From positions 1,426,001 through 1,490,000 of the forward strand of contig NZ_JACIBV010000001.1 of NCBI RefSeq assembly GCF_014195505.1: DNA of 64,000 bases, given 5' to 3'. A program made the translations under genes and the position numbers. The notes below the pieces were generated by a model. The model did not search any database, was not told where the DNA came from, and saw only the letters and a list, made by a program, of their open reading frames with translations. The DNA comes from Nonomuraea dietziae (lineage in GTDB: Bacteria > Actinomycetota > Actinomycetes > Streptosporangiales > Streptosporangiaceae). Positions 1 through 64,000 of this stretch are shown piece by piece (position 1 is the first letter of the stretch; each line of letters opens with the position of its first letter).

Positions 1-1
1 C

Positions 2-2182
2 GCCCTGGCCAAGGGCCACATGAACGCCAGCATCCGGTACGTGGGCGGGCAGGCGTACAAGGCGGAGATCAACGCCGTCGACGCCGACTACCGGCCGCTG
101 CGCGAGACCGTCACCATCCCCGAGCGGGAGGGCAAGCTGGCGGGCTCGTACGTGCTCAACACCCGCTACACGCTCGACAACCAGGTCCAGTCCGTCAGCT
201 TCCCCGCCGCGGGCGGCCTGGCGGAGGAGTCGGTCGTCTACAGCTACGACGAGCTGGGCCAGCCGACCAAGGTCACCGGCCTGTCGTCGTACGTGACCGC
301 GACCCGCTACTCCAAGCTGGGCGAGACCCTGCAGTACGAGCTGGGCACCGGAGGCAAGAAGAGCTGGCTCACCTACACCCACGACGAGTCCACCCGCAGG
401 CTGACCGGCATGCGACTGGACAGGGAGAGCGCCGCCGCGACCGACCTGGACCTCAGCTACACCTACGACGCGGTCGGCAACATCACCAAGATCGCCGACA
501 AGGGCGCGAGCGGTCAGGACACGCAGTGCTTCTCCTATGACCATCTGCGCCGCCTGACCTCGGCCTGGACGGGCACCGACGACTGCGCCGGCGGCAGCCC
601 CCAGCCGGACAAGATCGGCGGTGTGGCCCCGTACGCGGTCAGCTACGCCTACGACTCCACCGGCAACCGGATCAAGGAGACCAAGCACGGATGGGGCGGC
701 GCGGGCGACGCGGTCCGCTCCTACACCTACCCGCAGGCGGGCGGAAAGCAGCCGCACGCGCTGCAGGCCGTCGGCGCCGACCTCTTCGAGTACGACGCCG
801 CGGGCAACACCACCAGGCGCAAGGTCGCCGCCTCGGACCAGACCCTGGCCTGGGACGCCGAAGGCAACCTGGAGTCGGTGACGGAGGCGGGCAAGACGAC
901 GTCGTTCGTGTACGACGCCGACGGCAACCGGCTGCTCCGCAAGACGCCGACCGACGCCACGCTCTACGTCGACGACATGGAGCTGCGCTTCGACTTCGCC
1001 AAGGACGTCGTCGAGCAGACCCGCTTCTACACCATCAACGACCACCCCATCGCCGTACGCACGAACGACAACCAGGTCTACCTGCTGGCCAACGACCACC
1101 AGGGCACCGCGCAGGCCGCGGTGAACGCCGGCAACGGCGAGCTGGCCGTACGGAGGACGACGCCGTTCGGCGAGAACCGGGGCTCGCCCCCGCCATGGTG
1201 GCCGGGGCAGCGCGGATTCGTCGGAGGCACGCAGGATGCGACGACCGGGCTCGTCCACCTCGGCGCCCGCGAGTACGACCCCGGTAACGGCCGCTTCCTG
1301 TCGGTGGACCCGGTCATCGACGATGTGGATCCGCAGCAGCTCAACGCCTACGCCTACGCCAACAACAGCCCCGTCACGATGAGCGACCCCGACGGGCAGC
1401 TGGTCTGGTTCGTGGTCGGCATCGGCGTCCGTATCGGGGCCCGTTACCTGGCCAAGAAGCTGGCCCAGCGCGCCATCAGGCGAGAGGCGCTTCGCCGTGC
1501 CAGGGAGGCTGCCAGGAAGCGGGCCCTGGCGGAGGCGAGGAAGCGAGCCTTGGAGGAGGCCAAGAAGCGGGCCAGGGAGGAGGCCAAGAAACGGGCGCTC
1601 GCCGAGGCGAAGAAGCGGCGGCTGGCGGCCGCCAGGAAGAAGGCGGCCGAGGCCGCCAGGAAGGCGCGGGAGGCGGCGGCGAAGCGACGGGCCGCGATGG
1701 CGGCCAGGAGAGAGGCGAGGAAGGCGGCTCGCGAGGCGGCGGCCAAGCGGCGGATGGCGCTGGCCTCTCAGCGACGCAACCACCGGGCCGGCCGGATTCC
1801 CAGGGGAATCCAGCACGCGCGCTCGCGTCCGGCGAGCCGTCCCACCAGCCACAGGGCGACGCAGCGGCAGTCGCCGCCCAAGGCGAACCGGCAGCCGGCG
1901 CAGCCACGGCCGAGTCAGGTCTACCGCAACGACGGCTCGGTTCAGCCGACCCAGTCCTACACCGTCTACGGCAACGGCCGGATGTATCCGCAGGGCAGGC
2001 CACCGTCGAACCTGCCGCAGCGCGGCGGCTCCGGCCAGGGCCAGAAGCAGATCTTCAAGCCGGAGAAGTACGAGATCGAGACGAACAGGAGGGGCGCCGC
2101 GACCGCCGAGCTCGGCGCCCGAGGTCAGAAGATCGCGGACAACTTCGTCGATCTGTTCGACATCTGGTTCGGCGGACTCTGA
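2..2182 (+). CDS. RHS/YD-repeat protein, C-terminal part (5' end outside window)
   Basis: The reading frame is already open at the window edge, so this is the C-terminal part of a larger protein. About 450 residues carry YD-type repeats (YDAVGNITK, YDSTGNRIKE, YDADGNRLLR). They lead into an RHS core: an LLANDHQGT segment, then LGAREYDPGNGRFLSVDP and a closing NAYAYANNSPVTMSDPDG. Such proteins are secreted or surface shells that often end in a variable toxin. After the core comes a short hydrophobic stretch, then roughly 100 residues built almost only of Ala, Arg, Lys and Glu, predicted to be one long basic helix. A Gln/Pro/Arg-rich linker and an unrecognised tail of about 60 residues ending DLFDIWFGGL follow. 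No same-strand immunity gene follows; a strong hairpin ends the transcript. Whether the tail is toxic cannot be judged from sequence. Confidence 0.85.
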   Translation, partial: ALAKGHMNASIRYVGGQAYKAEINAVDADYRPLRETVTIPEREGKLAGSYVLNTRYTLDNQVQSVSFPAAGGLAEESVVYSYDELGQPTKVTGLSSYVTATRYSKLGETLQYELGTGGKKSWLTYTHDESTRRLTGMRLDRESAAATDLDLSYTYDAVGNITKIADKGASGQDTQCFSYDHLRRLTSAWTGTDDCAGGSPQPDKIGGVAPYAVSYAYDSTGNRIKETKHGWGGAGDAVRSYTYPQAGGKQPHALQAVGADLFEYDAAGNTTRRKVAASDQTLAWDAEGNLESVTEAGKTTSFVYDADGNRLLRKTPTDATLYVDDMELRFDFAKDVVEQTRFYTINDHPIAVRTNDNQVYLLANDHQGTAQAAVNAGNGELAVRRTTPFGENRGSPPPWWPGQRGFVGGTQDATTGLVHLGAREYDPGNGRFLSVDPVIDDVDPQQLNAYAYANNSPVTMSDPDGQLVWFVVGIGVRIGARYLAKKLAQRAIRREALRRAREAARKRALAEARKRALEEAKKRAREEAKKRALAEAKKRRLAAARKKAAEAARKAREAAAKRRAAMAARREARKAAREAAAKRRMALASQRRNHRAGRIPRGIQHARSRPASRPTSHRATQRQSPPKANRQPAQPRPSQVYRNDGSVQPTQSYTVYGNGRMYPQGRPPSNLPQRGGSGQGQKQIFKPEKYEIETNRRGAATAELGARGQKIADNFVDLFDIWFGGL

Positions 2183-2208
2183 CAGCACCTCCATCCGCTG
2201 AGCGCTGA

Positions 2209-2239
2209 CCGGCGCGGGACCCTCGAGGTCCCGCGCCGG
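2209..2239 (+). terminator. Strong hairpin terminator after the RHS gene
   Basis: A perfect 13-bp inverted repeat (CCGGCGCGGGACC / GGTCCCGCGCCGG) with a 5-nt loop starts 26 nt after the RHS stop codon. It has no T-run, as is common for actinobacterial terminators. Confidence 0.8.
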
Positions 2240-2383
2240 CGGCGTCTCGCCGTCCGAGGAGGATCGGCTTCCGGATCAGGAGGGCGCCGACGGTACCTCG
2301 CTCACCGCCCCGGCGGTGTCATCGGGTCGGCCCGGCACAGGTCTCCCGAACGGCTCGCCGGCCACGCTCCTGACCCGGGTCTT

Positions 2384-3943
2384 TCATTCGGCCGGCACGT
2401 CGATCCACCGCAGGAAGCTCATGACGTTGAGCGGCGGTTGCTGCATGAGCCGCTCACGGAGTTCGGCCGCCGGTCCCTCCTCCACTGTGGGCTCCTGGGC
2501 CCGTTGCACGATCTTGAGGACCTTCAGCATGACGGCGACGGCGTGCTCGTCCCCGTGACCGTGGTCACCGTGATGATCGTGCTCGCTCTCCGGCCAGTCG
2601 AAGGGCTCGGCCACGGCGACCCACTTGCCAGGCTTGAACCAGGCCACGCCCTTGTGGTCGATGCGCTCGATCTCCCCGGGGGCGACGGCTTCGTGGGCGT
2701 CGAACCAGTCCTGGATGCGGTTGTCCACCCAGCCGTGCAGGCGCCAGAACAGCGGGTTGAGGTGGGATGAGTAGAAGTCCCCGAGATAGTCGTAGCTCGG
2801 GTCGTCCCACTTCTCGTCGAAGTCGAAGTCACCGCGCAGCGCGACCTTGCCCTGGGCGTCCCGCGGAATGGAGGCCCAGCGCATGTGCATCTGGTTGTGG
2901 ATGGTGAACTCCAGAAGGTTGCCGAGGGCTCCCAGGGACAGGCGGGACAACTCCAGCGGTGAGGTGTAGGTGCGTTCCAACGCCCTCATCGCGAAGCTGA
3001 GATAGTTCGGAGACTTCAGCAGCTTCATCGTCGGCCGGCTCGCTTCGGGGAAGGTGGCCAGCAGTTCCGCGTCGGCCGGTGGGACCATGAATCCGGAGCG
3101 GGCGGCGTCGTACTGCATGATCTTCTCGCCTGGGCGGGCGGGATCGTCCTTCTCCAGGTACACGTACTGCGGCGCGTCAGCGCCGGGAATGGCTGCCCAG
3201 CCTCGGATGACGGGCACGCCGGAGCGCTCGTAGATCTCGTTCACCATCCGGATCATCCGCCGGTGCATGAACAGGAAGTCCTCACCGGCGCCGTTGGCCA
3301 GATCGAGCCCCTTGTGGTTGAACGGCGGGCGGTCGATCCCCCAGCCCAGTTCGGCGATCTCCTTGCGGTCGACATCGGTGAGCGGGCCCCGCCAGACCGA
3401 CCGGAGAAGGTGCCAGGTGGTGTGCCGCAGCCGGTGGACCCGCGTGGTCAGCATCGACAGCGCCTCCGGCAGCAGCGCCACCCCCGGCACCTCGCGGGGA
3501 GCGGGGAAATTGCGTTTGACCGCCGCGAAGCTGGCCGTGACGCCCGCTCTGGCCAGGTTGGAGCCGCTTCCGTGATTCTTGGCGCGCAGAACCGTGCCGG
3601 TGAGCGAGTGACGCTGCTCGACGCCCATTTCCCAGGTGCGTGAGAGCACGCCGTCGTACTCGTAGTGGAAGTCCGCGATACCGGTCTTCGGACGTCCTTT
3701 TCCCGTCAGCCTGAACCGCGCGGTCGACCAGTCGAGGATCTCTCCCGTGATGTCCATGACATCCTTGCGATCCGCGCCGGGAGCGGCCGGGAAGGACAAC
3801 GTGCCGGTGATGCTCCTGTCCTGCTGCACCGAGAGATAGAGCTCGGCCTCCCCGAACCGGAGCTTGTTGAAGTCGTCAACAGGCGCCGGGTGGTTCAGGA
3901 AACTTCTGTAGGTGTAATACCCAGTGAGGTCTTCAGCCTGCAC
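2384..3943 (-). CDS. Tyrosinase-like (PvdP-type) dicopper protein with His-rich tail
   Basis: 519 residues from a GTG start at 3943, chosen because AAGGAG lies 5 nt upstream; a longer reading to 4060 has no such support. An N-terminal beta-rich region of about 150 residues precedes a tyrosinase/hemocyanin-like core. Candidate CuA ligands are His210 and His227 (FLFMHRRMIRMVNEIYE). Candidate CuB ligands are His349 and His353 (IHNQMH) and His403 (NPLFWRLHGWVD). This arrangement resembles the PvdP family, which oxidises a phenol during siderophore maturation, but no siderophore genes are nearby, so the substrate is unknown. Residues 455-467 (EHDHHGDHGHGDE) form a histidine-rich stretch that could bind metal. 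There is no signal peptide in the chosen reading. The gene runs convergently to the RHS gene. Family assignment rests on motifs only. Confidence 0.7.
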   Translation of the reverse strand: MQAEDLTGYYTYRSFLNHPAPVDDFNKLRFGEAELYLSVQQDRSITGTLSFPAAPGADRKDVMDITGEILDWSTARFRLTGKGRPKTGIADFHYEYDGVLSRTWEMGVEQRHSLTGTVLRAKNHGSGSNLARAGVTASFAAVKRNFPAPREVPGVALLPEALSMLTTRVHRLRHTTWHLLRSVWRGPLTDVDRKEIAELGWGIDRPPFNHKGLDLANGAGEDFLFMHRRMIRMVNEIYERSGVPVIRGWAAIPGADAPQYVYLEKDDPARPGEKIMQYDAARSGFMVPPADAELLATFPEASRPTMKLLKSPNYLSFAMRALERTYTSPLELSRLSLGALGNLLEFTIHNQMHMRWASIPRDAQGKVALRGDFDFDEKWDDPSYDYLGDFYSSHLNPLFWRLHGWVDNRIQDWFDAHEAVAPGEIERIDHKGVAWFKPGKWVAVAEPFDWPESEHDHHGDHGHGDEHAVAVMLKVLKIVQRAQEPTVEEGPAAELRERLMQQPPLNVMSFLRWIDVPAE

Positions 3944-4283
3944 GACCGCTCCTTGTCGATGGTCCGTCTCGGCGCCTCGGCGCTCGGAAAGAGCCGTCGG
4001 CAGCGCACCGAAGCGGGGAATGCCCGGCCCGTTCCTTCGCCTAACTCCGGCTACGGTCAAGCTCGTAACAGAGTGTCACCGCTCCCGCGATCGGCCCCCG
4101 AACGCGGTCGTCGCAGGGTCGGTCGGGACCGGCGCTACTTCCGCGGTGGTAGTCGCGCGGAATCTGCTCCCCCTGGCGTACGGGAAGGAGAGACCCACGG
4201 TGGACGATCAGCGAGCGTCGAGCGGCGACGATTCCCCCGTACCCGCTCATTCCGTGAAGACCATCACCACAGGAGACCTCACC
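3944..4283. other. Divergent intergenic region
   Basis: These 340 bases separate the copper protein (minus) from the DUF1772 gene (plus) and should hold both promoters. I see no clear palindrome. A second in-frame GTG at 4200 with AAGGAG upstream could extend the plus-strand gene by 28 residues. Confidence 0.4.
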
Positions 4284-4778
4284 GTGCTGCGGCCATCCAT
4301 CCAAGCGTTCGCGCTGCTGTCCACGGGCTTGCTCTCGGGAGCGTTCGGCTACGGAGCCGTGAACGTCGCCTACGCGTTCAGGGTCGTGCCCCTCGACGTG
4401 CGCTTCACCTTCCATACGGCGCTGATGCAGGTCAACGGGGTCGTCATGCAGACCACGATGGCACTGGCGATCCTCTCCTCCATCGTGCTCGCCGTCGTCT
4501 CGCGTCGGCTTCCACGGCTTCTGGCCGCGGGCGCCGCGGTGCTCGCGCTGACCTCGTTCCTGGTCACCCGGTTCGGCAACGTCCCCATCAACGGCCTGAT
4601 CAAGCGGTGGGCCGTCGGCCCCGTTCCCGCGGACCACGCGGCGATCCTTCAGCGGTGGGAGACGTTCCACGTCGTGCGGACCAGCGCCGCCTTCGTCGCG
4701 TTCCTCCTCGTCATCGTGGTGGTCGTCGCGGGTGACCGGCTCATGAAGTCCAGGACTGGCCCCGTCCCCGCCGTTTGA
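4284..4778 (+). CDS. DUF1772 (anthrone oxygenase-like) membrane protein
   Basis: 164 residues from GTG 4284 (AGGAG 8 nt upstream); GTG 4200 is an alternative with an equally good site. Four hydrophobic segments are visible: FALLSTGLLSGAFGYGAVNV, TTMALAILSSIVLAVV, LLAAGAAVLALTSFLV and SAAFVAFLLVIVVVVAG. The pattern NVPINGLIKRW between TM3 and TM4 is characteristic of DUF1772. Members are small integral membrane proteins; some fungal relatives act on anthrones in polyketide pathways, but the bacterial role is generally unknown. It lies 34 nt upstream of a secreted SGNH hydrolase on the same strand and may be cotranscribed with it. Confidence 0.75.
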   Translation: MLRPSIQAFALLSTGLLSGAFGYGAVNVAYAFRVVPLDVRFTFHTALMQVNGVVMQTTMALAILSSIVLAVVSRRLPRLLAAGAAVLALTSFLVTRFGNVPINGLIKRWAVGPVPADHAAILQRWETFHVVRTSAAFVAFLLVIVVVVAGDRLMKSRTGPVPAV

Positions 4779-4812
4779 GATCCACACCGACCCCACCCCC
4801 AGGAGACACCTC

Positions 4813-6084
4813 ATGAACGCCGTACCACGACGACTGTCGTCCCTTCTTGCCATCTCGCTGGCCACGCTGCTGGCCGGCTCCGGCATGGCGTCCGCGCAAA
4901 CCCCCGCGCGAACCCCCGCGACAGCGGGGGGCTGGACCGCCACCTGGACCGCCTCCCCCCAGCGCCCTGGCACGAACTTCACCCCGAACTGGTCCGAACA
5001 GGGCTTCACGAACCAGACGATCCGCCAGGTGGTCCGCATCAGCGCCGGAGGAGCGCGGGCCAGGATCCGGCTGTCCAACGCCTACGGCACCGCCCCGCTG
5101 AAGGTCTCCGGCGCCACCGTCGCCCGTACCGCGAGTGGCGCCGCCGTACAGCCCGCATCGCTGCGGCAGCTCACCGTCAAGCGGGCCAGGGCGTTCACCA
5201 TCCCCGCCGGAGCCGAACTCGCCACCGACCCGGTGACACTGGGCCTGTCCGATCTGGACTCCGTGACGGTCACGCTCTACCTCGCCGCGCCGACCGGCCC
5301 CGCGACCTACCACGCCCAGGCCATGGCGACCAGCTACCGGGCCGCGGGCGACCACCGCGCCGACAGCGGCGCCGGCGCCTTCGACCAGACCTCACTGTCC
5401 TGGTACTACCTGAGCGGGGTGGACGTCATCGGCCGCGCCTCCCGCCAGGGCGCCGTGGTCGCCTTCGGCGACTCCCTCACCGACGGGTACGGCTCCAGCC
5501 CCGGCGCGGACAACCGCTACCCCGACGAGCTGGCCGAGCGACTGGCCGCCATGGGCAGGCCGCGCGCCGTCCTGAACCAGGGCATCGGCGGCAACCGGGT
5601 GACGGTCGACTCCGCGTGGCTCGGCGACAGGGCGACCTCCCGCTTCCGGCGAGACGCCCTGGGCCAGCCCGGCGTGCGATCGGTCATCATCCTGGAGGGC
5701 ATCAACGACATCGGGATGAGCGAGGCCCCCTCCCCCATCGGCGCGCCGCCCACCGAGGTCTCCGCCGACGAGATCATCGCCGGTCACCGCGCGTTGATCA
5801 GGCAGGCCCACGCCAGGGGCGTGCGAGCCATCGGCGCCACCCTGCCCCCGATGAAGGGCTCGCGGTACCACACCGCCCGCAGCGAGGCCAAGCGAGACGC
5901 GGTCAACACCTGGATCCGCACGTCGGGCGCGTACGACGCGGTGGTCGACCTCGACCGCGCGCTCGCCTCACCGCAGGATGAGGACCTGCTCGATCCCGCC
6001 TATGACTCCGGCGACCATCTGCACCTGAACGACGCCGGCTACCGCGCGGCCGCACATGCCGTCAACCCCACCGACCTGGGCTAG
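4813..6084 (+). CDS. Secreted SGNH/GDSL-family hydrolase
   Basis: 423 residues with a Sec signal peptide (about residues 1-29, cleaved near ASAQ). An N-terminal beta domain of about 180 residues (WTATWTASPQ... onward) precedes the SGNH core. Block I is VVAFGDSLTDGYG with the nucleophilic Ser, block III is GIGGNR with Asn, EGINDIG is the block with the oxyanion Asn, and DSGDHLHLNDAGY supplies the catalytic Asp and His. The layout matches extracellular esterases or deacetylases acting on polysaccharides or lipids. AGGAG lies 7 nt before the ATG. The substrate is not deducible. Confidence 0.9.
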   Translation: MNAVPRRLSSLLAISLATLLAGSGMASAQTPARTPATAGGWTATWTASPQRPGTNFTPNWSEQGFTNQTIRQVVRISAGGARARIRLSNAYGTAPLKVSGATVARTASGAAVQPASLRQLTVKRARAFTIPAGAELATDPVTLGLSDLDSVTVTLYLAAPTGPATYHAQAMATSYRAAGDHRADSGAGAFDQTSLSWYYLSGVDVIGRASRQGAVVAFGDSLTDGYGSSPGADNRYPDELAERLAAMGRPRAVLNQGIGGNRVTVDSAWLGDRATSRFRRDALGQPGVRSVIILEGINDIGMSEAPSPIGAPPTEVSADEIIAGHRALIRQAHARGVRAIGATLPPMKGSRYHTARSEAKRDAVNTWIRTSGAYDAVVDLDRALASPQDEDLLDPAYDSGDHLHLNDAGYRAAAHAVNPTDLG

Positions 6085-6242
6085 GAGAGCTTCCTGACCC
6101 GCCGAGCCAGGTCGTACCTCACCTTCGGCCACGGGGTCACGCTGCCGGTGAGGTGAGGATTCGTCATGCCGTCTCGCGGCGCGGGGTCGGCGTGGCCGAG
6201 GAGCACCCAGGCCACGCCGGGTCCGCAACCTCCGATGAGCGA

Positions 6243-7349
6243 CTAGTAGACGTTCGCTCCAGCCGCGTTGAGCGCCTCGATCACCGGCTGGAAGAAGGTG
6301 GTGCCGCCGGTCGAGCAGTTGCCGCTGCCGCCCGAGGTCAGGCCGAGAGCGGTGGAGCCGGCGAACAGGGAGCCTCCGCTGTCACCTGGCTGGGCGCAGA
6401 CGGTCGTCCTGATCATCTGGCGGACGGTGCCCTGCGGGTAGTTGACGGTGGCGTTCAGCGCGGTCACGGTGCCGCTCCGGACGCCTGTGGTGCTCCCGCT
6501 GCGCTGCACGGACTGGCCGACGTAGGCGTTGCCCGCGGTCGTGATGTCACGGGAGGAGGAGTTGTAGAGGTTGACACCTCCCGGCTTGGCGATGCTCGTG
6601 TTGGTGTAGCGCACGACGCCGTAGTCGTTGCCGGGGAAGCTGCTGATGGTTCTGGTGCCCAGGACCACGGTACGGGCGGAGTTGGCGTACCAGGTGGCGC
6701 CGATGTTGGTGCAGTGACCCGCGGTCACGAAGTACGTCGTCGTTCCGCTGCGGACGTTGAAGCCGAGCGAGCAGCGTGACGAGCCGGTGTAGATGGCGTC
6801 GCCGCCCTGGATGAAGAGGTTGAACGTGCCCGCCTCGCTCTCGGTCCGCACGGCCGGCCCGGTCGCGGCCCGCTCGGGGCTGGCGGCCGCCTCCTCGTCG
6901 TTGATCTGCTTGACGATGGACTCGATGCGCTGGCGCTGCCCTTGGTTGACCGATTCGTCGAACCAGACGACGACCTGGTTGCTCGCCGGGTCGACGGCCC
7001 ACGCGGTGCCGGTGACCCTGGCCGCCCTGTCGAGCCTGCGCATGATCTTGTCGAGGTCGTCGGCGCTGCGGGCGACCTTCTTGGGGATCGCGCCCGCGGC
7101 CACGACGGCCTGCGCGTCGGCGTCATCGGTGATCGTGACGACCAGCTTGCCCTGGGCGGGGTCGAAGTAGGAGCCGGCGTCACGGGCGCCTAACGCCTCG
7201 TCGAGGGTGGTGGCCGCGACGGCCGCCGAATCAACGGCCTCCGGGGTCGGCGGGGTGGCCTGCGCGGCCATGGGGCTGATGAGGGTGGTGCCTGTGAGCA
7301 GGATCGCAGCGGTGACGATCAGTCCTGCGCGCCGGGGATGGATGCTCAT
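6243..7349 (-). CDS. Secreted S1-family serine protease, streptogrisin/alpha-lytic type
   Basis: 368 residues from ATG 7349 (AGGAGG 8 nt upstream). A signal peptide ([19 protein letters not shown]...) is followed by an alpha-lytic-protease-type propeptide of roughly 150 residues, then the mature protease beginning near [15 protein letters not shown]. The catalytic triad is visible: His in FVTAGHC, Asp in GNDYGVVRY, Ser in QPGDSGGSL. Paired cysteines around His and Ser fit the conserved disulfides. Such enzymes are secreted as zymogens and fold with the help of the propeptide. The end faces the preceding SGNH gene, with 158 nt between them. Confidence 0.92.
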
Positions 7350-7576
7350 GTGGGGAGCCTCCTGGGGGATGCCGGCCAGCCCCGTTGGCTGGCCTAGGGG
7401 CTGTCGAGAGGGGGGTTCTCCTCTCGGCAAACGCCAATATGAAGAACCCCGATCAACTACACAAGGCCCATTTACAAGATTTATCTGCGCGTGTCATGAA
7501 ACCGGAGCAGAAAACGATTGCTGCCATTACGGCGAACAGGCGAGGCCCTCGGGATGAGTTTCCACTGTCGCGATCC

Positions 7577-7593
7577 ATACCCGCCGGGGGTAT
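7577..7593. promoter_or_regulatory. Candidate CsoR/CstR-like operator
   Basis: A 17-bp palindrome, ATACCC-gccgg-GGGTAT, sits 31 nt before the start of the MBL-rhodanese gene. Its form matches operators bound by the CsoR/CstR repressor family, in which CstR senses persulfide and controls sulfide-detoxification genes. No repressor gene is in the window, so the regulator is inferred. Confidence 0.55.
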
Positions 7594-7623
7594 TTTCTGC
7601 GTACACGAAGGCGATGTGGGGAG

Positions 7624-9016
7624 ATGATGATGATGGGCACCATGGTGAGCGTGACAGTCATCGAGACGTCGTCGCTGGGTGACCGCAGCTACGTGGCCAC
7701 AGACGGTGACGTGGCGGTGGTCGTCGATCCGCAGAGGGACGTGGACCGGGTCCTCGTCCTGGCGGGCCGCCTCGGTGTGCGGATCACGCACGTGGTGGAG
7801 ACGCACCTGCACAACGACTATGTCTCTGGAGGCCTGGAACTGTCGAGGCTCACCGGAGCCCGCTACGGGGTGGCGGCGGCCGATCGGCCCGCGTTCGAGC
7901 ACGTGCCGCTGGCCGACGGGGACGTGGTCGAGGTCTCACCGGGGCTGCGGCTGCGCGCGCTGGCCACGCCCGGACACACCTTCCACCACCTGTCATACGT
8001 GCTGGAGAGCCACTCAGGGGTCGAGGGCGTGTTCACTGGTGGATCGCTGCTGTTCGGCACGACCGGCCGTACCGACCTGCTCGGGGAGGAGCACGCGGAC
8101 TCGCTGGCCCGCCGGCAGCACACCTCCGTGCGCAAGCTCGCCGACTCCCTGCCGGGGGGCGCCGTCATCTGGCCGACTCACGGATTCGGCAGTTTCTGCT
8201 CGGCCACGCAGTCCTCGGGTGACAGCTCGACCCTGGATCACGAGCGGCAGGTCAACCCGGCGCTGCGGCTGGCCGAGGACGAGTTCGTCACCCAGACTCT
8301 CGCCGGACTCGACGCCTACCCTGCCTACTACGCCCACATGGGCGCGATCAACCTCGCGGGACCCGCCCCGGTGGACCTGCGTCCGCCGTCCCTGGCCGAC
8401 GCGAAGGAGCTGCGTGCCCGGCTGGAGGCCGGGGAGTGGGTGGTCGATCTGCGGCACCGCACCGCCTTCGCCACCGCCCACCTGGCCGGGACGATCAGTC
8501 TCGGCCTCGACGGGTCGATGGCGACCTGGCTCGGCTGGCTCGTCGACAGGGGCGCGCCCCTGTCACTCGTCGGGGAGAGCCTCGAGCAGGTATCGCATGC
8601 CCAGCGCGAGCTGGCCCGCATCGGGATCGACCGGGTGGCGGCCGCCGCGGGCCGGCACGCCCGACGAACTCGTGACCGACTCCTCCCAGACGCGCTCGAT
8701 GACGACCGCCTCTTTCGTCGACCTGGCAGCCGCGATGCGCGACGATCGGCGCGCTCCCGACGTGATCCTCGATGTACGGCTGGGCAACGAGTGGCGCGAC
8801 TCCCACGTCGAAGGCGCGGTCCACGTGCCGCTGCCCGAGCTGGCCCACAGGGTGGAGGACATTCCGCCCGGAACGATCTGGGTCCATTGCGGCAGCGGCT
8901 ACCGTGCCGCTGCGGCGGCGTCCCTGCTGGCAAGGGCGGGGCGGGAGGCGGTGCTCATCGATGACGCGTTCGCCGCCGCCGAGGGCGCAGGCGTCCCGTT
9001 GGCCACGCGAGCTTGA
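7624..9016 (+). pseudogene. MBL-fold/rhodanese persulfide-dioxygenase-like gene with a +1 frameshift
   Basis: The first frame (7624 to about 8650) encodes a metallo-beta-lactamase fold with the metal site THLHNDYVSGG and TPGHTFHH, followed by a first rhodanese domain that lacks an active-site Cys. From about 8651 homology continues in the next frame: GTPDELV..., then a second rhodanese with the active loop WVHCGSGYRAA. Removing one G from the GGG run at 8649-8651 would give a single protein of about 463 residues of the MBL-rhodanese type. Either the gene is inactivated, leaving an MBL plus inactive rhodanese fragment, or the extra G is a sequencing error. ATG 8699 could start a free rhodanese. 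There are four consecutive ATGs at the start; 7630 or 7633 are best placed relative to GGGGAG. The predicted role is oxidation of glutathione or mycothiol-type persulfide plus sulfur transfer. Confidence 0.8.
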
Positions 9017-9031
9017 CCGCGGCGTACGGAG

Positions 9032-9057
9032 GTGGGCGGGCCTGAGTGCCCGCCCAC
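9032..9057. terminator. Bidirectional hairpin terminator
   Basis: A perfect 10-bp stem (GTGGGCGGGC / GCCCGCCCAC) with a 6-nt loop lies between the stops of two convergent genes. Confidence 0.8.
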
Positions 9058-10287
9058 TCAGGACAGGAAGAGCTCGATGACCGGCACCGGCGTGCCGGGC
9101 GGGCGCACCGGCAGCTGGAGGGTGAGGGTGCCGGACGGTTGCCCGCCCATCCGGGTGTTGTGGGCGGTCTGACCCGGGTCGGTCGTGACCTGCCTGATCT
9201 CCGAGGCGTCGTTGAGCAGTTGGGCGTATCGGACCTTGCCCGCCAGGCCGGGCAGATGGACGTGGCGCAGTGGCCAGCTGAACAGATGCAGGTAGAGCCG
9301 GTCACCGTTCTGGGTGAGGCGGCAGTCGGACGGGGCGGTGAACTCCGACGGCCCGCACCCGCGGATCGCGCGCTCGTGCAGGTCCATCCACGACCCGATC
9401 TCCGCCAGTACGGCCGCGGCGTGGGGGTCGATCTCCCCGCGCCCGTTGGGGCCGACGTTGAGCAGCAGGTTGCCGCCCTTGGACACCCCGTCGACGAGCA
9501 TCCTGATCAGCAGGTCAGCGCTCTTGTAGTCGAGGTTGTCCCGGTCGTAGCCCCAGCTGCCGTTCAGCGTCTGGCACGCCTCCCAGAGCTCGGCCAGCGG
9601 CCCCGACGGCTGGTACTGCTCGGGTGTGACGAAGTCACCGGGGATGCCCAGCCTGTCGTTCACCAGGATGCCCGGCTGCAGCTCGCGCACCGTCGCGAGC
9701 AGCTCCTTCGACCCCCAGTCCTCGGGGCCCTTGCCGCCCCACCACTCGGTGCGCGTGGAGTAGGAGAAGTCGAAGAACAGGTAGTCGATCGTGCCGTAAC
9801 GGGTGAGCAGCTCCCTGACCTGGCCGTGCAGGTAGCGCCGGTATTGGGCGATGTCCCCTGCGGGGACGGGCTGGGAGTCGCGCTGCGGATGGGTCCCGTC
9901 CACGGGGAAGGCGGGGTGGTGCCAGTCGATCAGTGAGTGGTAGAACCCGACCTTGAGCCCTTCGGCGCGACACGCCTCGACGAAGGGCTCGACCAGGTCG
10001 CGCCCGTAGGGGGTGTTCGTCACCTTGTAGTCGGTCAGATCGCTGTCCCACAGGCAGAAGCCGTCGTGGTGCTTGGTCGTCAGCACGACGTAGCGCATGC
10101 CCGCGGCCTTGGCGGTCCTGGCCCAGGCGGCAGGGTCGTAGCGGTCGGGATCGAAGTGGTCGAAGTACGGCCGGTACTCCTCGTCGGTCATCCGCTCGCG
10201 CGTCTTGACCCACTCGTGCCGGGCGGCCAGCGAGTACAGGCCCCAGTGCACGAACATGCCGAAACGATCATTGGTGAACCAGGTCAT
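9058..10287 (-). CDS. Alpha-L-fucosidase, GH29 family
   Basis: 409 residues. The N-terminal RFGMFVHWGLYSL, the TKHHDGFCLWDS block (residues 71-82) and IDYLFFDFSYS with the likely nucleophile Asp173 are hallmarks of GH29, which removes alpha-linked L-fucose by a retaining mechanism. No signal peptide is seen, so it should act inside the cell on imported oligosaccharides. It begins 6 nt after the second permease gene, making it the last gene of a binding protein-permease-permease-fucosidase operon. Its length is near that of a catalytic domain with a short beta-sandwich tail. Confidence 0.92.
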   Translation of the reverse strand: MTWFTNDRFGMFVHWGLYSLAARHEWVKTRERMTDEEYRPYFDHFDPDRYDPAAWARTAKAAGMRYVVLTTKHHDGFCLWDSDLTDYKVTNTPYGRDLVEPFVEACRAEGLKVGFYHSLIDWHHPAFPVDGTHPQRDSQPVPAGDIAQYRRYLHGQVRELLTRYGTIDYLFFDFSYSTRTEWWGGKGPEDWGSKELLATVRELQPGILVNDRLGIPGDFVTPEQYQPSGPLAELWEACQTLNGSWGYDRDNLDYKSADLLIRMLVDGVSKGGNLLLNVGPNGRGEIDPHAAAVLAEIGSWMDLHERAIRGCGPSEFTAPSDCRLTQNGDRLYLHLFSWPLRHVHLPGLAGKVRYAQLLNDASEIRQVTTDPGQTAHNTRMGGQPSGTLTLQLPVRPPGTPVPVIELFLS

Positions 10288-10293
10288 GAGGAA

Positions 10294-11160
10294 TCATCCC
10301 TTGAGGGCGCCGGACGACAGCCCGTGCACGAAGGAGCGCTGGAAGAACAGAAAGACGATCACCGAGGGCAGCAGCGCGAGCAACGACGCCGCCATCACCA
10401 CGCCGGGCGTGACGATCGGGTCGATCCGCAGGGTCCGCAGGGCCAAGGGCAGGGTGTAGGTCGAGGAGTCGCTGGCCACCAGCATCGGCAGCAGGTACTG
10501 GTCCCAGATCATGGTGAAGCCGAAGACCCCGATGACGCCCAGGGCCGGTCTGCACATCGGCAGGATGATCTGGGCGAAGATCCGGAACTCGCCGGCGCCG
10601 TCGATGCGCGCCGCCTCCTCGAGTTCGCGCGGCACGTCCTTCATGAACTCCGTCATGACCAGGATGGAGAACGCCCAGGCGCCCAGCGGCACGATCATGC
10701 CGGCCAGGGTGCCGATGAGGTTGATGTGGAGCAGCGGCAGGTCGGACAGGATCAGCGACAGCGGGATCGCCAGGATCTCCTCCGGCAGCATGAGGGTGGC
10801 CAGGATGGCGACGAACACCAGCGTCATGAACGGGAACTTCTTGCGCGCCAGCGCGTAGGAGGCCAGCGTCGAGACCACCACCTGCAGCAGCAGTCCGAAC
10901 CCCACCACGAAGAAGGAGTTCAGCAGGTATTTCAGCACGCCCTGGTCGACGGCGACCGTGAAGTTGTCCAGGGTCGGGCTCGAGGGCACGACGCTCAGCT
11001 GCGTCGGGTCCGACACGTGGTTGAAGGCGCTGACCAGCAGCGCCAGCAGCGGCCCCGCGAACACCACCAGGACCAGCGCGTGGATCACGAGCTTCACCAG
11101 CCGCCCTGCGGGTGTCGTGCTCTCCTTGAGGCCGAGGGCGGTCTCGCTGGCGGCGCTCAT
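10294..11160 (-). CDS. Sugar ABC transporter permease (MalG-type)
   Basis: 288 residues, six predicted transmembrane segments. The cytoplasmic EAA loop reads EEAARIDGAGEFRIFAQIILP, the contact site for the ATPase. The ATG (11160) overlaps the stop of the upstream permease in an ATGA, supporting translational coupling. No ATPase gene is present; actinobacterial sugar importers commonly share an MsiK-type ATPase encoded elsewhere. Neighbouring fucosidase and PL6-like lyase genes suggest an oligosaccharide substrate containing fucose or uronic acid, which is inference. Confidence 0.9.
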   Translation of the reverse strand: MSAASETALGLKESTTPAGRLVKLVIHALVLVVFAGPLLALLVSAFNHVSDPTQLSVVPSSPTLDNFTVAVDQGVLKYLLNSFFVVGFGLLLQVVVSTLASYALARKKFPFMTLVFVAILATLMLPEEILAIPLSLILSDLPLLHINLIGTLAGMIVPLGAWAFSILVMTEFMKDVPRELEEAARIDGAGEFRIFAQIILPMCRPALGVIGVFGFTMIWDQYLLPMLVASDSSTYTLPLALRTLRIDPIVTPGVVMAASLLALLPSVIVFLFFQRSFVHGLSSGALKG

Positions 11161-12089
11161 TCTCGCTCCCTTCGCCTGAGGATGGACACGACCACGGTCA
11201 GCAGCAGCGTGGCGAGGAACAGCAGGACCGCTCCCGCCGACGCGACGCCCAGCCGGTTCTGCTCCAGGCCCAGCTTGGTGATCAGGGTCATGACGACCTC
11301 GGTGGAACCGTTCGGGCCGCCGTTGGTCAGCAGGAACACCTCGGTGAAGACCCGCAGACCGCGGATCGCGGCCAGGATGAACAGGATGGAGAAGACCGAC
11401 CTCAGGCCGGGCAGGGTCACGTGCAGCAGCCTGCGCGCCCGCGAGGCGCCGTCGACGGTCGCGGCCTCGTACAGATCCCTGTTCACGCCCGCGAGCCCGG
11501 CCAGAAAGATCATCATGTCGTACGGCGCGCCGCGCCAGATGCCGGTCACGATGACCGAGGCCATCGAGGTGTGGGGGTCGTTGATGAAGCCTGAGGGGCC
11601 GAGTCCCACCAGGCCGATGAGGGAGTTCAGCATGCCGTCGCCGGTCGGGTGGTACATGATCCGCCACAGCTCGGCGACGACCGCCATCGGCACGACGACC
11701 GGCAGGAAGGCGGCGGAACGGATGAAGCTCAGCCGGTGGCTCTGCCCCTCCATCAGCAGTGCCAGGATCAGGCCGAGCAGCATCGAACCGGCCGTCTGAC
11801 ACAGCGCCAGCAGCACGGTGTGCCAGGCGGCCTGCTGGAAGCCGTCAGAGGCGATGACCTTGGCGTAGTTGTCCCCGCCCACCCACTGGTTGCCCAGGAA
11901 CGGCTGCACGTTCTGGAAGGACATCACCAGGGCGCTGCCCATCGGGACGAACTTGAAGTACAGGAACAGGACGAGCGCGGGGGCCAGGAACAACCACGGC
12001 ACCCACCAGCGCCCGCCCCGCCCGGAGAACCTGGGCGGGGTCGGATCAGGAGAGCCGGTGTCGACCGGCTTCAGCTGAGTGACAGTCAT
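11157..12089 (-). CDS. Sugar ABC transporter permease (MalF-type)
   Basis: 310 residues, with a Pro-rich cytoplasmic N-terminus followed by six predicted transmembrane segments beginning WVPWLFLAPALVLFLYF. The EAA loop is EAATVDGASRARRLLHVTLP. It overlaps the binding-protein gene by 4 nt upstream and the second permease by 4 nt downstream, so the three are one translationally coupled unit. It pairs with the MalG-type permease to form the membrane channel. Confidence 0.9.
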   Translation of the reverse strand: MTVTQLKPVDTGSPDPTPPRFSGRGGRWWVPWLFLAPALVLFLYFKFVPMGSALVMSFQNVQPFLGNQWVGGDNYAKVIASDGFQQAAWHTVLLALCQTAGSMLLGLILALLMEGQSHRLSFIRSAAFLPVVVPMAVVAELWRIMYHPTGDGMLNSLIGLVGLGPSGFINDPHTSMASVIVTGIWRGAPYDMMIFLAGLAGVNRDLYEAATVDGASRARRLLHVTLPGLRSVFSILFILAAIRGLRVFTEVFLLTNGGPNGSTEVVMTLITKLGLEQNRLGVASAGAVLLFLATLLLTVVVSILRRRERE

Positions 12090-13417
12090 GACGCGGCGAC
12101 GCCCTGCTCCGCCAGGATCTCGGCGAGCTTGGTGTCGAGCTTCTGCAGCTCCGCCTTCAGATCCAGGCTGCAGTCCGCGACCAGGGCGTTGACGGTCTCC
12201 GCCGTGGTCTGCCGCACCGGCGTCCAGTTGGGCAGCGACGGGGCGTAGTGGCCGGAGGCCTGGTAGATCTCGGCGAAGGTCTTCCAGCGGGGATCGGGGC
12301 GCACCTGGCTGATGTCGACGGACTTGTTGACGGGCAGCTGGACGATGTAGGCGGTGTCACCCTCCATGCCGACCTTCTGGCCCTCCGCCGAGGTCGCGAA
12401 GGCGGCGAAGGCGTCCTGCGCGGCGTTGTTGGGCGAGCCGGCCATCAGGTAGATCGCGCCGCCCTCGGCGAGCACGTCGGCGTTCTTGGCGCCCTTGGGC
12501 ATGGGCACGACCTCGTACTTGTCCTTGCCGAGCGACTTGTCGTAACGGGGAAGCAGGTAGGGACCGACGACGTACATGCCGGTCTTGCCGGCTTCGAACG
12601 TCTCGTTGGTCGGCGGGGTGTCCATCGTGACGGCGCCGGGCTGGATGACCTTGTCCTTGCAGCCGAGGTCGCGGAACCACTGCATGGCCGCGGTGGACTC
12701 GGGGGTGGACATGGCCGGCTTGAACGTGCCGCCGCCCGCGTCGGCGACGAAGTCGCCACCGGCGGCCCAGAGGAAGTTGGAGAAGTACCACGACGCGTAG
12801 CCGCGCTTGGTCGACAGCGGCGCCGCCAGCCCGTAGGTGTCGTCCTTGCCGTTGCCGTCGGGGTCCTTCTCGGTGAACGCCTTGGCCATCGCCGTGAGAT
12901 CGGCCCAGCTCTGCGGCGCCTGCAGGCCCAGCTTCTCCCGCCAGTCCTTGCGGATGAGCAGGGCGGTGGCCTGGGCGGAGTACGGGACGCTGTACTGCTT
13001 GCCGTCGATGGCCTTGCCTGAGGCCAGCCCGCGCTCGGTGAGGTCCTTGGCGCTGGCGAGCTTGCTGAGGTCGATCTCCCTCAGCAGGCCCTGGCTCTGC
13101 ATGGTGCCGAGCTGGGTGACGTCGTTCATGACGATGTCGGGCAGGTCCTTCTGGGCGGCCCGCTGCTGCATCTTCGTCTCGAAGTCGTCGAAGATCGCCG
13201 TCACCTTGACCTTGTACCCGGTCGCCTTCTCGAACGCGGCCGCCAGCCTGACCGTGCCCTGTTCACCCGGCCCGCCGGGCGTGGTCCTTGTCCAGAGCTC
13301 GAGCGGAGCCTTGGCGTCCTGCTCAACGTTCGTTCCCGCTGTGCCTGACGAACACCCGGACAGCACCATCATGGAAACCAGCATCCATCGTGTCCTGTGT
13401 GTGGAAACTGTTCTCAT
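12086..13417 (-). CDS. Sugar-binding lipoprotein of an ABC importer
   Basis: 443 residues of the family-1 (MalE-like) solute-binding type. The signal peptide ends in the lipobox VLSGC, with Cys22 as the lipidated residue. Conserved blocks include PLELWTRTTPGG, an AAAFEKATGYKVKV segment and DLPDIVMNDV. It delivers the sugar to the two following permeases and is the first gene of the operon, so the promoter should lie in the 13418-13581 gap shared with the divergent dehydrogenase gene. The exact ligand is unknown. Confidence 0.9.
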   Translation of the reverse strand: MRTVSTHRTRWMLVSMMVLSGCSSGTAGTNVEQDAKAPLELWTRTTPGGPGEQGTVRLAAAFEKATGYKVKVTAIFDDFETKMQQRAAQKDLPDIVMNDVTQLGTMQSQGLLREIDLSKLASAKDLTERGLASGKAIDGKQYSVPYSAQATALLIRKDWREKLGLQAPQSWADLTAMAKAFTEKDPDGNGKDDTYGLAAPLSTKRGYASWYFSNFLWAAGGDFVADAGGGTFKPAMSTPESTAAMQWFRDLGCKDKVIQPGAVTMDTPPTNETFEAGKTGMYVVGPYLLPRYDKSLGKDKYEVVPMPKGAKNADVLAEGGAIYLMAGSPNNAAQDAFAAFATSAEGQKVGMEGDTAYIVQLPVNKSVDISQVRPDPRWKTFAEIYQASGHYAPSLPNWTPVRQTTAETVNALVADCSLDLKAELQKLDTKLAEILAEQGVAAS

Positions 13418-13455
13418 ATGTGGACGACTCCCTCTTCTTGGACGACGTTTTCCGG

Positions 13456-13466
13456 ACCGTAACGGT
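13456..13466. promoter_or_regulatory. Small palindrome in divergent promoter region
   Basis: ACCGT-A-ACGGT, an 11-bp inverted repeat, lies 39 nt before the binding-protein start and 115 nt before the dehydrogenase start. It could be an operator of the carbohydrate locus, perhaps for the nearby AraC protein; there is no direct support beyond position. Confidence 0.3.
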
Positions 13467-13581
13467 GCGTACGTTCACAGGTCAATGCTCCGATGACTAG
13501 AAGCTCACTATTGATACCGATCGATCGTGCGGCAGGATGTCTGGCCATACATCCGATGAAAATGCGATCATGGAGTGAGAG

Positions 13582-14574
13582 ATGACCACAGCCTTGCTGG
13601 TCATGGAGGAACGCCGCCGGTCCGACGTCTACCCGGACGAGGTGCTCAGGGCGCTGGCTGACCTGGTCCGATGGCAGCGTCCGCCGCTGACGCGGGAGCA
13701 GCTGGCGGCCGAGCCCGGCGTCCTGAACGAGGTGGAGCTTCTGCTCACGGGGTGGGGCGCGCCCGTCCTCGACGCCGGCCTGCTGCGCCACGCGCCGCGG
13801 CTGCGCGCGGTGCTGGTGGCCGCGGGCTCCGTGCGCCCGCTGACCACGCCGGAGTTCTGGGCACGGCGGATCCCGATCGTCTCCGCCGCGTCGGCCAACG
13901 CGATCCCGGTGGCGGAGTTCACGCTGGCCCAGATCCTGCTGGCGCTCAAGCAGTTCCACCGGATCTCCCGCGAGATCAAGGAGCGGGGGCGCTATCCGGA
14001 CGCGGTGCGGGTCGCCGGGGCGTACGGGTCGAGGGTGGGGCTGCTCGGCCTCGGCGAGATCGGCCGCCTGGTGGCCTCCCACCTGCGCCGCTTCGACCTC
14101 GACGTGGTCGCCACCGACCCGGTGGCCGATCCCGCGGTCGCGGCGGGGCTCGGCGTGCGCCTGGTTCCGCTCGCAGAGCTCTTCGACAGCTGCGAGGTCG
14201 TCAGCCTCCACGCACCCCTCGTCGAGCAGACCGAGGGGCTGGTCGACGGTGAGCTGCTGGCCAGGCTCCGCACCGGGGCGACGCTCGTCAACACCGCCAG
14301 GGGAGCCGTGGTCGACGAGCCGTCCGTCATCGACGTCCTGCGGCGGCGGCCCGACCTCACCGCGGTTCTCGACGTCACCTGGCCGGAGCCGCCGCCATCG
14401 GGATCCCCGCTGTACGGCCTGCCCAACGTCGTGCTGACGCCGCATCTGGCAGGGGCGATGGGCGCCGAACGCGCCCGGATGGGCGAACTGGTGCTGGAGG
14501 AGGTCCGCCGCCTGCTGGCGGGAGCGCCGCTGCGCCACGCCGTGGACCCCGCCGTGGCGAGCCTGCGAGCGTGA
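13582..14574 (+). CDS. D-isomer-specific 2-hydroxyacid dehydrogenase
   Basis: 330 residues. The NAD-binding fold shows GLLGLGEIGRLV, followed by an acidic residue after VVATDP. The catalytic set is present: Arg in NTARGAVVDE, Glu in WPEPPP and His in LTPHLAG. These enzymes reduce 2-keto acids to D-2-hydroxy acids or reverse this, with phosphoglycerate-, lactate- and glyoxylate-type substrates; the substrate here is not clear. It is divergent from the sugar operon and ends 4 nt before the AraC regulator, so it is probably part of uronate or sugar-acid breakdown controlled with that locus. Confidence 0.88.
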   Translation: MTTALLVMEERRRSDVYPDEVLRALADLVRWQRPPLTREQLAAEPGVLNEVELLLTGWGAPVLDAGLLRHAPRLRAVLVAAGSVRPLTTPEFWARRIPIVSAASANAIPVAEFTLAQILLALKQFHRISREIKERGRYPDAVRVAGAYGSRVGLLGLGEIGRLVASHLRRFDLDVVATDPVADPAVAAGLGVRLVPLAELFDSCEVVSLHAPLVEQTEGLVDGELLARLRTGATLVNTARGAVVDEPSVIDVLRRRPDLTAVLDVTWPEPPPSGSPLYGLPNVVLTPHLAGAMGAERARMGELVLEEVRRLLAGAPLRHAVDPAVASLRA

Positions 14575-14578
14575 CGGC

Positions 14579-15391
14579 GTGGACCCGGCGCTCAGGGAGC
14601 ATCTCCGGCGGCTGGACCTCGACCTGCTCATGGCAGGGCATGCCGACCCCGTCCCCGCCGACTGGGGGCGGTCGGCGCGCAGTGACGGCTACAACCGCTT
14701 TTACCTCATCCTCGACGGCGTCGGGTCGATCTCCTCGGACGGGGTCGAGTACCAGCCGCGGCCCGGCCAGCTCTACTTCCTGCCCGCCGGGTCCGCCCTG
14801 GGCTTCTCCACCTCGCGGGAGCGTCCGCTGCGCAAGTACTGGGCGCACTTCACGGCCACCGTGGGCGAGCACGACCTGGCCACGCTCGTCACGCTGCCCC
14901 GCGTGGTGGAGGTGGCCGAGCTGCCTGCCGTCCAGGAGATGTTCGTGAGGTTGCTGGCGGCGGGCAAGGGGGCCGCGCAGGTGACCGGGCCCCTGCGGCA
15001 GCGCGCGGTCCTCATGGAACTGACCGCCTACCTCGTGGAGCACGCCCCCCTGGGTTCGCTGCGGCCCCTGAGCGAGGGGCCGGGGCGCATTCTCGAATAC
15101 ATCGACGCGCATCTGGACGAGGTGCTCACCGTCGGGCGGCTGGCGGAGGTCTTTCACTACAACCCGACCTACTTCATCACCTACTTCGCCCAGCTCTTCG
15201 GGGTCTCCCCCAACCAGTACATCCGGCAGCTGCGGGTCGAGCGGGTCAAGCAGGCGCTGATCCACTCGGAGCTGCGGATCGAGGAGATCGCGGGGACGGT
15301 CGGATGGGAGGCCTCCTACCTTTCGCGCGTTTTCCGGCAGGTGACGTCGCTGACGCCGACTCAGTACCGGGCCTTGCACCGAGCCTCCTGA
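14579..15391 (+). CDS. AraC-family transcriptional regulator
   Basis: 270 residues from a GTG start directly after the dehydrogenase stop. The N-terminal half is a cupin-like sensor (YNRFYLILDGVGSIS...PGQLYFLPAGS). The C-terminal about 100 residues hold two helix-turn-helix motifs: VGRLAEVFHYNPTYFITYF with GVSPNQYIRQLRVERVKQ, and RIEEIAGTVGWEASYLSRVF with SLTPTQYR. It probably activates the adjacent carbohydrate operons in response to a sugar bound by the cupin. Confidence 0.92.
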   Translation: MDPALREHLRRLDLDLLMAGHADPVPADWGRSARSDGYNRFYLILDGVGSISSDGVEYQPRPGQLYFLPAGSALGFSTSRERPLRKYWAHFTATVGEHDLATLVTLPRVVEVAELPAVQEMFVRLLAAGKGAAQVTGPLRQRAVLMELTAYLVEHAPLGSLRPLSEGPGRILEYIDAHLDEVLTVGRLAEVFHYNPTYFITYFAQLFGVSPNQYIRQLRVERVKQALIHSELRIEEIAGTVGWEASYLSRVFRQVTSLTPTQYRALHRAS

Positions 15392-15445
15392 GGATCGTCC
15401 TAGGAGTGCCCGAGTTTTGGCCATGCCCAACGGAATGCGCTTTCC

Positions 15446-15461
15446 ATACCTTGCCGGTATG
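15446..15461. promoter_or_regulatory. Inverted repeat around the lyase start
   Basis: CATACC-ttgcc-GGTATG, an arm of 6 bp with a 5-nt spacer, overlaps one possible start codon (ATG 15459) of the PL6-like gene. If that ATG is not the start, the site lies inside the coding region, so function is uncertain. Confidence 0.25.
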
Positions 15462-16859
15462 AAGCGATTAGCTGCTCTTCTCACCGCGGCCGTCCTGCTG
15501 CTTCCCGCCGGCCCCGCCTTCGCGGATCGGGACGTGCTCGTCTCGAACCTGGCCGAGCTGAACCAGGCGCTCGGCGCGGCCGTTTCCGGCGACACCATCG
15601 TGATGGCCGACGGCACCTGGCAGGACGCCGTCATCGGCCTCACCGCCCCCGGCCCCCTCACCCTCAGGGCGCAGACCCCCGGCAAGGTCCTGCTCACCGG
15701 CAGGTCCTCGCTGTCGCTGAACAGCCCCCACCTGACGGTGAGCGGCCTGACCTTCACCGGCGGCCAGGCACCCGACGGCGCCCAGTCGGTGATCACGTTC
15801 AACAGCGACCACGGCAGGGTCACCGACACCGCCGTCGTCGACTTCAACCCCGCCGAGCCGCAGACCGCCTACTACTGGGTCTACTTCAAGGGCGGGCACA
15901 ACCGGCTCGACCACAGCCTGCTGCGGGGCAAGAACCATCAGGAGCCTGTCGTCGGCAACGACAGAGGCCTTGCGGCCAAGTACAACGCGGTCGACCACAC
16001 CCGGTTCGCCGACGTCCCCAACGTCGGCCGCAACGGCATGGAAGCGCTGCGCATCTGGGGCTACGGGCAGTGGGGTGAGCTCGGCACGCAGGAGGGCGCC
16101 TACTTCACCATCGAGCACAACCTCTTCGAGCACGTCGACGGCGACGACGAGATCATCTCGCTGAAGTCCAACCACAACACCGTCCGCTTCAACACGATCA
16201 GGCAGTCGAGCGGTGGCCTCGTGCTGCGCTACGGCAACCACAACACGGTGGAGAACAACGTCATCCTGGGTGAGCGCTACCCGGCCAGCGAGGGCATCCG
16301 GGTCAGCGGGAACAGCCACACCGTGCGCGGCAACTACGTGGCCGGGGTCTCCGGCTACGGGCTCAAGGTCACCAGCGGCGAGCACATGTTCGACGAGAAC
16401 AACCAGCTCGACTACCTGACGCCCGGCTTCGTGCCGCAGAGGAACCCGCTCGCGCCGTACGGCTATCTCTTCCACTACGGCCAGGTGACCGACAGCGAGT
16501 TCACCGCCAACGTGTTCGTCGACAACGCCAAGAGCGACATGCACCTCGGCTGGTTCTACAAGAACCACTGGCCCGCTTACCAGATGGTGCTCCTGCCCGA
16601 GCGCAACACCTTCACCGGCAACCTCGTACACAGGCCGAAGGGCGGGGTGGCCGTCGTCACCTCCCCGCAGGAGACCGCGCCGCCGCTGGAGAAGTTCACC
16701 TTCGAGCCCAACACCTTCCGGGGCAACGTCGTCCACGGCGGCACCCTCGACGTCCACGCCCCGAACAGCTCCCAAGGCATCATCGTCCTGCCCCGCAGCC
16801 GCCAGGCCCCTCCCCCGCCACCCCAGACCGCCGAGACCGGCCCCACCTGGTCACGCTGA
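15459..16859 (+). CDS. Secreted PL6-like polysaccharide lyase (alginate lyase/chondroitinase B type)
   Basis: 466 residues from ATG 15459, where the signal peptide begins (KRLAALLTAAVLLLPAGPAFA, cleaved before DRD). TTG 15417 or ATG 15423 have the better TAGGAG site and would add a short N-terminal extension. The mature protein is a right-handed parallel beta-helix with many N-rich turns (SNHNTVRFNTI, YGNHNTVENNV, SGNSHTVRGNY). The segments KYNAVDHTRF, GRNGMEALRIWGYGQ and EIISLKSNHNTV match PL6 blocks carrying the Ca-binding and catalytic Lys/Arg region. PL6 enzymes cleave alginate or dermatan-type uronic-acid polymers by beta-elimination. It would make oligosaccharides outside the cell for the ABC importer of this locus. 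Confidence 0.82.
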   Translation: MKRLAALLTAAVLLLPAGPAFADRDVLVSNLAELNQALGAAVSGDTIVMADGTWQDAVIGLTAPGPLTLRAQTPGKVLLTGRSSLSLNSPHLTVSGLTFTGGQAPDGAQSVITFNSDHGRVTDTAVVDFNPAEPQTAYYWVYFKGGHNRLDHSLLRGKNHQEPVVGNDRGLAAKYNAVDHTRFADVPNVGRNGMEALRIWGYGQWGELGTQEGAYFTIEHNLFEHVDGDDEIISLKSNHNTVRFNTIRQSSGGLVLRYGNHNTVENNVILGERYPASEGIRVSGNSHTVRGNYVAGVSGYGLKVTSGEHMFDENNQLDYLTPGFVPQRNPLAPYGYLFHYGQVTDSEFTANVFVDNAKSDMHLGWFYKNHWPAYQMVLLPERNTFTGNLVHRPKGGVAVVTSPQETAPPLEKFTFEPNTFRGNVVHGGTLDVHAPNSSQGIIVLPRSRQAPPPPPQTAETGPTWSR

Positions 16860-16939
16860 GCCGCCATGCCGACTCGCCACCCGCCCAGGCCAGCGACTCT
16901 GACGGTATATCGGCTGGGGCGGCTTGGCGTTCGGTGAGG

Positions 16940-17683
16940 CTAAACGGCTTCCAGGACGAAGAACAGGAAGCACAGCATGGTCGAGTCGGCTTCTTTGAGG
17001 AGGTCGGGGAACAGCTCGTGTGCCCCTGGCGCCGGGCGCGGTTCGCTGATGACGGCGATCCGGAAGCCTGCCGCGGTGAAGGCGTCGGTCATCGCGTGCA
17101 GCGGCCGGTGCCAGTACGTCAGCACGGCGCTCTGGCCGCTGAAGGTGTAGTCCTCGGAGTACTCGCGGATCGCGAAGTAGCCGGCATCGGGATAGAGCAA
17201 CTTGTAGACCAAGGGGTGATTGACCGCCACGATGAGTCGGCCGCCGGGAGCCAGCACGCGCCGCAGGTCGGCGAGCGGCGCCTTCCAGTCCTCCAGGTAG
17301 TGCAGGACCAGGCACACGATGGCGTCGTCGAACGCGCCGTCAGGAAACGGCAGAGGAGCGCCGCCCAGACCGGCCTGATGCAGGGCCGCGCCCTCGCCGA
17401 GCCGCTGCCGGGCCAGGTCCAGCATCTTGACGCTGGGGTCGACGCCGGTCACGATGGCGCCCTTCTCGCGCAGCGCCGCGAGCAGAGGACCGGCGCCGCA
17501 GCCGACATCGAGGATCCGCCGCCCGGCCACGTCTCCGGCCAGGTCCAGGATGGCGGGCCGCGTGTAGTAGCCGTTGATGAGGTTGGCCTCGGTCTCGGCC
17601 GCGTACGCCTCGGCGAAGCCGTCGTAGTCGTTGGCCACGGCCTGGCCGGCGGGCACGGCGGAGTTCTCGATCGCGGGAGACAT
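16940..17683 (-). CDS. Class I SAM-dependent methyltransferase
   Basis: 247 residues from ATG 17683 (AGGA upstream); an upstream in-frame GTG at 17713 has no better site. Motif I is ILDVGCGAGPLLAAL, the acidic motif II is VTGVDPS, and PDGAFDDAIVCLVLHYLEDW is the post-I region. The fold is that of UbiE/Methyltransf_11 small-molecule methyltransferases. The gene stands alone, so the acceptor is unknown. Confidence 0.85.
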   Translation of the reverse strand: MSPAIENSAVPAGQAVANDYDGFAEAYAAETEANLINGYYTRPAILDLAGDVAGRRILDVGCGAGPLLAALREKGAIVTGVDPSVKMLDLARQRLGEGAALHQAGLGGAPLPFPDGAFDDAIVCLVLHYLEDWKAPLADLRRVLAPGGRLIVAVNHPLVYKLLYPDAGYFAIREYSEDYTFSGQSAVLTYWHRPLHAMTDAFTAAGFRIAVISEPRPAPGAHELFPDLLKEADSTMLCFLFFVLEAV

Positions 17684-17781
17684 GCGGCCCATCCTGGCAT
17701 AGTCGATCACCACGGGCGTGTCCAGATCCGATCGACGCAGGGGACGTTTCGTTGCCGCGTCCAGTGAGAGCGGATGGGCAT

Positions 17782-18078
17782 GTGAGCGAGTACTTCTGGC
17801 CAGAGGACGGCGTCGAAGTCGCTGGAAGGGCCAGGGCCGCCTGGCCTGCCTCGTGTCAGGCTCTCCCGATCGGCACCTTGGTGACGGGGAGGGTCATGGG
17901 TCGACAGCCCTTCGGGGTGTTTCTGCGTATCGATGGCGTCCCGGATGCCATCGGCCTTGCTGAAATCACGGCGATGCCTGCCGGCTTCGAATTACCTGGC
18001 ATGGGTGCGGAGGTGGCGGGTGAGGTCATCTGGCATGTCGAGCACAATCATCAAGTGAAGATCAGAATCACTTCCTAG
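17782..18078 (+). CDS. Small S1-domain (OB-fold) RNA-binding-like protein
   Basis: 98 residues from GTG 17782; TTG 17752 is an alternative start. The centre, GTLVTGRVMGRQPFGVFLRIDG, is a typical S1 domain entry, followed by AIGLAEITAMP and a closing beta strand HQVKIRITS. S1 domains bind single-stranded RNA, but isolated small members are poorly understood. It is convergent with the reductase gene downstream. Confidence 0.65.
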   Translation: MSEYFWPEDGVEVAGRARAAWPASCQALPIGTLVTGRVMGRQPFGVFLRIDGVPDAIGLAEITAMPAGFELPGMGAEVAGEVIWHVEHNHQVKIRITS

Positions 18079-18099
18079 GCGCAGGCGGGCTGGGTCCTC

Positions 18100-18678
18100 T
18101 CAGACATGCAGGGTGGGCCGGTAGATGAGCTCCTGGGTGTGGCCGTCGAGCGTCCGGCTCTCGATCAGCTCCAGGTCGAAGTCGGCCGCACCCTGGAAGA
18201 TCGGGTCCAGTCCGGTCTGACCGGTGATCACAGGAAAGAGCGTGACGTGGACACGGTCGACCAGGCCGGCGGCCATCAGCGCCCGGTTCATCGACAGGCT
18301 GCCGTGCGAGCGCAGGGGCACCTCGGACTCCTCCTTGAGCCGGGCGACGACATCGACGGCGTCACCGCTCACGACGGTGGCGTCCGGCCAGTCGAGGGGG
18401 CCTTCCAGTGTGGTCGACACCACCGTTGCCGGCAGGCTCCTCATCCGGGTGACCCATGGGTCACGTACCTCGGACTCCTCGGCGTTCGAGGCCAGCATCC
18501 GCGCGAACGCCCGATACGTGTTGGCCCCGAAGACCATCCGCTGCTCCTCGCCATACAAGGCGAGACGGTGGTCGAGCAGCTCGGGGCCTTGTTTGCCCCA
18601 GTAGCCAGTCCAGTTGCCGCTGGCGGCGCCGAAGCCGTCGAGGCTGGAAAAGACATCGAAGGTGTAGGTAGCGGTCAT
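18100..18678 (-). CDS. Dihydrofolate reductase/RibD-C-like protein
   Basis: 192 residues from ATG 18678, fixed by GAGGAG 7 nt upstream. The start TATYTFDVFSSLDGFGAA, the GANTYRAFARML block and PLRSHGSLSMNRALMAAGLVDRVHVTLFPVITG match the COG0262 family with a NADPH-binding RibD C-terminal fold. Most actinobacterial members have no assigned reaction. Confidence 0.85.
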   Translation of the reverse strand: MTATYTFDVFSSLDGFGAASGNWTGYWGKQGPELLDHRLALYGEEQRMVFGANTYRAFARMLASNAEESEVRDPWVTRMRSLPATVVSTTLEGPLDWPDATVVSGDAVDVVARLKEESEVPLRSHGSLSMNRALMAAGLVDRVHVTLFPVITGQTGLDPIFQGAADFDLELIESRTLDGHTQELIYRPTLHV

Positions 18679-18749
18679 GATGCTCTCCTCGAGTGCGGTT
18701 GAATCGGGCGTGGATACGGACCGGAAACCTCGGCGAAACTCATCGCCGT

Positions 18750-18900
18750 TGGACTCCTGGAGTCTGGCCGCGCCGGACGCGGCCCCCACCGTCCGGCGCG
18801 AAACGGAATACCTGCGCGCCAAGGCCCGCTGCGACAAGCCCTCCATCCGGGAGACCCGCCTGATCGCCGCGCGCTTCTCCACCTTGGTCACCCGCGCCAT
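18750..18900 (-). pseudogene. IS21-type transposase N-terminal remnant
   Basis: Translated from 18900, about 45 residues (MARVTKVEKRAAIRRVSRM, then EGLSQRALARRYSVSRRTV) match the start of IS21-family IstA transposases with their helix-turn-helix. The similarity then stops; the frame runs on into the upstream region of the reductase gene. Nothing of the DDE core remains. Confidence 0.5.
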
Positions 18901-18997
18901 CAGCGCCCCCTCATGACGCCAGGCGCATCGAGCATCCCACCACCATGCTTCGAGTGGCACTAAGACTGGCTGAACCGTCACCATCCGGCTACCCAGC

Positions 18998-19034
18998 GGC
19001 ACCCGAACTCACTCGCAACTGGCACCAGAACTCA
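18998..19034. repeat. Two short direct repeats, IS-end-like
   Basis: GGCACCCGAACTCA (18998-19011) and GGCACCAGAACTCA (19021-19034) are near-identical 14-mers spaced 23 bp apart. A weaker third copy lies near 18955. IS21 elements carry multiple terminal repeats of this kind, and the IstA remnant lies next to them. Confidence 0.45.
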
Positions 19035-19212
19035 GGCGTAGACCCAGTCCGCCTCGTCCGGCTCGCCCCACGTGCGTGAGGCGCGCTCCGGCTCAGCGAC
19101 CCCGTGGAGGTGCGCCGCGACCGCCCTGCTGACCCCGATCGGCGAGGGGAGTACTCCCCCACAGGCCGCACCGCAGCCGGGAGGGACGTGCTCATGGATG
19201 TCCTGCTGACCA

Positions 19213-19470
19213 TGGCGATACCTACGGGAGAAGCTGCGGCGCAAGGAGATCTGGTGGTCGGCGCCAAGTGGCGCAACCCCGACGACGACCTGCCCAAGGA
19301 CTTCGAGGCCAACCGCGCCGAGAACTACGCCAAGCTCCGCAAACCACTCGACCCCAAGCGCTTCACCGCCGAACTGATGGAGGCACTGGACGCCGAGCTG
19401 TCAGCGCTGAACGACGCGCTCGGCGGTAAGGGCCTGCCCTGGCTGAAGATCGAAGAACGGCGATCTCATC
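19213..19470 (+). pseudogene. Tn3-family transposase fragment, frameshifted
   Basis: The translation WRYLREKLRRKEIW (ending 19254) continues after a -1 shift as VVGAKWRNPDDDLPKDFEAN and then AENYAKLRKPLDP. This block is typical of Tn3 TnpA upstream of the catalytic DDE domain. Only about 90 residues survive out of roughly 1,000, and the frame is broken, so it is inactive. Confidence 0.65.
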
Positions 19471-19578
19471 GCCCTTTCTCGGTCAACGATCACGCGATCT
19501 GTCGATCTGCCGGGCCTCCGCGTCCTCGACCGGACGGACGGCCTGTCCCCCGCCGGGGAGCTGACAAGGGCACGTCGA

Positions 19579-19890
19579 TCAGCGGGATCCGACGAACTGC
19601 TTGGCCGTCGGCGCATGTTCGGGGTCGGTGATCCATTGCGCGGCGAGCCCGACGAGCAGCGCGAAGTAGCGCGAGCCGGCCGCCCGAACCTCGTCCGGAT
19701 CACTGCCGGGGCCGAGGCCGGCGAACGCCCGCGCCAGCGAGGCCCGCGCCACCTCCTGACCACTCGCGATCATCCCGCGGATCTCGCCGTCCTGCCGGGA
19801 TGACGCGACGGACTCGAAGTTCACGAACCAGAGCGATCGGTTGGCCTGGATCGAGTCGATGATCCGGCCCCACAGGGCCTCCTCGTCATC
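19579..19890 (-). pseudogene. TetR-family regulator, C-terminal remnant
   Basis: About 100 residues, ALWGRIIDSIQANRSLWFVN through AAQWITDPEHAPTAKQFV, match the ligand-binding C-terminal domain of TetR/AcrR regulators. No DNA-binding N-terminus exists; upstream the sequence becomes an FtsX-type gene on the other strand. It is a product of a rearrangement. Confidence 0.6.
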
Positions 19891-20367
19891 GGGCTCACCT
19901 TCCTCACCCTCTTCGTCGGCATCGCCGCCGGAACGCTCAGCATGCAGGGCATCGAGAACTCCGTCGGCACGGCGGACAGCGCCGGCCAGGTCCTCGCCTC
20001 GGTCAACTACCTCGTCGTCGCCCTGATCGCGGCGTTCATGGCCATCGCCCTCACCAACAATCTCGTCGCCTCCATCACCCAGCGGCGCACCGAGTTCGCG
20101 ACCATGTCCCTCATCGGCTCGACTGGGGCGCAGACGCATCGCATGCTGGTACGGGAGATGGTCGCGGCCACGGCCGTCAGCATCGTGGCCGGGAGCCTGG
20201 GCGCGTTCGCCGGCGTCCTACCCTTCGCCATCGTCAAGACGGGCAGCCCCCTGCCGGCGGCCGCGCCCCTCCCCTACGTGGTCCCGGTCATCGTCGGGAT
20301 CGCCGTCACCCTCGGCGTCTCATCTCTCGTGGGAAGGCGCGTCATCCGTACGGCCCTTGCCGGTTAG
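19855..20367 (+). pseudogene. FtsX-family ABC permease, C-terminal remnant
   Basis: The open frame encodes GLTFLTLFVGIAAGTL, then VNYLVVALIAAFMAIALTNN, ITQRRTEFATMSLIGSTGAQ and two further membrane helices. This is the C-terminal half of an FtsX-like permease of the antimicrobial-export type. It has no start, no N-terminal half and no ATPase partner. Its stop codon TAG coincides with the left end of the IS5-like element. Confidence 0.65.
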
Positions 20368-20383
20368 GAGCTGTTCGGAGTTC

Positions 20384-20429
20384 GGATCATGTGGCTGAGG
20401 TGAGGAGCTTCAACCACATGATCGAGAGC
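20384..20429. repeat. Inverted repeat inside the IS5 left end
   Basis: GATCATGTGG and CCACATGATC form a perfect 10-bp inverted pair separated by roughly 20 nt, just inside the left end of the IS5-like element. It probably arose when the transposase C-terminus was deleted. Confidence 0.5.
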
Positions 20430-20958
20430 GGGTACGAGGCCTGCCGACCGGGCCGGGGATACGGATTTTGTTCAGGACGGTGATGAACTGCGGGCAGTCA
20501 GCGGCCGCGCCGGGTGTGACCTGCGGCGCATCACGCGCAGCACCGGCGGCTGCTCCGGCAGTGGAGCCCCTTTTTCCTCGGTCAGCGCCTGCTCCAGCGC
20601 ATCCAAGGCCTCGCCTGCGACCGCCAGTCCAGCCGACTCCCGATGTGCCCGCACGATCGTGGAGTCCACGCTGACCAGCTCCAACCCGACCTGCCCGCGC
20701 GATGCGGCCTCGGCGATCAGCGCGTCCATCAGCCCTTGGAACACGCCGGCTTTGGCCCAGCCGCTGAACCGGGAGTAGAGCGTGGACCAAGGCCCTTAGC
20801 GGTCTGGGACGTCACGCCAGCCGGATCCGGTGCGGAACCGCCACAAGATCCCGTTGAACTGATCACGCACCCGCCGGGGCAGCGGCCCCGGTAGCCGCCA
20901 CCGGCAGATGCGGCTCGATCAACGCCCACTCGGCATCCGTCACATCGAAGCGCGCCAC
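20411..20958 (-). pseudogene. IS5-family transposase, nonsense and deleted
   Basis: From GTG 20958 the product reads ARFDVTDAEWALIEPHLPVA and continues to GSGWRDVPDR. There a TAA (probably former TAC, Tyr) interrupts before GPWSTLYSRFSGWAKAGVFQ. After LELVSVDSTIVRAHRESAG the frame changes and only AAADCPQFITVLNKIRIPGP of the catalytic part remains. It is clearly inactive. Confidence 0.7.
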
Positions 20959-21027
20959 ATCCGAGTTCTACCAGCCACGGCCAGGCCACCACTGGGCCTC
21001 ACCTAGATCCGAACCCCAAAACAGTTC

Positions 21028-21723
21028 CTAGTTGCCTGCGGTGGCGATCCGGTCGAGCCACTCGGCGAGCAGCGCGCGTTCGGCGTCGGTCAGTACGGTC
21101 ACCTGGGGCAGAAGCACCCGCAGCGCGACAGCCCTGTTGACCTGCTGCGCATCCGCCGGGGCCGACTGCGTGGCGTCGGTGGTGACCGCCGCGATGACCG
21201 CCTCGCGTGACATCGCTGACAGGTCGGTATCCCGCCGTTCCTCGGGGATGGCGATGAGGGTGAGGGTGGTGCCGCAGCCGGCCGAGTGGATCATGTGTGC
21301 GGCTCGCTCCTCGCTGACCCGCAGCCGGCCCGCCTCGGCGATGCGCCGGACCTGCTTGGCGAGCACCTCCGCGGCGGCGCGGGCGGCAGGTGACTCGACG
21401 CCGGGGCGCGGTTCGCCGTAGATGAGCGTGTAGAGGGCCGGGTTGGCCAGTCCGAAGCCGACGTGGAGATCCCAGCCGTGCCGTAGGTCCTCGACGGGAT
21501 CGTCGGTCTCGCCCAGCGACGTCTTGCTCCGCAGGTACTCGGCGAAGCCGTGGCTGGCGACCGCGCTGAGCAGGCCGCTCTTGTCACCGAAGATCCGGTA
21601 GATGGTCGGGGCCTGGACGTTCGCCGCGGCGGAGACCGCCCGAGTGGAGACCGCCTCGCGACCACCCTCCGCGAGCAGGGCGGAGGCGGCGGCGATGATG
21701 CGGTCCCTGGTGGTCTCAGCCAT
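21028..21723 (-). CDS. TetR-family transcriptional regulator
   Basis: 231 residues. The N-terminal helix-turn-helix is intact (RIIAAASALLAEGGREAVST, then AANVQAPTIYRIFGDKSGLL). It is divergent from an SDR gene, the usual layout for a local repressor of that gene. Its TAG stop falls exactly at the right edge of the IS5-like element, so the last residues may have been altered by the insertion. Confidence 0.9.
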   Translation of the reverse strand: MAETTRDRIIAAASALLAEGGREAVSTRAVSAAANVQAPTIYRIFGDKSGLLSAVASHGFAEYLRSKTSLGETDDPVEDLRHGWDLHVGFGLANPALYTLIYGEPRPGVESPAARAAAEVLAKQVRRIAEAGRLRVSEERAAHMIHSAGCGTTLTLIAIPEERRDTDLSAMSREAVIAAVTTDATQSAPADAQQVNRAVALRVLLPQVTVLTDAERALLAEWLDRIATAGN

Positions 21724-21746
21724 GCTATCGACGATAACAGATTGGA

Positions 21747-21790
21747 GTTAGCGACTTGACGTTAGCGTTGATGTCATGTTTATGTTAGCG
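21747..21790. promoter_or_regulatory. SDR promoter with three GTTAGCG repeats
   Basis: GTTAGCG occurs at 21747-21753, 21761-21767 and 21784-21790. A TTGACG box (21756-21761) and TATGTT (about 21781) could be -35 and -10 with rather long spacing. The repeats flank these boxes, so they are candidates for the binding site of the adjacent TetR protein. Confidence 0.4.
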
Positions 21791-21822
21791 GCGTAAGCAC
21801 AACGACTTTTCGAGGAGTTCCC

Positions 21823-22560
21823 ATGGTCGGCATCCAGCGCCGCGTCGCCATCGTCACCGGCGGATCCCGAGGCATCGGCCGTGCCGCGGCCGAGCGGCTC
21901 GCCCACGACGGCCAAGCCGTCGTCATCGCCTACGCCGGCAACGACGTCGAGGCCAAGGCAGCGGTCGAGGCCATCCAGGCCCGTGGCGGCAGTGCCATCG
22001 CGGTCAAGGCGGACGTCGCCGACGAGGCAGCCGTCGCTCACCTCTTCGACACGGCCGAGACCACTTATGGCGGCGTCGACGTCGTCGTCAACGCCGCCGG
22101 CGTCATGGTGCTGTCGCCGGTCGCCGAGATCGCTCTCGACGCGCTCGACCGCATGCACCGCACCAACATCCGCGGCACGTTCGTCGTCAACCAGCAGGCC
22201 GCCCGCCGCGTTCGGGATGGCGGCGCGGTCATCAACTTCTCCACCTCGGTGACCAGGCTGGCCCTGCCCACCTACGCCGCCTACGCGGCCAGCAAGGCGG
22301 CCGTCGAGGCGATCAGCCTGGTGCTCGCCAAGGAACTGCGCGGCCGCGACATCACCGTCAACGCCGTCGCCCCCGGGCCGACCGCCACCGCCCTGTTCCT
22401 GGACGGCAAGGACGAGGCGACCATCGAGCGGATGGCCAAGATGAACCCTCTCGAGCGGCTCGGCACTCCCGCCGACATCGCCGAGGTCGTCTCCTTCCTC
22501 GCCGGACCGGCGCGCTGGATCAACGGCCAGACCCTCTACGCCAACGGCGGTGCCGCCTGA
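21823..22560 (+). CDS. Short-chain dehydrogenase/reductase
   Basis: 245 residues, classical SDR. The nucleotide site is VTGGSRGIGRAAAE, NAAG is at VVVNAAGVMV, the catalytic Ser is in INFSTSVT and the YxxxK motif is YAAYAASK. The C-terminus ARWINGQTLYANGG is typical. Basic residues after the second strand are absent, so the cofactor preference is open. GAGGAG lies 5 nt before the ATG. It is probably repressed by the divergent TetR protein. Confidence 0.9.
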   Translation: MVGIQRRVAIVTGGSRGIGRAAAERLAHDGQAVVIAYAGNDVEAKAAVEAIQARGGSAIAVKADVADEAAVAHLFDTAETTYGGVDVVVNAAGVMVLSPVAEIALDALDRMHRTNIRGTFVVNQQAARRVRDGGAVINFSTSVTRLALPTYAAYAASKAAVEAISLVLAKELRGRDITVNAVAPGPTATALFLDGKDEATIERMAKMNPLERLGTPADIAEVVSFLAGPARWINGQTLYANGGAA

Positions 22561-22599
22561 GACGTCCCGACCACACCCCCCATTGAGGAGCCCGTCATC

Positions 22600-22695
22600 G
22601 TGAGCGGCACCGTCATCATCACCGGAGCCTCCAGCGGATTCGGCGCACTGACCGCCCGCGCGCCCGCCCGCGCCGGCCACACCGTCTACGCGTGA
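22600..22695 (+). pseudogene. Truncated second SDR gene (31 codons)
   Basis: GTG 22600 with GAGGAG upstream starts a peptide, SGTVIITGASSGFGALTARA and on to GHTVYA, which is the Rossmann entry of an SDR, then stops. The rest of the gene is missing. It directly follows the intact SDR, so an SDR pair seems to have lost its second member. Confidence 0.6.
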
Positions 22696-22783
22696 CTTGA
22701 GAGAACTTGTCTTTTCGGTGTATGCGATCTCACTGCATGTACTTGATCAGCTTTGTTGACGACAGGCCGTGTTGGATGGGCGC

Positions 22784-23359
22784 ATGACTCCGACTGCTCT
22801 CACACGACTTCGTCAGGCCGTCTCCCGAACGGAAGAAACCACTCGTGACCGTACCGCCACGGGACGGCGCCCACAGGACGCCGACGACCTCGTCGGCACC
22901 TTCGCCACGGACGGGGCACTCGGCTTCGATCCGTTCCCCTTCCTCCATGCCCTGCACCAGGCAGGCTCACATGCCGTCGTCATTGGCCAGGTCGCCGGCA
23001 TCATGCACGGCTCCACCGAACTGACCGGCGACCTCGACCTTCTGTGGGACGGCACGCCCGCGCAGGCCCGCGCCCTGCGCGAGGCCCTTGTCATCGCCGG
23101 GTGCGCCGAGCCGCCCGACCTCGACCACCCCCAGGTGGCCTATCAGGTGACCGGTGCCGGCGGAGACCTGTGTACGCCCGCCCTGGCCTGGGGCGGCCTC
23201 GATGTCACCGCCAGCCTGACCCGAGCCGTGCATGCGGACGACCCTTCCGGCTTCACGGTTCGCTACGCCGCACTCGACGACCTCGTCCGCATGCGGCGGG
23301 CCCTCGGCCGGCCGAAGGACCACCGCCGCGCCGACGAACTCGAACGCCTGCGCACCTGA
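22784..23359 (+). CDS. Nucleotidyltransferase-like protein (AbiEii/MNT type)
   Basis: 191 residues from ATG 22784. The centre, HAVVIGQVAGIMHGSTELTG followed by DLDLLWDG, carries a polymerase-beta-like HGS...DxD metal site, and a third acidic residue may be Asp in GGLDVTASL. The C-terminus DDLVRMRRALGRPKDHRRAD is typical of the stand-alone nucleotidyltransferases found in toxin-antitoxin pairs. No partner antitoxin is adjacent; the truncated SDR is upstream and a membrane protein is convergent. Confidence 0.6.
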   Translation: MTPTALTRLRQAVSRTEETTRDRTATGRRPQDADDLVGTFATDGALGFDPFPFLHALHQAGSHAVVIGQVAGIMHGSTELTGDLDLLWDGTPAQARALREALVIAGCAEPPDLDHPQVAYQVTGAGGDLCTPALAWGGLDVTASLTRAVHADDPSGFTVRYAALDDLVRMRRALGRPKDHRRADELERLRT

Positions 23360-23551
23360 CCGTCCTGCCACGCGGGTGGGCGCGTAGGGGCGTGGGCACG
23401 CGTGCTGACACCAACACGGTGATCAAGGCGTCACGACCACACCCCGCTTCGGACCGGGCCATCTTGCCGGCGAGCCGTTCCGGCACCGCCGACGTTGACC
23501 AGCGGTCCGCCGAGTGGCCAGGCCCTCAACGGTGTGAGAGAGCAAGCCACG

Positions 23552-24232
23552 TCACAGGGCGATCCGCTGCAGGGTTTCCCCCTTCGCGCCGGTGAAGACG
23601 AGGCTCCGCACGTCAGGGGGATACTCGACGGCCCAAAGCCCGAGCCCTGGACTGACACCCCGTCTGAGGGCGCCTGGGACCTTCCGCCCGTCCCTGGCGA
23701 CAGCCGTCACTCCGTGGACGTCGTCCTTGGCGACGCCGAACCAGACGGGCACGCGGCGGAGCTTGCCCTGCCTGCGGGCGAACTCCTTGGCGGCGAGGGG
23801 TGGAAATCCGCTGCAGGAGCTACCGTTCGGCCCGCTCTCGCACAGGAAAAGCTCGTTCTTGCGGGGCGCGTCGCTCACCCACATCAGCAGCGGCGGCACG
23901 GAGGCGACCTTCCCCTTGGGGGGATACCTCTTCTTCAATTCCGCGAATCCCTTGTAGGTGGGCCGTGGCGTGGCCGTGACGGAGGGCGTGGCGGAGGGTG
24001 TGGCGGGCACGGCGACAGCGACGCCGTCCTGCCGCGGCCACGGGTCAACCGTCCCGACCGCGAGGACGGCCGCGACCGCCACCGCTACCGCCACCGAGGC
24101 CGTGGCCCCGGCGACGGCAGCACGACGACGTCTGCGCACGGCACGTCCCGCTGCCATGGCCCGGTTCGCGTCAACCGTGGTAGGCGGCTGCTCGTGCGTC
24201 GCCAGCGAGTCGAACATCTGCTTGACATCCAT
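23552..24232 (-). CDS. Single-pass membrane protein paired with ECF sigma factor
   Basis: 226 residues. A cytoplasmic N-terminus of about 35 residues ending in RRRRRA precedes one transmembrane helix (VAGATASVAVAVAVAAVLAV). A Pro/Thr-rich stalk and an extracellular domain with two cysteines (LFLCESGPNGSSCSGF) follow. The ATG overlaps the sigma factor stop by 1 nt. The position suggests a role in controlling that sigma factor, but no zinc-binding anti-sigma motif is seen. Confidence 0.7.
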   Translation of the reverse strand: MDVKQMFDSLATHEQPPTTVDANRAMAAGRAVRRRRRAAVAGATASVAVAVAVAAVLAVGTVDPWPRQDGVAVAVPATPSATPSVTATPRPTYKGFAELKKRYPPKGKVASVPPLLMWVSDAPRKNELFLCESGPNGSSCSGFPPLAAKEFARRQGKLRRVPVWFGVAKDDVHGVTAVARDGRKVPGALRRGVSPGLGLWAVEYPPDVRSLVFTGAKGETLQRIAL

Positions 24233-24741
24233 CAGTGGTCCTCCGTACGTGCGAGACGGGACTCCGGCGCGCCGAGCATCGAGCGCAGGGTGGCGAGGCC
24301 GCGGGCGGTCTGGCTCTTGACGGTTCCGGTGGAGCAGCCGAGCGCGTGAGCGGTCTGTTCCACGCTCAGATCGCAGTGAAAGCGGAGTACGAGGGTGGCG
24401 CGTTGGCGCGGAGGGACGGCGGCGAGGGCTCGGGTGATGTCCATGGCCATGTCCCGGTCGCCGGTTTCGAACGGCTGGTGGGATATCGCGGACGTCAGCC
24501 GTACCCGGGAGAACCAGCCCCCTCGCTGTTCGGCGAGGAAGACCCGGATCAGCATCACCCGTACGTAGGCGTCGAGGTCATCGGCGGCTCGCGCCTGGCG
24601 CCATTTGACGTAGAGCCGCGTGATCGCCGTCTGCACCAGGTCGTCGGCTCGGTGCCAGTCCTGGCACAGCGGGTAAGCGATCTTCCGCAACCAGGACAGC
24701 CGGCCGCTCACGTAGGCGGTGTACTCCTCGTCAAGGCTCAT
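24232..24741 (-). CDS. SigE-family ECF RNA polymerase sigma factor
   Basis: 169 residues. Region 2 is SWLRKIAYPLCQDWHRADDL with VQTAITRLYVKW, and region 4 is VPPRQRATLVLRF then CSTGTVKSQTARGLATLR. It matches the actinobacterial SigE group of small extracytoplasmic-function factors. It is cotranscribed with the membrane protein that follows. Confidence 0.9.
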   Translation of the reverse strand: MSLDEEYTAYVSGRLSWLRKIAYPLCQDWHRADDLVQTAITRLYVKWRQARAADDLDAYVRVMLIRVFLAEQRGGWFSRVRLTSAISHQPFETGDRDMAMDITRALAAVPPRQRATLVLRFHCDLSVEQTAHALGCSTGTVKSQTARGLATLRSMLGAPESRLARTEDH

Positions 24742-25648
24742 GGGTCTCCCAGATTGATGGCTTCACATCCCAGAAGATGCTTCCGGCCCGGGCGCCGGTT
24801 GCATGGGACGGGCAGGCTCGGATCGTCGGGTGGCGTTCGGCGGCAGGTGCGGCGTCGGGCCAACCGCTCCTGCAGGGCGGTCGCGGGCTGTGCCGGATCG
24901 CCTGGGCCGTCGCGTCGCCCGCATGCGGCCGGCGAGGGTGAGCGCCATGACGTGGGCGGGAGCAGCGTGGGAAGCCTGCCGAGGAGTTGCTCGCGGGGCA
25001 CCGGGCCCGCGTGGAGCGTCGAGCCACAAGCGCCGAGCCACAAGCGGCGAACCGGTCGGCGGTGTGGGCCCGCTCATACAGGCCGGTGTCGATCACGGCC
25101 CCGACGCCAGCGTGAACGGGCCCTCCGCGATCGTGGGGGAGGGCCGGGCGCGCAGCTCGGCGCAGAACCGCCGTGGGCGCGTCGCCGGCGGGATGGTCCG
25201 GGAGATCCTCATCCAGCGGACCTCCCGCGCCTGGTCGAGGGCGGCCTGCCGGGCGAGGGCCGGCAGGCGCTGCCGGTGCGCCCGGCAGCGCCTTCGTCCG
25301 CGTCGTCGCCGCGGCGCTGGTCTGACGGGTCAGGAGAACCGCGGCGCTGGTGTCCGCGGGTCAGGAGAACCGCGGCGCTGGTGTCCGCGGGTCAGGAGAA
25401 CCGCGGCGCTGGTCTGCGGGTCAGGAGAACCGCGGCGCTGGTCTGCGGGTCAGGAGATGCGAGCAGGTCGTGGACCGCGCTCAGCTCTGCCTCTGAAGGT
25501 GCTGAGGGAGCCGAACCCGCTTCCAGCGGCTCTGCGGTTCGGGTGACACGGCTCGCGGTGTGGAGCTGTCCGCCCGCCATGTGGGCGGGCGGACCGTGGG
25601 CACGGCAGTCGGACGGAGATCGACGGCAGGCAGGACCCGGCCCGGAGA
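24742..25648. other. Long region without a recognised gene
   Basis: About 900 bases between the sigma factor and an SGNH hydrolase. Several long open frames exist on both strands, but they look compositional and none shows a recognisable domain. The only clear structure is the tandem repeat at 25308-25460. Confidence 0.5.
25308..25460. repeat. Tandem repeat of 29-31 bp units
   Basis: Units starting GGGTCAGGAGAACCGCGGCG begin at 25327, 25358, 25389, 25418 and 25447 (the last partial), giving spacings of 31, 31, 29 and 29 bp. A partial unit precedes them. The short units differ by GTCTGC for GTGTCCGC. Units are nearly identical and head-to-tail without spacers, so this is not a CRISPR array. 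Confidence 0.85.
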
Positions 25649-26560
25649 TCAGGCCAGGGTACGGTTGATCGCGTTCACCACGCTGGTGGCCATGGCCTGG
25701 TGGCCCGCGGCGTTGGGGTGCAGGCCCGCCGAGTCCACGCCCTCCATCGGCTCCATCCACCGGACTCCGATGGGCTTGCACAGGTCGTGCCCTATCGAGC
25801 CGGTGTAGGTGTCGACGAAGCCGGCGCCGTTGGCCGCCGCGCGGCCGGCGAGCATGGTGTTGAGGCGTTTCTCCACATCCCGCAGCCAGGGCGCGTCGCC
25901 CCTGGCGATGGGGACGGTCGCGTAACAGTTGCTCCCGTCGTCCGGCATGATGACGGGATATCCCACGACGAGGACGCGCGCGTTCGGCGAGCGCCGCCTG
26001 ATGTCCTGGAGCACGGTGTCGATCTTGGCCGCGGTGGTCTTGAGGCGCTGGTCGAGCTGGTCGATGCCGGCGATCGTGTAGCTGGCCTTGCAGGGCGAAC
26101 CGCTGGGGTTGAGCTTACCGAGGAGGACGCAGCGGGCGATGATGCCGCTGACGTTGATGTCGTTGCCGCCGATGCCGAGGGTGACCAGGTCGGTCGTCGG
26201 CCGCAGGGCGTCGAGCTGGGGCGGCGCCGTGCCCTGCGAGCTGGTCATGTGCGCCGTGGTCGCGCCCGCGCAGCTCACGTCGCCCAAGGCGGGCACGGCG
26301 ATCGCGGCCGCTGTCAGCGTGGGGTAGTTCCGGTCGGAACGGCCGCAGTTGGCGTCCGTCTCGTCGGGGATTCCCGGCCCCGCGGTGTAGGAGTCGCCGA
26401 GCGCCACGTAGTGGGCGACGGAGATATCGCGGACGGATGTGTCACGGACGGAGGTATCACGGACGGAGGCTTGAGCGGCCGGCGCCGCGGTGGTCGCCAA
26501 AGCGACCACCGCGGCCACCGCGACGAGTGTCTTCCTGTGCCGTTGACTGACTGCGGGCAT
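25649..26560 (-). CDS. Secreted SGNH/GDSL hydrolase (SEST-like esterase type)
   Basis: 303 residues from ATG 26560 (GAGG upstream). A signal peptide ends near AAQAS and is followed by a small imperfect repeat SVRDTSVRDTSVRDISV. The core has YVALGDSYTAGPG (Ser), LVTLGIGGND (Gly/Asn) and DSAGLHPNAAGH (Asp/His). Cysteine pairs at CGRSDRNYPTL..CAG, ARC..SPCKA and SNC..DLCKP fit the disulfides of the Streptomyces scabies esterase-type lipases. It is expected to hydrolyse esters outside the cell. Confidence 0.9.
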   Translation of the reverse strand: MPAVSQRHRKTLVAVAAVVALATTAAPAAQASVRDTSVRDTSVRDISVAHYVALGDSYTAGPGIPDETDANCGRSDRNYPTLTAAAIAVPALGDVSCAGATTAHMTSSQGTAPPQLDALRPTTDLVTLGIGGNDINVSGIIARCVLLGKLNPSGSPCKASYTIAGIDQLDQRLKTTAAKIDTVLQDIRRRSPNARVLVVGYPVIMPDDGSNCYATVPIARGDAPWLRDVEKRLNTMLAGRAAANGAGFVDTYTGSIGHDLCKPIGVRWMEPMEGVDSAGLHPNAAGHQAMATSVVNAINRTLA

Positions 26561-27090
26561 GGCCACCTCACTGAACCCTGTCGAGGACGAAGAGCAGGGA
26601 CGCACGCGGCGCGGAGCCGGTGCGTGAGCGAAACGAACGCCGTGCGCACAGCGTGAACGGCGGGCTACGCCGCCGTTTACCTACCAAGTGGTAAGAATGG
26701 CTCCGGGAGTGCCTCACGTCAAGATCTCCGGACCGGCCGGCTGCGGAGAGTGCGGGGGGCGAAAGGAAGCGGGCGTCGCCACCCGGGTCGACGATCAGTG
26801 ACGTCAACGCCTCAAACGTCCGGCAAAATCTCAGGGGTTTCCAGGGCAGCGCGGTGCCCTGTCCTCAAAAACCCGACCATATTGGCGGCACCTGCGGCCG
26901 TCCTCCTGCTAAAGTCCCCCGATTTTCAGCTCAGAGGGGGTCTCCTCGACGGCCTCACCGGCCGTTTCCGCGACGTTGACACGTGGTCAAGGCCGGAGGT
27001 TACCTGGGGTTGACAGCCCAGATCGCCGTGGACCGGCGACGGGTCGCGGTGCTGCCGGGAAACGAGGCTTGATCTCCGGTGGGGGTGCCT
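26561..27090. other. Intergenic region with two inverted repeats
   Basis: A divergent region between the SGNH hydrolase and the fmdB-like gene. It holds TACCA-ag-TGGTA at 26682-26693 and TTGAC-acgtg-GTCAA at 26976-26990. I see no coding sequence. Confidence 0.5.
26976..26990. promoter_or_regulatory. Candidate operator upstream of the formamide genes
   Basis: TTGAC-acgtg-GTCAA lies 100 nt before the FmdB-like start. It is a plausible regulator site by position only. Confidence 0.3.
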
Positions 27091-27366
27091 ATGGCAACCT
27101 ACGAGTACCGTTGCGCCGATTGCGGGCGGTTCGAGGTGCACCTGCCGATCGGCAGTGCTCCGACGGTCTGCGACTGCCCCGAGTGCCACCGCGCGGCCCG
27201 TCGTGTCTTCTCCTCGCCCCATCTGACCAGGGTGCCCTCGACGCTGTCTGCCGCGCTCAGCCGGGAGGAGCAGAGCCAGGAAGCCCCCGAGGTCGTCACG
27301 AGCCTGCCTCCCAGGCAGCGCCGGCGGCCGCCGCATCCGGCGGTGTCACGCCTGCCCCGCCCTTGA
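27091..27366 (+). CDS. FmdB-family zinc-ribbon protein
   Basis: 91 residues. The N-terminus ATYEYRCADCGRFEVHLPIG, followed by DCPECHRAARRVFSSP, gives two CxxC pairs for one zinc, the FmdB/CxxC-SSSS family. Homologues sit in formamidase and acetamidase operons and are thought to be regulatory. The C-terminus is Arg/Pro-rich. It is upstream of amiS-like and formamidase genes on the same strand. Confidence 0.85.
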   Translation: MATYEYRCADCGRFEVHLPIGSAPTVCDCPECHRAARRVFSSPHLTRVPSTLSAALSREEQSQEAPEVVTSLPPRQRRRPPHPAVSRLPRP

Positions 27367-27511
27367 TCAACACAACAGTGTGTCCACGTGTGCTCGGACC
27401 AGCCGCGCACGGAGATCCGCAGAATCTGGACGCCGCCTCGGATGGACGAGCCCGTGGACGATGCCGCCAATAGGAAACCACCCATCACAGGCACTAGGAG
27501 GCGCGTCGCTG

Positions 27512-28177
27512 ATGGGAGCTGTCGGACTGCTTTACGTCGGCGCGGTGCTCTTCCTCAACGGGATGATGCTCCTGGGGAAGGTCGAACCACGCGCGACGGC
27601 TATCTTCAATCTCTTCGTCGGAGCCCTGCAGGTGGTCACGCCCACCGTGCTGATCATCGCCAATCTGAGCAGGCCCGCCGAGATCCTCGGCGCGTCGGGC
27701 ATCTACCTCTTCGGCTTCACCTACCTTTACGTCGGGATCAATCTGCTCGGCGGTTTCGACTCCACGGGAGTTGGCTACTTCTCCCTGTTCGTGGCCGTCA
27801 TGGCGCTCGGATACGCGTACGCGAACTTCCAGATTCTCGGCGACCCCGCGTTCGGCGTCATCTGGCTCTACTGGTCCTTCCTGTGGTTCCTCTTCTTCGT
27901 GTTGCTGGGCTTGAAACACGAACAGATCACCAGGTACACGGGCTGGGTCACCGCGATCCAGGGATGGGTCACGGCGGCGATCCCGGCGTTCATGATCCTG
28001 ACCGGCTACTGGCGGAACACCAACCTCATCGCGGTCATCCTCGCCGTGTTCGGCCTGGTGGTGTTCATCGGGCTGTGGCCGTTGACACGAGGACGGGAAC
28101 CCGCGGCAGCGGCACCGAGCCCGGGTGACGAGGCGGTGGGTGCCCGGGAGCACAGGCACCGCCCCCGCTGGACCTGA
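27512..28177 (+). CDS. AmiS/UreI-family amide or urea channel
   Basis: 221 residues from ATG 27512, fixed by AGGAGG 9 nt upstream. Six to seven hydrophobic helices are seen, beginning GAVGLLYVGAVLFLNGMMLLG; segments such as TYLYVGINLL and IWLYWSFLWFLFF match the AmiS/UreI family. It should admit short-chain amides or urea. It lies directly before the formamidase gene. The C-terminal tail is polar and Arg-rich. Confidence 0.9.
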   Translation: MGAVGLLYVGAVLFLNGMMLLGKVEPRATAIFNLFVGALQVVTPTVLIIANLSRPAEILGASGIYLFGFTYLYVGINLLGGFDSTGVGYFSLFVAVMALGYAYANFQILGDPAFGVIWLYWSFLWFLFFVLLGLKHEQITRYTGWVTAIQGWVTAAIPAFMILTGYWRNTNLIAVILAVFGLVVFIGLWPLTRGREPAAAAPSPGDEAVGAREHRHRPRWT

Positions 28178-28261
28178 CACGGAGACCCGAAGAGCTGGAG
28201 AGGCGGTGATGCGACGCGGTCATGCCTGAGATTCAGCACGCATCCACGAAGGACATTCATC

Positions 28262-29509
28262 ATGCCGAACGTCGTATTCAGCATCGATCAGTCAATGTCG
28301 ATGCGAGATCAGAAAATACCAGGGCATAACCGATGGCACCCAGACATTCCTGTGGCCGACATGGTGCGCCCTGGGGACGAGTTCCGGGTCGAATGCAGGG
28401 AATGGACCGACGCCCAGATCGGCAACAACGACTCCGCGAACGACGTACGGGACGTCGACCTCAGTGTCGCGCACGTCCTGAGCGGGCCCATCGGTGTGGA
28501 CGGAGCCGAGCCTGGCGACCTCCTGGTCGTCGACATCCTTGATCTCGGTCCTGTTCCACAGCAGGTCGGCGGAGCGCCAGGCCAGGGGTGGGGGTACACC
28601 GGCGTGTTCGCCAAGGCCAACGGCGGTGGATTCCTGACCGACTACTTCCCTGACGCCTACAAGGCGATCTGGGACTTCCACGGCCAGGTCGCCACGTCCC
28701 GCCACCTGCCGGGCGTGCGCTACACCGGCATCACCCACCCCGGGCTGTTCGGCACCGCGCCGTCAGCGGACCTGCTCGCGACCTGGAACCGCAGGGAGCA
28801 GGCTCTCATCGACACGGATCCGCAGAGGGTGCCGCCGCTCGGCCTGCCACCGCTGGCCGAGAACGTCATCTCCGGCACCGCAAGCGGCGAGGTGGCGCAG
28901 CGGATCGCCGCCGAGGGAGCCCGCACGGTTCCCGCGCGGGAGAACGGCGGCAACCACGACATCAAGAACTTCACCCGAGGAGCCAGGGTCTTCTACCCGG
29001 TTCACGTGAAGGACGCCAAGCTTTCCGGAGGTGACCTGCACTTCAGCCAGGGTGACGGAGAGATCACCTTCTGCGGCGCGATCGAGATGGGCGGTTTCAT
29101 CGACTTCCACGTCGACCTCATCAAGGGCGGCATGGAGAAGTACGGTGTCACCACCAACCCGATCTTCATGCCAGGCAACGTCGAGCCGCGTTACTCCGAG
29201 TTCCTCTCCTTCATCGGGATCTCGGTCGACCCCGACACCGACACCAACTACTACCTCGACGCGACGGTGGCCTACCGCAGGGCCTGCCTCAACGCCGTCG
29301 AGTACCTCAAGAAGTGGGGCTACACCGGCGAACAGGCCTACCTGCTCCTCGGCTCGGCCCCGATCGAAGGGCGTGTCAGCGGGATCGTCGACATCCCCAA
29401 CGCATGCTGCTCGCTCTACCTGCCCACCGCGATCTTCGACTTCGACGTACGGCCGACCATGGAGGGGCCGGTCAAGAAGGAGCGCGGGCAGTGCGCGGTG
29501 ACGAGCTGA
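28262..29509 (+). CDS. fmdA: Formamidase (acetamidase/formamidase family)
   Basis: 415 residues, the usual FmdA length. Blocks such as MRDQKIPGHNRWHPDIPVAD, GNNDSANDVRDVDLSVAHVL, ENGGNHDIKN, HFSQGDGEITFCGAIEMGG and NACCSLYLPTAIFDFDVRP are diagnostic of the family. It hydrolyses formamide to formate and ammonia. With the AmiS/UreI-like channel and the FmdB-like zinc ribbon it makes a formamide-use set. The formate produced could feed the formate dehydrogenase encoded 7 kb away, which is inference. Confidence 0.93.
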   Translation: MPNVVFSIDQSMSMRDQKIPGHNRWHPDIPVADMVRPGDEFRVECREWTDAQIGNNDSANDVRDVDLSVAHVLSGPIGVDGAEPGDLLVVDILDLGPVPQQVGGAPGQGWGYTGVFAKANGGGFLTDYFPDAYKAIWDFHGQVATSRHLPGVRYTGITHPGLFGTAPSADLLATWNRREQALIDTDPQRVPPLGLPPLAENVISGTASGEVAQRIAAEGARTVPARENGGNHDIKNFTRGARVFYPVHVKDAKLSGGDLHFSQGDGEITFCGAIEMGGFIDFHVDLIKGGMEKYGVTTNPIFMPGNVEPRYSEFLSFIGISVDPDTDTNYYLDATVAYRRACLNAVEYLKKWGYTGEQAYLLLGSAPIEGRVSGIVDIPNACCSLYLPTAIFDFDVRPTMEGPVKKERGQCAVTS

Positions 29510-29822
29510 TCGCCGCCGCACGACGGACCCGGTCACCGTGCCCGAAGCGGTGGCCGGGCTCGCCTGCTTAAAATCTCGGCCTGTTTCTCGTCAAGGTTCT
29601 CCGTACGCCGCGATCGTGGTGTCGCGACGTGCGCCCCTCTCGCCACGGGCGAAGCGGGCCGTCAAGCGTGCCGCCGCGCCTTCGCCTACGGTCAAGAACA
29701 AGACACCGAGTACGAAAAAGGCGCAAAACTTCGGTTACCCTTCGCGTATCTGTAAAACCCGCCATGCCCCCTGGGCAACTCCCGAACAGGTGCGCGAGCC
29801 TGCCACTTCGAAGGGTTGATCG
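29510..29822. other. Intergenic region, nothing recognised
   Basis: 313 bases between the formamidase gene and a small hypothetical gene. Open frames here are short and unlike any family I know, and no clear hairpin is seen. Confidence 0.4.
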
Positions 29823-30251
29823 ATGACAAACGACGCCGTGTGGGTCCGAAACGTGACGGGCATCCAACTGCACCACACCACGGACCTCCAGGACGCCAGC
29901 CGATTCCTCGGCAATGCGGTGATGGCGCTGCGGGCCGCGCACGTACGAACCGGCGACGACCGGTACTCCGACCTCGCCGCCCAGCTCAAGGCCATGGTGG
30001 CGGAGACGCGGACGTTGGAGACCCAGGCCAGGGCGCGCATGCACGGTCTCCACTCCGAGGACCCTGACCAGTTCGTCCGCTGCCGTGAAGGCGAAGAGCC
30101 GTGGCCCGACGAGATCCAGGCGGGTTTCGTTCCACGCCACACCTGCAACGACCGGTGCCTGTATCACGACCACGACGTCCTCGACGCCATCATGCAGTGC
30201 ATCTGCGGGCGTCCCCCGTGCCGGGCGTGCGCCATCGCCGGTACACCGTGA
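29823..30251 (+). CDS. Hypothetical protein with a Cys/His-rich C-terminus
   Basis: 142 residues. The middle is mostly helical (ASRFLGNAVMALRAAHVR, LAAQLKAMVAETRTLETQAR). The last 40 residues carry HTCNDRCLYHDHD and CICGRPPCRACA: six cysteines and three histidines that could bind zinc. I know no family for it. Codon use and the GAAGG-like site upstream support a real gene, and it ends convergently with selB. Confidence 0.6.
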   Translation: MTNDAVWVRNVTGIQLHHTTDLQDASRFLGNAVMALRAAHVRTGDDRYSDLAAQLKAMVAETRTLETQARARMHGLHSEDPDQFVRCREGEEPWPDEIQAGFVPRHTCNDRCLYHDHDVLDAIMQCICGRPPCRACAIAGTP

Positions 30252-30301
30252 GGTGAACCGGCGCCGGGCGTCCCCGTCCGGGGCTCCGAGCAGGTGATCG
30301 G

Positions 30302-30314
30302 CCGGAGGCTCCGG
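30302..30314. terminator. Short hairpin after selB
   Basis: CCGGAG-G-CTCCGG lies directly against the selB stop. It could end transcription of either convergent gene; the stem is only 6 bp. Confidence 0.4.
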
Positions 30315-32138
30315 TCAACGGCAGCGGCGGTGGACCTCGTCCACCCGCTCGGTGATCCCGCTCCGATCGAGGTGTTCCAGCAGCGGCACCGCGACCCTCC
30401 TGCTGGTGTCGAGGGCGCGCCTTGCCTCGCTGACGGTGAAGGGCTGCGGCAGCCGCCTCAGCAGCTCCGCCGCCCTGGCGTCCGCGCCGGGCAGCAGCAC
30501 GACGCCTTCGGCCACGCGCAGCAGGCTCCCCGCCCGTACGGCCGCCGCCACCTCCCGGACGCCCAGCCCCAGCTGGGTCAGCCGCCAGGCCTCCGGCGCC
30601 TGGAAGGGATGGGCGGACAGCTCCGCCCTCAGCCGCTCGACAGCCCTGGCCACCGGCGTGGGCAGCCCGGAAGGCCGGGTGAGGATCCGGCCCTCGGCGA
30701 CCGTGAACGGCGGCCGTACCAGCGCGGCGACCAGCCTCCGGTCGGGCAGGGCGAGCTCGTGCCTGGCCGCTTCGAGCGGCATGCCGGGATCCAGCGGGTG
30801 CTCGGCCGCGTACCGCAGGGCCACCTCGGTCAGTCGCCTGGCCAGCTCCTCCCAATGCTCAGGGCTGGCGTACCAGTCGTCGCAGACCGGGCGGCGACCG
30901 CCCAGCTCCCCCACCATGGCGATCAGGTCGGCCGCTCGCAGCAGCCGATGGAGGCGCAGGGCGGAGGCCGCGTCCGGCGTGGCCGGCTCCAGCCTCGCGG
31001 CGCGCGCCCGCGCCGCGCCCCTGCGGCCGAGCGCCGGCGGGCGCACGTCGAGCACGCTGGCCCCTGCCAGCACCCGCACCTCGCTCCGGTCGCGGCCAGG
31101 GTCGCGCAGCAGCAGCACGTCTCCGAGGTGGAGCGGGAGCGGGGCGGCCAGGCGCAGCCGCACGATGCCGGCGCCGAGCGGCCGGACCTCGCACGCCACC
31201 GCCGCCGACCCGATGTGCGCGGTGAGCCGCCCGGGCAGGCGCCGCTCCTCGCCGCCGTCGCTCCGCTCGCCAGGGCCGCGGCCGGAGTCCCGGAGCGCCC
31301 CGACAGGTGAGATCCGGACGTCGACCAGGTCGGTGGAGGTCCATCTGCCAGGTGTGACCAGGGCCAGGCCGCGTTCGGGAAAGCTGCGGCCCCGCAGGTT
31401 CACCGCGACCCTGGCGACGCCGGTCACCGCGGGCAGTGGCTCCTTGAGGGACTCCAGCGCCCGCACCCGTACCGGCTCGCCGCCGAGCGATAGCTCGTCA
31501 CCCACCGAGATCGTGCCCTCGGGCAGGGTTCCGGTCACGACCGTGCCGCTGCCCGTCACGGTGAACACCCTGTCGATCCACAGCCGGACCGGCGCCTCGG
31601 GATCGGGCGCGGGCAGCCCTGCGACCAGCCGGTCCAGCGCCTCCCTCAGCTCGCCGAGCCCCTGGCCGGTACGCCCGCTCACTCCCACCGCCTCGACGCC
31701 GCCCGCCCCGGCCGCCTCCCCCGCTCCACCCAGCCCGGCGGCGGCCAGGCGGTTCCTTGCCTGCTCGATCGCCGGGGCGGGGTCGGCGAGGTCGGCGCGC
31801 GTCACCGCGAGCAGGCAGTGCCGTACGCCGAGGGCCTCCAGCGCCACCAGGTGCTCCTCGGACTGCGGCATCCAGCCCTCGTCTGCGGCCACCACGAACA
31901 TGACGGCCGGCACGGGGCCCACCCCGGCCAGCATCGTGGCGAGAAACCGCTCGTGGCCGGGAACGTCCACGAAGGCGAGGCGCCGCCCCGAGGGCGAAGT
32001 CGTCCAGGCGTAGCCCAGCTCGATCGTCAGCCCCCGCCGCCGCTCCTCCTCCAGCCGGTCGGGCTCCATCCCGGTGAGCGCCCGCACCAGCGTGGACTTG
32101 CCGTGATCGACGTGACCCGCCGTGGCGACGACGTGCAT
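30315..32138 (-). CDS. selB: Selenocysteine-specific elongation factor SelB
   Basis: 607 residues. The EF-Tu-like GTPase domain shows G1 AGHVDHGKSTL, G3 DVPGHERF and G4 TRAD. Domains II and III follow (TGSGTVVTGTLPEGTISVGD), and the C-terminal about 250 residues contain the winged-helix repeats that bind SECIS RNA. It replaces EF-Tu for Sec-tRNA and recognises the SECIS hairpin. The ATG overlaps the selA stop by 1 nt. G4 reads TRAD rather than NKxD, as is common for SelB. Confidence 0.95.
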   Translation of the reverse strand: MHVVATAGHVDHGKSTLVRALTGMEPDRLEEERRRGLTIELGYAWTTSPSGRRLAFVDVPGHERFLATMLAGVGPVPAVMFVVAADEGWMPQSEEHLVALEALGVRHCLLAVTRADLADPAPAIEQARNRLAAAGLGGAGEAAGAGGVEAVGVSGRTGQGLGELREALDRLVAGLPAPDPEAPVRLWIDRVFTVTGSGTVVTGTLPEGTISVGDELSLGGEPVRVRALESLKEPLPAVTGVARVAVNLRGRSFPERGLALVTPGRWTSTDLVDVRISPVGALRDSGRGPGERSDGGEERRLPGRLTAHIGSAAVACEVRPLGAGIVRLRLAAPLPLHLGDVLLLRDPGRDRSEVRVLAGASVLDVRPPALGRRGAARARAARLEPATPDAASALRLHRLLRAADLIAMVGELGGRRPVCDDWYASPEHWEELARRLTEVALRYAAEHPLDPGMPLEAARHELALPDRRLVAALVRPPFTVAEGRILTRPSGLPTPVARAVERLRAELSAHPFQAPEAWRLTQLGLGVREVAAAVRAGSLLRVAEGVVLLPGADARAAELLRRLPQPFTVSEARRALDTSRRVAVPLLEHLDRSGITERVDEVHRRCR

Positions 32139-33427
32139 CAGCCGCTCGCCTCGAGGATCGCGCGGGCCACATCGCCGTCCCGGTCGCCGGGAACGGTGCG
32201 CAGGTCGAGCAGCAGCCGCCCGCCCTCGATCCGGCCGACGACCGGTGGCTCGCCGGTTCGCAGCGCTACGGCGAGCCGCTCGGGCAGGCTCACGGCGGCG
32301 CTCGGCAGCCTGACGCCGGGCGCTCCCCCGCCCCCCACGGCGGCCTCGCTCGGCACGGCTCGCGCGTCGACTCCCGCACCGGCCAGCGCGCCGGCGAGCG
32401 CCGCGGCCCGGTCGCCGAGCGCCGCCGGATCGGCGTACAACGCCTGTCGGACAGGGACGGCGGGGCCCCTGAGAGTGGCCTCCAGCGCCGCCAGCGTCAG
32501 CTTGTCGACGCGCAGCGCGCGGGCGAGCGGATGCCGTCTGCACCGTTCGACCAGGTCACGGCGGCCGAGGAGGAGCCCCGCCTGCGGACCGCCGAGCAGC
32601 TTGTCGCCGCTGGCGGTCACGAGATCCGCCCCGGCCTCGAGCACGGTCGTCGCGTCCGGCTCGGCGGGCAGCAGCGGCTCGCGGGTGAGCAGGCCGGAGC
32701 CGATGTCGGCCACGACGGGCACGCCGAGCGCGGTCAGCTCCGACACCTCGGCGGAGCCGGTGAAACCCTCGATCAGGAAGTTCGACGGGTGCACCTTGAG
32801 CACGCATCCGGTCTCCGGTCCCACGGCCGCCGCGTAGTCGCGGTAGGAGGTGCGGTTGGTGGTGCCCACTTCGCGCAGCCGCGCCCCTGTGGAGACGAGC
32901 AGGTCGGGGATGCGGAACCCGTCGCCGATCTCCACCAGCTCGCCGCGGCTGATCACGATCTCCCGGCCCGCGGCGAGCACGGTGGCCGCCAGGACGAGCG
33001 CGGCGGCGTTGTTGTTGACGACGTGCACGTCCTCGGCGGCCGGCACGGCGCGCGTGAGCGCGTCCAGCGCGCCCCGCCCGCGACGGGCCCTGGCGCCGGT
33101 CTGCAGGTCGAACTCCACGTCGGCGGCGCCGGCCGCGGCCGCCATCGACTCGACCGCCGCGGGCGACAGCGGCGCCCTGCCGAGGTTGGTGTGGATCAGC
33201 ACGCCGGTCGCGTTGATCACCGCGCGCAGGCTCGCGGTTTGTGACGGGAGCGCCGCCACGGCCGCGTCCGCGACCTGCTCGGGGCCGATCTCGCCGAGTC
33301 GCGCGCGCTGCTGGGCCCGCGCCACCGCGTCCTTGACGACCGACCTGCCCAGCCGCCCGCCCGCCGCGACCAGCCGCGGGTCGGCGAGCACGGCGTCGGT
33401 ACGTGGCACGTGCCTTCGTGGATCCAC
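32138..33427 (-). CDS. selA: L-seryl-tRNA(Sec) selenium transferase SelA
   Basis: 429 residues from GTG 33427 (DPRRHVPRTDAVLADPRLVA). The PLP-dependent fold shows the Schiff-base lysine in TASGDKLLGGPQAGLLLG, the NATGVLIHTNLGRAPLS block and VNNNAAALVL. It converts Ser-tRNA(Sec) to Sec-tRNA(Sec) with selenophosphate from SelD. It lies between tRNA-Sec and selB in one minus-strand unit. The GTG is preceded only by a weak GAAGAG. Confidence 0.95.
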   Translation of the reverse strand: MDPRRHVPRTDAVLADPRLVAAGGRLGRSVVKDAVARAQQRARLGEIGPEQVADAAVAALPSQTASLRAVINATGVLIHTNLGRAPLSPAAVESMAAAAGAADVEFDLQTGARARRGRGALDALTRAVPAAEDVHVVNNNAAALVLAATVLAAGREIVISRGELVEIGDGFRIPDLLVSTGARLREVGTTNRTSYRDYAAAVGPETGCVLKVHPSNFLIEGFTGSAEVSELTALGVPVVADIGSGLLTREPLLPAEPDATTVLEAGADLVTASGDKLLGGPQAGLLLGRRDLVERCRRHPLARALRVDKLTLAALEATLRGPAVPVRQALYADPAALGDRAAALAGALAGAGVDARAVPSEAAVGGGGAPGVRLPSAAVSLPERLAVALRTGEPPVVGRIEGGRLLLDLRTVPGDRDGDVARAILEASG

Positions 33428-33442
33428 TCTTCGAAAATAGAG

Positions 33443-33535
33443 CGGAGGCGGACGGGAATCGAACCCGCCAGGCCGAGGACCTCGGCCTCGTCGGTTTTGA
33501 AGACCGCGGGGGCCACCAGGCGCCCACACGCCTCC
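33443..33535 (-). tRNA. selC: tRNA-Sec (anticodon UCA)
   Basis: Read on the minus strand, the 5' GGAGGCG pairs with 3' CGCCTCC, with discriminator G. The D-stem is long (GGGC...GCCC), the anticodon stem-loop GGTCTTCAAAACC holds UCA, and an extended variable arm is formed by GAGGCCGAG and CTCGGCCT. The T arm is GCGGGTTCGATTCCCGT. The long acceptor/T stack, long D stem and large variable arm are specific for tRNA-Sec. No CCA is encoded. It sits just upstream of selA. Confidence 0.95.
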
Positions 33536-33542
33536 AAGGGAG

Positions 33543-33571
33543 AACATACTCGCAGGTGGGTAGGGGCTGAA
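33543..33571 (-). promoter_or_regulatory. Candidate selC-selA-selB promoter
   Basis: On the minus strand, TTCAGC (33566-33571) and TATGTT (33543-33548) are separated by 17 nt, and TATGTT ends 7 nt before the tRNA 5' end. The -10 is good and the -35 is weak. Confidence 0.4.
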
Positions 33572-33606
33572 GCGGCACACACCGTCGCGATCCACCTGAG
33601 GACGCC

Positions 33607-34626
33607 ATGACATTCAGCACCCGGCAGGGGCAGGGCCCGATCCGGCTGACGCAGTACGCGCACGGGGGCGGCTGCGCCTGCAAGATCCCGCCCGGCGAGC
33701 TGGAGGCCGTCGTGGCGGGGCTGGTCGGCCGGCCCTTGGCCTCCCCCGCCGGCGAGTTGCTCATCGGTCTCGACGACGGGGACGACGCCGCGGTGGTCCG
33801 CGTCGACGGCGGCCGGGCGATCGTGGCCACCGCCGACTTCTTCACGCCCGTGGTGGACGACCCCTACGACTGGGGCCGCATCGCGGGGGCCAATGCCCTG
33901 TCGGACGTCTACGCGGTGGGCGGGGAGCCGCTGGTGGCGGTCAACCTGCTCGGCTGGCCCAGGCAGAGGCTGCCGCTGGAGCTGGCGAAGGAGGTGCTGC
34001 GCGGCGGCCTGGACGCGGCGCGGGCCGCGGGCTGCCACGTCGCGGGGGGCCACAGCGTCGACGACCCGGAGCCGAAGTACGGCATGGCCGTCACCGGCCT
34101 GGCCGATCCCGAGCGGCTGCTGCGCATCGGCGGCGGCAGGCCCGGGCTGCCGATCAGCCTCACCAAGCCGCTGGGCATCGGGGTGCTCAACACCCGGCAC
34201 AAGGCGACCGGCGAGGTGTTCCCGCAGGCGGTCGCCGCGATGACCGCGCTGAACCGCGACGCCTCCAGGGCCGCGCTGGCCGCCGGAGCGGTGTGCGCCA
34301 CGGACGTGACCGGGTTCGGCCTGCTGGGCCACCTCTACAAGCTGGCCAGGGCGAGCGGGGTCACGGCCGTGGTCGACGTGGCGGCCGTGCCGTACCTGGA
34401 AGGGGCCCGTGAGGCGGCGCGCGACGGCCACGTCAGCGGCGGCACCCGACGCAACCTCGACTGGGTGCGTCCCTGCCTCGACCCCGGCGGCTTCGGCGAG
34501 GAGGACCTGCTGCTGCTCGCCGACGCCCAGACCTCCGGCGGCCTCCTGGTGGCAGGCGAGATCCCCGGCGCGCCGGTCATCGGAGAGCTCGTCCCGCTCT
34601 CCGGCTCTCACCTGCGACTGCGCTGA
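33607..34626 (+). CDS. selD: Selenide, water dikinase SelD
   Basis: 339 residues. The active-site segment is GGGCACKIPPG, with Cys23, Cys25 and Lys26; the Cys17/Lys20 pair of the E. coli enzyme corresponds to Cys23/Lys26. ATP-binding blocks include GDDAAVVRVDGG, ANALSDVYAVGGEPL and GGHSVDDPEPKYG, and CATDVTGFGLLGH follows. It makes selenophosphate from selenide and ATP. The catalytic position is an ordinary Cys, not Sec. It is divergent from selC-selA-selB. Confidence 0.95.
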   Translation: MTFSTRQGQGPIRLTQYAHGGGCACKIPPGELEAVVAGLVGRPLASPAGELLIGLDDGDDAAVVRVDGGRAIVATADFFTPVVDDPYDWGRIAGANALSDVYAVGGEPLVAVNLLGWPRQRLPLELAKEVLRGGLDAARAAGCHVAGGHSVDDPEPKYGMAVTGLADPERLLRIGGGRPGLPISLTKPLGIGVLNTRHKATGEVFPQAVAAMTALNRDASRAALAAGAVCATDVTGFGLLGHLYKLARASGVTAVVDVAAVPYLEGAREAARDGHVSGGTRRNLDWVRPCLDPGGFGEEDLLLLADAQTSGGLLVAGEIPGAPVIGELVPLSGSHLRLR

Positions 34627-34643
34627 ACGCCGGAGGCGGAGGG

Positions 34644-35561
34644 TCAGGCGGGTCGCTCGCCGTCGAGGCGCTGTCTCTGGGGCACGACCGTGTACTTCGG
34701 GTCGGCGGCCGAGGCTCGGCCCGCCGCCAGGATGCCGAAGCGGGTGCACAGGGCGCCTGCCGTGAGGGCGAGACCGGACAGCGCGGTGACCGTACGGCTG
34801 CGCCCGGCGACCGCGGCGAGCAGGCCGCCGCCGGCCGTCAGCGCGCGGGCCGAGCGCATCAGGCGGCCCGCCCTCCCCTGCCGGTACGGCTCGGCTGCCT
34901 GCCCCAGCCTGCGCTCCATCACCACGCCCGACACGGTCTCCATGGCGGCCCCGAGCACCGCCACCGCACGGGCGGGCCCCGCCTCCGCACGGGGCGTCGC
35001 CAGCATGCCCAACGCCCCCGCGCTGGCCAGCGCGCTCCCCGCGAACAGGAACGGCAGCTCCCTGTACGCCTCGTGCCAGGCGGGCACGGCGGTGTCAGCG
35101 ACCAGGACGGCGGTGTAGGTGGCGGTCAGCGGCCCTGTCACACCCGTGGCGAGGACCGCCGCGTCACCCACGACGGGCAGGCTCCCGGTCAGCTCGGAGG
35201 AGGCGGCGACCGCCGACAGCCCGCCCTGGGCGGCCAGGATCCATGAGCCGACACTCATCGGCGAGGTCGGTTTGAACACCCGCAGCATGTTGAGGAACCG
35301 TTCGGGCCTGCCCAGCTCGGCGGCGAGGAGGCCGGCGCCGGCGGCCGCCCCGAGCGCCGCCGCGACCCGCGTGGTGCGCGCGAGCCGGTGGTGCCCGGTG
35401 AACCCCGCCACCACGGCCATCATCGACGAAACCCCGGACAGACCTCCCAGGTAGAGATATGTCGGCATGTGGGGTTCGTGCCAGATCGGAGCCTTGATCA
35501 CCGGCCGCCCGTAGTATGAGCGGAACTCGGCCTCCGGCACCATCGACCGCTCCCGCGTCAC
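34644..35561 (-). CDS. NrfD-type membrane subunit of formate dehydrogenase
   Basis: 305 residues with about eight predicted membrane helices. The N-terminal YLYLGGLSGVSSMMA block and LGRPERFLNMLRVFKPTSPM are typical of NrfD/PsrC quinone-reacting subunits. It overlaps the iron-sulfur subunit gene by 4 nt. It probably passes electrons from the dehydrogenase to the quinone pool and anchors the complex. Confidence 0.88.
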   Translation of the reverse strand: MTRERSMVPEAEFRSYYGRPVIKAPIWHEPHMPTYLYLGGLSGVSSMMAVVAGFTGHHRLARTTRVAAALGAAAGAGLLAAELGRPERFLNMLRVFKPTSPMSVGSWILAAQGGLSAVAASSELTGSLPVVGDAAVLATGVTGPLTATYTAVLVADTAVPAWHEAYRELPFLFAGSALASAGALGMLATPRAEAGPARAVAVLGAAMETVSGVVMERRLGQAAEPYRQGRAGRLMRSARALTAGGGLLAAVAGRSRTVTALSGLALTAGALCTRFGILAAGRASAADPKYTVVPQRQRLDGERPA

Positions 35562-36373
35562 CGCCGCCCCCCGTCACGGAATCCCGCGAAGCCTCCCGCG
35601 AAGGCCACCGCCACCGCCCCCGCCACGGACAGCGCCGCGGCCCCCGCCCAGCGCCACATGGACGGCAGGTCGCGGGTGGTCACGACCGGATCGGGGGGCA
35701 GGCCGTACACCTCGGGCTCGTCCAGCAGCAGGAAGAAGGCCCCCGCGCCGCCCACCCCGTCGTCCGGGCTCTCTCCGTACAGCCGGGCCTCCGAGCGCCC
35801 GTCGGCGTGCAGGCGCTCCAGCCGGTCCTCGGCCCGCTCCCTGAGCTCGTCGAGCGGGCCGAACTGGATCGAGTCGGTCGGGCAGGCCTTGGCGCACGCC
35901 GGTTCGAGGCCCCCGCGCTGCCGGTCGTAGCACATCGTGCACTTCCAGGCCCGCCCGTCGCCCTCCCTGCGGTCGATCACCCCGAACGGGCAGGCCGGCA
36001 CGCAGTAGCCGCAGCCGTTGCAGATGTCCTCCTGCACCACCACCGTGCCGAACTCGGTCCGGAACAGCGCACCGGTCGGGCACACGTCCAGGCACGCGGC
36101 GTGCGTGCAGTGCTTGCACACGTCCGACGACATCAGCCAGCGATCCACGCCGCTGTCGCCCTCGTCCTCCTTCATCCGCACGGTGCGCGTCTGCTCGATG
36201 AAGGCCACGTGTCGCCAGGTGCTCGCCCCGAGCTGCCCGGTGTTGTCGTAGGAGGTCGCCTCGAACACGAACCCGTCGTCGGGCAGCTGGTTCCACTCCT
36301 TGCAGGCCACCTCGCAGGCCTTGCAGCCGATGCAGACGCTGGTGTCGGTGAAGAAGCCCATCCGCTCAGTCAT
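35558..36373 (-). CDS. Formate dehydrogenase iron-sulfur (beta) subunit
   Basis: 271 residues. Four ferredoxin-type motifs are present: CIGCKACEVACKE, CKHCTHAACLDVCPTGAL, CNGCGYCVPACPFGVI and CTMCYDRQ with ACAKACPTDSI. They give four [4Fe-4S] clusters as in FdnH/FdhB. The C-terminus has one hydrophobic helix (WRWAGAAALSVAGAVAVAFA) as membrane anchor. The start overlaps the catalytic subunit gene by 8 nt and the end overlaps the NrfD gene by 4 nt. Confidence 0.93.
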   Translation of the reverse strand: MTERMGFFTDTSVCIGCKACEVACKEWNQLPDDGFVFEATSYDNTGQLGASTWRHVAFIEQTRTVRMKEDEGDSGVDRWLMSSDVCKHCTHAACLDVCPTGALFRTEFGTVVVQEDICNGCGYCVPACPFGVIDRREGDGRAWKCTMCYDRQRGGLEPACAKACPTDSIQFGPLDELRERAEDRLERLHADGRSEARLYGESPDDGVGGAGAFFLLLDEPEVYGLPPDPVVTTRDLPSMWRWAGAAALSVAGAVAVAFAGGFAGFRDGGRR

Positions 36374-39300
36374 GGCGGTACACCTCCAGCAGGTCGAGCG
36401 CCGCCCGGCCCCTCGGCCGCCTTCCGGGACGTACGTCGCAGGTCACGGCCTTGCTCTCCTGGATGTAGACGTTCGGGTCGAGCACCAGCGGCAGCAGGTC
36501 GTTGGTGACGTCGCCGGTCACCAGGCCGCCGCCGCCCCACCCCCAGTGGTAGGGCAGGCCGACCTGATGGACCGTCCTGCCCTGGATCCGCAGCGGCCGG
36601 ACCCTGCCGGTGACCAGCACCCTGGCCTCGATCACGGTACGGCTGGTCACGATCGTGGCCCAGCCGCCGTTGACCAGCCCCAGCTCGGCGGCGAGCTCGG
36701 GGGACACCTCGCAGAACAGCTCGGGCTGCAGCTCGGCGAGGTAGGCCAGCGGCCGGCTCATGGCGCCCGCCGTGTGGTGCTCGGTGAGCCTGTAGGTGGT
36801 CAGCACGTACGGGAAGCGCGGCGACCCAGGCGGGTTGTAGGGGCTTTCCCGACGCGCGTAGATCCGGCGCGCGGGGTTGGACTGCCGGCCGTACAGCGGG
36901 TTGCGGACCGGCGACTCGTGCGGCTCGTAGTGGGCGGGCAGCGGCCCGTCGGCCAGACCCGCCGGCACGTACAGCCAGCCCTTCCCGTCGGACTGCATGA
37001 TGAACGGGTCGGTCCCAGCCAGCGCGGCCTCGGCCCTGGCGCCTTCGGGCGGCACGTAGTCCGGCGGCTTGTTCCGCTCGAAGTCGGGCACGTCGTGCCC
37101 GGTCCACTCGCCGCGCTCCGCGTCCCACCAGACGTAGGCCTTGCGCTCGCTCCACGGGCGGCCCTCGGGGTCGGCGGAGGCCCTGTTGTAGAGAATCCGT
37201 CTGTTGGCCGGCCAGGCCCAGCCCCATTCGGGCGCCACGGGCGTCTGCTCCCTCCCTGGCCTGCGCCGGGCGGCGTGGTTGACCTCGCCCGCGTAGACGC
37301 CGCAGTAGATCCAGCAGCCGCACGCGGTGGACCCGTCGGGCCTGAGCTGGGTGGAGGAAGACAGCGCCCGCCCGTCGGGGCCCACACCGTTGATCTCGCG
37401 GAGCACGGCCGCCGCCGAGGGGTCCCGGTGCTCGCCCTCCTCCGGGTAGTCCCATGTCAGCTCGCGCAGCGGCCGGTCGATCTCGTCCCCGGTCAGCCGC
37501 TCGCGCAGGAGCCTGCCGAGGTGGTAGTAGAACCACAGGTCGCTGCGGCAGTCGCCGACCGGGTCGAGCGCCTTCTCCCGCCACTGCAGGAGCCGCTGCG
37601 TGTTGGTGAAGGTGCCCTCCTTCTCCACGTGGCTCGCGGCGGGAAGGAAGAACACCTCGGTGGCGATGTCCTCCGTGCGCATCTCCCCGGTCTCGAGCTC
37701 GGGACCGTCCTTCCAGAACGTGGCCGTCTCCACCAGCGTCAGGTCGCGCACCACCAGCCAGTCGAGGTTGGCCAGGCCGAGGCGCTGGGCGCGGCCGCCC
37801 GAGGAGCCGACCGCGGGGTTCTCCCCCACCACGAAGTAGCCCTTCACCGTCCCGTCGATCTGGCCCATCACGGTGGTGTAGTGGCCGTGGTCGCCGGTCA
37901 GGCGCGGCAGGTGGCCGAAGCAGAAGTCGTTCTCCTCGGTGGCCGCCTCTCCCCACCAGGCCTTGAGCAGGCTCACCAGGTAGGAGCGCCGGTTGCCCCA
38001 GAAGCCGGTCTCGCCGCCCTCGCGTTCCAGATAGTCGTCCAGGTTCTCGTGCCGGTGGGCGTGGGGCATGGCCAGGTAGCCCGGCAGGATGTTGAACAGC
38101 GTCGGGATGTCGGTCGAGCCCTGAATGCTCGCGTGCCCGCGCAGCGCCAGGATGCCGCCGCCGGGACGGCCCATGTTGCCCAGCAGCAGCTGGAGGATCG
38201 CGGCGGTGCGGATGTACTGCGCGCCCACCGTGTGCTGGGTCCAGCCGACGGAGTACACCCACGCGGTGGTGCGCTCCCTGCCGGAGTTGGCGGTGATCGC
38301 GTCGGCGAGTTCGGCGAAGTCCTCGGGCGGGATGCCGCAGAGCCGCTCCACCAGCTCCGGGGTGTAGCGGGCGAAGTGCCGCCTGAGGATCTGGTAGACG
38401 CAGCGCGGGTGGCGCAGCGTCGGGTCCTTCGGCGGGCTGGGGTGCGCGGCGGCGCCGCCGGAGCCGTAGCGGTCCGCCCCCGCGGCCTTGGCGTGGTGCA
38501 GGCCGCCCTCCAGTGTCTCGCCCGGTGCCTGCTCGCCCGTGCTCTCGTACGACCAGCTGCTCGGGTCGTACGTACGCGTCTCGGGATCGAAGCCGGAGAA
38601 CAGCCCGTCGAGGTCCTCGGTGTCCCTGAAGTCCTCGGAGACGAGGGCGGCGGCGTTGGTGTAGGCCAGCACGTACTCGCGGAAGTCCAGCTCGTTGGCG
38701 AGGACGTGGTTGATCAGGGCGCCGAGCAGCACGATGTCGCTACCGGCGCGGATCGGCAGGTGGCGGTCGGCCAGCGCGCTGGTCCTGGTGAAGCGCGGGT
38801 CCACATGGAAGACCTTCGCTCCCCGCGCCCTGGCCTCCACCACCCACTGGAAGCCCACCGGATGACATTCGGCCATGTTGGAGCCCTGGATGACGATGCA
38901 GTCCGCACCCGCCAGGTCCTGCTGGAAGGTCGTCGCGCCGCCACGCCCGAAGCTGGTCCCCAGACCGGGGACGGTGGAGGAGTGTCAAATACGCGCCTGG
39001 TTCTCCACCTGGATCGCGCCCAGGGCGGTGTACAGCTTCTTCATCAGGTAGTTCTCTTCGTTGTCGAGCGTCGCCCCGCCCAGGCCGGCGATGCCCAGCG
39101 TGCGGCGCACGACCTTGCCCTCATGGGTCTGCTGCCAGGTGTCCTTTCGCGTCCTCAGCACCCGCTCGGCGATCATCTCCATCGCGGCGCCGAGGTCGAG
39201 CCGCTCCCACTCCGTGCCGTACGGCCTGCGGTACAGCACGTGGGTCTGGCGGCCCGGATGGGTGACGAGCTGTTTGCTGGCCGAGCCCTTGGGGCACAGC

Positions 39301-39554
39301 CGGCCACGTGAGATGGGCGAGTCGGGGTCGCCCTCGATCTGGCTGACCCGGCCGTCCTTGACGTAGACGAGCTGGCCGCAGCCGACCGCGCAGTAGGGGC
39401 AGACCGAGCGGGCGACGCTGTCGGCCTCTTCGGTGCGCGGCCTCAGGGCGTCGGTACGCGCCGAGCGCGCGGCGTCGCTCCTGCCGTCCTCTCCCTTGAG
39501 CTGCCGGAGCACCGGCCACCGGGAGAACCACCTCCCACCTGCCACAATGCGCAT
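36366..39554 (-). CDS. Selenocysteine-containing formate dehydrogenase catalytic subunit
   Basis: 1,062 residues if the in-frame TGA at 38985-38987 is read as Sec190 (ATG 39554; GTG 39545 is an alternative start with better spacing). Cys52, Cys55, Cys59 and Cys87 (SVCPYCAVGCG and RGRLCPKG) bind a [4Fe-4S] cluster. The segment NQARI-U-HSSTV aligns with the ARV-U-HGPTV of E. coli formate dehydrogenases, and downstream GSNMAECHPVGFQW, KVFHVDPRFTRT and the C-terminal molybdopterin domain follow in the same frame. It oxidises formate to CO2 at a molybdenum or tungsten bis-MGD centre. No Tat motif is seen, so the complex probably faces the cytoplasm. Ordinary gene finding splits it at the TGA into parts at 38988-39554 and 36366-38876. 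Confidence 0.95.
38956..38987 (-). promoter_or_regulatory. SECIS element with its UGA-Sec codon
   Basis: On the minus strand, UGA (38985-38987) is followed after 12 nt by GUCCCC-GGUCU-GGGGAC (38956-38972), a perfect 6-bp stem with the loop GGUCU. The loop and distance match the apical hairpin of the E. coli fdhF SECIS (GGUUGC-AGGUCU-GCACC region). SelB should bind here. Confidence 0.88.
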
Positions 39555-39607
39555 CCTGCCCCGGTCTGTCCGGCTTAACCGTAGGCGCGCGGCCGGAGGC
39601 TGTGGTG

Positions 39608-40228
39608 TCAGGCGGGTGGGCGGCGGTGGCGCCGGTAGTGACGCGCGCCCCTGGCCCGGTTGCCGCAGGCCGCTGAGCACCATTCCCTGCGGGGATGGTT
39701 CTTGAGGAAGTACAGGACGCATCCGGGGCCCTGGCAGGCGCGCAGCCGTAGCCGGTCGTCCTGTCCGAACAGGACGACGGCCTCCTCGGCGATCGCCGAG
39801 ACAATGGCGGCAGCCGCCTGGCCGCTGGTGCGGGTCTGCAGGGTGGGCGGGCCACCGGGTGTCCAGACCAGCGCCGACCAGCGCGGCAGCGCGCCGGCGG
39901 CCTCGTTGACCGCGGTGACGGCGGCCTGCAGGTCGCTCGTCGCCGAAGCCGCCGAGGAGCGCGGATCACCGGTGGCCTCGGCGGCCAGCCTGCGCAGCGC
40001 ATCGCGCAGGCGGACCAGCCGCCGGGTCAGCTGGTCGAGGTCGCCGGGCGGCAGGGCGTCGAGGTCGGCGAGGCTCACGTGGTCGAGGCCAGGGGCGACG
40101 GCGCGCAGCCAGGCCAGGACGGCGGCGGGCTCGTCCAGCGCGTCGTGGACGCCGTCGCGGTCGGCCCAGACCGTGTTCATCAGCTCCACCGGCAAGGGCT
40201 CGCCCAGGAGCGGCGCGCGTGTTCGCAT
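39608..40228 (-). CDS. CGNR zinc-finger/ABATE-domain protein
   Basis: 206 residues. An N-terminal ABATE-type region (ELMNTVWADRDGVHDALDEP) leads to a C-terminal zinc finger, CQGPGCVLYFLKNHPRREWC, then SAACGNRARGARHYRR with the CGNR signature. Members are probable DNA-binding stress-type regulators. It is 53 nt upstream of the selenoprotein gene on the same strand and could be cotranscribed with it. Confidence 0.88.
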   Translation of the reverse strand: MRTRAPLLGEPLPVELMNTVWADRDGVHDALDEPAAVLAWLRAVAPGLDHVSLADLDALPPGDLDQLTRRLVRLRDALRRLAAEATGDPRSSAASATSDLQAAVTAVNEAAGALPRWSALVWTPGGPPTLQTRTSGQAAAAIVSAIAEEAVVLFGQDDRLRLRACQGPGCVLYFLKNHPRREWCSAACGNRARGARHYRRHRRPPA

Positions 40229-40511
40229 GTCGCCACCCTACCCATCCCTCTAACGGTTGAAGTCGCCTGCATCCGTTGGCCTCTTCGCCGGCGTCGGCCC
40301 TCCCGGTCCATGAGCCCGGATGGCCTCAGCTCGTGGGACGCCGGTGGGCACGGCGTGAACCCGCGCAGCACGTTGATCTTTTCGGCAACGCCGGCGGCGG
40401 CCCTCTTGCGGACCTGCCGCGCCCGTGGTCATGCTCGGTTTCCCAGCACGAGTCGATCTCCGGAGGCGCGGTGCCCACCAACGACCCCGGTGTCTCCCGC
40501 CGGAGCGGGCC

Positions 40512-41840
40512 GTGACGGTGACAGCGATGCCTCCGGTGCGGCGCGTGAAGTCGGTCTCCGGGCGGGTGCGCACGCTGGCCGGGCTGTCCCTGTTGACGCT
40601 GACACTGCTGCTGGCCGCGATCCTGGGCGGCGCGGCGAGTACGGGCTCCGGCCTGCGCACCATCGGGCACGACGCCGGGCCGCAGGTGCTCGCCACGACG
40701 GGCCTGCATCGGCAGATGTCGGAGATGGACGCGCTGGTGGCCGAGACCCTGCTGCTGGGCAGGGAGTACGGCCCGCAACAGCAGGCCGACCTGACCGGCT
40801 ACGACCAGCGGCGGCTGGAGATCTCCGAGAGCCTGCTCAAGGCCTACCGGCTGGCCCTGGACGACCCCGTCGAGCAGCGCACGGTCGAGTCGCTGATCGA
40901 GGGGCTGGGCCGCTACGAACGGCTGGCGGCCCAGGCCCGGCTGCTGGACGTGCAGTCCGAGCACACCGCGGGACAGCCGCCCGACCACGTCGTCGAGGCC
41001 TATCAGAGGGCCACCGACCTCATGCACCGCGAACTGCTCCCCCAGGCCTACAACCTGACCCTGGAGACCGGGACGATCGTCAGGCGCGCGCACGACGCCG
41101 AGCGCTCGGCCACCTCGCTGGCCCGCACCGCCGTCATCGTCACCGGGCTGCTCGCGCTGGCCTGCCTGCTGGGCCTGCAGACCTACCTGACCAGCAGGTT
41201 CCGCAGGGTCTTCGCGCCGGCCCTGGTGGTCGCCACCGTGCTCACCGCGGCCGGCCTGGTGACCGGCACGGTTCTGCTCAACCGGCAGGGCCAGGCGCTG
41301 GAGGAGGCCAAGCGCCGCGGTTTCGACTCGGTGCTCACCCTGACCAGAGCACGGGCGATCAGCAGGAGCATGCACGGGGACCAGAGCCGCTACCTGCTCG
41401 ACCGCTTCCGCAAGGACACCTACGAACACACCTTCCTGGACAAGTCCAGGACGATCGCAGCCGTGGAGTCCACCAGCCTGCCCGACTACCAGAGCAAGCT
41501 GCGCGCGAACTTCCAGGGACTGCTCGGCGGCCTGACGGGCCAGGACCGCGAGCGGCTCTTCGCCGTCTACCAGAGGTTCCAGCAGGCCGACGCGCGGATG
41601 CGGACCATGCGGGCCGAAGCGGCGATCAAGTTCTGGGACGGCGAGCTCACCCAGGCCTACGAGAGCTACGACAGGGTGCTGGAGGAGCTGGTCCGGCGGC
41701 ACGAGTCCGACTTCGAGCGCGCCATCGACAGCGGCGACGGGGCTCTGGAGACGCTGTGGCGGTCGGTCCCCGCCGGGCTGGCCGCCGGCGCCCTGCTCGT
41801 GCTGGTCGGTGTCTGGCCACGGCTCAGGGAGTACCGGTGA
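40512..41840 (+). CDS. GlnX-like four-helix membrane sensor
   Basis: 442 residues from GTG 40512 (GGAG 6 nt upstream). Four transmembrane helices: LAGLSLLTLTLLLAAILGG, AVIVTGLLALACLLGLQTYL, APALVVATVLTAAGLVTGTV and GLAAGALLVLVGVW. Two extracellular helical modules lie between helices 1-2 and 3-4 (coil-like, 4HB/MCP sensor style). Length and topology match mycobacterial GlnX, which transmits an amino-acid signal from the lipoprotein GlnH. The following gene is GlnH-like and overlaps by 4 nt. Confidence 0.7.
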   Translation: MTVTAMPPVRRVKSVSGRVRTLAGLSLLTLTLLLAAILGGAASTGSGLRTIGHDAGPQVLATTGLHRQMSEMDALVAETLLLGREYGPQQQADLTGYDQRRLEISESLLKAYRLALDDPVEQRTVESLIEGLGRYERLAAQARLLDVQSEHTAGQPPDHVVEAYQRATDLMHRELLPQAYNLTLETGTIVRRAHDAERSATSLARTAVIVTGLLALACLLGLQTYLTSRFRRVFAPALVVATVLTAAGLVTGTVLLNRQGQALEEAKRRGFDSVLTLTRARAISRSMHGDQSRYLLDRFRKDTYEHTFLDKSRTIAAVESTSLPDYQSKLRANFQGLLGGLTGQDRERLFAVYQRFQQADARMRTMRAEAAIKFWDGELTQAYESYDRVLEELVRRHESDFERAIDSGDGALETLWRSVPAGLAAGALLVLVGVWPRLREYR

Positions 41841-42637
41841 GAAGACTGCTGATCTGCCTGATGCTGCTGCTCACCGCCTGCGGCGCCGCGCGGCGGGAAT
41901 CCCTCGTGGACGACGACGAGCTCGTCGTCGCCATCCGCTCCGACGTCCCGCTGATCAGTTTCAGGGGGCAGGACGGCGCCTACGACGGCTTCAACATCGA
42001 CGTGGCCGAGGACCTCGTCTCCCGGCTGGGCAAGCGGATCCGCTGGCTGGAGATCAAGGCAGGCGACCAGCTCACCGTGCTCACGGACGGGCGTGCCGAC
42101 CTGGTCTTCGCCCACATGTCGGTCACCCCTGAACGCAAGAAGGTGATCGACTTCGCCGGGCCGTACCACGTCGACTTCCAGGACATCGCGGTACGGCCGG
42201 CCGACAGGGGCTCCATCCGCGACGTCCGCGATCTGAAGGGCCGCAGGATCTGCTGGGTGCGCGGCACGAACATCGCTCAGCGGATCGTCGACGAGCGCCG
42301 GGTCGAGGCGATCGTCGTCCCGGCACCCGACTACAACGTCTGCCTCGAGATGATCAAAGACGGCAGGATCGACGCCATCTCCACCAACAGCCAGATCCTG
42401 GCGGGGCTGCTCACCAGGCCGGGCGTCGACCTGCACCTGGTCGGCGCGACCTTCAACGAGCAGCGCACGTCGATCGGCGTGCGCAAGGGCGACGTCGAAG
42501 GCTGCGAGGAGCTCAACAGGGCCATCACCCAGATGTACCAGGACGGCACGGCCCACATGTTGCTGGACAAGTGGTTCGGCAGGTCGGGCATCGACCTGTC
42601 GGTGATCTCGGTTCCGCAGTTCGAGGGCTGCTCCTAG
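41837..42637 (+). CDS. GlnH-like amino-acid-binding lipoprotein
   Basis: 266 residues from GTG 41837, overlapping the sensor gene stop. The lipobox is LLTAC. The fold is family 3 solute-binding: ELVVAIRSDVPLISF, GFNIDVAEDLVSRLG, RADLVFAHMSVTPERKKVIDFAGPY and DLKGRRICWVRGTN. No permease or ATPase is adjacent, and the neighbour is a GlnX-like sensor, so it is more likely a receptor than a transporter part. Confidence 0.8.
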   Translation: MRRLLICLMLLLTACGAARRESLVDDDELVVAIRSDVPLISFRGQDGAYDGFNIDVAEDLVSRLGKRIRWLEIKAGDQLTVLTDGRADLVFAHMSVTPERKKVIDFAGPYHVDFQDIAVRPADRGSIRDVRDLKGRRICWVRGTNIAQRIVDERRVEAIVVPAPDYNVCLEMIKDGRIDAISTNSQILAGLLTRPGVDLHLVGATFNEQRTSIGVRKGDVEGCEELNRAITQMYQDGTAHMLLDKWFGRSGIDLSVISVPQFEGCS

Positions 42638-43644
42638 GCGGGCGGCCCGGCGATCTCCGCGCTGAACCTGTCGACGAGCGCCTGCTTGGCGCGCCCGGCG
42701 ACCTCCACATCGTAGGAGACCAGCTTGACCGTCGCGGGGTCGGCCGCCTTGGAGTGCGCGGGCACCTGGGTGTTGGTGGGCAGGGCGTAGAACTTCACCA
42801 ACGGCCCCAGCCGCTGGGACGCCCCGCTCAGCGCCCAGTCGACGTACCTGCGCGCGCTGTCGGGGTTGTGCGCCCCGGCGAGCACGGCAAGGCCGCCGAG
42901 CTCGTAACCGGTGCCCTCCTGCGGGAAGGTCACCTCCAGGTTCGGATAGCCCTGTTCCTGGGCGGCGACGCAGTCGTGGGAGAAGACGACGCCGACCGCC
43001 GCCTCCTCCTTGGCCGCCTGCAGGGCGGCCGCGCTGCCGGAAGAGTTGTATCTCAGCACGTTCGGGTGGAGGCCGCGCAGGTAGCCCAGCGCCGCGTCCT
43101 GATCGCCGCCGCTGAGCTCCACGTGCGTCCACAGGGCGGTGTAAGCGGTTCCCGAGGTGGCCGGATGGGCGATGGCGACGCTCCCTCGCAGCCGCTTGTC
43201 CAGCAGGTCCCGCCAGGAGCGGATCGGCTTCATGCCTCGCTTGGCCAGCTCCTTGGTGTTGTTGCAGAAGGCCAGCACGCCGGCGTAGATGCCGCTCCAG
43301 GCGTGCTCAGGATCAGCCCACTGCTGCCGGATCTCACCGGATCTCTCGGATCTGTACGGCTCCAGCAGCCCCTGACTCTTGGCGGCCACGTAGGAGTCGG
43401 CCGGACCGCCGTGCCAGACGTCGAACTCCTGCCGCGCCCTGGCCGTCTTGATCCGCTCCAGCGCCTCCCCGCTCGACAGCCGGACGAAGTCGGCCTCCAC
43501 ACCGGTGGAGTCGGAGAACCTCTTGACCATCATCGCGCACCACCGCTCGCTCGCGCCGCACGCGACCGTGATCTTGTCCCGTCTCGGCGTCGAACATCCC
43601 GCGGCCAGCAGGACCGCTACCAGTGCGATGGCCAACGGTCTCAT
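42634..43644 (-). CDS. ABC-type substrate-binding lipoprotein (iron/AfuA-like class)
   Basis: 336 residues with lipobox LLAAGC (Cys17). The segments VACGASERWCAMMVKRFSDS, VWHGGPADSYVAAKSQGLLE and GTAYTALWTHVEL match periplasmic binding proteins of the ferric-ion/polyamine type. It is convergent with and overlaps the GlnH-like gene by 4 nt. No permease is nearby, so it might act with the sensor pair or with distant transporters. Confidence 0.8.
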   Translation of the reverse strand: MRPLAIALVAVLLAAGCSTPRRDKITVACGASERWCAMMVKRFSDSTGVEADFVRLSSGEALERIKTARARQEFDVWHGGPADSYVAAKSQGLLEPYRSERSGEIRQQWADPEHAWSGIYAGVLAFCNNTKELAKRGMKPIRSWRDLLDKRLRGSVAIAHPATSGTAYTALWTHVELSGGDQDAALGYLRGLHPNVLRYNSSGSAAALQAAKEEAAVGVVFSHDCVAAQEQGYPNLEVTFPQEGTGYELGGLAVLAGAHNPDSARRYVDWALSGASQRLGPLVKFYALPTNTQVPAHSKAADPATVKLVSYDVEVAGRAKQALVDRFSAEIAGPPA

Positions 43645-43883
43645 TGACTCTCCAAGGGGTTGGCCGACGTCCCGCCCGTGTGCCCGATCCCATTCGACAC
43701 TCCGTCACGAGAGTCGCGCAACCGATCTCCGCCTGGCCGACCTCCCGTAGGAGGCCGGCTTCCGGCGGGGCCGGTGATCAGAGAGGGGACACCACTCGGG
43801 TGGACACCCACCTCCCCGGCCGGTCCGTCGTGATCGCGGGTCCGCGCGAGTCGCCCGGCGCTGCGCGCATTCGACGGAGATCG

Positions 43884-45587
43884 TCAGCTGTTCGCGGATG
43901 CGCCACGTCCGGGTCGGGGACGGTCATGCGGAACCTCGATCCTGGCCAGCGTGCCGATCTCCAGGGCGCACCAGAGGGCCCCGCCGTGGCTGGCGATGCC
44001 ATGGGGCTCCGATCCGGGCGTGGGCAGATCGTGGGAGCTGATCCGGCCGTCGACGGTGATGCGGCCGACGCGGTTGCCGCCCCACTCGGTGAACCACAGC
44101 GCGCCGTCAGGGCCCGTGGCGATGGCGTGCGGACGCGATCCGGGGTCGGGCAGCGGGTATTCGGTGATCGCGCCGTCCACGGTGATGCGCCCGATCTGTC
44201 CCGCGCCGATCTCGACGAACCACAGGGCTCCGTCGGGGCCCGCGGTGATGCCCACCGGCGCGGCCGCCTCGGTCGGCAGGGGGTAGGCGGTCGTGTCGCC
44301 GTCCATGGTGATGCGGCCGATCGCGTTGGCCTGGTTCAGCGTGAACCACATCGCCCCGTCGGGCCCCGCGGTGATCGAGGAGGGGAAGCCGCCCTGCGCG
44401 GGATGGTCGGTGACCTTCCCCTCGACGGTGATCCGGCCGATGCGGCCCGCGTTGGTCTGCGTGAACCACAGCGCGCCGTCGGGGCCCGCGGCGATGCCGA
44501 ACGGCCCGGCCTCGGGGGTGGGCAGCTCGAAGGAGTCGACCTGCCCTTCGAGGGTGATCCGCCCGATGCGATGGGCCTGATACTCGGTGAACCACAGGGC
44601 GTCGTCGGGGCCGGGGACGATCACGGTCGGGCCCGCCCCGGCCGGGTAGGTGCTCAGCTCGCCATCCGGGGACCTGCGGCCGATCGCGGCCTGGTGGACG
44701 AGGGTGAACCACAGCGCGCCGTCGGCCCCCTCGGCCAGCGCGTACGGCCCCGCCTCGCGCCCTGAGACGGTGAACTCCCTCACCGGGTCGGCGAGCCACC
44801 GCCCGACACGGGCGAACAGCGCCTCGCCCGCCTCCGACAGGTGGAAGGCGTGCGGCATGCCCTCGTAGATCTCCAGGCGCACACTCACTCCCGCCGCGTC
44901 GGCCGCCTCGGCGAACCTGCGGGCGTCGTCGAGCAGCACCTCGTCGGCGCCCACCGCTATCAGCAGCGGCGGCAGTCCGCGCGGCCGGCCGTGCAGGGGC
45001 GACTGCGGCGCCTCGTCCGCCGGCGCGCCCGCCAGGTACTGGGCGCGGACCGTCTCGAGCACGGCGCGGCTCAGCAGGTCCTTGCCGTCGTTGGCGGACA
45101 GGGAAGGACTGCCCAGGGCGAGGTCGGTGAGCGGCGAGATCGCGACCGCGGCCCCCGGCGACGACCTGCCCGTCCTGGCGAGCTCCAACAGCGCCGACAG
45201 CACCAGCGTGCCGCCCGCCGACTCGCCGAACATGACGATCTCGGAGGCGGGAACGCCCCTGTCCAGCACGCTCTGGTAGGCGGCCAGCACGTCCTGCATC
45301 GCCCCGGGGTAGGGGTGGGCGGGGGCGAGCCGGTAGTCCACCCGCAGCACCGGCCGTCCGGTCGCCCTCGACAGCCGGTAGGCCACCAGGCGCTCGGCCT
45401 CGGGGTTGGTGTGGGCGAATCCCCCGCCGTGCACGTAGACGACGGCGCCCTGTCCCGCTCCCGGCGCGCTGACCCAGTCGCCCGAGACCTCGGCCTCGGC
45501 GGGGAGCGGCGTCGCGGCCCCCGCCGTGAGCTGCCCTCGAACCGCGGCGACCTGCTCGGGGGTGGAGGGAATGGTGGTGACGTTCAA
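43884..45587 (-). CDS. Alpha/beta-hydrolase fused to virginiamycin B lyase propeller
   Basis: 567 residues from TTG 45587, with AAGGAG 7 nt upstream. Residues 1 to about 270 are a hormone-sensitive-lipase-type hydrolase: oxyanion motif HGGG at 53-56, nucleophile Ser123 in GESAGG, Asp in VGADEVLLDD and His in GMPHAFH. Residues 275-550 are seven 42-residue Vgb blades of the form GPDGALWFTE..RIGRIT. As I recall, the catalytic residues of staphylococcal Vgb are His228, Glu268, His270 and Glu284. Equivalents with identical spacing occur as His487, Glu527, His529 and Glu543. A lyase opening the ring of streptogramin B is therefore plausible. Fusion to a hydrolase is unusual. Confidence 0.82.
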   Translation of the reverse strand: MNVTTIPSTPEQVAAVRGQLTAGAATPLPAEAEVSGDWVSAPGAGQGAVVYVHGGGFAHTNPEAERLVAYRLSRATGRPVLRVDYRLAPAHPYPGAMQDVLAAYQSVLDRGVPASEIVMFGESAGGTLVLSALLELARTGRSSPGAAVAISPLTDLALGSPSLSANDGKDLLSRAVLETVRAQYLAGAPADEAPQSPLHGRPRGLPPLLIAVGADEVLLDDARRFAEAADAAGVSVRLEIYEGMPHAFHLSEAGEALFARVGRWLADPVREFTVSGREAGPYALAEGADGALWFTLVHQAAIGRRSPDGELSTYPAGAGPTVIVPGPDDALWFTEYQAHRIGRITLEGQVDSFELPTPEAGPFGIAAGPDGALWFTQTNAGRIGRITVEGKVTDHPAQGGFPSSITAGPDGAMWFTLNQANAIGRITMDGDTTAYPLPTEAAAPVGITAGPDGALWFVEIGAGQIGRITVDGAITEYPLPDPGSRPHAIATGPDGALWFTEWGGNRVGRITVDGRISSHDLPTPGSEPHGIASHGGALWCALEIGTLARIEVPHDRPRPGRGASANS

Positions 45588-45649
45588 GGATGGTCTCCTT
45601 CCGTGGCCGCGGTGCGGCCCCGTTCGACGGTCGGTGGGCTGGCTGATCC

Positions 45650-46282
45650 TCATGGGGTCACGTCCAGCCGGTATTCGTGCGTGCGGCGGTAGGGCAGGAA
45701 ACCCAGGCGCCGGTTGACGGCGAGCACGCGCGCGTCGTCCTCGGCGTTGACGGACTCGATCTCGGCGATCCGCTCGTAGCCGGGGTGGCTCGCGTCGGCG
45801 GCGCTGTCGTCGGCTCCCGCCAAATCGAGCAGCACGTGGCTGAGCGTCAGGTGGCGCAGGAAGCCGCGCGCGGCGCAGAAGGCGTCGCCGGGCCCGTCCG
45901 CCACCGCCGACGTCAGCAGGCCGCGCCGCCGCTCCACCTGGACGGCGAAGATCGCCGTCGTCAGCAGGTGCGAGCCCACCCCGCGCCGCCTGCGGTCCGG
46001 GTGTACGTGCAGCTCCAGCTCGGCCAGGTGGTCCCTGCCCTGCTCGGTGAACAGCCGCAGCCCCGCCACGCCCACCACGGCGCCGTCGTCCTCGGCGGCC
46101 AGCCAGAACAGCCTCCTGCCGTCCGGCGCCGCCGTGGTGAGCCGCGCGTGGACCTGCTCGGGCGTCGGCGCGGACTCGCCGGGCAGATCGTGCCCGATCG
46201 AGGCGGCGACGACCGCGTGCCAGGCGGCGGCCTGCTCCGCCGACATCCAGGACACAGGCGCGACATGACTCTTGTACGGCAA
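45650..46282 (-). CDS. GNAT-family N-acetyltransferase
   Basis: 210 residues from TTG 46282, chosen because GAGGAGG lies upstream with good spacing; ATG near 46246 is an alternative. The acetyl-CoA site is ELELHVHPDRRRRGVGSHLL, and the C-terminal strand VNRRLGFLPYRRTHEYRLDV fits two GNAT-like units. It lies between the LuxR-type regulator and the Vgb fusion on the same strand. The acceptor is unknown. Confidence 0.8.
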   Translation of the reverse strand: MPYKSHVAPVSWMSAEQAAAWHAVVAASIGHDLPGESAPTPEQVHARLTTAAPDGRRLFWLAAEDDGAVVGVAGLRLFTEQGRDHLAELELHVHPDRRRRGVGSHLLTTAIFAVQVERRRGLLTSAVADGPGDAFCAARGFLRHLTLSHVLLDLAGADDSAADASHPGYERIAEIESVNAEDDARVLAVNRRLGFLPYRRTHEYRLDVTP

Positions 46283-46394
46283 GCGGGACCCCCTCCTCGT
46301 GGCGTTCACCACGGTAGGCGGCGTCCCCGATCCGCCGAATCGGCAGCCATGACTTAATCGCCGGCCAGTCGCGCGAGCCGGTATCAGTCGTGCC

Positions 46395-49094
46395 CTACTG
46401 CTCGGAGAGCAGGAGAGCGGCCAGTTCCTGACGCGAGCCCACGCCCAGCTTGGGGAAGGCCCTGTACAGGTGGTGGCCCACCGTGCGCGGGCTGAGGAAC
46501 AGCTGGGCGGCGATGTCGCGGTTGGCGAGCCCCTGCGCGGCCAGCCGTACGATCTGCAGCTCCTGCGGGGTGAGCAGCGCCAGCACACCGGGGCTCCTGC
46601 GCTGGGTCAGCCCGGCGCCGCCGGCCTCCAGCTCGGCCTGCGCCCGGTCCGCCCACGGTCTGGCGCCGATCCGGTCGAAGCCCTCCAGTGCGGCGGCGAG
46701 CTGCCGCCTGGCCTCGGCCTTCCTGCGGGTCCTGCGCAGATACTCGCCGTACAGCAGCCGGGTGCGGGCGTGGTCGAAGGGGCGGCTGTCCTGTTCGTGC
46801 AGGCGCAGGGCGCGGGCGAAGGTGTCGTCGTCCGGGGTGAGCAGCGCCCGGCCGCGGTGTAGCAGCGCCTCGATCCACGGCTGCGGCGCCCTTCGCGCCA
46901 CCACGTCGAAGCGGGCCAGCGCCTCGGCGGCCAGGCCGTTCTCGCCCAGCCGTACCGCCGCCTCGACCAGGTCGGGCAGGCTGCGCTCGGCGGGCAGCTG
47001 GTGGGCGGCGGGACCGCGGTAGAGGACCATCAGGTGCTCCAGCGCGTCCTGCGCCCGTCCGTGCCCGAGTTCGAGCAGGCCCAGCGCCCACCTGGCCCGA
47101 TGCCCGAGGGCGCGCTCCCCCTGGTCGTCCAGGGCCAGACCGGCCAGCTCCTGGCAGCTCTCCCTGTCACCGGTGACGGCCGACAGATAGGCCAGGACGC
47201 CGCGGGCGTGGCCGGCCCAGTGCGGCTGACCGGTGTCCGTGGCGATGTCGCACGCCTCGGAGGCGCTGGTCGTCGCGTCGCGATATCGGCCGAGAAAGGT
47301 CTGCGCGACCGCCAGGTAGCACAGTGCGGACGGCAGCACGCCGACCTTGCCCTCCTCACGCGAGCGGGCGACGATGCCGCCCACCAGCTCGAGCGCCTGC
47401 GTCTCCAGCCCGCCCAGCAGGCCGGCCTGGCAGATCAGCAGCAGGTCGCGCGCGCTGTGCCGGTGGAGCGCCGCGGCCTGGTCGACGACGTCCGCCAGGT
47501 GCTCCAGCCGTCCTGTGGCCTGTCCGGTGCCGAGGGAGGCGAGCCAGCGCTGGAGCCTGAGCACCGGCCATGCGGCATCGCCGTCGGGCAGGGTGAGCGC
47601 CTCCAACTGGGCGGCGGTGGCGGCGGTCAGCTCCTGATCTCCGGCGAACCAGGCGGTGTGCAGCGCGTCCATCATCATCTCGACCGCCTGGCGCGGGTCG
47701 GCGCCGGCCAGCCTGGCGGCCTCCTCCGACTGCAGGCGGTGGGCCTGCCGCAGGAAGCCGCGTCCGGCGGCCGCGTTGGCCAGGATCCTGAGCAGCGCGG
47801 CGCGCTGCTCAGGATCGCGCGCCCGCGCCACCGCCCGCTCGGCCAGCGTCTGCGCCCTGACGAGCTCCCCCGCCTCGGCCGCGGTGTCGGCCGCGCGGGC
47901 CAGTAGCAGCGTTGCCTCGTCGGCGTCCTGCGCGAGCTGCGCCGCCCGCTCATAGGCCGCCGCCGCTGCCGCGTACCCCTTGCGCGCCGCCGCCAGCCGG
48001 GCGGTGCGGGCCAGCTCGGCCGCGACCTGACCGTCGGGACCCGTCGCCGCCGAGGCCAGGTGCCAGGCCCGCCGGTCGGCCTGCTCCGGCTCCGTCAGCG
48101 CCTCGGCCAGCGCCCGATGCGCGCGCAGCCGCCGGTCGAGTGGGGCGCCCTGGTAGACGGCGGCGCGAACGAGAGGATGGCGGAACGACACGTTCCTGCC
48201 CTCGACGCGCAGGAGCCCGGCCTTCTCCGCCACGGGCAGATCCTCGACCCCGGCACCGAGCGCGGCCGCCGCACGGAGCAGCACGCTCAGATCTCCCGTG
48301 TCGTCGGCCGCCGCCACCAGCAGCAGGTCCCTGCTCGGTGTCGGCAGCCGGACGGCCTGGGCGTGGAAGGCCCGCAACAGGCGGCTGGTCAGCGGCAGCT
48401 CGCCGGTCGGCGGAAGGGAGCGCAGCGCCGCCGGCAGCTCGATCAACGCCAGCGGATTGCCGCCGGCCTCGGCGAGCACGCGCCGCCGTACCTCGGGGCT
48501 GAGATCGCGCTCTCGCTCGTCGACCAGTGCGGCGGCGGCCTCGGCAGACAGCCCGCCGAGCCGCAGCTCGGCCAGCCCCTGCGCGGGAAAGGGCGCTTCG
48601 CCGTCACGGACCGCGAAGATCATGGCCACGTCCTCGGCGCTCAGTCGCCTGGCCGCGAACAGCAGCGCCTCGGCCGAGGGACGATCCAGCCACTGCGCGT
48701 CGTCGATCACGCACAGGACGGGAGAGCTCTCCCCCAGCTCCGACAGGAGCGTGAGAACGGCCAGCCCGACCAGCATGCGGTCGGCCGGCGGCCCCTGCGC
48801 CAGCCCGAACGCCCCCTCCAGCGCCTGCCGCTGCGGGCCCGGCAGGCCGGGCAGGTGGCGCGACAGGACCGGATGCAGCAGCAGGTGCAGTCCGCTGAAG
48901 GAGAGCTCGGCCTCCGACTCGATCCCCACTCCGCGCAGCACCTGCATGTCGTCCTGCGTCGCGATGGACTCCAGCAGCGCGGTCTTGCCGATCCCCGGCT
49001 CGCCACGGATCACCAGGGCGCCGCTCATGCCCGCGCGGGCACCCGCGAGAAGCTCGACGACGAGCGTTCGCTCGGCCTGCCTCCCGTGCAACAT
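46395..49094 (-). CDS. Large LuxR-family ATP-binding regulator (LAL type)
   Basis: 899 residues. The P-loop is GEPGIGKTALL near the N-terminus and Walker B is VLCVIDDAQWLDRPSAEALL. A TPR-like helical region fills the middle. The C-terminal helix-turn-helix is LTPQELQIVRLAAQGLANRD with IAAQLFLSPRTVGHHLYRAF. LAL regulators usually activate secondary-metabolism, degradation or resistance genes. It may control the GNAT and hydrolase-Vgb genes downstream (gap 112 nt), which is inference. Confidence 0.92.
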   Translation of the reverse strand: MLHGRQAERTLVVELLAGARAGMSGALVIRGEPGIGKTALLESIATQDDMQVLRGVGIESEAELSFSGLHLLLHPVLSRHLPGLPGPQRQALEGAFGLAQGPPADRMLVGLAVLTLLSELGESSPVLCVIDDAQWLDRPSAEALLFAARRLSAEDVAMIFAVRDGEAPFPAQGLAELRLGGLSAEAAAALVDERERDLSPEVRRRVLAEAGGNPLALIELPAALRSLPPTGELPLTSRLLRAFHAQAVRLPTPSRDLLLVAAADDTGDLSVLLRAAAALGAGVEDLPVAEKAGLLRVEGRNVSFRHPLVRAAVYQGAPLDRRLRAHRALAEALTEPEQADRRAWHLASAATGPDGQVAAELARTARLAAARKGYAAAAAAYERAAQLAQDADEATLLLARAADTAAEAGELVRAQTLAERAVARARDPEQRAALLRILANAAAGRGFLRQAHRLQSEEAARLAGADPRQAVEMMMDALHTAWFAGDQELTAATAAQLEALTLPDGDAAWPVLRLQRWLASLGTGQATGRLEHLADVVDQAAALHRHSARDLLLICQAGLLGGLETQALELVGGIVARSREEGKVGVLPSALCYLAVAQTFLGRYRDATTSASEACDIATDTGQPHWAGHARGVLAYLSAVTGDRESCQELAGLALDDQGERALGHRARWALGLLELGHGRAQDALEHLMVLYRGPAAHQLPAERSLPDLVEAAVRLGENGLAAEALARFDVVARRAPQPWIEALLHRGRALLTPDDDTFARALRLHEQDSRPFDHARTRLLYGEYLRRTRRKAEARRQLAAALEGFDRIGARPWADRAQAELEAGGAGLTQRRSPGVLALLTPQELQIVRLAAQGLANRDIAAQLFLSPRTVGHHLYRAFPKLGVGSRQELAALLLSEQ

Positions 49095-49134
49095 GGCCGA
49101 CAGGCTACCGACAAACGGCCACCGCGGCCGCGGG

Positions 49135-49938
49135 TCAACGCCGCCAGACGATGTAGGAGAGGACGATGCCCTCGTCCCGCGTGGGCATCTCGACGACCCG
49201 CACGGCCCCGATGTTCTCCTCGGTGGTCTCCAGGCAGAACCAGGCGTTCTTCTCGGCGCCGACGCTGCCGTAGTGGCGACGCCGAAGCTGCTCGTCGCAC
49301 GCGGTCATCGTCGGGGTCCCGGCGAACGGTGTGATCCACAGCTCGCCGCCGCCCTTGGTCCAAATGTCGGTGTAGGGGGCGTCGTAGAGGATGTCCACCG
49401 TGGCGTTCACCTCGCTGACGACGCCGCTCTCGAGGTCGAGGTAGTCGTGGTCGGCCAGTGTGACCTCCCCCTTGTTGATGACGCCGCCACCGGACACCGT
49501 AGGGGTCGGGGTCGAGGTGGAGGCCGGGGTCGTCCCCGAGGGCGACGCCGCCGCCGGGGAGGTGGCATCGTCACCGGGGGTGACGCCGTCCGCGGCCTGG
49601 CTCGGCGTGACGGAGACCGCGCCGTTCACCGGGGCGGCCGCCACGCCGGAGGCGGGAGTCGTCAAGAGCCGGTCCATGGCCGCGCCCGCGGTCCCGGACC
49701 CGATGGCGATCAGCAGGGCCAGGAGCAGGTCTCCTGCGCGCAGCGGCTCGCCGAGCCGCCGGAGCAGCAGGACGAACCCCAGCAGGGCGGCCAGCAGGCC
49801 GGTGACGAGAATGCCCGTCACCGATCCGCTGGTGACGAGTTGCGCCACGGCCGCCGTGTCCGCGATCACCCCGAGACCGGTGAACAGCACGGTCTCGCGC
49901 GTGCGCGGAGGCGGGTCAGCCGTTTGCGAGCCGGTCAA
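49135..49938 (-). CDS. Hypothetical membrane protein with extracellular domain
   Basis: 267 residues. Three hydrophobic segments lie in the first 100 residues (around ETVLFTGLGVIADTAAV, GILVTGLLAALLGFVLLLRR and GDLLLALLIAIGSGTAGAAM). A Ser/Thr/Pro/Ala linker of about 60 residues and a C-terminal domain with two cysteines (MTACDEQLRRRHYGSVGA and WFCLETTEENIGAVRV) follow. The tail resembles generic exported actinobacterial domains. I cannot name its family. Confidence 0.65.
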   Translation of the reverse strand: MTGSQTADPPPRTRETVLFTGLGVIADTAAVAQLVTSGSVTGILVTGLLAALLGFVLLLRRLGEPLRAGDLLLALLIAIGSGTAGAAMDRLLTTPASGVAAAPVNGAVSVTPSQAADGVTPGDDATSPAAASPSGTTPASTSTPTPTVSGGGVINKGEVTLADHDYLDLESGVVSEVNATVDILYDAPYTDIWTKGGGELWITPFAGTPTMTACDEQLRRRHYGSVGAEKNAWFCLETTEENIGAVRVVEMPTRDEGIVLSYIVWRR

Positions 49939-50050
49939 CAGGTGTTCCTTCCATGGTCGTCATCGTGCTGGTCGCCCGCCCCGGGGTACGGGCGCGGGCC
50001 GCGGCCGGTCTTCACGGCCGCGGCCCACGCTGCGGGAAGCGAGCCCCCTG

Positions 50051-50788
50051 CTAGGGGGCCCTGACGTAGGCGATTCCGAAGCGGGCGTCGGCTCCGGTGC
50101 CCGCCGCCGAGTGGCAGTAGACGTCCACCAGGAGCCTGGGCGGAGCGGAGTAGGAGTTGATGTTGCCCAGATGGCAGTACCGGCCCGGGCTCAGGGACGA
50201 CACCTGGGCGCTGTCGCCGAGCTTGCCGATCCCGGTGTAGGCGACCCGGTACCAGCCCGCCCCGAGACGGCTGACGGTCGGGGTCTCGCCGTCGGCGCTG
50301 TAGGAGCGGCGGGTGTCGACCTGCGGGTTGCCCACGTCACCCGTGGTCGTGACGTAGGCGGCGGGCGCCGACGCGTCACGGTGCAGCCCGGCCCCCTCCA
50401 CGTAGGACAGCACCCACGGAGAGTTGATCCTGCGTGGAGTGGTGTCCTCGCCGATCGCGTAGCAGCCGACGGTCACCTCGAGGGCGTCGCCGCCGGCGGC
50501 CGCGGTCCCCTCCTGGTGGCAGCGCGCGGGCGTTCCCGAGCCGTACGCGGTCACCTGGACGTATCCCTTGTCGGCGGCGTACGGCGCGCCCTTGAGCACC
50601 GCCGTGTACCGGCCCGTCCCCTCGTGACGGACGTGGTTGACGCCGCCTGCGGAGTTGAACGTCCCGTCGTTCCGCACGGGGGTGAGGTCGCCCGCGCCTC
50701 CTGGCGGGTTGTAGCGGACGGTGGCGTAGGGGGCCTCGCCGTCGGCGGGCGCGGCGAAGAACACGGTGAACCACCAGTCCACGGGTGC
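50051..50788 (-). pseudogene. Severed C-terminal repeats of the secreted metalloprotease
   Basis: The frame is the same as that of the protease directly upstream, with only the TGA at 50789-50791 between them. It encodes the end of repeat one (APVDWWFTVFFAAP) and two more repeats (VRHEGTGRYTAVLKGA, SRLGAGWYRVAYTGI, each with a later Cys and a closing FxxxY/V strand). A GTG at 50782 lacks a ribosome site. Most likely the TGA arose from a Gly codon (GGA) and truncated the protein. Confidence 0.7.
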
Positions 50789-53011
50789 TCAGGTGTGGTC
50801 GAAGCAGGCCACCCGGATCACCTCGTCAGGGCCGGAGGGCTCCTGTCCGACCACCGAGCACGTCCGGCCCCTGTACAGCGTCCGGTAGGCGGTGGTGTGC
50901 GCGACGCCGGTCGGTGAGGCGACGTCCGGCAGGCGGACCTCGTAGGCGCCGGTCCCCGTGCGCCGCACCGTCGCCCGGTGACCCGCGGTCGAGGCGTCGA
51001 GCCTGCCCGTGGTCCACTGGAACGTCGGGTTCAGGGCCGTCTCCACGTTCAGCGGTGCCGTCGCCTGGTCCATGTAGGCATAGCCCCAGCGCGGAGAGGG
51101 TGAGGCCGCCGGCGCGACGGACGCGACGAGCGCGTCGACGAGGTCCGAGACGATGCGTTCGCCTTCCTCCTCGGTCAGCTCAGGCTCGTGCGTCTCGGGA
51201 GCCGGAGCGCCCGCGTCGGGAGAGACCCCGATGGGGAAGCTGATGGCCTCCCAGTCGTCGAACCCGCTCAACGTCTGGTCCTTGCCCGGGTAGCGGAACC
51301 CGGGTGGCTGCACCTGGGTGTCGCCGTCCAGGGCCGGGGTCGAGCACTGGTCGTCGGGACCGGTGACGATCTGGTTGCCGAACGGCATGTCCTCAGAGTG
51401 CCGCGGGGAGTCCAGGCCGTCCTGCGAGCCTGCGGGATCCTCGGGAGAGACGCACACCTGCGTCCAGCTCATGAGGCTGACCCCCACCTCGTGGGACGGA
51501 TCGGGATCGGGGACGCCGCGGGAGCTCCAGTTCCAGTCGATGCCTTTGGACGCGTCGCCCACCCGCTGGACCAGCTTCTCGTCCCGCCACGCCGCCAGCA
51601 GGTCGGTGCCGGCTCCGACGCCCCTGCTCTCGACGAGCCGCGCCAGGCGGAGGTCCGCCAGCTTCTCCCGCGAGTAGTCGATCGAACTCACCGACCGGAC
51701 CGTGTCACTCCAGATGTCGGCGTCCACGTCGTCGCCCACGCGCCCGACGGCCGCCTCCCACGCGCTCATGTCGGGCACCCCGATGAGCTGGTAGGTGTAG
51801 CTCATGACGGACAGGTAGTTCGGCTTGTGGTTGACGCCGTCGCCGCCGCCGTGGTCCAGCCCCAGCGCGTGACCCAGCTCGTGGACGAACGTCCCGCTCT
51901 GCACGCGGTCGGAGGTGTCGCCCCACGATCCCAGTGTGACGATGAAGTCGGTGCTGCGCCCGCCGGCGTGCGAGTGGCCGCTGCTTCCCGAGTCGCTGTA
52001 CTGGTAGCCCCACAGGGAGTAGAAGAAGAGGCCGTTCCGGGCGTCGGGGAAGTTGCCGGCCCTGTAGCGATCGAAGTCGGTCCGCCCGTCCGCCCCCTCG
52101 GTGAACAGGTACCGCCTGCGCTCGGCGGGGGTCACCCTGATGGCGGTCGACTCGTCGGTCAGCAGCTGGATGCCCGGCCTGGGGGTGGGACCGTACGGGC
52201 AGAGCCCTGCCGGGTTGACCGGCGCGCTGTCGAACATGTGCCGAGCCTCCGCCATGGCGCCGGCCGACGGCCGGTCGGAGTCCTGCCCGTCGTCGAGCCA
52301 GTCGATCTCGACGGCGATCGTCTTCCTGCAGGGATCCGCGCCGTGCTCGGGCAGCCAGGTGTCGCGGGTGCCGTCAGGACGGGGGATGCCGCGCAACTCG
52401 ATGCGGTCGGTCAGACCGTCGCCGTCGGTGTCCGTGTCGGGCCGCCCCTCGTTGGTGTTCCACGTCTGGTCGGAGTTCTTGTAGAAGCGGTGGAGCAGCG
52501 CCCCCGAGGGAGGGCGGTCGACGTAGACGAAACCGCTGTCGCGATCGACGATCCTGAGCGCCTTCAGGTCCCAGTTGTCCGCCTGCCAGTCGGGCACCGT
52601 CGTGAGGTGGTGGAAGGTGAAGCCGTCGAGCAGCGCGGTAGCAGGCACGCACGGCGACAGGTGGGCGTTCCAGGTGAAGGTGGTGTGCGGTCTGTCGCCG
52701 GTGCCTCCCTGGTGGAAGGGCTTGGGGGGTGTGTCGTCGGCGCCGTCGCCGTTCCAGTCCTCGAACAGGAACGCCGCGCCGCCCAGCGTCACGGTCTCGA
52801 GGGAGTCGTCGCGCAGTCCGTCTCCACCGGTGGTGACGGTGAAGGCGACCCTGCAGACCTGGCCTGCGTCGGCGTGTGCGGGGGCGGCGGGGGCGACGGG
52901 GGACAGGCCCGACAGCACGGCGGCCACCAGCACGGCGGCCACGAGCACGGCGGCCGCCCGTGAGCGCCCGCGCGGGCTGCGGGTGCGGGCGGCTCCTGGT
53001 GGTAATCGCAT
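50789..53011 (-). CDS. Secreted zinc metalloprotease (metzincin type), stop-truncated
   Basis: 740 residues from ATG 53011 (AAGGAG 7 nt upstream). A twin-Arg-like, Ala-rich signal peptide ends near PAHAD. A calcium-binding thrombospondin type 3-like motif, DTDTDGDGLTDRIE, precedes the protease domain. The zinc site is HELGHALGLDH (residues 377-387) with the Met turn in YLSVMSYTY. A linker and the first copy of a repeated beta domain end the protein at TGA 50789. Downstream sequence in the same frame continues the repeat, so the original protein was about 980 residues. The catalytic domain is intact. Confidence 0.85.
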   Translation of the reverse strand: MRLPPGAARTRSPRGRSRAAAVLVAAVLVAAVLSGLSPVAPAAPAHADAGQVCRVAFTVTTGGDGLRDDSLETVTLGGAAFLFEDWNGDGADDTPPKPFHQGGTGDRPHTTFTWNAHLSPCVPATALLDGFTFHHLTTVPDWQADNWDLKALRIVDRDSGFVYVDRPPSGALLHRFYKNSDQTWNTNEGRPDTDTDGDGLTDRIELRGIPRPDGTRDTWLPEHGADPCRKTIAVEIDWLDDGQDSDRPSAGAMAEARHMFDSAPVNPAGLCPYGPTPRPGIQLLTDESTAIRVTPAERRRYLFTEGADGRTDFDRYRAGNFPDARNGLFFYSLWGYQYSDSGSSGHSHAGGRSTDFIVTLGSWGDTSDRVQSGTFVHELGHALGLDHGGGDGVNHKPNYLSVMSYTYQLIGVPDMSAWEAAVGRVGDDVDADIWSDTVRSVSSIDYSREKLADLRLARLVESRGVGAGTDLLAAWRDEKLVQRVGDASKGIDWNWSSRGVPDPDPSHEVGVSLMSWTQVCVSPEDPAGSQDGLDSPRHSEDMPFGNQIVTGPDDQCSTPALDGDTQVQPPGFRYPGKDQTLSGFDDWEAISFPIGVSPDAGAPAPETHEPELTEEEGERIVSDLVDALVASVAPAASPSPRWGYAYMDQATAPLNVETALNPTFQWTTGRLDASTAGHRATVRRTGTGAYEVRLPDVASPTGVAHTTAYRTLYRGRTCSVVGQEPSGPDEVIRVACFDHT

Positions 53012-53245
53012 GTGGATGCTCCTTGCGCGTGGAGGGTGATCGCCGCCGGGGGCGCGCCGAACGCGGACGCCCCGGCCGGCTGTTCGGTCGCTGCCGTGTC
53101 GACGATCAGGGAGTTTCGGGCCCTTGAACAGCGCTACGGGATTGTCCGTACAAGGCCGTACAGGACTTTCGGGACATCCGTTCCTGTAACCCTCCGCCGT
53201 CCCCCGGCGACGTACTGATGTGCCGACCCGTGAAGGAGACCGAAA
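53012..53245. promoter_or_regulatory. Divergent promoter region
   Basis: 234 bases between the metalloprotease and STAND genes. CCGTACA occurs twice 11 bp apart near 53147-53164, inside an imperfect inverted repeat GTCCGTAC...GTACAGGAC. This may be an operator of one of the two genes. Confidence 0.3.
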
Positions 53246-56200
53246 TTGCCCCACTCCCCCGCCCCAGGACCCGAGACGCCCGACCCCGGCCGGGTGCGGG
53301 ATCGGCGGGACTTCGCCCGCGAGCTCTCGCTGCTGCGCGAGCAGGCGGGCCTGACGGTCCGGCAGGTGGCGGCGAAGGCCGGCGGCCAGGGCGCGCACAG
53401 CACCGTCGGCGACTGGTTCTCCGGCCGGGGCCTTCCCTCCGCGGCGTCGCGCGACCTGCTGGCGCGGGTGCTGAAGGCGTGCGGGGTCGCCGAAGGCGAG
53501 CCGCTGGAGGAGTGGATGCGCGCCTGGCTCAGGACGCGGCGTTCACCGGGACGCCAGTCGGTCGGACCGGAGCCGTATCGGGGCCTGGCGACCTTCCAGG
53601 TCGATGACGCCGGGTGGTTCTTCGGAAGGCGCGAGCTGACCGCCCGGCTGGTCGCCCGTCTGGCCGGGCTGCGGGAGGCGGGCGGAGGCCTGCAGGTCGT
53701 GGTGGGGCCGTCGGGGTCCGGCAAGTCGTCCCTGCTGCGCGCCGGCCTGATCGCGGCGCTGCGCGCGGGCGAGCTGCCCGGCGCGGAGGACTGGCCCGTG
53801 GCGCTCTGCGTCCCCGGCGCGCGTCCGGTGGACGAACTGGCCGCCAGGCTGGCGGCGCTCACCGGCACCCCGCAGGAGGAGGTCGCCGCAGCGATCCGGA
53901 CGGATCCCCTGCGCTGCCGCGCCCACGCGCGCGAAGCCGCCGCGTCCGGCGCTCCCCTCGTCCTCGTGGTCGACCAGTTCGAGGAGGTGTTCACCATGTG
54001 CGGCGACGAGGACGAGCGGCGGGCCCTCGTCGACGCGCTGTGCGCTCTGGCCTCGGGCGGGGCGCTGGTGGTCCTCGGGCTGCGGGCCGACTTCTACGCC
54101 CCCGTGCTGCGCTACCCCGAGCTGGTCGCCGCGGTGCAGGAGGGGCAGCTGGCCGTCGGGCCCATGAACGAGGCGGAGCTGCGCGAGGCGATCACGGAAC
54201 CCGCGCGGATGGCGAAGATCGACATCGAGGACGGGCTCGTCGAGCTGCTGGTCAAGGAGGTCGCCCCCCGCGGCGGGGGCGAGGCCGCCCACAGCGCGGG
54301 CGTGCTGCCGCTGCTGTCCCACGTGTTGTACGCCGCATGGCGGCAGGGGCGCGGAAGGAGTCTCACCGTCGCCGGATATCACGAGGTCGGCGGCCTCGAC
54401 GGCGCCGTGGCGGCCAGCGCGAGCGAGGTCTACGACGGGCTGACCGAACCTGGGCGCGAGCTGGCGCGCCGCCTTCTGCTCGATCTGGTGCACGTCGCCC
54501 CCGACACCGCCGACACCCGCCGCCGGGTCGCCACCGCCGAACTGCTGGCCGGCTACGGCGACGCGCGGGCGGCCGAGGCGGAGGACGTGCTCGATCGCTT
54601 CATCGCGCAGCGCCTCGTCACCGCCGACACCGACAGCGTCGAGATCAGCCATGAGGCCCTGCTCACGGCATGGCCGGCGCTGCGGGCATGGCTGAGCGTC
54701 GACCGCGCAGGCCTCCTCGCCGGCCGTCAGCTGGCCGCCACCGCCGCCGCGTGGCAACGTGACCACCGCGACCCCGACGCTCTCTACCGCGGCGCCCGCC
54801 TGCTGGCGGCCCAGGAGTGGGCCGCCGGCCGTGACCTGCCGCCGCCGGTGCGCGCGTTCCTGGACGCCAGCGCGCACCACGCCCGGCGCCGCACGCGGCG
54901 CATGTACCAGACGATCGTCGCCCTGGGCGTCCTGCTCGCCATCGCCCTCGGGGCCTCCGGCTTCGCCTTCCACGCCCAGCGAACGGCCACCGGGCAACGC
55001 GATGCGGCGCTGTCACTCAAGCTGAGCGCCGAGACCGGGGCGCTGCGGACCACCGACCCGGCGCTGGCCGCCCAGCTCAGCCTGGCCGCCTACCGCCTCG
55101 TCCCCGGCCCTGAGGCGCGCGGCAGCCTGCTCAGCGCCCTGGCCGGTCCCTACGCGACCCGGCTGAACGGTCACACCAACGCCGTCTACGCCGCCGCGTT
55201 CAGCCCTGACGGGCGGCTGCTCGCCACCGGCAGCACCGATCGGACGCTGCGCCTGTGGGACATGGCCGACCCCCGCCGCCCCGCCGTCCTGGCCACGATC
55301 GGCGACAGCACGGGGGGCGTCCTTTCCGTGGCGTTCAGCCCCGACAGCAGGGTGCTGGCGACCGGCGGAGAGGATGACACGGCGCGCCTGTGGGACCTCA
55401 CCGTCCCGGGGCGGCCCCGGCAGGCGGCCACCCTGCCCGGCCACACCGGCGATGTCCGGCGGGTGGCGTTCGGCTCCGACGGGCGGACGCTCGTCACGGC
55501 CGGCCACGACCGGCTGGTGCGGTTGTGGGACGTCGCGGACCCGAACCGTCCTGAACCGCTGGCCGAACTGGACGGAGGGCAGGACGCCTCGCCCACGGTC
55601 GCGCTCGGCCCGCGCGGGCGCACGCTGGCCACCGCCGGGTCCGACGGCCTCATACGCCTGTGGGACCTCACCGACAGGCGGCGCCCCGTCGCGCTTCCCA
55701 CGCTCCGCGGCCACACCGGCCCCGTCCTGTCAGCCGTCTTCAGCCCCGACGGCCGCACCCTGGCCACCGGGAGCTTCGACGACACCCTGCGCGTGTGGGA
55801 CGTCGCAGACCCACGGCGCCCGAAACCGCTCGCCACGCTCACCGAGGAGGGCGGCGGGATCGCCGCGGCGGCCTTCAGCCCCGACGGCCGGACCCTGGCC
55901 ACCGGCGGCTACGACTTCACCGTCCGGTTGTGGGATGTCACCGACGTGCGCGACGCCGGGGATCCGATCGTGCTGCGCGGACACGCCGACACCGTCTTCG
56001 CGGTGGCGTTCGGCCCGGACGGCCGCACGCTGGTCTCCGCCGCCAGGGACGCCACCGCCCGGCTCTGGGACGTCCCTGGCCCGCTGCTCGGCGGGAACAG
56101 TGGCACGGTGTACGCCGTGGGGTTCAGCCCGGACGGCCGTACCCTCGCCACCGGCAGCCACCGGACGGCGCGGCTGTGGGACGTCGGCGTCCCCGGCGAG

Positions 56201-57103
56201 CCCAGGCCGCTGGCCGACCTGCCGGGCCACACCGACGGCGTCGTCGGGCTGGCGTTCGGACCCGGCGGCAGGACGCTGGCCAGCGCGAGCCTCGACCGGA
56301 CGGTGCGGCTGTGGGACGTCGGCGGGCCGGGCAGGCCCGCACCGCTGTCCACGTTGACCGGCCATGCGGACAACGTCTACTCCGTGGCGTTCACCTCTGA
56401 CGGCGACACGCTCGCCACCGCCGGAGCCGACAGGACGGTGCGGCTCTGGGACGTCACCGACCCCCGCCGCCCGCTCCCCCTCGCCACACTGACCGGCCAT
56501 GCGGACACCGTCTACTCCGTGGCGTTCGCCCCTGACGGCGACACGCTCGCCACCGCCGGAGCCGACAGGACGGTGCGGCTGTGGAACGTCACCGATCCCC
56601 GCGGTCCTCTTCCGCTCGCCACCCTGACGGGCCATTCCAACGCCGTCAACAACGTGACGTTCGCTCCCCGGGGAGACATCCTGGCCTCCGCCGGCTTCGA
56701 CGGCACGGCGCGGCTGTGGAAGGTCACCGACCCCCGCCGTCCCCTCCCCCTCGCCACCCTGACCGGCCACACCAACGCCGTCGCCGACCTCTCGTTCGCC
56801 CCGGACGGCCGGACGCTCGCCTCTGGCAGCTTCGACGGCACCGTACGGCTGTGGCAGGTCGCGGGCCCCCGCCCGACGGGCGCCCCGGCCGTGCTGAGCG
56901 GTCACACCGACCGCGTCTACGCGGTGGCGTTCGGCCAGGACGGCGCGCTCGCCTCGGGGAGCGTCGACGCCACGGTACGGCTGTGGGACACCGACCCCGA
57001 GCGTGTCGCCGGGCGGGTCTGCGCGCTCGCCCACCCCAGGATCACCCGGGAGCAGTGGGCCAGGCACATTCCCGGCGTGCCCTACCGGCCGCCCTGCGGA
57101 TGA
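53246..57103 (+). CDS. HTH-STAND NTPase-WD40 protein
   Basis: 1,285 residues from TTG 53246, with AAGGAG 7 nt upstream. Residues 20-90 form an Xre-like DNA-binding helix-turn-helix (ELSLLREQAGLTVRQVAAKA). The STAND (nSTAND1-type) NTPase follows: P-loop GPSGSGKSSLLRAGL near residue 153, Walker B LVLVVDQFEEVFT, and a winged-helix/helical region. A single transmembrane helix lies near 553-580 (MYQTIVALGVLLAIALGASG). From about 640 to 1,260 there are 13-14 WD40 repeats with the GHTxxVxxVAFSPDGxTLATG signature. STAND ATPases act as regulated switches in signalling, cell death or phage defence; no effector domain other than the HTH is seen. The blades at 56340-56590 are nearly identical, suggesting recent duplication. 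Confidence 0.93.
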   Translation: MPHSPAPGPETPDPGRVRDRRDFARELSLLREQAGLTVRQVAAKAGGQGAHSTVGDWFSGRGLPSAASRDLLARVLKACGVAEGEPLEEWMRAWLRTRRSPGRQSVGPEPYRGLATFQVDDAGWFFGRRELTARLVARLAGLREAGGGLQVVVGPSGSGKSSLLRAGLIAALRAGELPGAEDWPVALCVPGARPVDELAARLAALTGTPQEEVAAAIRTDPLRCRAHAREAAASGAPLVLVVDQFEEVFTMCGDEDERRALVDALCALASGGALVVLGLRADFYAPVLRYPELVAAVQEGQLAVGPMNEAELREAITEPARMAKIDIEDGLVELLVKEVAPRGGGEAAHSAGVLPLLSHVLYAAWRQGRGRSLTVAGYHEVGGLDGAVAASASEVYDGLTEPGRELARRLLLDLVHVAPDTADTRRRVATAELLAGYGDARAAEAEDVLDRFIAQRLVTADTDSVEISHEALLTAWPALRAWLSVDRAGLLAGRQLAATAAAWQRDHRDPDALYRGARLLAAQEWAAGRDLPPPVRAFLDASAHHARRRTRRMYQTIVALGVLLAIALGASGFAFHAQRTATGQRDAALSLKLSAETGALRTTDPALAAQLSLAAYRLVPGPEARGSLLSALAGPYATRLNGHTNAVYAAAFSPDGRLLATGSTDRTLRLWDMADPRRPAVLATIGDSTGGVLSVAFSPDSRVLATGGEDDTARLWDLTVPGRPRQAATLPGHTGDVRRVAFGSDGRTLVTAGHDRLVRLWDVADPNRPEPLAELDGGQDASPTVALGPRGRTLATAGSDGLIRLWDLTDRRRPVALPTLRGHTGPVLSAVFSPDGRTLATGSFDDTLRVWDVADPRRPKPLATLTEEGGGIAAAAFSPDGRTLATGGYDFTVRLWDVTDVRDAGDPIVLRGHADTVFAVAFGPDGRTLVSAARDATARLWDVPGPLLGGNSGTVYAVGFSPDGRTLATGSHRTARLWDVGVPGEPRPLADLPGHTDGVVGLAFGPGGRTLASASLDRTVRLWDVGGPGRPAPLSTLTGHADNVYSVAFTSDGDTLATAGADRTVRLWDVTDPRRPLPLATLTGHADTVYSVAFAPDGDTLATAGADRTVRLWNVTDPRGPLPLATLTGHSNAVNNVTFAPRGDILASAGFDGTARLWKVTDPRRPLPLATLTGHTNAVADLSFAPDGRTLASGSFDGTVRLWQVAGPRPTGAPAVLSGHTDRVYAVAFGQDGALASGSVDATVRLWDTDPERVAGRVCALAHPRITREQWARHIPGVPYRPPCG

Positions 57104-57214
57104 CGGGCCCCGCGTATCTCCGGCCCGGCCATGACCCAGCCGTTGCCTGTGGTCTCGCTTGGCATCGGAACAGGCCGGGCATCGGGGACGCAGATCGAGA
57201 GAATGGGGGTTCGC

Positions 57215-57622
57215 ATGCTGGGCGATCTTCTGGGACAGCATCAGGGGCAGATCACGGGAAGGCGGGTCCTGCCCTTCGAGGAGGGGGGCACGCCGGCCGT
57301 CGAGGTCACGTACGAGGCCAAGGGCCGGCTCCTCGCTGCCGACATCACAGAAACGGGCACCTACGTGGCCATGCCGCGTCCCGGCGGGACGTTGGCCGGC
57401 GAGGGGCAGGGTGTCCTGATGACCGCGGACGGCGACATGGTCACCTGGAAGGGGCAGGGCGTCGGCCGCTTCATGGAAGGGGGCAGGACCGTCTGGCGGG
57501 GCGCGATCTTCTACCGCACGGACTCCCAGCGCCTCGTCCAGGTCAACGGCGCCATCGGCCTCTTCGAGTACGAAGTGGACGACAGCGGGAAGACCAGCGC
57601 CCAGGTATGGGAATGGAAATAG
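57215..57622 (+). CDS. Small conserved protein of unknown function
   Basis: 135 residues from ATG 57215 (GGGGG 6 nt upstream); ATG 57203 is an alternative. Start LGDLLGQHQGQITGRRVLP, then YEAKGRLLAADITETGTYVA and GEGQGVLMTADGDMVTWKGQGVGR, ending VWEWK. This is a recurring bacterial/archaeal family with no known role. No membrane segment is present. Confidence 0.7.
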   Translation: MLGDLLGQHQGQITGRRVLPFEEGGTPAVEVTYEAKGRLLAADITETGTYVAMPRPGGTLAGEGQGVLMTADGDMVTWKGQGVGRFMEGGRTVWRGAIFYRTDSQRLVQVNGAIGLFEYEVDDSGKTSAQVWEWK

Positions 57623-57636
57623 CGACACCACGAGGG

Positions 57637-57659
57637 CCGGTCGCCGTGACGGCGACCGG
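57637..57659. terminator. Hairpin terminator between convergent genes
   Basis: CCGGTCGCCG-tga-CGGCGACCGG is a perfect 10-bp stem starting 14 nt after the small conserved gene. Confidence 0.75.
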
Positions 57660-57823
57660 TCTCGGTCGTGGCCTGCAGCAGGTCCGAGATCCTTCGCCTG
57701 CCACATCGGTGTGGCCCGGACCGGACGGCACACGGGCTCTGCCACAGGTGGTGGCCGGCGCGACAACGACGTGGCGGCCGCTGCACCACGCGCGCTCGCC
57801 CGCGTGCGAGCGCGCCGAGGTGG

Positions 57824-59755
57824 TCACACAGCAGGCGTGCTCAGCCAGCGATCGAACCACGCGCGGGTACGCCGCAGCACGTCGAGTTGGTGGTTGCGTT
57901 CCAGGATCGAGTGGCCTTCCCTCGGGTAGACGACGAACTCGTGCTCGACCCCGAAGCGCCGTAGCGCACGATGGAAGTACGTGGACTGGCCGACGGGCAC
58001 ATTCGTATCGTCCTCACCGTGCAGGATCAGCACCGGAGTGCTGATCTTCGAGGCGTAGGAGATGGGGCTGAGCTGGTCGTGGCGGTGCGGGCCGGCCGCC
58101 TCCCAGCCGCAACTGCCGCCGAGCCCCGCGTCCCAGATGCCCCACTCGCCCGTGGCGACGAGCATTCCCCAGTGGCTGATGCCCGCGCCCATCACCGCGG
58201 CCTTGAACCGGCTCGTCTGCCCGACGGCCCAGGCGGCCATGAACCCGCCGTGGCTCCACCCGCCGATCCCGAGCCGGTCAGGGTCGGCGATGCCGTCGGC
58301 GATCAGCAGGTCGATGCCGCTGGTGATGTCCGTCCACTCCTGCGTGCCGACCGCTCCCGCGACGGCCGCCGCGAAGGCGTGCCCGTGGCCCTCGCCGCCT
58401 CGCGGATTGGGCAGGAAGATCGCGTATCCCGCGGTCGCGAGCCACTGCGCCGACGGGCTCGTGCCGAGCAGGAACTGGTCGGCGTACCTGGCGTACGGGC
58501 CGCCATGCACCAGCGTGATGAGCGGAAACGGGCCGTCCTCGCGACTCCTGCCGACGGGCAGGATCAGCAACCCGTCGAGGTCGAGCCCGTCGCGCGCGTG
58601 GTAGGAGAGGCGTTCCTGCGTTCCCCACCTGATCTCGCGCAACTCAGGCCTGGTGTCGCTGAGCCGGGCGAGCCGACCGGCGGGCGGGCCCGCGTGGACG
58701 TTCCTCGGCTCGTAGGCCGTGCTCGCCAGTACGGCGACGGCCTCGCCCGAGCGGCCGGCCGTCAGGGAGGCCGCATAGCCCTTCAGGCGCGACATCGGCT
58801 GGAATCGCCGGGTGCCGGGATCGAGCCGGTGGATCGCGGTGTCGAGCCCGTCGGCGAACAGCGCCAGCGGCGGCCCGTCCGCGACCTGGGCCAGGCCGGA
58901 GGGGCACATGGCCATGCCGCTGGTCAGGTTGTGATGTTCCTGGGCGGCGTCGTTCTCGGGCACCGCCAGGTCGAAGACGGCGCGGCCCCCGACCGGGCCG
59001 GGCGGGGTCGTCGCCAGGTAGCACAGGTGCCAGCTGCCGTCCGTGCTCCACCAGGTCGGCGAGGAGGCCTCCAGCGCGCCCTGGCCGAGATTCTGGATCT
59101 TCATGGTCTCCGGGTCGACCACGTGCAGCTCGAAGGTAGGGCTGACGGGGTCGAGTTCCGGGGTGGGCCGGCTGAGCACCGCGAGCGGCCCGCCGTCCGG
59201 GCGCTGCGTCACTTCGACGACGTGCCTGTCGCCGAGTCCGTCCACCACGCGCGACCGGCCGGTGTCCAGCTCGAGCAGCCGTAACCGGCCGTAGGGCACC
59301 TGCTGTCCCCACACCTTGGCGTCGTCGCGCTCGGCCTTCCTGCGCTCGTCCTCGTCGCTCGGCGGGTCCTCGGCCATCACCGCGACCCGCCGGCCGTCGG
59401 CAAGCGGAAGATGGTCACGGATTCCGCTCCGCCAGGTGGTCAGCGCCCGCGCCTGCCCGCCGTCGACCGGGATCCGGTGCAGCTGGGCGGTGCCTCGCGT
59501 CAGCCGATCGGATTCGAAGAAGAGCGAGGCCGAGTCCGGCGCCCAGCGGGGGTTGGAGTCTCTTGCCCTGCCCTCGGTCAGTTTCCTGGGCGGTGAGCTC
59601 CCGTCCGTGGCGGCGACCCAGAGGGCGCTGCTCGGATGCTGCTCTTCGCGCGTGATCGCGGCGACCGTGTAGGCGACCCAGCGGCCGTCGGGAGAGATCA
59701 CCGAATGCAGCGGCACGGCGCCGTCCACGATCAGCTGTGGCGTGAGCTCGTTCAT
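57824..59755 (-). CDS. S9-family peptidase (acylaminoacyl/dipeptidyl peptidase type)
   Basis: 643 residues. An N-terminal propeller (WVAYTVAAI..NPRWAPDSASLFF) precedes the alpha/beta-hydrolase peptidase domain. The catalytic Ser is in IGGWSHGGFMAAW, Asp in LHGEDDTNVP and His in YPREGHSILERNHQ. No signal peptide, so it is a cytoplasmic oligopeptidase. Confidence 0.9.
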   Translation of the reverse strand: MNELTPQLIVDGAVPLHSVISPDGRWVAYTVAAITREEQHPSSALWVAATDGSSPPRKLTEGRARDSNPRWAPDSASLFFESDRLTRGTAQLHRIPVDGGQARALTTWRSGIRDHLPLADGRRVAVMAEDPPSDEDERRKAERDDAKVWGQQVPYGRLRLLELDTGRSRVVDGLGDRHVVEVTQRPDGGPLAVLSRPTPELDPVSPTFELHVVDPETMKIQNLGQGALEASSPTWWSTDGSWHLCYLATTPPGPVGGRAVFDLAVPENDAAQEHHNLTSGMAMCPSGLAQVADGPPLALFADGLDTAIHRLDPGTRRFQPMSRLKGYAASLTAGRSGEAVAVLASTAYEPRNVHAGPPAGRLARLSDTRPELREIRWGTQERLSYHARDGLDLDGLLILPVGRSREDGPFPLITLVHGGPYARYADQFLLGTSPSAQWLATAGYAIFLPNPRGGEGHGHAFAAAVAGAVGTQEWTDITSGIDLLIADGIADPDRLGIGGWSHGGFMAAWAVGQTSRFKAAVMGAGISHWGMLVATGEWGIWDAGLGGSCGWEAAGPHRHDQLSPISYASKISTPVLILHGEDDTNVPVGQSTYFHRALRRFGVEHEFVVYPREGHSILERNHQLDVLRRTRAWFDRWLSTPAV

Positions 59756-59857
59756 CAGACTCCTCCGGCATCAAAGATGACGCCTTTCTTGGCATGGGTC
59801 CGTGGCAGTGGGCGCGTGCGATCTCCAGGGCGCAGCGGGCCGCAGGTCGTTCCGGCC

Positions 59858-60796
59858 TCAGCGGCTCACGGCGGTCTGCCGTTCAATACGCGACAGCTTC
59901 TCGGGATTGCGCACGTGGTAGGCGCCGGTGACGTAGCCGTTCTCCACTCGCACCGCCAGCACACCGTCGATCTCACCGTTGACTCGGACGAGCAGCCCCG
60001 GGCCGCCATTGATCTGCACCAGCTCGACCGACCTTTCCGCGTCGCGCTTCCACCAGCCGACGGCCAGCAAGCGAGCAACGTTGCCGGCCCCCACAACGGG
60101 CCGCAGCAGGGCATGTTTGACTCCGCCGCCGTCGCTCAGGGCGACGACGTCCGGCGCGAGGATGTCGAGCAGGCCCTGCAGTTCGCCGGTTTCGACCGCT
60201 CGTTGGAAAGCCTGGAGGGCGGCTCGATGCTCGGCCGGCGAGCCGGTGCCGCGTGGCCGGCGCGCGGCCACGTGTGCCCGAGCCCGATAGGCGATCTGAC
60301 GGACCGCGGCCGGGCTCTTGTCGACGGCCTCGGCGATCTCGTCGTAATCCAGATCGAAGACCTCGCGCAGCACGAACACCGCCCGCTCAATCGGCTGGAG
60401 CGTCTCCAGCACCAGCAGCATCGCCATCGAGACGCTGTCGGCCAACTCCACGTCCTCGGCCACGTCAGGCGCGGTCAGCAACGGCTCGGGCAGCCACGGT
60501 CCGACGTAGGACTCCTTACGCCGGCCGAGCGCACGCAGCCGGTCCAGCGCCTGCCGTGTGACGATCCGCACCAGGTAGGCACGCTCCTCCCGCACGGTGT
60601 CAAGGTCGACGTCGACCCATCGCAGCCAGGTCTCCTGAAGGATGTCTTCGGCGTCGGCGGCCGAACCGAGCATCTCGTAGGCGACGGTGAACAGCAGGTT
60701 GCGATGGGCGACGAACGCCTCGGTAGCGGAGTCGACGCGATCGGCACGGTCGAGCGGTCCCGGTGTGTCCGTCGTTCGCTCGCTGCGCTCGCTCAT
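59858..60796 (-). CDS. SigJ-type ECF sigma factor
   Basis: 312 residues from ATG 60796. Region 2 is FTVAYEMLGSAADAEDILQE and region 4 is QPIERAVFVLREVFDLDYDE with IAEAVDKSPAAVRQIAYRAR. The C-terminal about 120 residues are a SnoaL-like domain (FQRAVETGELQGLLDILAPD onward), typical of the SigJ/ECF41 group, where it modulates activity. ECF41 factors are usually beside the carboxymuconolactone-decarboxylase/oxidoreductase genes they control, matching the divergent genes here. Confidence 0.93.
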   Translation of the reverse strand: MSERSERTTDTPGPLDRADRVDSATEAFVAHRNLLFTVAYEMLGSAADAEDILQETWLRWVDVDLDTVREERAYLVRIVTRQALDRLRALGRRKESYVGPWLPEPLLTAPDVAEDVELADSVSMAMLLVLETLQPIERAVFVLREVFDLDYDEIAEAVDKSPAAVRQIAYRARAHVAARRPRGTGSPAEHRAALQAFQRAVETGELQGLLDILAPDVVALSDGGGVKHALLRPVVGAGNVARLLAVGWWKRDAERSVELVQINGGPGLLVRVNGEIDGVLAVRVENGYVTGAYHVRNPEKLSRIERQTAVSR

Positions 60797-61010
60797 GCCT
60801 GGCTCCTGCCTGTCCGCACTTAGCTCTACCACACGCACGAGACGCCGTTTCCGACCGTTTTGTAACACCTGCGATCGGTGGTCCACGTCACACGACAGCG
60901 CTGTTACGGGGGGCGGGTGGCCGGCGTCTCGTGTTCGTCAGGACGCCGCGCGAACGATCCGTACGGCAGGCAACGCCACGAGTCGAGTTTTGAGAAGGAA
61001 AGCCCTCGCC

Positions 61011-61508
61011 ATGTCCACACCCACGACGACCGACCTCCGGTCGCGCATGCCCAACCCCCTCCCGTTCGTCCCCGAGATGGCGATAGTCGCCGAAGGCCTG
61101 CACAAGGTCATGAAGAACGGCTCGATTCCGCAGGTCACCATCCACCTGCTGCAGCTGCGCGCCGGGCAGATGCTCGGCAGCACGTACTTCACCATCAGGG
61201 AAACCGGCAACCTCCGCCAGGCCGGCGAATCAGAGGAGCGCATCACCGCCGTGGCGACCTGGCGGGACGCCACCTACTTCACCGACGCCGAACGGGTCGC
61301 ACTGGAGCTGGTGGAGGCCGTCCTGTCCCCCAACCCGTCCGGGGAGCGCGTCCCGGACGAGCTGTACGCCAAAGCGTCCGCGCACTACGACGACAAGGCA
61401 CTCTGGACGCTCATCATGGCGATCGCCCACATCGGCTTCTTCACCCCCGCCGCTCTCATCGCCAAGCCGATCCCCGGCATGCCGCCCGGCCAGAACTACA
61501 GCGAGTAA
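61011..61508 (+). CDS. AhpD/carboxymuconolactone-decarboxylase-like protein lacking the cysteines
   Basis: 165 residues. The helical fold is recognisable (LRAGQMLGSTYFTIRETGNL and ERITAVATWRDATYFTDAER, then ELYAKASAHYDDKALWTLIM). In AhpD-like proteins the helix after LRAxQ carries a CxxC pair; here the stretch GSTYFTI has Ser and Phe instead, so thiol peroxidase chemistry is lost. It is divergent from the SigJ-type factor, a typical target of it. Confidence 0.8.
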   Translation: MSTPTTTDLRSRMPNPLPFVPEMAIVAEGLHKVMKNGSIPQVTIHLLQLRAGQMLGSTYFTIRETGNLRQAGESEERITAVATWRDATYFTDAERVALELVEAVLSPNPSGERVPDELYAKASAHYDDKALWTLIMAIAHIGFFTPAALIAKPIPGMPPGQNYSE

Positions 61509-61522
61509 CACGGAACAGGCTC

Positions 61523-61554
61523 GGGGTGAGGACACGCCGAGCGTTCCTCACCCC
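61523..61554 (+). terminator. Hairpin terminator
   Basis: GGGGTGAGGA and TCCTCACCCC form a perfect 10-bp stem with a 12-nt loop, 14 nt after the AhpD-like stop. Confidence 0.75.
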
Positions 61555-61684
61555 TGAGGTGCGGCTGGTGGCAGCATCACGCCCTGCCCGTTCGACGAGA
61601 CGTCTCCACGAACGGCGAGTTCGGCGCATCGCCCCGTCGTCGTACCACTAGAACACCATTCGGCACCCAAGAAAGGCATGGAAC

Positions 61685-62452
61685 ATGAGCATCCGTAAGG
61701 TCGCGGTGGCAGGAGCAACCGGGCGGCTGGGACGTCACGTCGTCGACGTCCTCTCTGAACGGGGGCACCAGGTCGTTCCGATGTCCCGAGCCACCGGCGT
61801 GGACATCATCACCGCTGAGGGCCTCGCGGAGGCCCTCAGCGGGGTCGACGTCATCATCGACGTCGCGTCGTGGCACTCCTCCGACCAGCAGGCGGCGACG
61901 GAGTTCTTCCGCACGGCGACCCGCAACCTGTACGAGTTCGGCCAGGAGGCAGGAGTCGGCCAGATCGTCGCCGTGTCCATCATCGGCGCCGACAAGGCCA
62001 CCGCCGGTTTCATCGCGGCCCAGCAGGTGCACGAGGCGGCCAACCTGTCCGGCCCGCTGCCCGCCCGCCTCCTGCGGGCCGCGCAGTTCCACGAGTTCGT
62101 CGGTCAACTCCTGGACTGGCAGCAGGGCGACGTCGCCTACATCCCGGCCCTGCCCACCCAGCTCGTGGCCTGCCGTACCGTGGCCGAGGAACTGGTGGAC
62201 CTGGCCACCGACCCCGACGCGCCCGCCCAGCCCGCTCCCGGAACACCGATCCCCGAGATCGCCGGGCCCCGCAAGGAGATCATGGCCGAGGCGGCCACCC
62301 TCCTCGGCGCCCGCCGGGGCATCAAGGTCGTCGGCGTCGACGGCTCCGGCATGCCCGATGCCGAGACCGCCGCCAGCGGCGGGTTCCTGCCCAGCCCTCA
62401 CGCCAAGCTCGCCGGCCCCACCTTCCAGGAGTGGCTCGACACCCAACCCTGA
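61685..62452 (+). CDS. NmrA-like NAD(P)-binding oxidoreductase
   Basis: 255 residues. Start RKVAVAGATGRLGRHVVDVL gives a Rossmann motif GATGRLG; the active Tyr of classical SDRs is missing, as in the NmrA/atypical SDR group. Body segments VDVIIDVASWHSS and GQIVAVSIIGAD follow the fold. With the SigJ-type sigma factor and AhpD-like gene it forms an apparent ECF41 regulon, possibly redox-sensing. Confidence 0.85.
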   Translation: MSIRKVAVAGATGRLGRHVVDVLSERGHQVVPMSRATGVDIITAEGLAEALSGVDVIIDVASWHSSDQQAATEFFRTATRNLYEFGQEAGVGQIVAVSIIGADKATAGFIAAQQVHEAANLSGPLPARLLRAAQFHEFVGQLLDWQQGDVAYIPALPTQLVACRTVAEELVDLATDPDAPAQPAPGTPIPEIAGPRKEIMAEAATLLGARRGIKVVGVDGSGMPDAETAASGGFLPSPHAKLAGPTFQEWLDTQP

Positions 62453-62837
62453 CACGGTCGTCGGCACGACGCCGCACACCCCGCCCGGCACCTCGCTCCG
62501 GCCACCCCTCCCGCTACTGCGGAAAGCAGCCCTGCCGCCAAGCCGCCCACCGAGCCCGCCGCCGCGCCGCCGCCCACACGCCATGGTTGGGCGGCCGCCT
62601 GGCCGCCGACCTGGCCGCCGACCTGGCCGCCACGTTGCCCGTCATCCCGGCCGTAGTCGACGGCGAGGACCAGGCCGCCGAGGCCGAGCCGCCGAGGCCG
62701 AGCCGCCGGCCGGCTGGGAAGGCGAGCTCGGCGAGCCGGCCCACCGCCTGATCAGGCCCGCCGCTCGGGTCGGCGTCAACAGAGGAAAAGTAGCTCTACT
62801 CACAACCTTTACCGGCGATTCGCAGTCAAAGCAGAGC
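62453..62837. other. Intergenic region with possible decayed frame
   Basis: 385 bases. One plus frame reads YCGKQPCRQAAHRARRRAA, resembling zinc-finger tails of small actinobacterial proteins, and then a repeated LAADLAADLAATLP stretch. I see no start or full domain, so a remnant is possible but not shown. Confidence 0.3.
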
Positions 62838-63329
62838 ATGATGAAGACGATGATCGGAGCCTCGCTCCTCGCCGGCTCGCTGCTGGTCTCCGGCGCCACC
62901 GCGGCGGACGCCCAGACGAAGCCGACGCTGGGTCCCGACGGTTATGGCGCCGTCAAGCTCGGCATGACCGTCAAGCAGGCCAAGACGACGGGGGACGTCG
63001 TCAAGAAAAGGCCGGGCCACGGCGGCTGCTCCGGCTGGGACCTGAAGAAGTTCCCGACCCCCAAAGACTCGGTCGGCATCTACATCTCGCCGAACGTGGG
63101 ACTGGCCGCCATCTTCGCCGCGAAGGGCATGAGAACCCCGGAAGGCATCAAGATCGGCTCCACCGTCAAGCAGGTGAAGGCGGCCTACCCGCGCATCAAG
63201 AGAGACTTCCACGGCTTTTATGTGATCACGGTTCCCGGCAACAAGAAGGCTTACTACACCTTCGGCGTCACGCACGGCAAGGTCACCGAGTACGGCATCG
63301 CGCTCACCAAGCAGGACTGTTTCAACTAG
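62838..63329 (+). CDS. Small secreted protein
   Basis: 163 residues from ATG 62838 (or the adjacent ATG 62841). Signal peptide KTMIGASLLAGSLLVSGATA, cleaved near ADAQ. The mature part, DGYGAVKLGMTVKQAKTTGD and KIGSTVKQVKAAYPRIKRDF, has two related modules; similar sequences recur in secreted actinobacterial proteins. One Cys pair (GGCSGWD, QDCFN) may form a disulfide. Function unknown. Confidence 0.75.
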   Translation: MMKTMIGASLLAGSLLVSGATAADAQTKPTLGPDGYGAVKLGMTVKQAKTTGDVVKKRPGHGGCSGWDLKKFPTPKDSVGIYISPNVGLAAIFAAKGMRTPEGIKIGSTVKQVKAAYPRIKRDFHGFYVITVPGNKKAYYTFGVTHGKVTEYGIALTKQDCFN

Positions 63330-64000
63330 TGGAGCAAGTCTCCTGAATCAGGTCCTTTTCTCGGGTAGGCGCGATGGGGCGCAAGATGGACTCGTTTCCT
63401 GAGGTCAAGCGCCGCGGAAGCATCTGTCGAGTTCCTTCGCCGAGCTGTTTGTCGACGTTGATTCTCGACTCGGGTTCTCGCTCACCACCTGCGACCTGTG
63501 GTCTTCCGACGCGGTCGCGACACCGAAGCGAGCGGTTCACAGAGAACTACCTTGCCCCGGGTGGCACGGACCCGAGTGGAGGGCCGATCAGGCTCGCCAG
63601 CGTGATCGCCACCAACGCTCGTGACCGCCGGGCCGTCGCCGCCGACTGGAGACACGCCGCCCTCACCACCGGGCTTCGTCGCTCGCCGTCGCCCACCGCG
63701 GTGGGCGACGGAAGCCTCGTGCCTTGATCTCACGGTGAGATCTCACGGTGAGATCTCACCGTGAGTTTCCGGACTCTCTGGAGCTGCACGCCGCCCGCAT
63801 CGCCGGCACGCATCCCGGGGGGGACGCGCCCTGCTGCGCGCGCGGCCACGCGGGTGGGCGCGTAGGTGTGCGGGCGCGAAGCAGACCGACGAGGAGTGGC
63901 AGGAGTTCCTCGGACACTTCGAGAGGCGCAAGCTGGTGAGCAGTGCGGCCGAGCATACGGAAGCAGCTGTTTCCTCGAGCACGCCTGTGTTCGATCCCGG
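63330..64000. other. Final region, no gene recognised
   Basis: About 670 bases. Open frames at both strands lack recognisable domains. At the extreme 3' end a plus frame reads AKQTDEEWQEFLGHFERRKL and stays open to the window edge; it might be the start of a gene lying mostly outside. The tandem palindromes at 63729-63765 are the only clear structure. Confidence 0.4.
63729..63765. repeat. Three tandem copies of an 11-bp palindrome
   Basis: CTCACGGTGAG (63729-63739), CTCACGGTGAG (63742-63752) and CTCACCGTGAG (63755-63765), each separated by AT, give an exact 13-bp period. The units can pair with themselves or each other. They may be operator copies or a hairpin. Confidence 0.85.

Follow-up and report, generated by a model that had tools for sequence, protein, structure and literature searches.

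A selenocysteine (Sec) cassette that almost certainly serves one formate dehydrogenase is predicted in Nonomuraea dietziae, within a window of 64,000 nucleotides (the whole stretch of DNA that was analysed; contig NZ_JACIBV010000001.1, positions 1,426,001 to 1,490,000). The genome comprises 10.2 Mb in 3 contigs and shows one Sec system only. An earlier note on this DNA had proposed a Sec-containing FdhA with a SECIS element and adjoining Sec machinery, a reading supported here by family match, conservation and co-occurrence. The features of the locus, in window positions, are as follows.

36366..39554, stop codon included, minus strand: fdhA, predicted selenocysteine-containing formate dehydrogenase alpha subunit (NF041513, Pfam and PDB matches)
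38985..38987, minus strand: in-frame UGA, codon 190, predicted to be read as selenocysteine (opposite X in 1h0h; column codons in 211 rows)
38956..38972, minus strand: SECIS hairpin GUCCCC-GGUCU-GGGGAC, 12 nt past the UGA (comparative pairing, folding, model R1)
35558..36373, minus strand: fdhB, iron-sulfur beta subunit (TIGR01582 182.5 bits, below the cut-off of 334.7; Fer4_11)
34644..35561, minus strand: fdhC, NrfD-type integral membrane subunit (PF03916 43.4 bits, PF14589 41.3 bits)
33607..34626, plus strand: selD, selenophosphate synthetase (TIGR00476 371.5 bits, cut-off 125)
33442..33535, minus strand: selC, tRNA-Sec with anticodon UCA (ARAGORN; Rfam RF01852 74.6 bits)
32138..33418, minus strand: selA, selenocysteine synthase (TIGR00474 430.9 bits, cut-off 267.9; PF03841)
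30315..32144, minus strand: selB, Sec-specific elongation factor with a C-terminal winged helix (TIGR00475 249.6 bits, cut-off 242.25; PF09107)

The fdhA frame encodes 1062 residues plus the stop codon. Its sole internal TGA is codon 190, beyond which the frame runs to the stop at 36366, confirming the description of a single TGA with both halves of FdhA in one frame. The joined protein matched NCBIfam NF041513 (formate_DH_Act) with 1941.9 bits over residues 9-1061 (cut-off 1400), and carried the Pfam domains Molybdopterin (PF00384), Molybdop_Fe4S4 (PF04879, the N-terminal Fe4S4 domain) and Molydop_binding (PF01568). The best PDB sequence matches found by phmmer were 1h0h and 1kqf. In the phmmer alignment codon 190 stood opposite the X of ARI-X-HSATV in 1h0h, which we take to be the formate dehydrogenase of D. 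gigas, a tungsten enzyme with selenocysteine as its X; this position and the full-length family match agree with the claim that the TGA lies at the Sec site of known enzymes.

If the UGA were instead a real stop, the locus would represent a pseudogene, an assembly error or two genes, and the downstream ORF would be a relic or a separate protein. An ATG at 38876 indeed opens a stand-alone ORF of 836 residues covering the C-terminal part of FdhA, although the Fe4S4 domain would then be cut off from the rest. The C-terminal piece alone passes the NF041513 cut-off (1511.6 vs 1400). The median dN/dS across 47 loci was 0.227 upstream of the UGA and 0.237 downstream, so that purifying selection on fdhA is equal on both sides, which also argues against a pseudogene or two genes. 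With the codon and hairpin conservation described below, we consider a real stop to have next to no chance of being correct.

Reading of the UGA as Sec was further assessed in relatives. Two hundred genomes of the order were searched, 141 of which had an FdhA match at E 1e-100; 80 named loci, the best among at least 586, and 100 further stretches were added to the comparison. Among the 211 rows covering codon 190, the column contained TGA in 127, TAG in 15, TGC in 65 and TGT in 4, and no other codon; L188 and L190 stop short of it. The presence of UGA at this codon in so many rows again speaks against a pseudogene or two genes. All 15 TAG rows came from Blastococcus, Modestobacter and Geodermatophilus. 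As a side observation, a distant paralogue on C2 has a TAG-containing open frame.

The hairpin described in the earlier note, with a 6-bp stem, the loop GGUCU and a start 12 nt after the UGA, was recovered exactly at 38972-38956. When the same peptide was recoded at random with synonymous codons, a 6-bp stem appeared at the hairpin site in 24% of trials, and a stem with a SECIS-type loop, a class that here also includes any loop with GT as its second and third bases, in 1.6%. The hairpin was the minimum-energy fold of 39 nt folded alone (z -0.16; 79 of 200 shuffles at least as good), whereas 50 nt gave a different minimum-energy fold (z 0.33). The hairpin of one sequence is weak evidence by itself, and the argument is carried by the comparison across relatives.

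For this comparison, three UGC rows representing one unrelated paralogue (L008, L011 and L012) were dropped, and a distant class (L220-L222) was dropped from the stem count. Since some rows were the same genome from two collections, distinct sequences were used, which reduced the 139 UGA/UAG rows and 66 Cys rows to 75 and 65. A complete 6-bp stem was found in all 75 distinct UGA/UAG rows and in none of the 65 distinct Cys rows, which had 3 to 5 pairs. Shuffling codons within columns of the UGA/UAG rows (2000 trials) gave a mean of 51.5 full stems and a maximum of 60, against the 75 observed; stem conservation across relatives is far beyond chance. The loop was GGTCT in 65 of the distinct UGA/UAG rows, AGTCT in 9 and AGTTT in 1, and GGTCT also occurred at the loop site in 3 of the 65 Cys rows. 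Codon and residue choice differed as well: Ser was encoded by AGC/AGT in 63 of 65 Cys rows vs TCN in 72 of 75 UGA/UAG rows, and Pro was present in 75 of 75 UGA/UAG rows where Cys rows have Ala, Val, Thr or Ser.

Across 58 distinct sequences, the distant class included, all 348 cells were paired, and the covariation score was 0.316 compared with 0.127 after shuffling (0 of 500 shuffles as high). Two of the five covariation measures were not unusual against shuffles, namely the number of pairs in which both sides had changed (2, a value that 78 of 500 shuffles also attained) and the number of further pair types (8, attained in 48 of 500). A hairpin kept with compensatory changes is a further point against a pseudogene or two genes. 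The earlier note had named Cys homologues lacking the hairpin as a refutation of the Sec reading; such homologues were found, yet the reading stands, because Cys goes without the hairpin and UGA goes with it.

A search of the genome with model R1, an FdhA-type SECIS model by which other SECIS types could be missed, returned 7 matches at E up to 10. The fdhA hairpin, at 7.2e-12, was the only strong match in the genome and in the window, the next value being 0.031. The weaker matches were rejected as selenoproteins: L225 and L226 start at a UGA but lie in frames with GC3 of 0.34-0.41; L227, L228 and L229 have no UGA at their start; and L224, with 80 and 86 codons around its UGA, showed no SECIS-type loop and is antisense to another ORF. 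No R1 candidate for a further selenoprotein in this genome was convincing.

Readthrough of the UGA need not give Sec, or not only Sec: Cys or Trp might be inserted, or translation might mostly terminate at low selenium. At this codon Cys would be the natural substitute, and 69 of 211 rows have it (3 of them the unrelated paralogue); in the available part of PMC7176365, selenium supply was limiting for formate removal in a related system. Against this, tRNA-Sec, SelA, SelB and SelD adjoin fdhA, and tRNA-Sec (at least 60 bits) was present in 77 of 77 genomes with UGA-form FdhA, compared with 11 of the 64 genomes lacking that form. The codon was checked in 59 of these 77, and the other 18 rest on a count of one TGA; G030, which has TGA elsewhere in the gene and TGC at the codon (L207), stands outside the 77. 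The 64 include two genomes with fragments not covering the codon (G183 and G189) and two that also have a distant UGA FdhA (G050 and G186). We therefore regard non-Sec readthrough as very unlikely. tRNA-Sec was also found in 17 of 59 genomes without an FdhA match at E 1e-100. In total, 105 of the 200 genomes carried a tRNA-Sec scoring 60 bits or more (113 if the Rfam threshold of 47 bits is applied), and the expectation in the earlier note that selenoproteins are uncommon in actinobacteria fails for this order.

Sec insertion at codon 190 is the reading to which the neighbouring genes also point. As the earlier note had stated, selA, selB, selD and tRNA-Sec share one 9-kb block with fdhA (selB to fdhA, 30315-39554, 9.2 kb). 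SelD has the sequence GGGCACK near its N-terminus, i.e. Cys instead of Sec. The SelB stretch scored 233 in a six-frame search, under the cut-off of 242.25 that the whole protein passes. The C-terminal end of FdhB resembles a membrane helix by eye. FdhC had no NCBIfam match and, at E 0.001 in Pfam, matched solely the two NrfD families; it is the probable quinone side of the complex. No twin-arginine motif was seen in the FdhA N-terminus when the translation was read by eye, so the active site of FdhA probably faces the cytoplasm.

The best named relative found was Nonomuraea sp. NEAU-A123, with 92% identity in the best segment. Named loci of more than 20 kb, 64 in all and reaching about 10 kb either side of fdhA, were compared: fdhB and the NrfD gene were each found near fdhA in 55, selD in 37, selA in 35 and selB in 32; L043, L044 and L122 had none of these neighbours. 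None of the 64 had the formamidase or any of three other genes that neighbour fdhA in the window, and the formamidase (28262-29509) was accordingly rejected as a formate source. A tRNA-Cys called by ARAGORN at 60058-60135 was set aside, being without Rfam support at the gathering score.

Bacterial Sec insertion and the mechanism of Mo/W formate dehydrogenases are established knowledge, and in E. coli the winged-helix domain of SelB (PF09107) binds the SECIS. By analogy, SelD would make selenophosphate and SelA would turn Ser-tRNA-Sec into Sec-tRNA-Sec, which SelB, binding the GGUCU hairpin, would bring to the UGA. The ribosome would then make the full-length FdhA of 1062 residues, with Sec190 as a putative ligand of Mo or W. 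Formate would be oxidized to CO2, and electrons would pass via FdhB and the NrfD subunit to the quinone pool.

The less ordinary Sec features were observed in relatives, not in the window: a membrane protein family, and a UGU-reading tRNA-Sec beside DUF6073. The membrane protein, roughly 240 residues long and bearing the motif SGS-x-U-S-x-NSA, is a candidate new selenoprotein family. An in-frame TGA was found in 52 of 53 matches from 47 of the 200 genomes, the lone exception starting behind that column, and a tRNA-Sec of 60 bits or more was present in all 47 genomes. Of the 28 genomes in which tRNA-Sec occurs without a UGA-FdhA of the window's family, 24 encode the protein. Its UGA was located in the motif in 28 of 30 fetched loci (the pattern missed it in L310 and L311), each of the 28 having a hairpin with the loop GGUCU or GGUCC 24-26 nt after the UGA. 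There was no match over cut-off in Pfam (4 proteins), none in NCBIfam (3 proteins) and none in the PDB, and the family is absent, by name and motif only, from Table 1 in the available part of PMC13188914.

A tRNA-Sec with anticodon ACA lay near a selB in 6 of the 200 genomes, and in all six a gene of DUF6073 lies no more than about 2 kb away. Within the matched region these DUF6073 genes contain a single Cys codon, UGU; the 33 nt behind it hardly vary, and their minimum-energy fold was not the small hairpin looked for. Cys occupies the same column in six further DUF6073 genes, encoded by TGC in 4 and TGT in 2. UGU-Sec is known from Aeromonas salmonicida, as given in the available part of PMC10778597.

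When 45 SelBs were placed in a tree, that of the window formed a clade with five other fdhA-linked SelBs of Streptosporangiaceae (6 rows, support 100/100). Two separate clades comprised the SelBs adjoining the membrane protein (support 100/100 for 4 rows) and those adjoining tRNA-Sec(ACA) (98/96 for 3 rows). The fdhA-linked tRNA-Sec and SelB might thus be a dedicated cassette for the fdhA SECIS, insulated from the other Sec systems of relatives, in which case family members would use two or three Sec codes side by side, with a separate SelB, SECIS and tRNA for each. We consider this insulation rather doubtful: fdhA-linked SelBs of other actinobacteria were placed elsewhere in the tree, and SelBs from G015, G034 and G184, where the membrane protein is present, fell outside the membrane-protein clade, so that SelB clades and selenoproteins do not match one to one; the genome of the window, moreover, has a single Sec system to show.

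As a case of a recoded stop codon in an actinobacterium, the locus is clean and compact, and its fdhA seems untreated in the searched literature, where the one paper that came up for Nonomuraea with selenoproteins concerns peroxidases. Since related genomes hold UGA-Sec, UAG and Cys versions, it is useful for asking what selenium gives an enzyme. Sec codons are reportedly the subject of Mukai et al. 2016. Besides the family NF041513, matched over its full length, FdhA belongs to the same alpha-subunit family as that of E. coli FdnGHI (1kqf; TIGR01553 917.1 vs a cut-off of 814.2, phmmer 697.4 bits). The E. coli enzyme has a cytochrome b subunit and a Tat signal, whereas the third subunit in the window is NrfD-type rather than cytochrome b gamma, and a twin-arginine signal is absent by eye. 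Table 1 of PMC13188914 (available part) lists FdhA as a selenoprotein family verified by experiment, and the text there describes it as the one distributed most widely among bacteria. Sec-dependent formate dehydrogenase loci with sel genes are already described in actinobacteria, and the window gene adds no new mechanism. According to the parts available of the respective papers, Actinomycetospora chiangmaiensis DSM 45062 has a membrane-bound Sec enzyme, FDH1, with selenium-dependent formate removal; like the window, it has a Sec FdhA, beta and gamma subunits, and SelA and SelB listed with the cluster, whereas SelD is listed there without the FDH1 label, and that text, in which "NrfD" does not occur, did not reveal of which type the gamma subunit is (PMC7176365). 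Geodermatophilaceae have tRNA-Sec with anticodon CUA and TAG-Sec formate dehydrogenases (PMC5330540), and in the fdnG/fdxH and sel region of Corynebacterium aurimucosum, as in the window, a UGA-containing formate dehydrogenase gene is clustered with genes of Sec synthesis and insertion (PMC2830990).

A membrane protein encoded in relatives of the window's organism was found to carry an in-frame UGA, the U of the motif SGS-x-U-S-x-NSA, followed after approximately 25 nt by a hairpin with the loop GGUCU or GGUCC. As a result of searching 200 genomes of the same order (G) and the window's own, it was detected in 47 of the 200, all of which also contained tRNA-Sec, and was not detected in the window's own genome. 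Nothing scored above a cut-off in Pfam, and neither NCBIfam nor PDB gave a match. By motif and hairpin, and set apart by name and motif from Table 1 of PMC13188914, the protein is a candidate for an undescribed selenoprotein family. Loci from relatives (L) assigned to this candidate family were as follows:
L237, 14027-14749, plus strand: membrane selenoprotein candidate
L239, 4060-4803, plus strand: membrane selenoprotein candidate
L245, 11529-12236, minus strand: membrane selenoprotein candidate
L249, 5742-6470, minus strand: membrane selenoprotein candidate
L282-L309: membrane selenoprotein candidate, further loci

Six of the 200 genomes encoded a tRNA-Sec with anticodon ACA, each near its own selB, and the codon read would be UGU. 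Since a UCA-type tRNA-Sec was also present in five of these six, two Sec codons per cell are possible. A DUF6073 gene close to tRNA-Sec(ACA) in each of the six contained UGU as the sole Cys codon within its matched region. The features are:
L232, 10487-10580, plus strand: tRNA-Sec(ACA)
L236, 10592-10684, plus strand: tRNA-Sec(ACA)
L240, 9034-9127, plus strand: tRNA-Sec(ACA)
L236, 9164-9895, minus strand: DUF6073 gene, close to tRNA-Sec(ACA)

UGU also occupied FdhA codon 190 in L132 (G157), L146 (G074), L171 (G130) and L184 (G136). Because the SECIS-type hairpin was missing from these loci and, among these four genomes, tRNA-Sec(ACA) occurred in G136 alone, this UGU probably encodes plain Cys. 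A tRNA-Cys with anticodon ACA called by ARAGORN in the window (60058-60135) had no Rfam support in the window scan and is probably false.

The relatives G050, G186, G184, G147, G165, G159, G135, G154, G180, G195, G100, G029 and G092 each carried more than one strong tRNA-Sec gene (two or three, at least 60 bits); these genes lay at separate sites, several of them close to separate selB genes. Strong tRNA-Sec genes were also found in G004, G151 and G169, where no UGA-FdhA of the window's family, membrane-protein match or tRNA-Sec(ACA) was detected and no selenoprotein was identified.

Close to the window's sel genes, a formamidase gene, FmdA (28262-29509; NF045496, 660.7 bits), is a possible formate source; none was detected close to fdhA among 64 relative loci. 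Directly 3' of fdhA in Nonomuraea sp. NEAU-A123 was a gene that reads as serine-recombinase-like (L043, 13246-14853, plus strand). The partner genes fdhB and NrfD were not found in the L043, L044 and L122 loci; L043 looks as if an integrative element had inserted behind fdhA.

A second, distant UGA-FdhA class (L220, L221, L222, L231) shared 43-44% identity over the matched part and had the hairpin loop AGUUU. The L231 protein (at 9839, plus strand) starts with MDVSRRQFLSIG, a twin-arginine-like signal. UAG replaced UGA at the FdhA Sec codon, with the hairpin retained, in Blastococcus, Modestobacter and Geodermatophilus (UAG-FdhA loci L069, L071, L073, L074, L077, L083, L090-L092, L094, L101, L108, L111, L112 and L115), and UAG-encoded Sec in formate dehydrogenases of the Geodermatophilaceae is already known from section 17 of PMC5330540.
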